Shown here: positions 1-37,861 of the stretch, in pieces
How the letters are laid out: the number at the start of each line of letters is the position of its first letter
Position numbering within the stretch: position 1 is the first letter of the stretch
NCBI GenBank assembly: GCA_002791805.1
Contig: PFND01000022.1
Coordinates: 4,250-42,110 of the forward strand
From: Alphaproteobacteria bacterium CG_4_10_14_0_8_um_filter_53_9
Lineage (GTDB): Bacteria; Pseudomonadota; Alphaproteobacteria; UBA2136; UBA6156
Length of the DNA stretch: 37,861 bases
Reading direction: 5' to 3'
Translations under genes and position numbers: made by a program
The notes under the pieces: generated by a model
Database searches by the model: none
The model's input: the letters and a program-made list of their open reading frames with translations, nothing else
What the model was told of the DNA's origin: nothing

Positions 1-2
1 CT

Positions 3-668
3 GCCACCTTCGCCCCTCTCATTTTCACCTTGTCCGCCATCGCGGTAATATATGCCGCCCTCGTGGCATACGTTCAAACGGATATTAAAAAGCTTATCGC
101 CTACAGCTCGGTCAGCCACATGGGTCTGGTCACACTGGGGATATTTTCACAGACCGAAGAAGGCCTCCACGGCGCCTATCTGGTGATGATCAACCACGGT
201 ATTGTCAGCGCAGGCCTCTTCCTCGCCATAGGTGTCGTGTATGAAAGGTTCCATACGAGAGAGCTGGAAAGCTACGGCGGCCTCGTGCAGCTTATGCCCA
301 AGTTTGCGTTTGTGATGATGGTGCTCACCCTTGCCGCTGTGGCGCTTCCGGGTACCAACAGCTTTGTGGGAGAATTTCTGAGCCTCGCAGGCGCATGGCC
401 GGTGGCTCCCGCCGCCACCATTGCCGCCACATCGGGCGTGGTCTTCGGCGCGCTGTATATGTTGTGGCTGTACCGGAACATGATATTCGGCACGCCCAGC
501 AAATTCCTCACGCATCACAAGGCAAAGGCGATAGATCTCACGCGGAGAGAATGGGTTATCTTCCTGCCGCTCCTCATCCTCATTCCCGTCCTCGGCCTCG
601 CTCCGTGGCTGGTGCAATCCTACATCGCCGTCCCTCTCTCTCACCTTGTTAAAATAATAGGCCAATAA
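3..668 (+). CDS. nuoM: NADH-quinone oxidoreductase subunit M, C-terminal part (truncated by window start)
   Basis: Frame open from base 3; AIAVIYAALVAYVQTDIKKLIAYSSVSHMGLVTLGIF is typical NuoM; followed directly by nuoN. Confidence 0.95.
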   Translation, partial: ATFAPLIFTLSAIAVIYAALVAYVQTDIKKLIAYSSVSHMGLVTLGIFSQTEEGLHGAYLVMINHGIVSAGLFLAIGVVYERFHTRELESYGGLVQLMPKFAFVMMVLTLAAVALPGTNSFVGEFLSLAGAWPVAPAATIAATSGVVFGALYMLWLYRNMIFGTPSKFLTHHKAKAIDLTRREWVIFLPLLILIPVLGLAPWLVQSYIAVPLSHLVKIIGQ

Positions 669-671
669 GCT

Positions 672-2159
672 ATGCTCACCCTCACCATCCTCCTCGCCGC
701 CATCCTCGTCATCCTGCTGTATGGCGCCTATACAGAAGATGCAAAAGGCACCACGCTTCTCACAGGCCTCGCCGCCCTCATCGCCGCCGTCCCGCTTATC
801 ATGCAGCCCACAACAGGCGCCCTGTTCCAAACAGATAATGGCCCGCTGCTCCTCCAAACCCCGCTCTCCAATGCGCTCTGGCTCATCACGCTTCTCCTCA
901 CGCCCGCCGTCCTCGCCCTTGGGGCCTCCAACACCAAGGTAACCGCCAAGCCAGAGTTCTCGCTTCTCACTCTCCTCTCCGTCGCAGGCGCCCTCATTCT
1001 CATCACCAGTCACGATTTTCTCAGTCTCTATGTCGGGCTAGAACTTATGTCATTTCCTCTCTATATTCTAGCGTCTTTTCAAAGGGATAATGCAAGAAGC
1101 TCAGAGGCTGGTTTAAAGTATTTCATCCTCGGCGCTCTCGCCAGCGGGCTGTTTCTGTATGGTGTCTCGCTGTTTTATGCGTCTACAGGCAGCACGAACT
1201 TCAGCGCCGCCCTGCCGTTAGGCACCATGCCGGCGGCGGCCCTCACGTTTATGCTGGTCGCGTTTCTGTTTAAACTCTCCAGCGCCCCCGCCCATTTTTG
1301 GACACCCGATGTCTATGCAGGCGCCCCCACCCCCGCTCTCGGTATCATTGCCACTTTGCCCAAACTGGCGGTCATTGCTGTTCTCCTCCGCGTGCTGCAC
1401 CTGCCGCTTATCGGCAGCCTCAGCCTGTGGCAACCGGTGCTTCTCGCCGCCGCCACGCTCAGTATGGTCTGGGGAAGTATTGCCGCCACCACGCAAACCG
1501 AACTTAAACGCCTGCTGGCCTATTCCACCATCGGCAACATGAGCTTCATGGTGCTGGGCCTCGCCACAGGTACACCGGCCGCCGCAGCCGGAACGCTCTT
1601 TTACGTCGTCACCTATATCCTGGGCACCCTCGGCCTTCTGGCTATCTTCCGTCTTTTAGAAGATGAACAAGGTACCGGTCCCCGGAACGCGGATGGGTCG
1701 GAACCCGCAAGGGTTACGGGGCACCCATCCCGTGTCCGGGGCCTCCCGCCTCAGGCAGAGAGCCAACTCTCAACAGAAAACCTTAAAGGCCTGCTCTCCC
1801 GCCGCCCGCTTCTCACGGTCGCCCTTGCCATTAATCTGCTGTCCTTGGCAGGCATCCCGCCGCTGGCAGGTTTTATGGCCAAACTTAATGTTCTCATGCC
1901 GGCGGTTAATGCAGGGCACATTCCCTTTGTGCTCATCGCCCTCGCCAGCTCCATCGTGGCCCTGTATTACAGCCTTAATCTCATCCGCCACGCCGTCTTC
2001 TCCAAACCCGAAAAAGCGAGCGAAACGAGTCAACTCCCAACCCTCAACGTGCAACTCTCAACTGTGGTCATTCTCACCACCGTCGCCGCCCTCATCCTCG
2101 GCCTCTTTCCCGGCCTGCTTCTCACGCCTCTAACCATCCTCACCACCGCCTTCTTTTAG
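672..2159 (+). CDS. nuoN: NADH-quinone oxidoreductase subunit N, with lineage-specific insertions
   Basis: Multi-TM protein with NuoN-like LLAYSTIGNMSFMVLG and LLSLAGIPPLAGFMAK; adjacent to nuoM. Confidence 0.94.
   Translation: MLTLTILLAAILVILLYGAYTEDAKGTTLLTGLAALIAAVPLIMQPTTGALFQTDNGPLLLQTPLSNALWLITLLLTPAVLALGASNTKVTAKPEFSLLTLLSVAGALILITSHDFLSLYVGLELMSFPLYILASFQRDNARSSEAGLKYFILGALASGLFLYGVSLFYASTGSTNFSAALPLGTMPAAALTFMLVAFLFKLSSAPAHFWTPDVYAGAPTPALGIIATLPKLAVIAVLLRVLHLPLIGSLSLWQPVLLAAATLSMVWGSIAATTQTELKRLLAYSTIGNMSFMVLGLATGTPAAAAGTLFYVVTYILGTLGLLAIFRLLEDEQGTGPRNADGSEPARVTGHPSRVRGLPPQAESQLSTENLKGLLSRRPLLTVALAINLLSLAGIPPLAGFMAKLNVLMPAVNAGHIPFVLIALASSIVALYYSLNLIRHAVFSKPEKASETSQLPTLNVQLSTVVILTTVAALILGLFPGLLLTPLTILTTAFF
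1680..1741. repeat. Three-helix nested palindromic element inside nuoN
   Basis: CCCCGGA/TCCGGGG, GATGGGT/ACCCATC and AACCC/GGGTT nested in 62 nt. Confidence 0.75.
2031..2065 (+). repeat. Degenerate heptamer tandem repeat (CAACTCY-like, about 5 units) in nuoN
   Basis: caactcc|caaccct|caacgtg|caactct|caactgt. Confidence 0.65.
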
Positions 2160-2172
2160 GCCCTAAACCAAA

Positions 2173-2204
2173 CAAAAAAAGAAGCCGCCCCATCACAGGG
2201 CGGC
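2173..2204 (-). terminator. Intrinsic terminator downstream of minus-strand ORF 2227-2721
   Basis: GCCGCCC-CATCACA-GGGCGGC with an A-rich plus-strand flank, i.e. a U-tract on minus. Confidence 0.7.
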
Positions 2205-2226
2205 GTTGTCTCGCGGAAGAGGCTTT

Positions 2227-2721
2227 TCAAGAACCTCTAAACTGGAAGTAGACCCAAGCACCATGAAAATAGTGTCGCATCCCTCGGGGGTGCACTTTCG
2301 TACCACCCCATTCGGATATAATCGATCTGGAGAAGGGAGAAAAATCGGGTTGGGGGAGATAAATACAAACCCCAGAGCAAGGTTTGTGCTCGATCAAAAA
2401 CGATCCCAATTGCCGCATGAGTGCGTAGAAAACATCCCGTTCATCTCGATCTATAGATTCGATCCTCGTCGCAGGATAAGCGTTCATAAAGGCTTTCAAC
2501 CAAGCCTCCGCAACCGCCTCATGCCCATCCATACCCTCTATCCGAGGAAGAGGAGGGGATTGAGGAGGGGCAATAGAGATCTCAGGCAAAACAAGCGTGG
2601 ACAGTTTATCATCAATCCCATCATCCTGTTCGGCCGCCAATCTCTCTTGTTTCGTGAGAGGTCGACGATTCGCAGATCTTTTGTTATCTTGTGGATGATC
2701 ACGTCCATTAAGTTGTCCCAT
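2227..2721 (-). CDS. Hypothetical protein (164 aa, start at MGQLNGRDHPQ)
   Basis: SD GGAGG upstream of ATG at 2721; terminator downstream; no family recognised. Confidence 0.7.
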   Translation of the reverse strand: MGQLNGRDHPQDNKRSANRRPLTKQERLAAEQDDGIDDKLSTLVLPEISIAPPQSPPLPRIEGMDGHEAVAEAWLKAFMNAYPATRIESIDRDERDVFYALMRQLGSFLIEHKPCSGVCIYLPQPDFSPFSRSIISEWGGTKVHPRGMRHYFHGAWVYFQFRGS

Positions 2722-2818
2722 AGCCAAACCTCCAAGGCGTGAGAGTAAAAATAATTCAGTCGTGACACTATACATGCATACATAGTGACAGCAAAGAAAA
2801 TATGTTAATAAATGTGTC

Positions 2819-3550
2819 ATGGCCTACCACATTCACCTCCAATCCACCCCCACCACCATGGATGCCGCCGCGCACTTCGCAAAGAACGGCGCCCCTCATC
2901 TCAGCCTCATTACCGCATCGGAGCAAACCAAAGGCCGCGGCCGTCAGGGTAAAGTCTGGGAGACCCATAAGGGCTACGCCTTTGCAGGCACGTTTATCCT
3001 GCGGGAGGCCATCGGCCCGCACCTTCCGCTCGTCGCCTCACTCGCCCTCCTTAAAGCCTGTCAAAAAGTTTTGGAAGAAAACGTTACTCTCAACTCTCAA
3101 CGCCCCACGCTCAACTTATCTATCAAATGGCCCAACGATATCCTTAAAGGAGACGATAAAATCGCAGGCATTCTGGTAGAACAACGGAGCGAAACCCTCG
3201 CCCTCATCGGCATGGGGGTGAACGTGGTCAAAGCGCCGGATGCCCCGCATACAGCCCTGCTCAACGAGGGCACAAAGCCACAAAGCCACTTTGTGAGCAC
3301 ACTAAAAGGTTGCATGGAGAGAGAACTTACCTTATATAACCAACACGGTTGGCCGCATTTCTCAGAAGAATACGAGGAAAATTGCACCACCATCGGCAAA
3401 AAAGTCCGGTGGAACCAAAGCCCAACCACAGCCATTTACGGGCAGGTCCTCGGTCTAAATTCCCAGGGCGCCCTAAAACTTCAGGATGAGAACGGCGTTA
3501 CCCACCTCGTCCACGCGGGAGAGATTATCGCGCAAGCGGTAACATCATAA
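2819..3550 (+). CDS. birA: Biotin--[acetyl-CoA-carboxylase] ligase
   Basis: TKGRGRQGKVWETHKGYAFAGTFIL, IKWPNDILKGDDKIAGILVE. Confidence 0.93.
   Translation: MAYHIHLQSTPTTMDAAAHFAKNGAPHLSLITASEQTKGRGRQGKVWETHKGYAFAGTFILREAIGPHLPLVASLALLKACQKVLEENVTLNSQRPTLNLSIKWPNDILKGDDKIAGILVEQRSETLALIGMGVNVVKAPDAPHTALLNEGTKPQSHFVSTLKGCMERELTLYNQHGWPHFSEEYEENCTTIGKKVRWNQSPTTAIYGQVLGLNSQGALKLQDENGVTHLVHAGEIIAQAVTS
3084..3118 (+). repeat. Degenerate heptamer tandem repeat in birA
   Basis: ttactct|caactct|caacgcc|ccacgct|caactta just before the IKWPND motif. Confidence 0.6.
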
Positions 3551-3587
3551 GAGATAGTCTCCTCCGTGCCACGCTAAAAGAGCAATA

Positions 3588-3619
3588 GATGCTGCCCGCA
3601 AGAAGCATGGGGCGGCATC
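3588..3619 (+). promoter_or_regulatory. Hairpin in the leader of the RNase J gene
   Basis: GATGCTGCCC / GGGCGGCATC, 10-bp stem with one G-T pair, about 24 nt before the ATG. Confidence 0.5.
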
Positions 3620-3642
3620 AAAAGAGTATAGAAAGATAGAAT

Positions 3643-5328
3643 ATGTCCAAAAATCATTTGGCAGCGCTGCCGCTTGGCGGCGTGGGAGAAATCGGCCACA
3701 ACTGTATGGTCTATGAATGTAACGGAGACCACATCGTGGTCGATGCCGGCGTAAGCTTCGCCGATGAAACCGCCCCGGGTACCGATATCATCGTACCGGA
3801 TACACGCTACATCCGCGAGCACGCAAAAAGCCTTAAAGGGGTGTTCATCACCCACGCACACGAGGATCACATCGGCGCCATGGGCTACCTGTGGGATGAC
3901 TTCAACGGCGCGCCTGTGTATGTCACTGCGTTCGCCAAGCAAGTGCTGCTCAGCAAGCTGACCGAGCTCGGCATCAAGCCGGAAAAAGGCCAGCTCATCG
4001 AGGTCAAAGCGGGCGAAAAACTCAAAGCCGGCAACTTCGAGGCTGAGTACATCCCCGTCGCCCACAGCATCCCGGAGGCCTTTGCCATCGCGTTCAAAAC
4101 GTCCTACGGCACCTTTGTCCACACGGGAGATTACAAGTTTGATGATGCACCCAACTTCGGTCAAAAAACCGATGAAAAACGCATGAAGGAACTGGGTAAA
4201 GAAGGCGTGCTTGCCGTCCTGGGAGATTCCACAAACTCCTTCAAAATGTCCCCCGCCGGGTCAGAGGCCGATATCATTCCTCACCTGACGGATGTCATTA
4301 AAAACGCCAAGCAAAAGGTCGTGTTCGTGTCCTTCGCGTCCAACATTGGTCGTGTGCTGCAAGTGGCACAAATCGCGGCAGATAACGGCCGTCGCGTCTG
4401 CTTCCTTGGCCGCACCGTCAACAAAATGCTGCAACACTGCAAAACGCTGGGTTATTTCCCCGCAGGTCTTGCCAACAGCATTGTGGATGCCGAAGAGATC
4501 AAAGGCTTCCCACCCGAGAAAACACTGGTCTTCGCCAGCGGAACCCAGGGTGAAAGCAACGCCTCCCTCACGCGTCTCTCCCAAGGGGCAGATGTAAGGG
4601 GCGTCAAGCTGAAGGAAGGCGATACCGTCATCATGTCCAGCAAGATGATCCCGGGTAACGAACGCGCCATTCTCAACACCATCAACGGCCTGTACAAGCG
4701 CGGTTGCATCGTGTTGTCAGAGCTTAACGACAAGCAGATCCACGTCAGTGGTCACGGTAGCCGTGCCGATATGGAAAAAATGTACGCCATGCTCAAGCCG
4801 CAAATGGTCATCCCCGTTCACGGAGAACCCGCGCAGCTCATCGAAAACGCCAAACTGGCCAAAAGCCTTGGCTATGGTGCGCTCAACGTGTTCAACGGCC
4901 AAAAAATCGTCATGGCCGGGAAAGATAAGGCCGAGTATCCCCACATCCAGCAGCACCAGTATCCTCATGGCCGCAACTATATTGATGGCCTGAATATTCT
5001 GGATAATGATCCGCTGATTCTCAAAGAACGTCGTAAATTGTCGTTTGATGGTGTCATCAGCGCCACGCTGGTCATCAAAGCCAGTAACGGAGAAATCCTG
5101 TCAGATGTGCAGCTCACCAGCAAAGGGGTGATCGATGAACAGGCTCAGGAAGATATCCTGAAAGAAGCCGCCATCGCCACCACAAGCGCGCTGGAACGCG
5201 TCTTCGCAGGCGGTCAGGTAGATAGTCCGCAAAAAGCCGCAGAGGTCATGGAAAAAACCATCAAACGCGCGCTTAAAATCAACCGCGGAAAACAACCCAC
5301 CGTGCTCACCCACATCATCACGGTCTAA
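3643..5328 (+). CDS. rnj: Ribonuclease J family metallo-beta-lactamase
   Basis: FITHAHEDHIGA, HTGDYKFD, VHVSGHGS-type motif and MVIPVHGEPAQL; RNase J length. Confidence 0.95.
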   Translation: MSKNHLAALPLGGVGEIGHNCMVYECNGDHIVVDAGVSFADETAPGTDIIVPDTRYIREHAKSLKGVFITHAHEDHIGAMGYLWDDFNGAPVYVTAFAKQVLLSKLTELGIKPEKGQLIEVKAGEKLKAGNFEAEYIPVAHSIPEAFAIAFKTSYGTFVHTGDYKFDDAPNFGQKTDEKRMKELGKEGVLAVLGDSTNSFKMSPAGSEADIIPHLTDVIKNAKQKVVFVSFASNIGRVLQVAQIAADNGRRVCFLGRTVNKMLQHCKTLGYFPAGLANSIVDAEEIKGFPPEKTLVFASGTQGESNASLTRLSQGADVRGVKLKEGDTVIMSSKMIPGNERAILNTINGLYKRGCIVLSELNDKQIHVSGHGSRADMEKMYAMLKPQMVIPVHGEPAQLIENAKLAKSLGYGALNVFNGQKIVMAGKDKAEYPHIQQHQYPHGRNYIDGLNILDNDPLILKERRKLSFDGVISATLVIKASNGEILSDVQLTSKGVIDEQAQEDILKEAAIATTSALERVFAGGQVDSPQKAAEVMEKTIKRALKINRGKQPTVLTHIITV

Positions 5329-5350
5329 AAGCCGCAAGGCACAAAAAATG

Positions 5351-5373
5351 CGGGAGCCCCAAAAGGCTCCCGT
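5351..5373 (-). terminator. Terminator of minus-strand ORF 5388-5804
   Basis: GGGAGCC..GGCTCCC hairpin followed on minus by GCATTTTTTG. Confidence 0.65.
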
Positions 5374-5387
5374 TCTCGTGAGAAGGG

Positions 5388-5804
5388 TTAAGTCGGTTGA
5401 CAGGCCAGCACCTTAACCACCGCACAAACCTCTGTGTTTCCTTGCTGTAGGGCAAGTATTTCCAGCTTCTCCCAATCAATGCGGCCAAACAGGTGGCAAA
5501 GGCCAGTCACTGCCCGCAGCATCTTGGCATCCTGCAGGACGATAGCTTGGATCAGGCGTTTTTCCCACTTTATCTGGCAGGCAGGAGCAACCGCTCCAAT
5601 CAGCAGAATCAGTTTAGGGTTGCGGCTCTTAATGGCCACAAATGCAAAGTAATCCCAGCAGCGCACCTCTCGTATCCAGGGGTGTCGCTCAAGGGTAAAC
5701 TTGGCAAAAGCTACCTGATTCCGCCGTAAAGCCGCTGCCAACCCCATCACACACGCCAGCTTCGCATCCTCAAGAGAATCGTCGCTTTGTTTCATCATAA
5801 GCAT
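5388..5804 (-). CDS. Hypothetical protein, possibly degenerate ankyrin-like
   Basis: AAGGAGG SD; repeated AI/LxxxxxKLI/VxxL helical segments; promoter and terminator present. Confidence 0.65.
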   Translation of the reverse strand: MLMMKQSDDSLEDAKLACVMGLAAALRRNQVAFAKFTLERHPWIREVRCWDYFAFVAIKSRNPKLILLIGAVAPACQIKWEKRLIQAIVLQDAKMLRAVTGLCHLFGRIDWEKLEILALQQGNTEVCAVVKVLACQPT

Positions 5805-5849
5805 GCCGGGTCCTCCTTAAAGGTGGGCAGATAAAACGAAAAGAATGGT

Positions 5850-5883
5850 ATATACTGTACACACTATCCCTGCAATATGTCAA
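5850..5883 (-). promoter_or_regulatory. Sigma70-like promoter for ORF 5388-5804
   Basis: Minus-strand TTGACA, 18-nt spacer, TACAGT. Confidence 0.5.
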
Positions 5884-5948
5884 GCACACAACCCAAACCC
5901 ATCAGGGGGATGCAAGGGTGTCGCAAGTCCCCCTTGCTTACCCTCACC

Positions 5949-6031
5949 CGTCATCCCTCAGCCACAGCGTGCGCCGTAGCACTCAACGCAAGCCTCAGCA
6001 GTTGCCGCACGGCGGGCGTAGGGGATCCAGT
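5949..6031. repeat. Possible GTCATCCC...GGGGATCCAG-type palindromic repeat
   Basis: cgtcatccct ... aggggatccag ends with internal CGCCGT/ACGGCG pairing. Confidence 0.4.
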
Positions 6032-6124
6032 CAAGCTCAACGAAGCCAATGTATATTTTATCTAACTTAGTTTTTCGTACACCACGGGATGACAACTTCC
6101 TCGTGCACACAGGCCTAAAAATAC

Positions 6125-6150
6125 CAAAGCCCCCCTAAAAAGGGGGGCAT
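6125..6150 (-). terminator. Terminator of minus-strand ORF 6188-6862
   Basis: GCCCCCCTaaaaAGGGGGGC hairpin, T-rich on the minus strand. Confidence 0.6.
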
Positions 6151-6187
6151 GGCTCGGATAAGGAATCTCCCAACCCGATAATCGCGT

Positions 6188-6862
6188 TCAGGTTGCCTTC
6201 AGTATACCCATCACAGCCATGGCAAGCACGGCATGGCTGGCAACATTGTCAGCCATCGGGTGGTACTGCCACGCCTTATCCATCCCCGCCGCCTCAAAGC
6301 GGTCAAGGTTGGAAGGGTCATGCCCGTGAGCGGTTAACACGCTGGCCACGTCCAAAAGAAGGAAAGGCCCCATCCCATCGCGGCTTCCTTCCCCATCGGC
6401 AATCATTTTCCAGAAGAAGATGGATGTAAAGGGCTCCCCATTATCGCCCCAAAGTTCGAGAGCGAAGTTGGTTGTCTTGATAACGCATGGATCGTCCGTA
6501 TCGCGAATGTCTTTGGCAGTGTTGATGGCAAGCCAGATCTCCCAGGCCGCATCTCGCAGCTCGCGGCAGGTATCCACGCGCTGCATGCCCTCCATCTTTG
6601 GCAAAATCTTCGTACCGAAGAAGTCGTCATCTCCCTTTGCCTTGGCGGCATCAGAGAGTATCTTGGCCGCCATCTCACCTTCACGGCAGGCGAGCACATA
6701 GCTGGCCGTGTGGACGCCGTTAATGAAGGCATCAAACGAGAAGCTGATGGGTTGTTCGCCAGCAGCCTTCACGTTGATAAACAGAAGAAGTTTGCCCGCC
6801 TTAGTGGCGGCCGCGATGACATCGGCAATAAAGCCAACAGAATTAACGTAAATTCCAACCAT
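6188..6862 (-). CDS. Hypothetical protein (about 224 aa, start at MVGIYVNSVGF)
   Basis: AAGGAGGG SD upstream of ATG; no family recognised. Confidence 0.7.
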   Translation of the reverse strand: MVGIYVNSVGFIADVIAAATKAGKLLLFINVKAAGEQPISFSFDAFINGVHTASYVLACREGEMAAKILSDAAKAKGDDDFFGTKILPKMEGMQRVDTCRELRDAAWEIWLAINTAKDIRDTDDPCVIKTTNFALELWGDNGEPFTSIFFWKMIADGEGSRDGMGPFLLLDVASVLTAHGHDPSNLDRFEAAGMDKAWQYHPMADNVASHAVLAMAVMGILKAT

Positions 6863-7026
6863 GTTCAAAACCCTCCTTCAGGGCAAAAGCACATCAACGC
6901 GTGGAGAAATTTCTCCAGCTTGAAAAAACGTCAAAGTGCTTTACATAGCAATTTACATACAACTGTCTTCTCCGCATGGGAACCCCCTCAAACAAAAAAC
7001 CTTGCCAAACCCAACCAAAAAAAACG

Positions 7027-7989
7027 CTAATAACTACGAACCAACCCCGCCAAAACAGCCCAGTCCTCCAACCCCAAAGCCTCCGCCCGAAGCGTCGGCT
7101 CAATCCCCGCCGACAGCAAAGCCTCTTCACTCACAACGCCTTTAAGGCTCGCCCGCAGCATCTTGCGCCGCTGCCCAAACGCCGCCCGCAAAACAACATC
7201 AAGGGCTTTAAGGGAGACCCCAAAACGCGGCGCGGGCAGGGGGGTAAGGCGCACCACACTGCTCACCACTTTGGGGGCGGGTATAAAGCAGCCGGGGGCC
7301 ACGTCAAAAAGGTCTTCCACGTCGCAGGTCATCTGGCACAGCACGCCCAGGCGGCCCCACGTCTTCCCGCCGGGCTTGGCACAAATGCGGTCCACCACTT
7401 CTTTCTGGAGCATGAAAACCATGTGCTCGGGCGGCACATGGCCCGCTGCCGCAAGGGTCACAAGCTGGGCCACAATCTCGGTGCCCACGTTGTAGGGCAG
7501 GTTTCCAATCACAACGGTCTGGGGCACAATCCAGTGCGTCCAATCCACATCAAGGGCATCCGCCTCCAAAACCAAAACCCGGGGGTCGGCAGAGCAGGGG
7601 ATAGCGCCGCCACAAGCCTCATCTCGCTCCCCCTCCGTCTCACCCCCGTCTCTCACCGCGCCAGTATCCGCCTCTAACCCCAAATTTACCTGCGCCTCAC
7701 CCGTCAACCCTCCGTCGCTTACCCATGTCCCATTTTGTAAGATAGCCACCATCCGCGGGTCTTTTTCCAGTAAAACGAGCTTATTAAAATCTTTTAAAAT
7801 CAGCTGTTTAGTCAAAACAGCAGGCCCCGGCCCAATCTCAATCACCGTTTTTCCCGCCAAAGGCCCCAAAGCCTCAATAATCCGCGAAATAACGCGTGAA
7901 TCCTTCAAAAAATGCTGGCCGAGAGACTTATCCGCCCAAACCCCATAACTAGGCGCAGGTTTCTCCCACTTTTTCACTTGTTTTTTCAA
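7027..7989 (-). CDS. rsmA: 16S rRNA (adenine1518-N6/adenine1519-N6)-dimethyltransferase, with insertion
   Basis: SLGQHFLKDSRVI, VIEIGPGPAVLT, VIGNLPYNVGTEIV. Confidence 0.95.
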   Translation of the reverse strand: MKKQVKKWEKPAPSYGVWADKSLGQHFLKDSRVISRIIEALGPLAGKTVIEIGPGPAVLTKQLILKDFNKLVLLEKDPRMVAILQNGTWVSDGGLTGEAQVNLGLEADTGAVRDGGETEGERDEACGGAIPCSADPRVLVLEADALDVDWTHWIVPQTVVIGNLPYNVGTEIVAQLVTLAAAGHVPPEHMVFMLQKEVVDRICAKPGGKTWGRLGVLCQMTCDVEDLFDVAPGCFIPAPKVVSSVVRLTPLPAPRFGVSLKALDVVLRAAFGQRRKMLRASLKGVVSEEALLSAGIEPTLRAEALGLEDWAVLAGLVRSY

Positions 7990-7993
7990 GTGG

Positions 7994-9232
7994 TTAAAGC
8001 CTTACATCCACAAAGGATTTTTGACGCAGCATCCGCAAATAATTGCGTGTTTCCAGCTCCAGTTTGTTTCCAAAAAGCTTGTCTTTAACACGCTCGCGCA
8101 TTTTTATAAGGTCTGTGCTCACCGTCTCCCGCTTTTCCGCCACAAACAAGGCCCCCGTCATATCCCCCACACGGCTGATTTGCGTCCATTTTCCGGGACT
8201 TACCATGGTAAGAGCCTCCTGCCAGTCGCTCTGCAAATCCCGGGGGCGTACCCACCCCAGCCACGTGCTCGCATCCATATCTGCACGGCCCTTAGCCTCA
8301 GGCGTATTAAGCCAGACATTCGCGGCATCTTTGTCAGAAATCTGCTTGATAAGCGAGGATAAAGCCTTTGTTTTTTCTTGATTTTCTTCACCTTTATATC
8401 CCAATAAAATAAGCTCGTATTCTGTCACGGGAGACGTATCCACAGGCTTCGTCATACGGGTATTATCAAGATGTAGAATATGCCATCCCTCAGGCGTGCG
8501 GATAAGATCGCTTACTTTGCCGGGCTCCATATGGTCAAGGGATGTCTCTAAAGCGGCATTCAACTCACCCGTTGCAAACCAACCCATGTAACCTCCTTTA
8601 TCGGCAGCAACGTCACTATACTGTTTAGCCATTTCCACAAAGTCTTCACCGTCTTTAAGTCGTTCTAAGATAGCGTCCATTTTGGCTTTTTGTTCAAGAC
8701 CATTCTCTTCGTCAGGCACTTTCATCACCAATTGGCTTAACTCTCGTTCTGTAACTTGCCTGTTTTGAAGAAGATCGGAGAGAGTCTTATCAATCTCAGA
8801 TTGGCTAATATCAATGCGCGGACGTAAAACAAGAGCAATCATTTTCTGCCAGAGTACATCGGCCGCAAACTTGTTGCGCCATGCCTTGTAGGTCTTAAGT
8901 TTGGCAAGGCTTTCAGGAGAAACTCTTTGCTCAAGAAGGCCTTTCTCCGCACGCGCTAAATCTTCAGGAGAGAGCAGAATACCGCGAGCAGCCGCATCTT
9001 GTTGCACCAAAGTTTCGTCAATTAAATCTGCAAGAACACGGCGCCCCAGTTGTTGTTTCTGGTCAGAATTAAGCTCATTCAAACCGCGCTCAAGGGCGGC
9101 AACCGTTACGCGAGAATCTAATTGAGTCTGAGTAAGGACGCTGTTCCCTACAACCGCAACCACACGGTCATTAAGAGCATGTGCGGTAAAAGCGCAGCCC
9201 AGTAGTAAGATAAAGAAAATTCGTGACATCAT
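7994..9232 (-). CDS. surA: SurA-like periplasmic peptidyl-prolyl isomerase
   Basis: Signal peptide, NDRVVAVVGNSVLTQTQLDSR, parvulin-like GEDFVEMAKQYSDVAADKGGYMGWF; between lptD and rsmA. Confidence 0.9.
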   Translation of the reverse strand: MMSRIFFILLLGCAFTAHALNDRVVAVVGNSVLTQTQLDSRVTVAALERGLNELNSDQKQQLGRRVLADLIDETLVQQDAAARGILLSPEDLARAEKGLLEQRVSPESLAKLKTYKAWRNKFAADVLWQKMIALVLRPRIDISQSEIDKTLSDLLQNRQVTERELSQLVMKVPDEENGLEQKAKMDAILERLKDGEDFVEMAKQYSDVAADKGGYMGWFATGELNAALETSLDHMEPGKVSDLIRTPEGWHILHLDNTRMTKPVDTSPVTEYELILLGYKGEENQEKTKALSSLIKQISDKDAANVWLNTPEAKGRADMDASTWLGWVRPRDLQSDWQEALTMVSPGKWTQISRVGDMTGALFVAEKRETVSTDLIKMRERVKDKLFGNKLELETRNYLRMLRQKSFVDVRL

Positions 9233-9258
9233 CGTGCACCTCCGCTCATGGTTATGAT

Positions 9259-11361
9259 TTACTGAGAGCCAAAGGTCAACAGTTCAAGGTTAACGAGGTA
9301 ATCGGTAGAAGGTTGCAAATCGCCACCATTTGTATAGCCCCTGCGACGAGCCACAACTTCAAGCTCATAACAATCGGCGCTAAATCTAAGTCCTGCCTCA
9401 CCAGAGAGAAGGCGGTCATCCACCAGATCACGCCGCATATGAGAGATAAATCGAACAGAATCATTAAAAGGATATTCAGCTTCAGCATAAAGGTCTTCCG
9501 GGCCATCAGTCAGGTAGCTATAGGTTGCACGGGCAAATCCAATATCTTCACGGCCAAGCATAAAACTTGTGTCCATGCGGCGGGTAGAAAAGTTTGCGTG
9601 GTCAAGCCTAAAGCGCTGGCTTAGCTTAAACCAGTTCGTAGGGTTTGCTTCCATATAGCCCACCCAGTCAGAAACATTAGCAGAAGCTCCACCACTCTCG
9701 GGTAAGGCCACGTCGTCAAAGCGGCGGTAACTTTGGCCAATAAATAAGCGCCAGTCTGTTGTCCCCGCATATCCCCATCTATTATCGAGGCCCCACATAC
9801 CACGTGGGCCACTTTCCACGCGGTCACGACCTGCAAAGCGGCTGGGCTCAAAAAGATTGTTGGCATCCAGTTCATAAGCGACAGAGTCTTCATTAGGAAT
9901 TCCCGTTGGGTTACCGCCTCGGGGGCTCATGGCAAGCATGATTTTAGGCGCAATCGTGTGGTAACCACTGGGGGAAAGATAGGGCTTTTCCCAAGATAAC
10001 GTTGTTTCAGGCAAAAAGCGGCCAGAGTTTCCATTATATTGTTGGTTAACACCTGTAAGTCCTTCTACATTATAGATATCGAGGCGTAAGCTTGCCGTCG
10101 CTTCCAGCAAACTCCCATCGTCAAGAAGCCAGGGGATTTTGTAGTCAGCACCTGTCGTAATGCGCCGAGAGTTCACGCCCACGCCACGCTGCAAGTTCAA
10201 GGTATCAAAGTGGAGAGAGAATTCTTGTCCGTCATCACGGTTAAACCACTTTAAAAATTCAATCTGTGGAAGAATTTGGGCCGTACTTCCATCATCGGCT
10301 GTAGCATCCAGATCTTGGTAGAGAGATCCTTGGATGGCTGCATAATGAGAAAGTCCGCCATTTTCTAAAAAGAGAGTCGATCTTAAGTACGGCTCATTTC
10401 TGTTGAAATATTCGGTAAGGTAAGTATCGTCACTTGCAATTTCACTATTTAAACCAAGCCTTGTCCCTTCGTTGAAGGTTTTAAGGCCTTTTACCATGGC
10501 ATGACCTCTCGGCTCTCCCGTACCTGTATCATTTAAGTAAGAGGCACGTATCTCGTTATCGAAGGTCAGTCCAACTTGTCGGCGTTCTGCCATAAATTGA
10601 ACACCTCGATCAGACATAGCGCGGGTGCGTAGAGTATAATCGGCATTTTCTGCAGGTGAGTTAATATAGCCCGCAACCGTAGCATTAAGCCCAAGGGCTG
10701 TGCTTGTGCCAAATTTAGGCATTAAGAGTCCGGTCTTTGCCTGTTTTTTACCAATAGGGTGCGCAAGATAGGGCAGGTATAATACAGGCACACCAAAAGC
10801 ATTTAAGCGGGCATGTTGATATTCTGCCCAGCCATCAGCGGTATCGTAGGTGACTTTACTGGCATGAATTTCCCATGGGCGTCTGCCAGAATCACCACAT
10901 GTCTTGCAGGGGGAATAAACAACATCTTCCATAGAATAAGTCGTTTCATCCAGCTTTGTCGCCTTCGTAGCGGATAAAACGGGGATACCCTCATCACCAA
11001 GTCCAGGTACATTCATGTTAATAGAGGTAAGAGCCCCTGTTTTAAAATCGCCAGAAAGCTCAAGTGTATCAACGCTTATTTCGCGTCCATCTGGATCAGT
11101 AAGAAGCACATTTCCTGTAGCAAAAACTTTCTGCGTTTCAGGGTCATAGGTAATGCGGTCAGCAATCAGCACACCATCTTTTCCCGTCAGTGTTACTTTG
11201 CCAGATGCTTCAATAACGCCAGTATTTCCTGTAAAGTTAAGTTCTTCCGCATCAATTTCAAAGGGGATGGAGGCGTCGGTGTCTTCAGCATAACTAAAAG
11301 GAGTCGCCAACGCGAACCCTAGGGGCATCAAAGCCAAAAAACGAAGCGCGTAAAATTTCAT
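9259..11361 (-). CDS. lptD: LPS-assembly protein LptD
   Basis: OstA-like N-terminus (EASGKVTLTGKDGVLIADRITYDPETQKVFATGNV), VPVLYLPYLAHPIG, C-terminal beta-barrel. Confidence 0.93.
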   Translation of the reverse strand: MKFYALRFLALMPLGFALATPFSYAEDTDASIPFEIDAEELNFTGNTGVIEASGKVTLTGKDGVLIADRITYDPETQKVFATGNVLLTDPDGREISVDTLELSGDFKTGALTSINMNVPGLGDEGIPVLSATKATKLDETTYSMEDVVYSPCKTCGDSGRRPWEIHASKVTYDTADGWAEYQHARLNAFGVPVLYLPYLAHPIGKKQAKTGLLMPKFGTSTALGLNATVAGYINSPAENADYTLRTRAMSDRGVQFMAERRQVGLTFDNEIRASYLNDTGTGEPRGHAMVKGLKTFNEGTRLGLNSEIASDDTYLTEYFNRNEPYLRSTLFLENGGLSHYAAIQGSLYQDLDATADDGSTAQILPQIEFLKWFNRDDGQEFSLHFDTLNLQRGVGVNSRRITTGADYKIPWLLDDGSLLEATASLRLDIYNVEGLTGVNQQYNGNSGRFLPETTLSWEKPYLSPSGYHTIAPKIMLAMSPRGGNPTGIPNEDSVAYELDANNLFEPSRFAGRDRVESGPRGMWGLDNRWGYAGTTDWRLFIGQSYRRFDDVALPESGGASANVSDWVGYMEANPTNWFKLSQRFRLDHANFSTRRMDTSFMLGREDIGFARATYSYLTDGPEDLYAEAEYPFNDSVRFISHMRRDLVDDRLLSGEAGLRFSADCYELEVVARRRGYTNGGDLQPSTDYLVNLELLTFGSQ

Positions 11362-11487
11362 ATGTTCTTGCGGCTATGCTGCCGCGAGTCTCGTATTTCG
11401 TCAATCAGAATGCATCTCAAATAAAAGCATTTAACCAGAGATTGTGGCTAAAAAAGCCTGCCAAAAAGGCAGCCTGAAGGTCTTGCA

Positions 11488-12630
11488 CTATTCTTCGCGG
11501 AGCAAAATAAGAAGCCCCACACCAAACAAAACAGCCACAACCACGGGTGCCCACGCCGCCACAATCACATCCAGCCTGCCGGCAAGGCCATAACTTGCCA
11601 TCAGGTTGCCTAATAAGTAAAAGGCAAAACCCAGCCCCACACCACTGCCAAGGCTGGTGGCAAGCCCTGCACCACGCACAAAGCGCAAGGCAACAGGCAC
11701 AGCTAGAATGAACATGGCCATCAAAAATGCAGGCAGGGCCAGCAAGCGGTGATAGGTCGTTGCATATTCGCCAGAAGGCCATCCGCTTTTTTCTAAAATT
11801 TTAGTATATCGGCCCAGCTCCCATAAGCTCATGGTTTCAGGCGGTAAAAAACCGGTAATAATATCCTGTTTCGTAAGGCTCGTTGGCAAACGAAGCCGGG
11901 GTTCAAAGGTAACCATGGCATTCGGTTTCATAATAAAAACATCTTTCATGGCCCATGCACCGTCATGCAAGGTCATATTTTTAGCGTCCATCCGCATGGC
12001 AAAATTACCGTCAGCATTAAAAGAAAGAATTGTGGCATCACTTAAACCAATGTTATCTCGTGCAATTTCACGAGCATGGATAAAAAACCGGTACCCGCCC
12101 TCATCTTGTTTAAGCCAGAGGCTTCCGCCCGATGTAAGGACACCTTGAGAGCGCTCCGGAAAATAGGCCGCGTAGGTTCGCTCATATTTTTTCATCAAGG
12201 TTGCGGCCACAGGGCTCACAACAAGAAGAGAAAAAGCACCCAAAAGCGCAATTAAAACAAAGGGAGCCAATAAAAACCGGCGGGCAGGCAAACCGGCAGC
12301 TTTAAGGGCAACCAGCTCATAGCGGCGGTTAAGGCTATGTAGAAAAACTAAAACGGCGAGCAAAACAATAAAAGGTAAAAGTTCCAAAAGAAGGGTCGGC
12401 AGCTTCAGCAAGCTGAGGGAGATAAGGCTCTTGAGAGGAACGTCATGCGTAGCAGAAATACGCAAAAGCTCAACAATATCAAGCACCATCACCAGGGATG
12501 CCAAAATAAAAGCAACCGCCATCAAATTCATTAAAAGGCGTATCATCATATAGCGTCCCAAAAGGGCGCCATGGGCGCGCTTGTGGCGTGGCCAATTAAA
12601 ACTGGCAAGCACGTGGTCGTCGATAGGCAT
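11488..12630 (-). CDS. lptG: LPS export ABC transporter permease LptG
   Basis: YjgP/YjgQ-like permease; start overlaps the lptF stop. Confidence 0.88.
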   Translation of the reverse strand: MPIDDHVLASFNWPRHKRAHGALLGRYMMIRLLMNLMAVAFILASLVMVLDIVELLRISATHDVPLKSLISLSLLKLPTLLLELLPFIVLLAVLVFLHSLNRRYELVALKAAGLPARRFLLAPFVLIALLGAFSLLVVSPVAATLMKKYERTYAAYFPERSQGVLTSGGSLWLKQDEGGYRFFIHAREIARDNIGLSDATILSFNADGNFAMRMDAKNMTLHDGAWAMKDVFIMKPNAMVTFEPRLRLPTSLTKQDIITGFLPPETMSLWELGRYTKILEKSGWPSGEYATTYHRLLALPAFLMAMFILAVPVALRFVRGAGLATSLGSGVGLGFAFYLLGNLMASYGLAGRLDVIVAAWAPVVVAVLFGVGLLILLREE

Positions 12631-13730
12631 TAGCTGCGCCTCCCCATAAGCAAATAGCAAGCAGGCGGTAAAAGAGCCAGCAAGGCCCATTGGGCCATAA
12701 TGGCATTCAACATGCCATCTTTTGTCATGTTGAGAAGAGCCAGTAAAGCCACCCAAACAACAACATAGGTAACTACAGCACCCGTAACCAGAACGTTACT
12801 GCTTTGGCGGGGCAGGGGCGTACGCAACAGCCATCCCGCCGCAACAAAAACAGCAAGCAGAGAAGCCAAAGGCCATACCAGCCGCTTGTGCCATTCAGCC
12901 CGGAGTTTATCAGAGGTCAAGGCAGCAGAGGAAAGTTCGCTCCAACCATATTCCTCGCTGGCGCGCATGCGGGGGGCGGTGTTTTCTTCTCCAAACTGGG
13001 TAGAGATATCAAGAGTATGCTTTCCAAATTGAAGCATTTCAACGCGTTTTTCCGTGAGAGATTGGCGCATGCCATCTTCCAAAACCAAAACAGGCGTACC
13101 TGCCTCCGTGCGGCTCAAGCTTCCTTGTTTGGCAAGCCACGTAACAGGGCGGCCGCTTTCGCGGGTATCATGCACCAGCAAACCGTTAAATGCTTGGTTG
13201 CCTTTGCGGTTGTTCACATAAACCATAAGGTTGTCACCCACTTGGTTAAAAATGCCTTCTTCCAGTAAAAGATGCCCCTGCTCATTGCGTAAAGTGTGTT
13301 GCATATCTTTAAAAGCGGTCATAGATCGGGGCAAAAGCAGCCAGCTGTTTAAAAGTCCCACCAATACAGCCATCAATCCTACTATGAATAGGGGGATAAA
13401 AATACGGCGGAAAGAAATTCCTGCGCTCAGCATGGCCACCAGCTCATTGTCGTCTTGCCAGCGGCGCAAGGCATAGGTGGCACCGGCAAAAACGGAGAGA
13501 GGCCAAACAATCTCCAAAAGCCGGGGGATCATAAGAAGTGTGAACGACAAAAAGGTGCCAAGTCCAAAACCTTTATTCACCACAAAGTCCAAAAATCGCA
13601 GGCTTTGCAAAAGCCACAAAAGCCCAAGCATAAGGGCGCATGCCACAAAAGTAGGCAAAAGGGCATCTTTGGCAAGGCGTGTCATCAAAAGCATCAGCAG
13701 CACGTTAATCATACTTGCAAGGCGGTGCAA
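12630..13730 (-). CDS. lptF: LPS export ABC transporter permease LptF
   Basis: YjgP/YjgQ-like permease; tandem with lptG. Confidence 0.88.
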   Translation of the reverse strand: MHRLASMINVLLMLLMTRLAKDALLPTFVACALMLGLLWLLQSLRFLDFVVNKGFGLGTFLSFTLLMIPRLLEIVWPLSVFAGATYALRRWQDDNELVAMLSAGISFRRIFIPLFIVGLMAVLVGLLNSWLLLPRSMTAFKDMQHTLRNEQGHLLLEEGIFNQVGDNLMVYVNNRKGNQAFNGLLVHDTRESGRPVTWLAKQGSLSRTEAGTPVLVLEDGMRQSLTEKRVEMLQFGKHTLDISTQFGEENTAPRMRASEEYGWSELSSAALTSDKLRAEWHKRLVWPLASLLAVFVAAGWLLRTPLPRQSSNVLVTGAVVTYVVVWVALLALLNMTKDGMLNAIMAQWALLALLPPACYLLMGRRS

Positions 13731-13800
13731 GCCAAGTTAGCGTATGTTCATCAAACTTTAAGCAATAAAAAACAGATGATAAGAGAAAGAAAAAAGAAAC

Positions 13801-15372
13801 ATGTTCGCTTTCGCCGCCGCCCGCCTGACAGATAAATCCGCCAAAAAAGTCGCTATTGTCTTTGCGGGGAGCAAAGCCAAACTTACCGAGCCGGCAGAGC
13901 TCGTCAATGTAGCACTTGATAATCCCCTTATTCCCGCGCTTAAAAACACGCGCTTTCAAGGCAGTATGGGAGAAGTTGAAGTCGTCACCTCGCCCCACGC
14001 ACAGCTAGAAACGCTGGTTGTTGTAGGTGTTGGCAAGGTGAGCGATCTAGAAGGCAAGGATTGGTGGAATCTCGGCCTCAAAATCGGCGCAAAGCTAGAT
14101 GCGCTGGGCTTGAAGGAAGCTTCTTTATGTCTGGGAGATCTCTCAGGCAAGGTGGATATCGCCACAGCTGCCACCCAGCTCACCCAAGGGATCGCCATGG
14201 CACTCTATCGGTTTGATGGCTTTAAATCAGAGCAAAAAGATCACCAGAAGAGCATGTTCCAAAAGCTCACCGTGCTCACCAATACCGCCACCGCCCGTAA
14301 GCTAGAAGATATGTGGCCCGCCACCAAAGCCCTGTTAGAAGGGGCCTTCAGCACGCGAGATGCTGCCAATCTTCCTCCCAACGTCGCCAATCCGCAGTAC
14401 ATGGCAGATCAAGCCAAAAAGCTGGAGAAGTTCGGCATCAAGACCGAAATCATCGATGAAAAACAAATGGAAAAGCTGGGCCTCAATCTTATTCTTGCCG
14501 TGGGTGGCAATGCATCTCAGGCAGATAAACCCCGTCTCATCCTCATGCATTATAACGGTGGCAAAAAGTCGGATGCCCCCATGGCCCTCGTCGGCAAAGG
14601 GGTCATGTACGATACAGGAGGCTACAATATCAAAACAGGCGGCCACATGGGCGGCATGAAGTTTGATATGTGCGGTGCCGCCGCCGTTCTGGGGGCGATG
14701 GAAGCGATTGCCAAGCGCAAGCCCAAAATTAATGTTATTGGTGTCATGTCATGCGCCATGAACATGATAGGGGAGAATCCCTTCCTGCCAGATAGTATTT
14801 ATAAGTCTTATAAAGGCCTGTATGTAGAAATTGGCAATACCGATGCCGAAGGCCGCCTCGTACTGGCCGATGCGATCGCTTATACCATAGATAAGCACAA
14901 CCCCAGCCAGTTGATAGATCTTGCCACCCTCACAGGTGCCTGCATGGTGTGCCTTGGCGGGGCATATGCAGGTCTTTTCTCAAATAATGATAGAATGGCC
15001 AAAAAGCTTACTGAAAGCGGAGAAGGGGTCGGAGAACGCCTCTGGCGCATGCCGATAGACGATTGCTTTAAAGCCAAAACCAAAGTGGCAGATGTGAACA
15101 ACGATGGCTCACCCTACGGTGGTGCCAGCACAGCGGCGACATTCATTGGTAATTTTGTGGATAAAACCCCTTGGGCCCACTTGGATATCGCAGGCACCGC
15201 CAATGCGGATAAAGTCCCCGGCCTTCCGGCAGAGCTTTCAGGCGCCACAGGCTTTGGTACACGTTTATTGGTAGATTATGTGGAGTCCGAAGTCGGCCAC
15301 CCGCAAATCGCCCCCAAGCAAGGCACACCGGGCCGCCCTGCCGCCAAGCAAAAAACAGCAAAAAAATCATAA
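13801..15372 (+). CDS. pepA: Leucyl aminopeptidase (M17)
   Basis: GKGVMYDTGGYNIKTGGHMGGMKFDMCGAAAVLG, NTDAEGRLVLADA. Confidence 0.95.
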   Translation: MFAFAAARLTDKSAKKVAIVFAGSKAKLTEPAELVNVALDNPLIPALKNTRFQGSMGEVEVVTSPHAQLETLVVVGVGKVSDLEGKDWWNLGLKIGAKLDALGLKEASLCLGDLSGKVDIATAATQLTQGIAMALYRFDGFKSEQKDHQKSMFQKLTVLTNTATARKLEDMWPATKALLEGAFSTRDAANLPPNVANPQYMADQAKKLEKFGIKTEIIDEKQMEKLGLNLILAVGGNASQADKPRLILMHYNGGKKSDAPMALVGKGVMYDTGGYNIKTGGHMGGMKFDMCGAAAVLGAMEAIAKRKPKINVIGVMSCAMNMIGENPFLPDSIYKSYKGLYVEIGNTDAEGRLVLADAIAYTIDKHNPSQLIDLATLTGACMVCLGGAYAGLFSNNDRMAKKLTESGEGVGERLWRMPIDDCFKAKTKVADVNNDGSPYGGASTAATFIGNFVDKTPWAHLDIAGTANADKVPGLPAELSGATGFGTRLLVDYVESEVGHPQIAPKQGTPGRPAAKQKTAKKS

Positions 15373-15395
15373 ATAAAAAGATATAGGAAAAAACA

Positions 15396-16490
15396 ATGCC
15401 TGCCAAAAAAGCCGCCCCCAAAAGCAAAACCAGCAAACCAAGCGCCGCCCTCAGTAGCGCGCTGGCCCACACCAGGGCCCTGCTGGCCATTCCCGCTGCC
15501 ACCAACCGCATTACAGAAACAGCGGATTATGTAGAGAAACACGCCAAAAAATGCGGATATAAGGCAGAGAGACAGCCGGATGATACCCTCCGTATCACCA
15601 TTAAGGGTAAGGATACCAAGCGCGTCGTCGGTTATGGCGCCCACCTGGATCGTATTGGCCTCATGGTAGATGACCTGTGCGAGGATGGTACGGTTAAAAT
15701 CAGCGCCATCGGGGGCCTGTATCCGGGCCACATGCTGGATGGGGTGATTGCAAGTATCGCCACCAAAAAAGGGATGGTAGAAGGCGTTATTTTCCACGAA
15801 CATACCCCCATCCACAAATACGGGGCCGAGTTTGAAAAACGTCCTCAAAAATGGAAGCACATGCGCCTCCGGCCGGATGCCTGCATCGGCTGTTCCAAAA
15901 AGAACGGAAAAGACAAGCTGAAGGAAATTGGTGTGCAGCCGGGGGCGCTCGTCTGGCTCAACCCTATGCTGAACATTGATGAGAAAAACGGAACGCTCCG
16001 CTCCCGCTGGCTGGATAATACGCTGGGCTGCGCCGTGCTGCTGGCCCTTATGGATGAATGGTCAAAAGCCAAAGTGACGCCCCGCTTTACGATAGATCTG
16101 CTCTTCAGCGCCGCAGAAGAAGCCGGCATGGGGGGTACAAGTGTCATCAGACCCGAAATGACCGATTTCGTCGCGGTAGATACAAGCGTAGGCGAAGATG
16201 TGGAAGACCTCGCCAACTGCTCCATCAAGCAAAAAGCAGGGCGCTTCCCCTATACGCAAAGCCTTACAGAAGAGCTGGAAGATGCCGCCACCAAAGCTAA
16301 AGCCGGATTTGAACGCCGCGTGTTTGAAGGCGGTGGAACCGATGCCGAGCAAGCGCGGGGCGCAGGCTTTAAAGGCCGTCTCGCCTGCATCGTCACGCCC
16401 ATCTATGGCTTGCATAGTAGAGAAGCCGCCACCTTTACCGCATTAGAGGCCGTTATCAAAACCCTCCACACCCACGCCACAGGCAAGTAA
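15396..16490 (+). CDS. M42-family aminopeptidase-like protein with Lys-rich N-terminus
   Basis: YGAHLDRIGLMV, FSAAEEAGMGGTSVI, EGGGTDAEQA. Confidence 0.8.
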   Translation: MPAKKAAPKSKTSKPSAALSSALAHTRALLAIPAATNRITETADYVEKHAKKCGYKAERQPDDTLRITIKGKDTKRVVGYGAHLDRIGLMVDDLCEDGTVKISAIGGLYPGHMLDGVIASIATKKGMVEGVIFHEHTPIHKYGAEFEKRPQKWKHMRLRPDACIGCSKKNGKDKLKEIGVQPGALVWLNPMLNIDEKNGTLRSRWLDNTLGCAVLLALMDEWSKAKVTPRFTIDLLFSAAEEAGMGGTSVIRPEMTDFVAVDTSVGEDVEDLANCSIKQKAGRFPYTQSLTEELEDAATKAKAGFERRVFEGGGTDAEQARGAGFKGRLACIVTPIYGLHSREAATFTALEAVIKTLHTHATGK

Positions 16491-16509
16491 AGGGTAGGGA
16501 AAAGAGAGC

Positions 16510-16534
16510 AGGGGGCTATTCCCCCTATTTTTTT
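16510..16534 (+). terminator. Intrinsic terminator after the M42 peptidase
   Basis: GGGGG-ctatt-CCCCC followed by tattttttt. Confidence 0.75.
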
Positions 16535-16609
16535 ATAAGCCCAATACTCTATCATAAAAGCCTTAAAGCCTCTTAACAGCTAAAGCATAATAATGAATAC
16601 TGTCCGCTA

Positions 16610-17107
16610 ATGGATATTTCTTTCTACCACATCAGCGGAGAAACCCCCGCCACGGCCGATACCGCTCTTCCGGCGCTTCTCAGCAAAATTCTCTCCACAG
16701 GGCAAAAAGTCGCCGTTATATGCCCCACGCCAGAGCGTCTGCACAGGCTGGATGAAACCCTCTGGACATATCAAAAAACCAGCTTTCTCCCCCACATCCC
16801 GTTCGAGGATATTGTGGCAGATAGCAAGGAAGTGCAAAGTGCTCACCCCATCACGCTTCTCACAGCAGAGGAGGTGGCAGCCTCATCAGAAAACCTGAGC
16901 AACCGCCTCCCACTTCTCCTTGCAGGCACCGAGAAAGCTCAAGCGCTCCTCTCCAAAAGCACCGAGAAAGCCCTCTATCTCTTCCAAAATCATCCAGATG
17001 TCCTCCCCACAGCCCGCAGCTTTTTTGGCACACTAAAAAAAGAAGGCCACAACCTCACCTACTGGCAGCAAGATGATAAAACAGGCCGCTGGGGTAAAAA
17101 AGCCTAA
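16610..17107 (+). CDS. holC: DNA polymerase III subunit chi
   Basis: LPALLSKILSTGQKVAVICPTPERLHRLDETLWTYQKTSFLPH. Confidence 0.82.
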   Translation: MDISFYHISGETPATADTALPALLSKILSTGQKVAVICPTPERLHRLDETLWTYQKTSFLPHIPFEDIVADSKEVQSAHPITLLTAEEVAASSENLSNRLPLLLAGTEKAQALLSKSTEKALYLFQNHPDVLPTARSFFGTLKKEGHNLTYWQQDDKTGRWGKKA

Positions 17108-17112
17108 AAAAG

Positions 17113-17132
17113 CGGGGGCTAAGAAGCCCCCG
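17113..17132. terminator. Bidirectional terminator between holC and the convergent minus ORF
   Basis: CGGGGGCT..AGCCCCCG with an A/T tract. Confidence 0.65.
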
Positions 17133-17502
17133 TAAAACGCAGTCGCGGATGATGATAGCAGTCAGAGAGGATCCCATCCACCAACGCAAAAAGCACATGA
17201 ATGTTACCTCCCAACTCTTTCAAAAGCTCGTGCATGTCATCTTCCCAGTCCGTATTTCTCTCCAAACGAGCCAGTTCCTTATCAGCCAAACATGCTTGAG
17301 CGGCGCGCAAAGTACGGCGGATAGAGTTCAGGGGAAATCTCAAGGGAAGAATCTCCGTTTCTGCCAGCAGAGAAATCTGTCGCAGGAAATGGATATCATC
17401 ATTTGAGATGCCCGTATGAAAGCAAAGTTCTTCCAGGTCCAACTGCTGAAACAAAGGAGCAGAAGCAGCGGGCGCGGGGGCAGTTACATGGTGGTGAGTC
17501 AT
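17119..17502 (-). CDS. Hypothetical protein (127 aa, start MTHHHVTAP)
   Basis: CAGGAG SD, promoter TTGTCA-17-TTTAGT, terminator. Confidence 0.65.
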   Translation of the reverse strand: MTHHHVTAPAPAASAPLFQQLDLEELCFHTGISNDDIHFLRQISLLAETEILPLRFPLNSIRRTLRAAQACLADKELARLERNTDWEDDMHELLKELGGNIHVLFALVDGILSDCYHHPRLRFTGAS

Positions 17503-17513
17503 CAAAAAGCTCC

Positions 17514-17536
17514 TGTACAAACGGAAGGTTTGTACA
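17514..17536. promoter_or_regulatory. Perfect 9-bp inverted repeat in the leader of ORF 17119-17502
   Basis: TGTACAAAC-GGAAG-GTTTGTACA between the -10 and the SD. Confidence 0.6.
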
Positions 17537-17616
17537 CACTAAACACTAAATTTTCTTGCTTGACAATCCCCTTAAAATCCCCCAAAAACGGGCCAAAAGC
17601 AGGAAAGTAAAGAGAC

Positions 17617-18045
17617 ATGACAAATCAGCGTACCCTCAGTATTATCAAGCCGGATGCCGTAAAAAAAGGCGTTATCGGCCAAATTCTTGCGCGTTTTGAA
17701 GCCAAAGGCCTCAAAGTTGCCGCCATCAAAAAAGTTTATCTCAACGCCCAAACAGCGGGAGAATTCTACGCCGAGCACAAAGAGCGTCCCTTTTTCGGAG
17801 AGTTGGTAGATTTCATGGTCAGCGGCCCCTGCTATCCTTTGGTGCTGGAAGGCCCTAACGCCATCATGGCCAACAGAGAACTGATGGGCGCCACCAACCC
17901 CACCAAGGCCGAGGCAGGCACCATTCGTGGAGATTTCGCCATGCCTTGCACAGATCTCTCCGCCAACGCCGTTCACGGGTCAGATAGCGAAGAGAGCGCC
18001 AACCGCGAGATCAGCTTCTTCTTCAGCGCATCCGAGCTTGCTTAA
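17617..18045 (+). CDS. ndk: Nucleoside diphosphate kinase
   Basis: [58 protein letters not shown]. Confidence 0.97.
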
Positions 18046-18059
18046 GCGTCAGTTGCTTT

Positions 18060-18089
18060 AAAATGCGCGCCACCTCGGCGCGCATTTTT
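18060..18089 (+). terminator. Intrinsic terminator of ndk
   Basis: AAATGCGCGCC-acctc-GGCGCGCATTTTT. Confidence 0.85.
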
Positions 18090-18137
18090 CTATAAAAAGC
18101 TCTTAACAGAAGGCATGCAAAGTCTCATAGTCAACGC

Positions 18138-18824
18138 ATGAAAATATATTTGCTCACCCTTATGTCGTTGTTTACTAGTATGGGCGCATATGCCCAACAG
18201 GCAGATTTTCCCGCGGCGATTCCCTTCACAGCCGATGAAGATAAAGCGCCATCCATCTCTCCCACAGCCCTTGCGCCCGTATCACCCTATCAAGTCTCCT
18301 ATACAGTTACCCTTCAGGGAGAGGCCATAACCCCCAACCCGAGAGAGAAAGCCCTCGCCATGGCCGCAAAAGAAGGCCTGAAGATGGTGCTCCAAAATCA
18401 AACTCCCGTGGTAGAGGAGGCGGAAATCACCCGCTTGTCAGAAGATAAAGACCCTGCCCGTTTCCTCAAAACCTATAAAATAGAAGAGGAGATTCTAACA
18501 CCGGAGTATAAACTCACGGTCTTGCTTACCTATAACGACAAAACCATCGCCCGTGCGCTCCACGCCTCGCCAGATGAAACCTCAAACCTCCCGCAAAACA
18601 CCCAAACACTCACCCTTCGCCTCACGCAACCCACCGCGGCGCGCCTTGGCACCCTCCAGAGAGATATCCGCCGCCAGGTCGGCACCTCCGTCTTCATCAC
18701 ATCACTCAGCAAACAAGCCGCCACACTGGCCGTCACCACGCCAGATGCAGAGAGCTTCATCACCAAACTCAAAGGCACAGGATACTCGCCAGAGGCCGTC
18801 GGCAGCACCTACTGGCTAGACTAA
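18138..18824 (+). CDS. DUF2066-like secreted protein
   Basis: Signal peptide; position directly upstream of an Hda-like gene. Confidence 0.55.
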   Translation: MKIYLLTLMSLFTSMGAYAQQADFPAAIPFTADEDKAPSISPTALAPVSPYQVSYTVTLQGEAITPNPREKALAMAAKEGLKMVLQNQTPVVEEAEITRLSEDKDPARFLKTYKIEEEILTPEYKLTVLLTYNDKTIARALHASPDETSNLPQNTQTLTLRLTQPTAARLGTLQRDIRRQVGTSVFITSLSKQAATLAVTTPDAESFITKLKGTGYSPEAVGSTYWLD

Positions 18825-18852
18825 CCCTCCCACCTCCGCTACAAAGGGGGTC

Positions 18853-19491
18853 ATGAGCAACCCTCTCCTGCCTTTCCCCCACCAGCCAAATTACAGCGCA
18901 GCCGCATGGCTAACCACCGCCGGCACGGCAGAGGCCCTAAATCTGCTCCAAAAACTCACACTCGCGCCAGAAATGTTTCAAACCATCATCCTCACAGGTG
19001 CGCCTGCCACAGGTAAAACGCACCTTCTTAGTATGGCTGCAGCCAAGGCAGAGCAGGGGGGCGGTAACATTATGGTGGTGGATAAGCTGGAAACCCTGAC
19101 CCCAGAAGAGCAGGAAGCGCTCTTCCACACGTATAACAGGTTGAAAGAGCAGGGGGGTATCCTCCTCCTCGCCAGCCGCACCCCACCGGCAGAGCTGCCG
19201 GAAACCTTCCTTCCAGACCTGAAATCGCGCCTCACCACCGCTCTCATTCTTCCGCTAAAGGAGGCAACAGATGCCGAGCGCAAAGCTATCCTCCTCAAGT
19301 GGGTGAGCGATCTCCAGCTCACCCTCCCACCCGCCGTGCTCAGCTATCTACTTCTCCATGCTCCCCGTAATTTAAGCGAACTTCACACCCTCACCCAAAC
19401 CCTCAACACCCTCTCGTTAGAGGAAAAACGCCCCCTCACCATCCCCCTCATCCGCCCCTATATTAATTCAGAACTTTCTCTGTCAATATAA
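18853..19491 (+). CDS. DnaA-related/Hda-like AAA+ protein
   Basis: LTGAPATGKTHLLSMAAAKAE (Walker A), ILLASRTPPAELPETFLPDLKSRL. Confidence 0.8.
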   Translation: MSNPLLPFPHQPNYSAAAWLTTAGTAEALNLLQKLTLAPEMFQTIILTGAPATGKTHLLSMAAAKAEQGGGNIMVVDKLETLTPEEQEALFHTYNRLKEQGGILLLASRTPPAELPETFLPDLKSRLTTALILPLKEATDAERKAILLKWVSDLQLTLPPAVLSYLLLHAPRNLSELHTLTQTLNTLSLEEKRPLTIPLIRPYINSELSLSI

Positions 19492-20471
19492 TGGAAAATC
19501 ACCCCATCCCCGCATCAGAAGAAGGTCAACGGTTAGATAGGTACCTCAAAAAACTGGTGCCGGAGACCCCCTTCGTCGCCCTGCAAAAACTCATCCGCAA
19601 AGGGCAGGTGAGGGTGGATGGCAAACGCGCGCTGCCCAATACCAAACTGCAAGCGGGTCAAATTCTCCGCCTGCCGCCCAATCTTTCTCAAACCACACCC
19701 GCATCTGCCCCCGCGCCTGCAAAGCAATTCACCCTCTCCACAGAGGAGAAAGCCACGCTCCAAAACGCGGTCGTGTATCAGGATGCATATATTCTTGTCC
19801 TCAACAAACCCGCGGGCCTCGCCGCACAAGCCGGTAATGGGATAACCAAAAGCCTGGATAGATGGCTCGCTGCGCTGTACCCCAAAACACCGCCCAAACT
19901 CACCCACAGGCTGGATAGGGAGACCAGCGGCCTCATCGTGCTGGCCTTTACGCGGGAGGCCGCCGCAAATCTCACCGCCCAATTTGCCGATCATAAAGTA
20001 GAAAAGATATACCAAGCTCTCCTCACAGGTATCTTAAACGCTCAGGAAGAGGGAGCAGCAGCCACTCATCATATCCGCGCCCCGCTCGCCAAACAAGGCA
20101 GCAAAAGTATTATCCCTCATTCATCATATGGCCCAACCACCGAGCAACCGAAACAAGCCCACACCTCCTATCAAATTCAATCCCACCCCCACCTCGCAGG
20201 GCACACCTTTACACGGGTGAACGCCACACCTCACACAGGCCGGATGAATCAACTTCGTGCCCACTTCGCTCACATCGGCCACCCCATAGTGGGGGATACA
20301 AAGTACGGGAACGAGCAAAGCAAACAAGCCGCCAAAGCCCTGCATCCCACGGGCAAACTCCCGCTCTATCTCCACGCCGCCCACCTCAGTTTTACCCATC
20401 CCCAAACAGCGGAAAAACTCACCTTCACAGCCCCCATCCCTCCCCAATGGCACGCCAGCCTGCAAAGTTAG
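19491..20471 (+). CDS. RluC/RluD-family pseudouridine synthase
   Basis: S4-like N-terminus, VLNKPAGLAAQAG, HRLDRETSGLIVLA, GRMNQLRAHFAHIGHPIVGDTKYG. Confidence 0.9.
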   Translation: MENHPIPASEEGQRLDRYLKKLVPETPFVALQKLIRKGQVRVDGKRALPNTKLQAGQILRLPPNLSQTTPASAPAPAKQFTLSTEEKATLQNAVVYQDAYILVLNKPAGLAAQAGNGITKSLDRWLAALYPKTPPKLTHRLDRETSGLIVLAFTREAAANLTAQFADHKVEKIYQALLTGILNAQEEGAAATHHIRAPLAKQGSKSIIPHSSYGPTTEQPKQAHTSYQIQSHPHLAGHTFTRVNATPHTGRMNQLRAHFAHIGHPIVGDTKYGNEQSKQAAKALHPTGKLPLYLHAAHLSFTHPQTAEKLTFTAPIPPQWHASLQS

Positions 20472-20571
20472 AGGTGAAGGCTGCCTATAGACGACCAAAA
20501 AACACCCCCAAAACCCTTGCCTCACCCCCACGTTATACCCTAGTCTCCCCACAAAAGAGGGAACCCCGAAA

Positions 20572-23088
20572 ATGCTTAAAAAACTCCTGATTATCCTGCC
20601 TCTCGTGCTCCTCGCAACGGCTGCCGCGGCGTTAGGTTATCTGGCCACCGCCAATGTGGCACCCATGGCCTTGTCGTTTGCAAAGTCTAACTTAGGCATA
20701 GATATTCAGGCAGAAAATCCAACCCTCAAAATTTTCCCAAGCCTCACCTTCACGGCAGATAATCTCACCGTCCCGTCCCTCAGCAAGCAAGGCCCCACCT
20801 TGCTTACGGCAGCTCACATCAGTGCTAATGTCGGCTGGAGCTCTTTCCCCATCTTCTGGAAAAACCCCACTCTCAAATCCATCACACTTGCAGATGCCAA
20901 AATCAATATAGAGCAATCCTCCGCCACCTCAGGCAATTTCATGTTGGCAGAGGAAAAAGGGGAGGGTACCCCCCCGTCCCATCCGGAAGATACATCAGAA
21001 CCCACGGCCTTCGTCCTTCCCACGCTCGGTGTTATCAGTCTCACAAATGTAGATATTTCTTATAATAATATTCAATCAAAACAAAAGGCAGATATTGAAA
21101 ACTTAAACTTGAATCTTAACGGAGAAGATCTGACAAAACTTCAGGCAGAGCTCTCAGGGATGCTTAATAAAAAGCCGCTTCAAGGTAACCTCACAACCAA
21201 TGCACAAAATCTTAATGATATTAAGCTTAAAGGCCAAATCACCTTCGGCAGCAGTCGCGCCAACATAGAAGGCGGCATTGCAGATCAAAAGCAGTTTGAA
21301 GGTCAAATCTCCCTGCAAACGAATGATCTTAAGACCTCCATGGTGGAGGCTCTCACCACAGCTCCCGCCACCGTGCCTGCTCTTCCTTTGCGTCTCACAA
21401 CCTACATAAAGGCAGATGAGAACACCTATAAAATCAATACCCTTAGCTTGTCTTTAGGAGATCTCCTCCGCCTCACCGGAGATATGGAGGGCACGCTTCT
21501 GCCGCTCGTGGCAAAGGGTAAGCTCAACATGCAAACCAGTAACGTGCGCACCCTTGCCGCCACCCTCAGCGGCATGCCTCAACCTCAAGCACCCACCTCA
21601 GGGGCCACCCTCAGCACTGATTTGGATTACACCGCAGAGAAAACAAAAATATCCAACTTCTCCATGGCGCTGGATAATCTTCTCATGGCCACAGGCACCC
21701 TCACGTACGAGGCTCCTGCAAGCACCGCGGCAGAGCTTAAAATCCAAGGTAACAATTTGGCCGCACTGGCCCAAAAGCTGCCCGCCCTTCAAGGCCAAAA
21801 GCTTCCGTCCAATGCCTATACCATTACCGCCATTGTCAGCCAAAAAGGGGATAAATTCACCTTCCCCTCAGTAGAGGCCACCATTTCAGGAATCCTCAAT
21901 CTTAGCGGAGATATCACCCTCACCAACGGAAAAATCCCCAACGTGGATGCCAATATTAACCTCGGCAAGGCCGATCTTGCGGCGCTTGGCCTATGTGCAG
22001 AAGCCCCTCCGCAAAGCGTCCCCTCAGCAGGAGAAGCAGGGGCTCCCACCGCCGCCGCCAGCAGCCCATGGAGCGATGAAAAGCTGGATATCTCAGCCTT
22101 GGCCTCTGCCACCGGAAGTCTAAAGCTCACCGCCACCAACATCAACTGTCCCACACGTCCGCTTCAATCGGCGCAGCTGGATATAGAAAATACATCAGAA
22201 GCCCTCAACATCAGCAAACTCAATCTTAGCTTTGCGCCGTCAGGTAATATGATGGGCTCAGGCAGCATCGGTCACGCAGGGGGCACATTATCGCCCAATC
22301 TCAAAATCAGCCTGTCACAGTACCCGGCAGATACCCTTCTCCCCCGCGCCAGCTGGTCAGAAGGCCTCACGCTGCCACTCAGTGCAGAGGCGAACATCAC
22401 CGCCAAAGGCATCACCACGCGCCAGCTTGTGAAAAGCCTGAACGGCTCGCTAAGCGCCAACGCCACTTCAGGGAGGCTCCCCTACAGCCAAACCCTGACA
22501 ACGCTTCTTAATATAGAATCGCTCCTCAGCGGAGACCCCATCCCGCAGGGCAGCAGCGGTCAGGCCATCAACAATCTGGCGCTGGCATATACGCTGTCAA
22601 ACGGTATCGCCACGGCCGATAAACTCACCTTCAGCGCGGCCGATTCCCGGGTGAAGATGGACGGCAGCGGCACGGTAGATCTCCCGAACTGGGTCATCAA
22701 CCACACGCTTCTCGCCACCGTCGGAAATCAAAAGGATATCCCTGTAAACATCACAGGCAATATTTCCTCACCCAAGGTAGGGCTAGATAGCGCCTTCCAA
22801 AGCCGCATTCAAAACAGGCTGTTTAAAGAAGGGGGAGAGACCGTCAACAAACTCCTCGGGGGCGCCACCGCAGGCAGCAAAACAGAGGTCATCAGCAACG
22901 CCGTGCAAAATCTTGTCACAGGCAAAGGGGTAGATGCAGAAAGCGTCAACAATCTCTTCGGTGCCTTTGGCAAAAAACCCAAGCCCGCCCCACAGGAAGA
23001 AGCGCCCGTGCAGGAAGAAACCGCCCCCGCTGCCCCCGTAGAGGAAGATCCTGTGAAGAACCTGATGAATAACTTCCTGGGGCAATAA
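20572..23088 (+). CDS. AsmA-family protein
   Basis: N-terminal TM, AsmA-like beta-rich repeats, C-terminal AsmA_2-like region. Confidence 0.82.
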   Translation: MLKKLLIILPLVLLATAAAALGYLATANVAPMALSFAKSNLGIDIQAENPTLKIFPSLTFTADNLTVPSLSKQGPTLLTAAHISANVGWSSFPIFWKNPTLKSITLADAKINIEQSSATSGNFMLAEEKGEGTPPSHPEDTSEPTAFVLPTLGVISLTNVDISYNNIQSKQKADIENLNLNLNGEDLTKLQAELSGMLNKKPLQGNLTTNAQNLNDIKLKGQITFGSSRANIEGGIADQKQFEGQISLQTNDLKTSMVEALTTAPATVPALPLRLTTYIKADENTYKINTLSLSLGDLLRLTGDMEGTLLPLVAKGKLNMQTSNVRTLAATLSGMPQPQAPTSGATLSTDLDYTAEKTKISNFSMALDNLLMATGTLTYEAPASTAAELKIQGNNLAALAQKLPALQGQKLPSNAYTITAIVSQKGDKFTFPSVEATISGILNLSGDITLTNGKIPNVDANINLGKADLAALGLCAEAPPQSVPSAGEAGAPTAAASSPWSDEKLDISALASATGSLKLTATNINCPTRPLQSAQLDIENTSEALNISKLNLSFAPSGNMMGSGSIGHAGGTLSPNLKISLSQYPADTLLPRASWSEGLTLPLSAEANITAKGITTRQLVKSLNGSLSANATSGRLPYSQTLTTLLNIESLLSGDPIPQGSSGQAINNLALAYTLSNGIATADKLTFSAADSRVKMDGSGTVDLPNWVINHTLLATVGNQKDIPVNITGNISSPKVGLDSAFQSRIQNRLFKEGGETVNKLLGGATAGSKTEVISNAVQNLVTGKGVDAESVNNLFGAFGKKPKPAPQEEAPVQEETAPAAPVEEDPVKNLMNNFLGQ

Positions 23089-23090
23089 AA

Positions 23091-24038
23091 ATGTCCTCCT
23101 CGGTATTATGGATGTTCCCGGGTCAGGGCTCGCAAGGCCCGGGTATGCTGGCAGATTTTGAAGGCCATCCCGTCACGAGAGAACTTCTGCAGCAAGCAGA
23201 AGATACGCTGCATCAAAATCTCATCAAGCTCATGGGGCCAGATGGAGATGAAGAGATCCTCCGCAAAACAGAGAACGCACAACCCGCACTCCTCACCATC
23301 GGTTATGTTGCCGCGGCGTATCTTGCCCATCAAGGGAAAGATCTTCCCGCCATGGTCGCCGGGCATAGTGTGGGAGAATACACCGCCGCTGCTGTCAGCG
23401 GATGCGTGTCGTTCGAAGCCGCATTAAAGCTTGTCCAAACCCGGGCCAAAGCCATGGCCGCCGCCGTACCCGCAGGGCAGGGGGGCATGTCGGCTGTCAT
23501 CGGTCTGGGAGAAGAAGCGCTTCATACCGCCCTAAAGGGGATAGAGGGTGTCTATGTGGCTAACGATAACAGTCCGGGCCAAATCATCTTAAGCGGAACG
23601 CTGGAAGGCCTCACTCAGGCAGAGGAAGCCGTCAAGCAGGCGGGGGCCAAACGGGCGCTGCGCCTCAATGTCAGCGGCCCGTTCCACACACCTGCCATGC
23701 ACCCCGCCGCCCAAGCGGTAGAAAGCTTTCTCAAAGCGCACCCGCTTCAAGTGCCCAAATCTCCCCTAATCATGAACGCAACGGCCAAACTTACAGAAAA
23801 CACAGAAGAGATAGCGCACAATCTGGTTGCTCAAATCACCAGCCCCGTCCGGTGGAGGGAGAGTATGGAAGCCGCGGCAGAAAAAGGCATCACAACCTGT
23901 CTGGAGCTTGGCAGCGGTAAAGTCCTCACAGGCCTCGCCAGCAGATGCGATGATAGGTTAACCGCCCACGCGCTAAGCACTCGCGCCACCATAGAGTCTT
24001 GGCTGGAAGGCAGAGACGCGCTAAACACATCCTCATAA
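23091..24038 (+). CDS. fabD: Malonyl CoA-acyl carrier protein transacylase
   Basis: FPGQGSQGPGM, VAGHSVGEYTA. Confidence 0.96.
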   Translation: MSSSVLWMFPGQGSQGPGMLADFEGHPVTRELLQQAEDTLHQNLIKLMGPDGDEEILRKTENAQPALLTIGYVAAAYLAHQGKDLPAMVAGHSVGEYTAAAVSGCVSFEAALKLVQTRAKAMAAAVPAGQGGMSAVIGLGEEALHTALKGIEGVYVANDNSPGQIILSGTLEGLTQAEEAVKQAGAKRALRLNVSGPFHTPAMHPAAQAVESFLKAHPLQVPKSPLIMNATAKLTENTEEIAHNLVAQITSPVRWRESMEAAAEKGITTCLELGSGKVLTGLASRCDDRLTAHALSTRATIESWLEGRDALNTSS

Positions 24039-24067
24039 ATAAAATAAACAAAAGAAATCAAAATCCT

Positions 24068-24805
24068 ATGTTCGATCTTCACAACAAAACCGCCCTCATC
24101 ACAGGGGCCTCACGGGGTCTTGGCTTCAGCGCCGCACAAATGCTTCATGAAAGAGGAGCCAAGGTCATCCTCCACGGAACTAATGAGGAAAAACTGAAAG
24201 AAGCCTCCGCCAAACTGGGCGGCGCACCCTATGTTATGGCCAACCTGCTGGAAGGCGATGCCGCCGAAAAGCTGGCAGAAAAAGCGCTGGAAGCCGCAGG
24301 CGGACACATCGATATTCTGGTCAACAATGCAGGCATCACACGGGATGCCTTGTTTATCCGCCAAACGCAGGATGATTGGAATCAGGTCTTGTTCGTGAAT
24401 TTGGAGCAAATCGTGCGCCTCACGCGCCACCTTTTGCCTCTCATGCAAAAACAGGGTTGGGGACGCATCATCAATATCACCAGTATTGTGGCCCACATGG
24501 GTAACGTGGGGCAAACCAACTATATTACGGCCAAAGCAGGCCTCACAGGGTTTACCAAAGCCTTGGCCAAGGAGGCCGCGCGCAAAGGCGTCACCGTCAA
24601 CGCCATCGCCCCGGGCTTCATCACAACGGATATGACGGATAAAATCCCGGAAGCCATTAAAGAAAGCTTCATCAAGCAAATCCCCGCCCAACGGTTTGGA
24701 GATGCGAAGGATATCGCCGCCGCCATCACTTTTTTGGCGTCAGAGGAGGCGAGCTACATCACAGGCACAACCCTCCACATCAACGGCGGCCTCTATACTT
24801 CCTAG
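24068..24805 (+). CDS. fabG: 3-oxoacyl-ACP reductase
   Basis: ALITGASRGLG, NNAGITRD, ITSIVAHMGNVGQTNYITAKAGL; start set to MFDLHNK. Confidence 0.96.
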   Translation: MFDLHNKTALITGASRGLGFSAAQMLHERGAKVILHGTNEEKLKEASAKLGGAPYVMANLLEGDAAEKLAEKALEAAGGHIDILVNNAGITRDALFIRQTQDDWNQVLFVNLEQIVRLTRHLLPLMQKQGWGRIINITSIVAHMGNVGQTNYITAKAGLTGFTKALAKEAARKGVTVNAIAPGFITTDMTDKIPEAIKESFIKQIPAQRFGDAKDIAAAITFLASEEASYITGTTLHINGGLYTS

Positions 24806-24820
24806 GCGATAAGGGACACC

Positions 24821-24851
24821 AAAAAAGGCGCCCCGCAAGAGGCGCCTTTTT
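24821..24851 (+). terminator. Bidirectional terminator downstream of fabG
   Basis: aaaaaaGGCGCCcCGCAAGAGGCGCCttttt. Confidence 0.8.
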
Positions 24852-24872
24852 CATGTCATCATCGCGTCAGCG

Positions 24873-25349
24873 TCAGGCTGGTTCATGCGCTGGCATATGT
24901 TCCCATGCCAGCTTGTAGATCCCGCCAACGGTGTGGCCAAAGCCCTTCACCAATTCAATCAACCCTTTGTCAGGTATCCTGCAGCCGGGTTTCGAGTAGA
25001 GCAAGGTTGCAAGGTCAGTCAGCTGAAAGGTGTCCAGATTCATGAACGATTTCTGTTGGGTCACCACCAATTGCTCTACAGAAGAAGCGGAGGAGATTCC
25101 GCCAGAAAGCGAGACAAGGTCAGGGTATCGCGCCGCCATGTCTTCTTCTTCCAACGTCGGCGTGTAGGCAACAGATTCGGGTACCTCTGCCACATAGTCA
25201 ACGTCGGCGGGCTTCGGTTGTGTGCTGTTCGGGTCGGCCAAAAAAAGGCCGGAGTCAAAGTAACCCGCTTCAGGCAGTTTTTGGCCTGTAGCCTTCGCCA
25301 AAGCAGCAGAAACCTGGCGCATAAATGTCAGATCGTATTTCATCGTCAT
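24873..25349 (-). CDS. Hypothetical protein (158 aa)
   Basis: Promoter-like TTGACT-16-TATTGT upstream; no family recognised. Confidence 0.6.
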   Translation of the reverse strand: MTMKYDLTFMRQVSAALAKATGQKLPEAGYFDSGLFLADPNSTQPKPADVDYVAEVPESVAYTPTLEEEDMAARYPDLVSLSGGISSASSVEQLVVTQQKSFMNLDTFQLTDLATLLYSKPGCRIPDKGLIELVKGFGHTVGGIYKLAWEHMPAHEPA

Positions 25350-25489
25350 CTCCCAAGCCCACCCATGGGCGCAAAAAAGGTTTCACCACCAGCCCGCAAC
25401 GTGCAGGCTAATTGCCCTTACAATACGCATACAATCTTAAAAGTCAAGTTCATCAACATTCTTGGCGATGTTAAGCAAAGGTAGGCATA

Positions 25490-25514
25490 CAAAAAAAGCA
25501 CCTCGTAAGGCGCG
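25490..25514 (-). terminator. Terminator downstream of the ACP-like gene
   Basis: Minus strand GCGCCT-tacg-AGGTGC-TTTTTTT. Confidence 0.65.
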
Positions 25515-25542
25515 GGGGGCAATGTGTATAGAGCCGTAGGGT

Positions 25543-25800
25543 CTAAGCATCGGTTTTGCTTTTTTCCACCAGAGAGATAAGGCTGCCCACGGTGTAAGGT
25601 TTGGTGAGGCTCTTCGCAGAAAAGGCACGCCCAAAACGCTCAGAAATATCATGAATAAGGTTTTCCATATCAACATCATCCAGCCCTAAGTCGTCCTCAA
25701 GCAGAATCTCTTTTTTAAGGAGGTCTCCCTCCATAAAGTGGGATCGAAAGGAGACCATATCCCCTAAAATTTTGTTAATTTCATGGCGAACATCGTACAT
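25543..25800 (-). CDS. Acyl carrier protein-like protein lacking the modifiable Ser
   Basis: LEDDLGLDDVDMENLIHDISERFG aligns to [34 protein letters not shown]. Confidence 0.7.
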   Translation of the reverse strand: MYDVRHEINKILGDMVSFRSHFMEGDLLKKEILLEDDLGLDDVDMENLIHDISERFGRAFSAKSLTKPYTVGSLISLVEKSKTDA

Positions 25801-25895
25801 AATTCTTTATCTCCTAAATTTGTGTGCTTCAAAATAGAGAGACAGTAACAAAAGTCAAGTTGCGTCTGTCCGCCTCTCTATGGTAAGCACAAAGC

Positions 25896-26570
25896 ATGTG
25901 GCACACCCTCACCCAACCCAGCGGCGCACAACTTCCCGTGTGGCGCGTCACGCCCACGCATCCTAACGGTGCCGCCCTTGTCCTCATGCACGAGGCCTTT
26001 CGTGTTACGGCCCATATTAAGGATATGTGTAGTTTTTTCGCCAGCCACGGGTACGAGGTTATGGCACCGGATATGCTGGCCCATAGCGCCCCGGCAACAG
26101 AGGCGCTGCCCATCAACAAACACGGGCTGGAAGAAGCCCGCCGCCTCATCAGCGCCGTCCCGTGGGAGACGTATCTGGAGCAGATCCAAACCTGTGTAGA
26201 TGAACTTCTGCCCAAAAAGGTGGGCCTTATTGGCTATTGCTTCGGCGGCAGTATGGCCTATTACGGCGGCAGCCATTGCAAAGGGGTCTCCGCAGTGGAT
26301 AGCTATTATGGCGGATTCATAGCCGAGCTGGCAGAAAAAGAGCAGCCAGCCTGTCCCACCCAAGCCCATCTCGCCACGCACGATAGGTACATTCCGTATC
26401 AGTCAGCCCTAGAGGCTCTCGCCACCCACCACCCCGCCGCAAAGGTGTTCACCTATGAGGCAGATCATGGCTTCAATCGGACAGATGGGGTCACCTATGA
26501 TGATGCCGCCGCCACCCTTGCACGCACGCGCAGCCTGGATTTTTTCGCAAAAAACCTCTTAACCAATTAA
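25896..26570 (+). CDS. Dienelactone hydrolase family protein
   Basis: VGLIGYCFGGSMAYYGG, ATHDRYIP, YEADHGFNR. Confidence 0.88.
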   Translation: MWHTLTQPSGAQLPVWRVTPTHPNGAALVLMHEAFRVTAHIKDMCSFFASHGYEVMAPDMLAHSAPATEALPINKHGLEEARRLISAVPWETYLEQIQTCVDELLPKKVGLIGYCFGGSMAYYGGSHCKGVSAVDSYYGGFIAELAEKEQPACPTQAHLATHDRYIPYQSALEALATHHPAAKVFTYEADHGFNRTDGVTYDDAAATLARTRSLDFFAKNLLTN

Positions 26571-26667
26571 AAGTAAACTAAAAAAAAGCTTCTTGACCCT
26601 CATGTTTTGATAAGCTATTCAAAAAGAACGCGCATAAACAAAGCGTGATAATATAAGGAAGGAACAC

Positions 26668-26907
26668 ATGGACGATATCGCCCAAAGAGTGAAGCAGCTG
26701 GTCTCGGAGAATCTGGGAGTCGAGCTGGAACGCATTAGCGAAGAAAGCAGTTTTGTAGATGACCTCGGGGCCGATAGCCTCGATACCGTCGAGCTGGTGA
26801 TGGCATTGGAAGAGGAGTTCGGATTGGAAATCTCCGACGCCGACGCCGAAAAAATCACCACCGTGGCCGAGGCCATCGCCTACGTGACAGAAAAGTCCGG
26901 CGAGTAG
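26668..26907 (+). CDS. acpP: Acyl carrier protein
   Basis: [34 protein letters not shown]. Confidence 0.98.
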
Positions 26908-26968
26908 TCACACCGCACGCAAGAGGCCCCGTCATAAAAACGGGGCCTCTTGCGTATGCAGGGCAGGA

Positions 26969-27394
26969 TTATGCGCTCGCCAGGCGGTCTTTTAAAAATC
27001 CGCGCAGAAGATACGCCGATGTCTTATCGAGGTCAGCCAGCGCCAAAACCCGAGATATCGGCATAAACTGAACCTGTGCCAGCTCATCCGTATCGTTGGG
27101 CACACAGTCCGCCGCCACCTCGGCATAAAGGCACGCCATCGTGTAGATAGAATGAGGAACAGAGAGCACCGCCAGCAGTTCCCAAACAAACATATCAATC
27201 AGCACGCCTGTTTCTTCTAGCAATTCTCTTCTTGCCGTGGCATGAGGTGTTTCACTTTTGTCCGTCTTGCCACCAGCAAGCTCCCAGTGTTTTTTCTTGC
27301 GAGAATACCCCACCAGAATCTCAGTCTCCTCACCCCCTCGCCGTACAACAATAAGCCGCACAGAAGAAGGGGTGGTTTTACGTCGTACCTTCAT
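26969..27394 (-). CDS. Nudix hydrolase (141 aa)
   Basis: Nudix box GKTDKSETPHATARRELLEETGV; AAGGAGGG SD before MKVRRKT. Confidence 0.88.
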   Translation of the reverse strand: MKVRRKTTPSSVRLIVVRRGGEETEILVGYSRKKKHWELAGGKTDKSETPHATARRELLEETGVLIDMFVWELLAVLSVPHSIYTMACLYAEVAADCVPNDTDELAQVQFMPISRVLALADLDKTSAYLLRGFLKDRLASA

Positions 27395-27429
27395 CACACC
27401 CTCCTTTCTGTCGGGTAAGAGGAAAAAAG

Positions 27430-27912
27430 CTATGCGCAACAAGGGCACCGAGGAAAAAGACGTGAGACCAAGGGAAGCGCAAACAGCTTCCACGCCTTAA
27501 CATCAAAGTGCAGCATTTCATTATAAAAGGCCTCCAGCTCTCCTATGGGGATAAACTGGTTTTCTTTCATTTCGTCGGTATCAACGGGCTCGGCACCCCC
27601 CGCAATCAGAAAAGCTGCATAAAAAAGCTCAACTTTCCTGCGTATCTGCAGCTCAGGGCTCTCCACCACATCATGGAAAGAATAAGGCGTATGAGAAAGA
27701 CAAGCTCCTCGAAGGCCCGTTTCTTCCGCAAGCTCTCGTGCCATAGCGTCTTTAACGAGCTCGTTTTCTTTAATGCCACCACTCGGAAAGCCAAACTTGA
27801 AAAGCTTGAACCGTCCATGTTGATAGCGACCGATCATCACCTCAACCTCACCCGTTCTGCCAATCCTCAGAGGAATGGCACGTGCCGAGATTGATGTCTC
27901 AATCTGTTTCAT
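27430..27912 (-). CDS. Nudix hydrolase (160 aa)
   Basis: Nudix box GGIKENELVKDAMARELAEETGL; GGAGG SD before MKQIETS. Confidence 0.88.
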   Translation of the reverse strand: MKQIETSISARAIPLRIGRTGEVEVMIGRYQHGRFKLFKFGFPSGGIKENELVKDAMARELAEETGLRGACLSHTPYSFHDVVESPELQIRRKVELFYAAFLIAGGAEPVDTDEMKENQFIPIGELEAFYNEMLHFDVKAWKLFALPLVSRLFPRCPCCA

Positions 27913-28028
27913 GGCCACCTCCATGTTAAAAAGTCTATGTCTAGTTTGAATACACAAATACCACGCTCTCCCGTAAAAACAAACCTTTTTCACTTGAACA
28001 CTTAAACCTTAGCCCTTAAATGTAGGTT

Positions 28029-29279
28029 ATGAAAACCGTCATCACAGGCATTGGCCTCGTTACCCCACTCGGCAACACCACCGCAACCACATGGGAGGCA
28101 CTTCTGGCAGGCCGCTCAGGCATAGGCTCCATCACACGGTTTGATGCAGCAGATTACCCCAGCAGCATCGCAGGAGAAGTGAAGGATTTTGATACTGCAA
28201 CCACAGGGCTGGATCTGAAAGACGTGAAGAAGTGCGATCGCTTCATTCACCTTGGCCTCGCGGCGATGAGAGAAGCCGTCACCCAGGCAGGCCTGCTGGA
28301 AGAGGGCGGCAAACTCAGCCCGCAACAGGCTCTGCGCACCGCCGTCATCCTCGGCACAGGCATCGGGGGCATCGGCAGTATAGAAGAGGCCGCCCACACC
28401 ATCGCCACACGTGGCCCGCGCCGCCTCAGCCCCTTTTTCATCCCCGCCATGCTGCCCAACCTGCTGGCAGGGCAGGCGAGCATGATGATCGGCGCCAAAG
28501 GGGCCAACGTCTGTCCCGTCAGCGCATGCGCCACATCCGCCCACGCCTTGGGCTGGGCTAAGCAGATGATCGAACGCGGAGAGGCAGATATCGTCATCGC
28601 CGGCGGGGCCGAAGCGGCCATTACGCCCACGTCCGTCGGGGGCTTTGCCGCCATGAAAGCGCTCTCCACAGGCTTTAACGATAATCCAGAAGGCGCCTCT
28701 CGCCCGTTCGATAGCGCGCGCGATGGCTTTGTGATCGCCGAAGGCGCAGCGGTTCTGGTGTTAGAGAGTGAAGCTCACGCGAAAGCGCGCGGCGCCACCA
28801 TTTTCGCCACCTTGGCAGGCTTTGGCCAAACGGCAGATGCCGCATATCTCACCCGTCCGGCAGAAGGCGGGGAGGGGGCTGCCCGCGCCATGCAAGCCGC
28901 GCTGGATGATGCGGGTCTTACAGCAGCGCAAATTGGCTATGTGAACGCCCACGCCACCAGTACCCCCGCAGGGGATACTGAAGAGCTGAACGCCCTCACC
29001 ACCGTTTTCGGGTCGCACACACCAGCCGTCTCGGCAACCAAATCCGCCACGGGCCATCTTCTCGGTGCCGCAGGGGCGCTGGAGGCGGCGTTTTGCACTC
29101 TCGCCCTCCAGCATCAAATCCTCCCACCCACCCTCAATTTGGAGACCCCACCGGAAAACACACCGTTTAATCTTGTCCCACACAAACCTCAAAAACCAGG
29201 CACACCACTTAAGGCCGCTCTCACCAACAGCTTCGGCTTCGGCGGCACCAATGCCGCGTTAGTCCTTACAAAAAACTAA
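28029..29279 (+). CDS. fabF: 3-oxoacyl-ACP synthase II
   Basis: ITGIGLVTPLG, VSACATSAHALG, NAHATSTPAGD, NSFGFGGTNAALV. Confidence 0.97.
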   Translation: MKTVITGIGLVTPLGNTTATTWEALLAGRSGIGSITRFDAADYPSSIAGEVKDFDTATTGLDLKDVKKCDRFIHLGLAAMREAVTQAGLLEEGGKLSPQQALRTAVILGTGIGGIGSIEEAAHTIATRGPRRLSPFFIPAMLPNLLAGQASMMIGAKGANVCPVSACATSAHALGWAKQMIERGEADIVIAGGAEAAITPTSVGGFAAMKALSTGFNDNPEGASRPFDSARDGFVIAEGAAVLVLESEAHAKARGATIFATLAGFGQTADAAYLTRPAEGGEGAARAMQAALDDAGLTAAQIGYVNAHATSTPAGDTEELNALTTVFGSHTPAVSATKSATGHLLGAAGALEAAFCTLALQHQILPPTLNLETPPENTPFNLVPHKPQKPGTPLKAALTNSFGFGGTNAALVLTKN

Positions 29280-29363
29280 AACCAGCCTTCCCTTAAAAAA
29301 CGTCATGCCGCAGCCCGAAGGGCGAAGGCAGACATGCGGCTGCCCCGTAGGGGCAGCAAAACA

Positions 29364-29527
29364 AAGCGAGCGCAGGGCGAGAGCTCCTCACAAGGCCAAA
29401 GGCCGTGAGGATCGAAGCCCGAAGTCGAGAAGCCATGCTCCAACGAAGGCAACAATCAAAGCAAGCGCAGGGCGAGAGGCTCAACAAGCCCAAAGGGCGG
29501 TTGGGCCGAAGCCCGAAGTCGAGAAGC
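29364..29527. repeat. Two copies (29364-29433, 29459-29527) of a structured repeat with covarying stems
   Basis: Conserved GCGCAGGGCGAGAG...CGAAGCCCGAAGTCGAGAAGC around variable nested hairpins. Confidence 0.85.
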
Positions 29528-29531
29528 GAAA

Positions 29532-29650
29532 TTTAAACGTGAACATATAATGCGCCTTTAGCAAAGCCATCTCAAGCGTGTCACCCCGAGTGGCTAAAAC
29601 CTCAGCAGCTTTGCTGCGCTAGGTTTTAGCTCAGCTCGGGGCTACTTTCT
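29532..29650. repeat. Palindromic element copy A
   Basis: TTTAAACGTGAACA-25 nt-CTCAAGCGTGTCACCCCG, then three nested helices at 29584-29641. Confidence 0.8.
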
Positions 29651-29764
29651 CAACTATTATGATGTCCAAAAAAACAAAGTCCACCCCACTTAAATAAAAA
29701 AAAGCCCCCCAAAGGAGGACACTAGAAAAACACTACACCAAAACGCGGAAGAAGTCAAGAAAAA

Positions 29765-29798
29765 ACCGCTATGCCATTGAAGACATAACGGTTTTTTC
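29765..29798. terminator. Bidirectional intrinsic terminator
   Basis: AAAAAACCG.TATG...CATA.CGGTTTTTT. Confidence 0.7.
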
Positions 29799-30139
29799 TG
29801 AAAAAGGGATTCGCATCACCAGCGCCTCGGGCCAACCCGCCAAGAGAGTTATGGTAGACTCAAGCTGCGCAATACGAAATCCCGCTATGCAGGCGCTCTT
29901 CCTTTGCAAGAAAAGCGATTGACGACTCCGGATGTCCTGCGCGGAAAACTCTCCGCGCAGGATGAGACCATCCGTACTCTGGCTCATCAGAGTGGGTTAC
30001 CCCATTCAGGCAACAGGTTTTTGCCCGCACAGCCCTTCTTCAGCCATGGCCTGCAGCAGCCACCTCCCTCGCAGGAGATTTCTAAAAAGTTAAAGGTAAT
30101 TCCCTAAGCGGGGCCACACCGTCGCAATCCGCACGGTGC

Positions 30140-30170
30140 GCTAAAAAGCAAAAAGGACAATCACAATCCT
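30140..30170 (-). terminator. Possible minus-strand terminator
   Basis: AGGA-ttgtgattg-TCCT-TTTTG. Confidence 0.4.
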
Positions 30171-30278
30171 TCACATGGTACGCGCCATGAGTCTTTTTAG
30201 TCTGGATAAGCAGACATCTGTCTAGGATTTTTTCTGCAAACCGTCGCCCCTAAGGGAAGGGTAAAAGGTAAGCGGGAA

Positions 30279-30306
30279 AAAGGGCGGCTGGTCATCCGCG
30301 CGCCCT
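30279..30306 (-). terminator. Possible minus-strand terminator
   Basis: GGGCG...CGCCCTTTTT. Confidence 0.5.
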
Positions 30307-30339
30307 TCTTGGTTTGCTTCTGACTGCATATCAAGAAGA

Positions 30340-30387
30340 CAAAAACCCCATCATCCCTCGTGAGACCCCGAGTGCGGCGGATGATGG
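30340..30387 (-). terminator. Possible minus-strand terminator
   Basis: CCATCATCC...GGATGATGG-GG-TTTTT. Confidence 0.6.
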
Positions 30388-30569
30388 CCCGTTCTCTCCT
30401 GCGCAATGATGTGTTGCAACATGAACAGGAGAGATCTCGTAGCCAAAATGCCCCATCCATCTTCACGAAGGACAAGGCATTTCAGAATTAAAAGCGCCAC
30501 CCGCAGGTGAGTAACTAATCCTGAACCCTCACAAATCCAGAGTCAGTCAACTGCAAACTCGCGGGCTTC

Positions 30570-30643
30570 AGGCAGAAAAAGAGGCTGGACTTCCCAGGCA
30601 GCCTCTTCGTGGGGCGTTCAAGTCCACGCCTGCCTAAAACAAG
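30570..30643. repeat. Three-way-junction structured element X (contains minus-strand terminator)
   Basis: Minus strand AGGCAG..CGTGG/CCACG..GAGGCTG/CAGCCTC-TTTTT..CTGCCT. Confidence 0.65.
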
Positions 30644-30746
30644 AACATCAAGCTCGCTCATCAAAAGCCATCCGTTCTTGCGGCTGTCTTGTTTCACCCC
30701 CGCCCCGCGCACTCAAACCCAAAGGGCAAGTCGCAGGGCAGGGGGA

Positions 30747-30812
30747 TCAGGAAGGTAGAGACGGTGCCTGACGCCGTCCGTGGTCAGCCCCCACGCCTTC
30801 CTGAAAACAAAG
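30747..30812. repeat. Three-way-junction structured element Y, similar to X
   Basis: Minus strand TCAGGAAGG..CGTGG/CCACG..GACGG/CCGTC..CCTTCCTGA; shares TTGTTTT..AGGmAGGCGTGG with X. Confidence 0.65.
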
Positions 30813-30817
30813 AGATT

Positions 30818-30892
30818 GGCAGGAGATGCAGGACTCGAACCTGCGACCTGCGGAGTTAAGAATCCGCCGCTCTACCGAACTGAGCTAATCCC
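30818..30892 (-). tRNA. tRNA-Lys(CTT)-like with 8-nt anticodon loop, CCA encoded
   Basis: AGGGGAT-TA-GCTC..GAGC-G-GCGGA-TTCTTAAC-TCCGC-AGGTC-GCAGGTTCGAGTCCTGC-ATCTCCT-G-CCA. Confidence 0.65.
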
Positions 30893-30925
30893 CTGCATGA
30901 AGTGTTAAAGATAAATGTTGTAAGG

Positions 30926-31028
30926 TGGAAATGGCAGGAGTCGAACCTGCGTCCTTATGAGGTATTTTAACGGTCATGCAGATACCGAAATACTAGCCTC
31001 TTTGCTCTCCCAACTGAGCTACATTCCC
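30926..31028 (-). tRNA. tRNA-Ala-like molecule with extended anticodon region (103 nt), or a tRNA pseudogene
   Basis: GGGAATG/CATTTCC acceptor with G3:U70 and A73; intact D arm GCTCAGTTGGGAGAGC and T arm GCAGGTTCGACTCCTGC; ~36-nt anticodon loop. Confidence 0.55.
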
Positions 31029-31061
31029 AAAACAACATGGTAAAAGTTAAAAAGGATTATT

Positions 31062-31136
31062 TGGAGAGCCTGATGAGATTCGAACTCACGGCCCCTTCCT
31101 TGGCAAGGAAGTGCTCTACCCCTGAGCTACAGGCGC
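31062..31136 (-). tRNA. tRNA-Gly(GCC)
   Basis: CTTCC-TTGCCAA-GGAAG anticodon arm, GTGAGTTCGAATCTCAT T arm, encoded CCA. Confidence 0.92.
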
Positions 31137-31223
31137 GCACCAAATAAAAAACGTCATAAATGAATGAAAAAACGTATACGCTAAACCTCATTCACCGTCA
31201 ACAAACAAACATGAAAAGAAAAC

Positions 31224-31345
31224 TTTAAACATGAACACCCAAGCTAAGCGAATCCCCTTACTCTCAAGCGTGTCACCCCGGAAGCCAGAAAGCTTGGCAT
31301 TTTTAATGCCGTAGCCTTTCTGGTCTGTCCGGGGCGACTCTTGCA
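31224..31345. repeat. Palindromic element copy B
   Basis: TTTAAACATGAACA-25 nt-CTCAAGCGTGTCACCCCG, then three nested helices at 31276-31334. Confidence 0.8.
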
Positions 31346-31444
31346 AATGATATGGTGTAAAAAAGACTATTCAAGAAGCCCTATTTTCCCAATCTCCTAA
31401 ACTAAAACTTAACATTCCTCAGGTTTTCACCTATTATCGCCAGC

Positions 31445-32035
31445 ATGATAAACCTCCTTCAAGGCACCGTGGCCGAGATAACGGCTGATAGCGCAACCCT
31501 GCTCACCGCAGGCGGTGTCGGCTATCAGGTTTTTTGCCCCAGCCGCAGTCTGGGCGCGCTGGCACAGGGCCAACCTGCCACGCTCCACACCTACTTGGCG
31601 GTGAGAGAAGACGCGCTCACCCTTTATGGTTTTGCAGATAAAACAGAAAAAGCGGTGTTTACCCTGCTGCTTGGCGTCAGTGGTGTCGGCCCGCGCATGG
31701 CGCTGTCATTGCTCAGCACATGGAACGGCCATGAAATCATGACCGCCATCCACACCGCACAACCGTCCGTCCTCGCCAAAGCCTCGGGCGTTGGCAAAAA
31801 ACTGGCCGAAAAAATCATTGTAGAGCTGAAGGATAAAAAGGCACCTCTCTCGCTTACCTCGTCCTTACCCGCCTCTGCCCTCGCTCCCCCTCTCCAGACA
31901 GACGTCGCTTCTGCACTTGTTAACCTTGGCTTCCCCATCTCTCATGCAGAGGCTGCAGCCAAGGCCACGCTTGATGAAATGCCCAATGCCGATTTTGCAG
32001 AACTCTTCAAACATGCATTAAAGAAAGTGAGGTAA
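31445..32035 (+). CDS. ruvA: Holliday junction branch migration protein RuvA
   Basis: MINLLQGTVAEI, LLGVSGVGPRMALSLLS, GVGKKLAEKIIVELKDK. Confidence 0.95.
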   Translation: MINLLQGTVAEITADSATLLTAGGVGYQVFCPSRSLGALAQGQPATLHTYLAVREDALTLYGFADKTEKAVFTLLLGVSGVGPRMALSLLSTWNGHEIMTAIHTAQPSVLAKASGVGKKLAEKIIVELKDKKAPLSLTSSLPASALAPPLQTDVASALVNLGFPISHAEAAAKATLDEMPNADFAELFKHALKKVR

Positions 32036-32036
32036 C

Positions 32037-32714
32037 ATGCTGGAACTTAAATACTTAGGCCACAGCGCCTTCGCTCTCACCACCCCAACTGCCCGCTGCC
32101 TGATAGATCCCTTTCTCACAGGCAACAGCACCTCTCCCTGGACGCTGGAAGACGCGGTAGCCTTTGCTCCCACGCACATTCTCCTCACCCACGGGCACGA
32201 TGATCATATAGGAGATACTCTCCCCATCGCCAAAGCTACGGGCGCCACCGTTGTCGCCTTTTTTGAGCTGGCAAATTTCTTAAAAAGTGAAGGTGCACCT
32301 AACGTAGATATGGGAAATTACGGCGGCACTCTCCACCTTGCAGAAGATGTGTCTCTAACGTTCGTCCCCGCATGGCATACGAGCAAACCCGGCACAGGGG
32401 CCCCTGCAGGCTTGATTATTCAAACACAAAAAGAGGTCATTTATCACGCCGGCGATACCGCCATATTTGGAGATATGGCCCTCATAGAAGAGTTGTATCA
32501 TCCCACCATCGGCCTTCTCCCTGTGGGGGATCGCTTTACGATGGATGGCCCGACCGCAGCGCTGGCCTGCAAAAAGTATTTTAACTTCAAGCATATCGTA
32601 CCCATGCACTATGCAACATTTCCTATTATAGACGCCACGGCCGATCGTTTTGTCAGTGCCGCCAAGGGCCTTCCTGTACAAGTCCTCAAACCTGGCGAAA
32701 ACCTGGATATTTAA
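32037..32714 (+). CDS. UPF0173-type metal-dependent hydrolase
   Basis: [52 protein letters not shown]. Confidence 0.9.
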
Positions 32715-32715
32715 G

Positions 32716-33717
32716 ATGATGGATCCCGAAGAACTTCTGAACCCCGTCCCACAAGCGGATGACACGCAAGAGAATGCCTTGCGCCCAAAGTCTATGGCAG
32801 AGTTCACAGGCCAGCCAGAGCTTATGTCAAACCTTCAGGTCTTCGTCAAAGCGGCAAAAAATCGTGCAGAAGCGCTGGATCACGTTCTTCTGTACGGCCC
32901 CCCGGGCCTCGGTAAAACCAGCCTCGCGCATATTATCGCAACCGAGCTCGGCGTCGGCATCCGCACCACCTCAGGCCCCGTCATTGCTAAAGGGGGAGAT
33001 CTCGCGGCCATTCTCACCAGCCTCCAGCCTCACGATGTTTTATTTATTGATGAAATTCATAGGCTTAACACTACTGTAGAAGAAATTTTATATCCCGCCA
33101 TGGAAGATTTTAAGCTGGATCTCATTATCGGAGAAGGCCCCGCAGCCCGCACGGTGCGGGTGGATGTCCCACCCTTCACCTTGGTCGGCGCCACCACCCG
33201 CGCGGGCATGCTCACAACCCCTCTGCGAGACCGCTTTGGCGTCCACGGCCGGCTAGAGTTTTATAACGCAGCCGATCTTAAAAAAATCATCATCCGCGCT
33301 GCCGCCCTGCTTAAAATGAGCATAGAAGATACAGCAGCAGAAGAGCTTGCCCGCCGTGCCCGCGGTACCCCCCGCATTGCTAATCGCCTCCTCAAAAGGG
33401 TGAGCGATTTTGCCCAGGTCGCAGGCGAATCAGGCCTCACACAATCAACCGTCGCCACCTCACTCGCGCGCTTGGGGGTGGATGAGAGAGGGCTGGATAA
33501 AAACGACCACCGGTATCTGGATGCGCTCATCAATAAGTTTAACAGCGGCCCCACAGGGCTGGAGACGCTGGCCGCCACCACAGGAGAAAGCAAAGATACG
33601 CTGGAGGATATCGTAGAGCCCTATCTTCTCCAGCTCGGCTTTATTCAACGAACCCCCCGCGGCCGCACAGCAACGGCTCACGCTCAAAATCACCTTCGCA
33701 CGCTCACCCGCTTGTAA
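32716..33717 (+). CDS. ruvB: Holliday junction branch migration helicase RuvB
   Basis: [46 protein letters not shown]. Confidence 0.97.
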
Positions 33718-33764
33718 TCTCTCCCATCAAAATCTATTTAATAGGTAACGCTAATTTTAAATAG

Positions 33765-33801
33765 AAACACCTTATGACCGTTTTAACGGTACAAGGTGTT
33801 T
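33765..33801 (+). promoter_or_regulatory. Leader hairpin upstream of ORF 33823
   Basis: AAACACCTT-atg-ACCGTT-tt-AACGGT-ac-AAGGTGTTT. Confidence 0.55.
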
Positions 33802-33822
33802 CGCAACTCCGGAGAAAATACC

Positions 33823-34086
33823 ATGACCGCTATCATCGTTACTGGCATCATCGCAGGATTTATCGGCCTTGTCGTGGGAATGCTGCTCACGGCAACTACC
33901 GAGGCGCGGGCAAAAGCCTGCGTGGAGGAAATGGTTCGCCTGGAGATCGTTGATCTCCAGTTTCACCCGCAAACGGGTGCCCCGATAGCGGAATGGCTGA
34001 AAAGCCAGCTCCGCCGGATAGAAGTAGGTGCTGCCTACTTCTATAATGACAAGACAGGAGAGGTCGTTAAACGCATCGCTGCGTAA
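33823..34086 (+). CDS. Small protein with N-terminal TM helix (start MTAIIVTGIIAGFIG)
   Basis: CCGGAG SD; TM helix; no family recognised. Confidence 0.6.
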   Translation: MTAIIVTGIIAGFIGLVVGMLLTATTEARAKACVEEMVRLEIVDLQFHPQTGAPIAEWLKSQLRRIEVGAAYFYNDKTGEVVKRIAA

Positions 34087-34099
34087 CATCTCCAACAAA

Positions 34100-34131
34100 T
34101 ATACTGCCGCCCTCTCGCAAGAGAAGGCGGC
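34100..34131 (+). terminator. Hairpin downstream of the small ORF, probable terminator or processing stem
   Basis: CTGCCGCC..GGCGGCAG with inner CTCT/AGAG. Confidence 0.45.
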
Positions 34132-34244
34132 AGCTTCGCGTTTCTGCCACATGCACCACCATTTTTTGTTCCCACAATCTTGCTAAAAAAAAGCCTGCCC
34201 TCTAGGGTAGGGCATCATTACGCAATAAGAGAGGGAAAAAACTC

Positions 34245-34946
34245 ATGGAAACCGCTGCACTATCACTCCACACAAACATGTCATTTTGGAGCCTTTTTTG
34301 GCAAGCAGGCTTGTTTGTAAAGCTTATTATGTTTGGCCTGTTTATCGCGTCTGTTGCGGTCTGGGCTATTTGGTTTTCCAAAGGTCGGCAGTTTTCGGCC
34401 CTTCACAAACAGGCGGATGATTTTGAAGATATTTTTTGGTCAGGTGCCCACACGGTGGAAAGTTTTAATAAGCAGGTAAAACCAAGGCAGGGAGATCACG
34501 CCCTCGCTACCATCTTCGTCGTGGGGAGAGAGGAGTGGGAGGCCTCCTCAGATGCAGATAAAGCCGATGGCACAGCCTCACAACGCACCCGCCGCATGAT
34601 GGAAGCCACCGCCCGCAGAGAAGTAGAAGCGCTGGAAGCGTGGATTCCTTTTCTCGCCACCACAGGTTCCACAGCGCCGTTTGTGGGTCTTTTGGGTACC
34701 GTATGGGGGATTATGACCAGCTTCCAAAGCATCGGTATTTCTAAAAATACAAGCCTCGCGGTTGTGGCCCCGGGTATTGCAGAGGCCTTGTTTGCCACCG
34801 CCATTGGTCTGTTTGCCGCTATTCCTGCCACCATTGCTTACAACCGTACTTCGGGTCAGCTGTCTCGCTATGCAGGCCGGTTAGAGACCTTTATTGATGA
34901 GTTTCTCACCGTGCTGGAGCGTCAAGCCACCAAAGGCAAAAAGTAA
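34245..34946 (+). CDS. tolQ: Tol-Pal system protein TolQ
   Basis: [45 protein letters not shown]. Confidence 0.95.
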
Positions 34947-34962
34947 AGGAGGGATAAAGAAG

Positions 34963-35385
34963 ATGGCCCTCGCAACCGCAAGTAAAAGAAGCGCCAAAGG
35001 GCGGCTCATGCCCATGAGCGAAATGAATGTTACCCCCATGGTGGATGTCATGCTCGTGCTGCTCATTATTTTTATGGTCGCCGCCCCCATGCTTACCCAA
35101 GGCGTGCAAGTCGCCCTACCCAAGGCAGATGCAACGCCTATCGAGCAGGATAAACCCGTAGAGGTAAGCATCAAAAAAGATGGCAGCATTTACGTAGGCA
35201 GCACCCAGGTGCCGCAGGATGCCCTCATCGCGCGCCTGCAAGCCGCACAGGAAAATCGAGAGCAAGCCAGCATCATCCTTCGGGCAGATAAAGAGCTGGA
35301 TTACGGTACCGTCATGCAGGTTATGGCCGCCCTTCAGGCAGCCGGCATGGTAGATGTCGGCCTCGTTACCTCCGCAAACGAGTAA
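34963..35385 (+). CDS. tolR: Tol-Pal system protein TolR
   Basis: MSEMNVTPMVDVMLVLLIIFMVAAPML. Confidence 0.95.
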   Translation: MALATASKRSAKGRLMPMSEMNVTPMVDVMLVLLIIFMVAAPMLTQGVQVALPKADATPIEQDKPVEVSIKKDGSIYVGSTQVPQDALIARLQAAQENREQASIILRADKELDYGTVMQVMAALQAAGMVDVGLVTSANE

Positions 35386-35394
35386 CGCCTCTTC

Positions 35395-36201
35395 ATGCGT
35401 CAACGCTCCTCCCAAAACAATCTCATGCACCCGCTGGCCTATTCGCTGGCGGTGCACGTGGTTGTGGTGTTATTGGCGTCATTCATACTTGTCAGGGCCG
35501 TGCCACTCGCTCCGCCGCAAGTCATTCAGGTTCGGATTGTGGGCGCACCCACAGCTAAAGCCGTCAGCAAATCGGTAGAAAAAGTAGAGATACGCACACA
35601 AGACAGCGCCGCCCCCAAAGAGCCCCCGCCAGAGGCCAAAGATATTCCCGAATCCACAGCCAAATCCAAATTTGTGCCCGAGGAGAAAAAGGAAAAAACC
35701 AAAGAGCCGGAAGAACTGGTAGAAGCAAAAAAACGCCCCCCCGTGCTGGATAAAACGCCGGATAAAAAGAAAGTCGTCAAAAACGATCAGGCAAAAAAAG
35801 TCGTGAAGGATCCGGAGGATTATCTGGCCGCGCTAGATTTTGTGGATCAGCTGGAAGACAAAGCGCTGCCGTCTCCCAAAGCCGATAAAACACCCAAGGA
35901 TGCAGGAGAGGGAGCCGAAATCAATCTAAACCTGAGCGAGCAAGGCGAGGCCAACCAAATCCGCGAGCATATAGAACGTTTCTGGCAAAAACCTACAGGC
36001 ATGCTCTCAAACAATTTGCTTAGCACCTATATGGTCACGGTGGAGCCCTCAGGCAACGTCCTCGGCTTACAACTTAGCAAAAGCTCGGGAAATCCTGCAT
36101 TTGATGATTCCATCAGCCGTGCTATTCGCAGGGCCAGCCCGCTCCCCATGCCGGAAAATCCCGAGAAGTTTCTTAAACTTATTCTTAACTTCCAAGGCTA
36201 A
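35395..36201 (+). CDS. tolA: TolA-like protein
   Basis: N-terminal TM, K/E-rich middle, C-terminal TolA/TonB-like domain; follows tolQR. Confidence 0.88.
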   Translation: MRQRSSQNNLMHPLAYSLAVHVVVVLLASFILVRAVPLAPPQVIQVRIVGAPTAKAVSKSVEKVEIRTQDSAAPKEPPPEAKDIPESTAKSKFVPEEKKEKTKEPEELVEAKKRPPVLDKTPDKKKVVKNDQAKKVVKDPEDYLAALDFVDQLEDKALPSPKADKTPKDAGEGAEINLNLSEQGEANQIREHIERFWQKPTGMLSNNLLSTYMVTVEPSGNVLGLQLSKSSGNPAFDDSISRAIRRASPLPMPENPEKFLKLILNFQG

Positions 36202-36218
36202 ATAAGGGGTATGGAAAT

Positions 36219-36575
36219 TTGAAATCACTTTATAAAATTATATATTTAGCTGCTATCTGTACATCTGCAGGATGCATGTCAAAAGTTGAAAATAATGTGG
36301 ACGTATATGAGAATAACGCGGAATCAACTGCAATTAAGAAGCATATTGAAAAATTTTGGATGAAACCTATAGGTCTTGATACCAATTCTTTAGAATCAAG
36401 CTATATTATTTCCCTAAATAGTGAAGGGATTGTGTCAGGTCTAAAACTTTTAAAAAGCTCGGGTAGCGATGGGTTTGATGCATCCGTCAGCCGTGCTATT
36501 CGCAGGGCCAGCCCGCTCCCTATGCCGGAAAATCCAGAGAAGTTTTTAAAGCTTATTCTTAACTTTCAAGGCTAA
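36219..36575 (+). CDS. Lipoprotein-like protein with duplicated TolA C-terminus
   Basis: Start as given by the ORF track (TTG); lipobox-like TSAGC; C-terminal 29 aa nearly identical to TolA. Confidence 0.75.
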   Translation: MKSLYKIIYLAAICTSAGCMSKVENNVDVYENNAESTAIKKHIEKFWMKPIGLDTNSLESSYIISLNSEGIVSGLKLLKSSGSDGFDASVSRAIRRASPLPMPENPEKFLKLILNFQG

Positions 36576-37200
36576 ACGTCTGGCTTAAAACACGCCGCAG
36601 CACGGCCTCCACATCACCCACACTCACGTTACTAAAATCTGCCATACGCGTCACCCCTTTATCCGCAAGCCCACACGGGATAATCCGCTTATACACGTCC
36701 AAATCGTTGGTTACATTCAGCGCAAAGCCATGGTAGCTCACCCAACGCCGCACACGCACACCTACCGCCGCAATCTTTTGAGAGGAGGCATCATCCCCCA
36801 CCCAAACCCCCACATCATCGGTAAGCCGCCCGTCTATGCCAAAATCCGCCAAAACCTCAAGCACACTCTCTTGCAACGTCCTCACATAAGCGCGCAAATC
36901 TTTCCCACGCCTGCTCAGGTCTAAAATGGGGTAAACCACAAGCTGTCCGGGCCCATGGGCGGTTATTTTGCCACCTCGCCCTGTTTCCACAACAGGTATA
37001 TCTCCCGCATCTAAAATATCGGTCTTGGTATCTCCGCTACTGCCCACCGTAAAAACAGGGGGGTGTTCGCAGATAAAAATACGTTCCGTACCACCCGCTA
37101 AAACATCAGCTACAGCGGCCTCCATCAGGCGTACAGCCTCGGGGTAGGGGGTAAGCCCTGCCCATCTTTCAATCGGGATAAAGTCACTTTTAACTTGCAT
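36559..37200 (-). CDS. lipB: Lipoyl(octanoyl) transferase
   Basis: GRGGKITAHGPGQLVVYPILDL, KIAAVGVRVRRWVSYHGFALNV; start set to MQVKSDF. Confidence 0.93.
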   Translation of the reverse strand: MQVKSDFIPIERWAGLTPYPEAVRLMEAAVADVLAGGTERIFICEHPPVFTVGSSGDTKTDILDAGDIPVVETGRGGKITAHGPGQLVVYPILDLSRRGKDLRAYVRTLQESVLEVLADFGIDGRLTDDVGVWVGDDASSQKIAAVGVRVRRWVSYHGFALNVTNDLDVYKRIIPCGLADKGVTRMADFSNVSVGDVEAVLRRVLSQTFSLES

Positions 37201-37246
37201 GAACCGATTAAAGCCTTTATATCCTGTCTCCGCAACCCTTTGCATT

Positions 37247-37331
37247 GCGGACGTGGCGAAACTGGTAGACGCACCATCTTGAGGGGGTGGCGGGGAAACC
37301 CATGGGAGTTCAAATCTCCCCGTCCGCACCA
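37247..37331 (+). tRNA. tRNA-Leu(GAG)
   Basis: GCGGACG..CGTCCGC acceptor, CCATC-TTGAGGG-GGTGG anticodon arm, long variable arm, encoded CCA. Confidence 0.93.
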
Positions 37332-37422
37332 TTTTGATCTTCATAAAATCCATATCACACCCCCCAGCTGAAAGAGCTGGTCGTACATTTATGTAAACGT
37401 GGTTTCAGCATATAAACAAAAT

Positions 37423-37861
37423 ATGTCTCATACTGCCGCAACACCCCAAAAAATCTGGCCGCTCACCCTCGCATCTCTGGGCGTGGTGTACGGAGATATC
37501 GGAACCTCCCCCCTCTATGCGTTGAAAGAATCGCTTGCACATGCCAAAATCACACCCGAAACGTTCGATCCTCTCGCCGTCTACGGCATTGCCTCGTTGA
37601 TTCTCTGGACGCTTCTCATCGTGGCCACTTTTAAATATATCGCCTTTATTTTAAGGGCAGATAATAAAGGAGAAGGAGGTCTTCTGTCACTCATGGCCTT
37701 GGTGCAGCGGGCGCTGGGCCACCGCACGCCACAGGTGTTGTTTCTGGGCATGCTCGGGGGCGCCCTGTTTTACGGAGACGCGCTGATAACCCCCGCCATC
37801 TCCGTCATGTCGGCCATGGAAGGCCTTACACTCCTCGCCCCCACCCTGCAGGATTATGTGC
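37423..37861 (+). CDS. kup: Kup-family potassium uptake protein, N-terminal part (truncated by window end)
   Basis: Translation MSHTAATPQKIWPLTLASLGVVYGDIGTSPLYALKES...RADNKGEGGLLSLMAL. Confidence 0.93.
   Translation, partial: MSHTAATPQKIWPLTLASLGVVYGDIGTSPLYALKESLAHAKITPETFDPLAVYGIASLILWTLLIVATFKYIAFILRADNKGEGGLLSLMALVQRALGHRTPQVLFLGMLGGALFYGDALITPAISVMSAMEGLTLLAPTLQDYV

What the first reader, a model, noticed from the sequence alone, without database searches (positions are those of the whole stretch)
30570..30812. Two similar three-way-junction elements (X and Y) with a compensatory outer stem
Seen on the minus strand: X = TTGTTTT-AGGCAGG-CGTGG(acttgaacgcc)CCACG-aa-GAGGCTG..CAGCCTC-ttttt-CTGCCT. 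Y = TTGTTTTC-AGGAAGG-CGTGG(gggctga)CCACG-GACGG..CCGTC-tct-ACCTTCCT. The outer stem changes C-G to A-T between copies, the CGTGG/CCACG hairpin is conserved, and the second hairpin differs completely but is still paired. This pattern suggests selection on RNA (or ssDNA) structure. The copies lie just downstream of the aberrant tRNAs on the same strand. I do not recognise the family.
Basis: seen in the sequence. Interest (0 to 1): 0.72.

Follow-up and report, generated by a model that had tools for sequence, protein, structure and literature searches.

The report
Giant structured RNA beside tRNA genes
The two look-alike RNA elements are real, and they appear to be two modules of one unusually structured, non-coding RNA of about 1,050 bases that sits directly behind a small cluster of odd tRNA genes; it matches no known RNA family and resembles, in size and setting, the large 'ornate' RNAs of phages and tRNA islands.

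Summary
X and Y are real and non-random. Both fold as compact three-way junctions on the minus strand. A three-way-junction descriptor finds two in the 1,126-nt block, against 0.007 per dinucleotide shuffle (0 of 600 shuffles had two). The outer stem carries one compensatory change, as reported. One correction: in X the conserved CGTGG/CCACG hairpin competes with GGCGT/ACGCC (P about 0.5).

X and Y are not free-standing elements. The whole non-coding stretch 30815-29755 is exceptionally structured: MFE z = -9.5 on the minus strand, and -5.9 with X, Y and the terminator removed. Nine coding controls of the same length gave -3.4 to +1.5. The stretch starts 2 nt after a tRNA with an encoded CCA, ends in an 18-bp hairpin with a T-run, and has no coding signal.

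Best reading: a ~1.05-kb structured non-coding RNA co-transcribed with a three-gene tRNA array, GOLLD/ROOL-like in setting. It is not detectably a member of either (no Rfam match). I found no homolog in about 800 sampled genomes, phages, plasmids or viral-contig motif scans. Transcription and function are untested.

The parts
30747..30809 (-). Element Y: three-way junction. Outer stem TCAGGAAGG/CCTTCCTGA, hairpin 1 CGTGG(GGGCTGA)CCACG, hairpin 2 GACGG(CGTCAGGCA)CCGTC
   Evidence: folding, descriptor scan, model R1 75 bits
30567..30642 (-). Element X: three-way junction. Outer stem TTTAGGCAGG/(T)CTGCCTGAA, hairpin 1 CGTGG/CCACG (competing with GGCGT/ACGCC), hairpin 2 AAGAGGCTG/CAGCCTCTT
   Evidence: folding, descriptor scan, model R1 60 bits
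30697..30744 (-). 13-bp G+C-rich extended hairpin between Y and X
   Evidence: pair probability 0.99; z -3.9 for the X-Y spacer 30645-30745
30639..30681 (-). 9-bp extended hairpin abutting X on its 5' side
   Evidence: pair probability 0.97
29755..30815 (-). Whole non-coding, highly structured block (candidate ~1.05-kb RNA) that contains X and Y
   Evidence: MFE -462.5 vs -382.4 +/- 8.5 for shuffles, z -9.5; remainder 29810-30560 z -5.9; coding controls -3.4 to +1.5; ORFs score as non-coding
29758..29799 (-). 18-bp hairpin ending in a T-run, likely intrinsic terminator and 3' end of the RNA
   Evidence: inverted repeat, pair probability 0.98
29704..29720 (-). Second terminator-like hairpin followed by T8, possible back-up terminator
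30817..30894 (-). tRNA with an 8-nt anticodon loop (TTCTTAAC) and encoded CCA; its 3' end abuts the structured block
   Evidence: ARAGORN tRNA-???; Rfam tRNA 60.5 bits
30923..31028 (-). tRNA-like gene with a greatly lengthened anticodon arm
   Evidence: Rfam tRNA 45.6 bits; missed by ARAGORN; fold
31062..31136 (-). tRNA-Gly(GCC), redundant with another Gly(GCC) gene on contig C43; one acceptor-stem mismatch

Best explanation
X and Y are two related three-way-junction modules of a single, roughly 1.05-kb, highly structured non-coding RNA (minus strand, about 30815 to 29755). It is encoded as the last member of a small tRNA array. Inferred mechanism: the array and the RNA are transcribed together, tRNA 3'-end maturation just after the encoded CCA (30817) frees the 5' end of the big RNA, and the 29799-29758 hairpin terminates it. 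The RNA then folds into an ornate architecture in which X and Y (about 165 nt apart, sharing the junction strand AGGnAGGCGTGG) act as repeated structural modules, possibly docking through their loops, in the manner of the large GOLLD/ROOL RNAs that also sit in tRNA islands. Shown here: structure far beyond chance on that strand, no coding signal, position and ends, and the two repeated modules. Inferred: transcription, processing, tertiary docking, phage or mobile origin, and any GOLLD/ROOL-like assembly.
For: Whole-block folding z -9.5 (minus) and -8.1 (plus); still -5.9 without X, Y and the terminator; nine same-length controls range from -3.4 to +1.5. Two three-way junctions against 0.007 expected. 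Terminator at the right end of the block on the minus strand. No ORF in the block has a codon signature of this genome: all score negative, below the 5th percentile of true frames, and those tested have no Pfam or PHROG match. The block starts 2 nt after a tRNA CCA. The array is extra to the host tRNA set: a second Gly(GCC) exists elsewhere and two of the three tRNAs are aberrant. GOLLD and ROOL are large RNAs of unknown function often encoded near tRNA islands in phages and prophages (PMC12286853). A mycobacterial GOLLD lies inside a horizontally acquired tRNA cluster with a pseudo-tRNA (PMC6582537).
Against: Single genome: no homolog by blastn in 61 relatives, about 385 class genomes and about 399 phylum genomes, nor in phages or plasmids apart from the tRNAs, nor in viral-contig motif scans. 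No Rfam match even at permissive thresholds, so nothing ties it to a known large RNA. The plus strand is also strongly structured (z -8.1), so the strand rests on the terminator, the tRNAs and the lower energy. Several central helices (30572-30496 and 30268-30034) have low pair probability, so the fold is only partly determined. No expression data.
Confidence: 0.6

Rival explanations
1. The block is not one RNA but a pile-up of independent palindromic elements and intrinsic terminators (REP-like dispersed repeats, MITE-like hairpins, tRNA trailer hairpins) that collected in an intergenic region; X and Y are a duplicated pair of such elements.
For: The genome does carry a dispersed palindromic repeat, and copies flank this very block at about 29578-29641 and 31262-31340. 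Many terminator-like hairpins lie in the region (10 against 3.3 expected). Both strands fold well, as palindromes do.
Against: Neither X, Y nor any other part of the block recurs elsewhere in the genome, unlike a dispersed repeat. Three-way junctions with non-identical hairpins are not simple palindromes. Helices in the 5' and 3' parts are mutually compatible with high probability.
Confidence: 0.25
2. X and Y are stand-alone small RNAs or cis elements, for example riboswitch-like three-way junctions with loop-loop contact or processing signals of the tRNA operon, unrelated to the rest of the block.
For: Each is compact, each follows a T-rich leader TTGTTTT, and each has a 4-bp complement between its two loops (ACTT/AAGT in X, CTGA/TCAG in Y; joint chance about 0.03). 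The second hairpin of X ends in T5 like a terminator.
Against: No copy elsewhere in the genome or in relatives with model R1; no downstream gene close by on the same strand; the rest of the block is strongly structured without them (z -5.9).
Confidence: 0.1
3. It is a very diverged GOLLD or ROOL RNA.
For: Same kind of neighbourhood and similar size (PMC12286853, PMC6582537).
Against: No match to any Rfam model at E up to 5-10 over the block that points to either; ROOL model RF03087 not found in this genome or 20 relatives. No positive control rang, and I did not run GOLLD by its own accession.
Confidence: 0.05

Closest known systems
GOLLD RNA
   Same: Large (often over 800 nt), non-coding, elaborate structure, located in or beside tRNA islands, including acquired arrays with a pseudo-tRNA (PMC12286853, PMC6582537).
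   Different: No sequence or structure match in Rfam scans; no recognisable prophage here; the window genes tested are ordinary chromosomal genes (ruvA, ruvB, tolQ-like, fabF-like).
ROOL RNA (RF03087)
   Same: Large ornate RNA near tRNA islands with kissing loops (PMC12286853).
   Different: No match with RF03087 in this genome; ROOL is about 570 positions, this block about 1,060.
Three-way-junction RNAs with loop-loop contact (e.g. purine riboswitch; from memory)
   Same: Two parallel hairpins off one stem, with complementary loop tetramers in both copies.
   Different: No Rfam match; no conserved junction core beyond AGGnAGGCGTGG; no regulated gene downstream. A lead only.
REP-like dispersed palindromic repeats
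   Same: Short stable hairpins in intergenic DNA; this genome has such a family flanking the block.
   Different: X/Y do not recur in the genome and are branched, not simple palindromes.

Membership tests
GOLLD RNA | Match to the GOLLD covariance model (conserved 3' region) | tested here: not met
   Rfam 15 cmscan of the block up to E = 10 lists no GOLLD. That the library holds GOLLD rests on PMC12286853 (profiles taken from Rfam); no positive control was run
GOLLD RNA | Large non-coding RNA near a tRNA island | tested here: met
   Three tRNA(-like) genes 30817-31136 abut a ~1.06-kb structured non-coding block; that it is transcribed is not shown
GOLLD RNA | Homo-oligomeric nanocage; expression linked to phage lysis | not testable with these tools
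   needs expression data and cryo-EM
ROOL RNA | Match to RF03087 | tested here: not met
   no match in own genome or 20 relatives (no control genome rang); no match in window scans
Dispersed REP-like repeat | Multiple copies across the genome | tested here: not met
   blastn and covariance model find only this locus
Any Rfam 15 family | Score at or above the gathering threshold | tested here: not met
   only tRNA matches in the window

The most novel reading that the evidence does not exclude
A new class of giant ornate non-coding RNA, unrelated in sequence to GOLLD, ROOL and OLE, carried at the end of a laterally acquired tRNA array in a small-genome bacterium, built from repeated three-way-junction modules.
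Probability: 0.35. Interest if true: 0.8.

Novelty: new variant of a known kind. Interest (0 to 1): 0.57.

Why it matters
Only a handful of very large structured bacterial RNAs are known, several turn up beside tRNA islands, and none of those has a known function. A further, unrelated one in the same setting would suggest that tRNA arrays recurrently carry giant RNAs, and would give an independent system in which to ask why. The candidate has sharp predicted ends and two internal repeats that can be probed directly.

Tried and rejected
Homolog hunts that led nowhere: blastn of the block in relatives, class and phylum samples, phages and plasmids; model R1 across relatives and class, whose best outside hits are a terminator-like site in an ABC-transporter operon (G325, 28.6 bits) and coding sequence, judged chance; X/Y motif patterns in viral and genome contigs, whose hits lack the second hairpin or outer stem; other exact block and tRNA-arm patterns in viral contigs.

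A 601-nt spacer in the tRNA array of roseophage DSS3_MAL1 folds with z -5.5, but its relatives carry annotated genes there, so I rejected it as an analogue. I took RF01998 to be GOLLD; it is a group II intron model, so that search says nothing about GOLLD. The weak tmRNA and Y-RNA-like matches at 30842-31028 are sub-threshold cross-hits of the tRNA genes. I looked for an ORF in the block with a coding signal and found none.

Full report
What was claimed. Both sequences are there. Folded alone, each gives the described three-way junction (X -34.9 kcal/mol, z -3.3; Y -29.6 kcal/mol, z -2.7), and the same junctions appear when the whole region is folded (in the slightly different stretch the X hairpin 1 is drawn in its alternative form). 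One detail needs correcting. In X the hairpin CGTGG/CCACG has an almost equally good competitor, GGCGT(GGACTTGA)ACGCC, with probabilities of about 0.56 and 0.43; in Y it is unambiguous.

Is it more than chance? A descriptor for such junctions finds X, Y and one site inside a gene in the whole window on the minus strand. Dinucleotide shuffles give 0.2 per window and 0.007 per 1,126-nt block, and none of 600 block shuffles had two. The descriptor was written after seeing X and Y, so these numbers are indicative. Of 17 shared pairs three change on both sides and one goes from G-C to G-U, with none broken (on an alignment with trimmed loops). With two sequences this covariation is not significant on its own: 71 of 500 shuffles do as well. 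The two copies share the strand AGGnAGGCGTGG and are probably duplicates or parallel modules. In each, four bases of the first loop complement four of the second (ACTT/AAGT and CTGA/TCAG), with a joint chance of about 0.03; this is only a hint of loop-loop contact.

The larger object. X and Y sit in a 1.06-kb stretch without genes between a tRNA array and a strong terminator. The stretch as a whole folds to -462.5 kcal/mol on the minus strand against -382.4 +/- 8.5 for shuffles (z -9.5; plus strand -8.1). Without X, Y and the terminator it is still at z -5.9, while nine same-length controls from coding parts of the window range from -3.4 to +1.5. Helices with probability 0.9 or more include a 13-bp hairpin between Y and X, a 9-bp hairpin abutting X, and 16-bp, 12-bp and 10-bp hairpins further on. 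The 3' end is an 18-bp hairpin running into a T-run at 29799-29758, with a second terminator-like site at 29720-29704. The ORFs in the block score as non-coding against this genome's own codon use, and those tested match no protein family. Some central helices (30572-30496, 30268-30034) are poorly determined.

Setting. Immediately upstream on the same strand lie three tRNA or tRNA-like genes: tRNA-Gly(GCC), a tRNA-like gene with a much lengthened anticodon arm, and a tRNA with an 8-nt anticodon loop and encoded CCA, whose 3' end is 2 nt from the block. The genome has another tRNA-Gly(GCC) and an otherwise ordinary tRNA set, so the array is extra. In three genomes of the same order ruvC lies directly before ruvA (read from the translations); here about 1.9 kb of tRNA and RNA block precede ruvA. 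Copies of a dispersed palindromic repeat of this genome flank the block. This fits an acquired island, but no phage gene lies nearby among the proteins tested, so the origin is open.

Search for relatives. No blastn homolog of the block was found in 61 relatives, about 385 class genomes and about 399 phylum genomes, in phages or plasmids, or at the loci brought in by motif scans of viral contigs. A covariance model of X and Y finds exactly those two in the genome (75 and 60 bits) and nothing convincing elsewhere. Rfam 15 gives no match beyond tRNA at the curated cut-offs, and at permissive thresholds only weak chance-level ones. ROOL is not found in this genome (where no control genome rang). 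My attempt to search GOLLD by accession used a wrong number, so the GOLLD statement rests on the whole-library scans of the block.

Interpretation. The best-supported reading is one large structured non-coding RNA, co-transcribed with the tRNA array, released by tRNA 3' processing and closed by the terminator, with X and Y as repeated three-way-junction modules near its 5' end. Shown: structure, ends, strand preference, non-coding nature, position. Inferred: transcription, processing, tertiary contacts, function. GOLLD and ROOL are the nearest known kind: large RNAs of unknown function, often near tRNA islands, that assemble through kissing loops and other contacts (PMC12286853), with a mycobacterial GOLLD inside an acquired tRNA cluster next to a pseudo-tRNA (PMC6582537). 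The claim is 'works like', not 'is a': membership in either was tested and not met. The main rival is a pile-up of independent hairpins; the lack of copies elsewhere in the genome and the branched junctions argue against it, but only a transcript map or homologs can settle it.

Noticed in passing
29578-29641 and 31262-31340: Copies of a dispersed palindromic repeat (GTGTCACCCCGAG...CTCGGGG) flank the tRNA/RNA block; five copies match the exact pattern in the genome.
   Followed up: partly
30923-31028 (-): tRNA-like gene with intact acceptor, D and T arms but an anticodon arm about 30 nt too long; ARAGORN misses it, Rfam tRNA scores 45.6 bits.
   Followed up: partly
30817-30894 (-): tRNA with an 8-nt anticodon loop TTCTTAAC (ARAGORN reads a four-base anticodon CTTA) and encoded CCA; nearest phage relative is an 87% identical tRNA-Gln of Vibrio phage VPT02.
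   Followed up: partly
31062-31136 (-): Redundant tRNA-Gly(GCC) with a mismatch at the second acceptor pair; another Gly(GCC) gene is on contig C43.
   Followed up: yes
29280-31444: ruvC, which lies directly upstream of ruvA in genomes G002, G012 and G013 of the same order, is not next to ruvA here; the tRNA/RNA block is in its place.
   Followed up: partly
L229:3765-4365: A 601-nt spacer in the tRNA array of roseophage DSS3_MAL1, unannotated there, folds well (z -5.5) and is conserved at 72-78% in three other roseophages, where genes are annotated; probably a missed gene.
   Followed up: partly

What the first reader, a model, noticed from the sequence alone, without database searches (positions are those of the whole stretch)
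30926..31028. tRNA-Ala-like molecule (G3:U70) whose anticodon region is an extended hairpin
Seen: on the minus strand a fully paired acceptor (GGGAATG/CATTTCC), A73, a canonical D arm and a canonical T arm enclose AAGAG-[36 nt]-CTCAT instead of a 7-nt anticodon loop. The extra sequence folds as GTATTT-CGGT-(ATCTGCATG)-ACCG-tta-AAATAC. Established: G3:U70 is the major AlaRS identity element and is also used by tmRNA. Inference: the molecule could be alanylated yet not decode normally, acting as a non-decoding alanine donor or minimal tRNA-like RNA. It could equally be a tRNA pseudogene or carry an unusual intron.
Basis: partly seen in the sequence, partly recalled or inferred. Interest (0 to 1): 0.75.

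Follow-up and report, generated by a model that had tools for sequence, protein, structure and literature searches.

The report
tRNA-shaped RNA with enlarged anticodon arm
A small-genome bacterium carries an RNA gene with the body of an alanine tRNA but a far too long anticodon end that cannot read codons normally; it has no relative in its own lineage, and similar misfit tRNAs, some with conserved inserts, turn up in phages and a few other bacteria.

Summary
31028-30926 (minus) is an Rfam tRNA match (45.6 bits; cut-off 29) with all 16 acceptor, D-stem and T-stem pairs intact, G3:U70 and A73, and 47 nt where 17 are normal. The added hairpin is not significantly stable. Against the genome's own tRNA-Ala(CGC) the body shows five double changes that keep pairing and no broken pair, so it is not a fresh copy. 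It lacks an encoded CCA, unlike the other tRNAs compared. No homologue was found in relatives, phages, plasmids or viral contigs; no other of 385 class genomes has such a tRNA. It sits with a spare tRNA-Gly and an 8-nt-loop tRNA, upstream on the same strand of a ~1.1-kb highly structured non-coding region. A pattern scan found 130 distinct anticodon-expanded tRNA-like genes, mostly in phage contigs; three families have conserved inserts (two covary), one often beside DUF2828/DUF7788 genes. This gene fits none clearly. Best reading: a non-decoding tRNA-Ala-type RNA in an acquired tRNA array; relic versus function is unresolved.

The parts
30926..31028 (-). tRNA-Ala-type tRNA-like gene (positions 1-73) with a 47-nt anticodon region
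   Evidence: Rfam RF00005 45.6 bits; sequence read
31022..31028 (-). acceptor stem 5' strand GGGAATG; pairs 7/7 with 30927-30933 (CATTTCC), includes G3:U70
   Evidence: sequence
31004..31019 (-). D arm GCTC-AGTTGGGA-GAGC, with G18 G19 G20
   Evidence: sequence
30988..31002 (-). 5' flank (15 nt, AAGAGGCTAGTATTT) of the enlarged anticodon arm
30971..30987 (-). central 17-nt hairpin CGGTATCTGCATGACCG with UGC at 30980-30978 and C33
30956..30970 (-). 3' flank (15 nt, TTAAAATACCTCATA), partly complementary to the 5' flank (GAGG/CCTC, TATTT/AAATA)
30934..30955 (-). variable loop AGGAC and T arm GCAGG-TTCGACT-CCTGC; this 3' part resembles tmRNA 3' ends
30923..30926 (-). 3' end A73-C-C-U: CCA not encoded
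   Evidence: sequence
31062..31136 (-). tRNA-Gly(GCC), second copy, C2:U71 mismatch in the acceptor stem
30817..30894 (-). tRNA with 8-nt anticodon loop TTCTTAAC (ARAGORN: tRNA-???, ctta)
29740..30815 (-). candidate large structured non-coding RNA directly downstream on the same strand
   Evidence: no ORF of 100 aa; z -9.6 for 29700-30815; no Rfam family above its cut-off
29704..29720 (-). terminator-like hairpin and T tract (GTCCTCCTTTGGGGGGC TTTTTTTT)

Best explanation
The gene is a non-decoding, tRNA-Ala-type tRNA-like RNA. Its acceptor, D and T arms form the normal tRNA elbow, so the general tRNA machinery (RNase P, 3' trimming and CCA addition, and AlaRS through G3:U70) can recognise it. 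Its anticodon arm has been lengthened by 15 nt on each strand, so the UGC-bearing hairpin lies far beyond the decoding centre and it does not read codons. It belongs to a small, dispensable, probably acquired array (tRNA-Gly, this gene, an 8-nt-loop tRNA) that precedes a ~1.1-kb structured RNA on the same strand. The likeliest role is as a tRNA-shaped processing and recognition module in that transcript, where the anticodon arm is free to diverge. Shown by sequence: intact body, identity nucleotides, enlarged arm, gene order. Inferred: co-transcription, processing, charging, foreign origin, role.
For: Rfam match with a 47-nt skip. All 16 body pairs intact; versus own tRNA-Ala(CGC) five double changes keep pairing and none break. 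Closest own tRNA for the 5' half is tRNA-Ala. Identity nucleotides A73, G2-C71, G3:U70, G20 present (PMC9976931). The 3' ACC that pairs with RNase P RNA is kept, and RNase P measures the acceptor and T stems (PMC10731613). The array looks dispensable: tRNA-Gly(GCC), tRNA-Lys(TTT) and tRNA-Ala(TGC, CGC) exist elsewhere in the genome. No tRNA lies at this place in 12 relatives. Same kind elsewhere: 130 distinct non-archaeal tRNA-like genes with enlarged anticodon regions and intact bodies; in a fixed register at least 4 of 5 anticodon-stem pairs are kept in 77, against 10 expected from shuffles. Downstream same-strand structured region, z -9.6; known large RNAs GOLLD and ROOL also lie near phage tRNA islands (PMC12286853).
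Against: No homologue of this gene, so no covariation and no test of conservation of the enlarged arm. The enlarged hairpin is not more stable than shuffles. No encoded CCA. In the standard register its anticodon stem pairs only 2 of 5, or 4 of 5 with a 6-nt variable loop, weaker than most others of the kind. The neighbouring tRNA-Gly and 8-nt-loop tRNA are also irregular, as expected of a decaying array. No promoter was found upstream of the array that would show co-transcription. No expression data.
Confidence: 0.42

Rival explanations
1. Relic: an acquired tRNA-Ala gene (for example from a phage tRNA array) whose anticodon arm was expanded and which no longer has a function; the body looks intact because the event is recent.
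For: Unique in its class; no CCA; C33; A.A mismatch in the outer stem; hairpin not significant; two irregular neighbours; all three tRNAs of the array look dispensable.
Against: All 16 body pairs intact and diverged from the genome's tRNA-Ala only by pairing-preserving double changes; UGC arm centred exactly (0.22% of shuffles); survives in a 1.27-Mb genome.
Confidence: 0.38
2. It is a Y-RNA-like partner of a Ro60/TROVE-like protein, as proposed here for the family-B tRNA-like RNAs beside DUF2828/DUF7788 genes.
For: In Clostridia, anticodon-expanded tRNA-like genes with a covarying insert lie upstream of DUF2828/DUF7788 genes. Bacterial Y RNAs are known to carry tRNA-like domains (PMC7790460).
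Against: No TROVE protein in this genome or relatives, with a control that rang. No DUF2828 match either, though that control did not ring. The insert does not resemble family A or B, and family D only weakly (mean-score p 0.04, best-score p 0.14, uncorrected).
Confidence: 0.07
3. Pre-tRNA-Ala(UGC) with two excised 15-nt pieces flanking a normal 17-nt anticodon arm.
For: 47 nt = 15+17+15 with UGC in the right place; archaeal genomes hit by the same pattern may carry tRNA introns there (intron reading from general knowledge).
Against: Bacterial tRNA introns known to me are group I ribozymes of hundreds of nt (general knowledge; PMC3984707 reviews them); two-sided excision would need a splicing endonuclease and ligase not shown here; C33 would remain; tRNA-Ala(TGC) already exists.
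Confidence: 0.05
4. A minimal tmRNA derivative.
For: RF00023 matches at 30 bits (E 9e-10, below cut-off 47); the 3' end GGACGCAGGTTCGACTCC resembles tmRNA.
Against: It has a full D arm and no tag domain; a complete one-piece tmRNA (139 bits) and SmpB lie elsewhere in the genome.
Confidence: 0.03

Closest known systems
tRNA-Ala(UGC), canonical
   Same: acceptor with G3:U70, A73, D and T arms, UGC hairpin of 17 nt
   Different: anticodon hairpin sits on two extra 15-nt flanks; C33; no encoded CCA
Bacillus cereus tRNAOther, a pseudo-tRNA outside translation (PMC3399842)
   Same: tRNA-like gene described as not functioning in translation; [quoted passage not shown]
   Different: carries a Trp anticodon; no sequence relation was tested here
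Bacterial Y RNAs (YrlA, RF02553)
   Same: tRNA mimicry by a non-decoding RNA
   Different: no match above the family cut-off (29.9 bits, cut-off 69, spanning two tRNAs); no TROVE protein in the genome
tmRNA
   Same: tRNA-Ala-like end and GGAC variable loop
   Different: D arm present, no tag, separate tmRNA gene exists
Anticodon-expanded tRNA-like genes of phage contigs and some bacteria (families A, B, D of this report)
   Same: intact acceptor and T arms with surplus nucleotides in the anticodon region
   Different: insert not shared; this gene is a singleton
GOLLD and ROOL large RNAs near phage tRNA islands (PMC12286853)
   Same: large structured RNA next to tRNA genes
   Different: no Rfam match of the downstream region; homology not shown

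Membership tests
Decoding tRNA-Ala | 7-bp acceptor with G3:U70 and A73, D and T arms | tested here: met
Decoding tRNA-Ala | 5-bp anticodon stem, 7-nt loop with U33 in standard register | tested here: not met
   47 nt instead of 17; C33
Decoding tRNA-Ala | charged by AlaRS and used on ribosomes | not testable with these tools
   needs RNA
tmRNA (RF00023) | score above gathering cut-off | tested here: not met
   30 bits against 47
tmRNA (RF00023) | tag reading frame and pseudoknots, D arm replaced | tested here: not met
   103-nt RNA with a full D arm
YrlA Y RNA (RF02553) | score above gathering cut-off as one RNA | tested here: not met
   29.9 bits against 69
Ro60-associated Y RNA | TROVE protein in the genome | tested here: not met
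   0 of 21 genomes, control rang; genome about 90% complete
Family B tRNA-like RNA (this report) | covarying hairpin plus ACAGCAA insert | tested here: not met
   the insert scores like shuffles
Family A tRNA-like RNA (this report) | conserved CTCAYGG..AAGGRCC insert | tested here: not met
Family D tRNA-like RNA (this report) | conserved ACTTTTCGCTNNNGGCA..AAGTTCCT insert | tested here: inconclusive
   mean-score p 0.04, best-score p 0.14, three families tried
Intron-containing tRNA (archaeal type) | excision of the insert leaving a decoding tRNA | not testable with these tools
   no RNA data; bacterial genome
GOLLD / ROOL (downstream region) | Rfam covariance match | tested here: not met
   no match at E<=5
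Non-translating pseudo-tRNA such as tRNAOther | expressed tRNA-like RNA not associated with polysomes | not testable with these tools
   needs expression data

The most novel reading that the evidence does not exclude
Phages and some bacteria carry a broad class of tRNA-like RNAs in which the anticodon arm is replaced by a structured non-decoding module while the tRNA body is kept for processing or protein recognition; this gene is an alanine-type lone member, made together with a new large structured RNA.
Probability: 0.25. Interest if true: 0.85.

Novelty: new variant of a known kind. Interest (0 to 1): 0.52.

Why it matters
tRNA bodies that cannot decode are ligands for processing enzymes, synthetases and RNA-quality proteins. 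Annotation programs miss or mislabel them (ARAGORN does not report this one). The comparison made here suggests that anticodon-expanded tRNA-like RNAs are recurrent, with at least two families whose inserts covary, one often beside DUF2828/DUF7788 genes. That would give a testable partner for an otherwise anonymous group of RNAs. I found no paper describing such families in the held library, but the searches were few and most subscription journals are not in it.

Tried and rejected
Recent pseudogene of the genome's own tRNA-Ala: rejected, five pairing-preserving double changes and no broken pair. tmRNA fragment: rejected. Y RNA: rejected for YrlA, no TROVE. Membership in families A and B: not supported; D inconclusive. 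Orthologous tRNA at ruvA in relatives: none. Exact 20-mer of the insert in viral contigs: none. Patterns with this gene's GGACG variable loop, GGGAGAGC D arm or T arm in viral contigs: no relative. Homologue of the downstream 1.1-kb region in phages, plasmids or 18 genomes of the order: none beyond the tRNAs and short weak matches. Family A in annotated phages: no match. The acceptor-pairing scripts had register errors and were redone. Some pattern hits are a tRNA followed by an extra T arm (attachment-site type); those were filtered out. Papers on TROVE/Y RNA systems that I wanted are not held.

Full report
Observation. Rfam's tRNA model matches 31028-30926 on the minus strand with 45.6 bits, over its cut-off of 29, and skips 47 nt in the anticodon region; ARAGORN lists only its two neighbours there. 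Sequence: GGGAATG-TA-GCTC-AGTTGGGA-GAGC-A-[47 nt]-AGGAC-GCAGG-TTCGACT-CCTGC-CATTTCC-A-CC-U. Acceptor 7/7, D stem 4/4 and T stem 5/5 pairs stand.

The enlarged arm. The 47 nt divide as 15+17+15. The middle 17-mer CGGTATCTGCATGACCG has the size of a normal anticodon arm, four of five stem pairs, and UGC, an alanine anticodon, at 34-36; position 33 is C, not U. In dinucleotide shuffles a centred arm with these features appears in 0.22% and one anywhere in 6.9%; I noticed it after the fact. The flanks pair in part (GAGG/CCTC, TATTT/AAATA).

Origin of the body. The 5' half is closest to the genome's tRNA-Ala; the 3' half is closer to tmRNA and to the neighbouring 8-nt-loop tRNA. Against tRNA-Ala(CGC) the 16 stem pairs show five changes on both sides, no one-sided change and no broken pair. 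It is thus a long-diverged or foreign tRNA-Ala-type gene, not a fresh copy. The 35 other distinct tRNA sequences compared all end in an encoded CCA; this one ends in ACC-U.

Surroundings. The window lies in a 1.27-Mb draft genome (98 contigs, about 90% complete) of a class in which several genomes have the alpha-type tmRNA, so probably an alphaproteobacterium; the name was not given. Next to the gene, on the same strand, are a second tRNA-Gly(GCC) with a C2:U71 mismatch and a tRNA with an 8-nt anticodon loop. Other copies or isoacceptors exist elsewhere, so the array looks dispensable. It lies between a beta-ketoacyl synthase gene and ruvA; 12 relatives have no tRNA within about 1.5 kb of ruvA. 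Downstream, 29.7-30.8 kb on the minus strand has no ORF of 100 aa and folds with z -9.6 over 1116 nt, against -3.6 for the genome's RNase P RNA, -0.9 for its tmRNA, and +0.8 and -1.6 for two coding stretches. The plus strand is also low (-7.0), so a run of palindromic repeats is not excluded. A terminator-like site ends it. No Rfam family fits, and no homologue was found. GOLLD and ROOL RNAs lie near phage tRNA islands (PMC12286853); the resemblance here is of setting only.

Relatives of the gene. BLAST against 96 genomes found only short pieces of other tRNAs and of tmRNA 3' ends. After removal of archaea and of tRNAs with a duplicated T arm, 130 distinct sequences with intact acceptor and T stems were counted; that count includes the gene itself. 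In a fixed register at least four of five anticodon-stem pairs are kept in 77 of them, against 10 expected from shuffles. So the kind is real and not chance.

Families. Family A (phage contigs): conserved insert with five of seven predicted pairs showing double changes. Family B (Lachnospiraceae and others, also phage contigs): a hairpin with double changes at all seven pairs followed by ACAGCAA. In several bacterial loci the next gene downstream belongs to one protein type, and the three such proteins scanned carry DUF2828 and DUF7788, which I regard, from general knowledge, as a Ro60/TROVE-like arrangement. Family D (Chryseobacterium, Epilithonimonas, one phage contig): insert with 24 invariant columns upstream of a conserved ~583-aa protein for which the one member scanned has no Pfam, NCBIfam or PDB match. 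The gene studied here scores like shuffles against A and B and only weakly against D.

Mechanism. RNase P reads the acceptor and T stems and pairs with the 3' ACC (PMC10731613); AlaRS reads mainly the acceptor stem (PMC9976931). Both could act on this RNA although it cannot decode. I therefore favour a non-decoding tRNA-like module in an acquired tRNA array, possibly serving processing of a transcript that continues into the structured region. Co-transcription, processing, charging and origin are inferences. A relic is nearly as likely: singleton, no CCA, C33, irregular neighbours, no significant structure of the enlarged arm. Nothing found here separates the two; a same-genus genome or an RNA test would.

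Novelty. Non-translating pseudo-tRNAs are known, e.g. tRNAOther of Bacillus cereus (PMC3399842), as are tRNA-mimicking Y RNAs (PMC7790460). A review of non-canonical tRNAs (PMC7609411) describes anticodon stems of 6 bp in the passages seen, nothing of this size. I rate the gene a new variant of a known kind; the families around it deserve their own study.

Noticed in passing
window 29740-30815 (-): About 1.1 kb without an ORF of 100 aa, extremely stable predicted fold (z -9.6; plus strand -7.0), directly after the tRNA array on the same strand and ended by a terminator-like site; no Rfam family and no homologue.
   Followed up: partly
window 30817-30894 (-): tRNA with an 8-nt anticodon loop TTCTTAAC and G73, called ctta by ARAGORN; a possible frameshift-type or decaying tRNA.
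   Followed up: no
L277, L283, L285, L289, L299, L302, L304, L326 and phage contigs L141, L164, L171, L191: Family B: tRNA-like genes with a covarying hairpin plus ACAGCAA insert in the anticodon stem; in the bacterial loci often upstream of a DUF2828/DUF7788-type gene.
   Followed up: partly
L258, L268, L280, L282, L290, L296, L297, L314, L325; phage contig L213: Family D: tRNA-like genes, some with a Trp-type CCA anticodon, with insert ACTTTTCGCTNNNGGCA..AAGTTCCT, upstream of a conserved ~583-aa protein of unknown family in Chryseobacterium and Epilithonimonas.
   Followed up: partly
L147, L169, L178, L181, L183, L189, L192, L196, L199, L203, L207, L212: Family A: tRNA-like genes in viral contigs with a conserved, covarying CTCAYGG..AAGGRCCAAA insert in place of the anticodon; no match in annotated phages.
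   Followed up: partly
L323 7242-7339 (+): Ruminococcus flavefaciens: a tRNA-Ala-like gene (G3:U70, CCA) with a family-B-type insert lies between a T-box leader and an ORF whose start reads like alanyl-tRNA synthetase; assignment of alaS is by eye.
   Followed up: partly
L260, L271: Bacteroidota loci with an enlarged-arm tRNA-like gene upstream of a RING protein of the MXAN_6230/SCO0854 type (below the curated cut-off).
   Followed up: no
G000:C63:11042-11467 and relatives L079-L090: Genomes of this order have one-piece tmRNA matching RF00023, while other genomes of the class match the alpha tmRNA family; several tags are long (e.g. AKKSNVIAFRPAAMPAMAMAA).
   Followed up: no
L057 300-376 (-), G000:C39: Truncated tRNA with CAT anticodon ending after the variable loop (29.1 bits), perhaps an integration-site remnant.
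   Followed up: no
L047 301-376 (+), G000:C96: tRNA with anticodon TAA but a short variable loop, unusual for tRNA-Leu.
   Followed up: no
window 29570-29655 and 31262-31345: Two copies of a palindromic dispersed element (TCTCAAGCGTGTCACCCCG...) bracket the array and structured region; further copies of the first occur in the genome.
   Followed up: no
L134, L144, L163, L165, L167, L175, L182, L194, L198: Viral contigs with a tRNA followed at once by a second T arm, as expected of integration-site duplicates.
   Followed up: no
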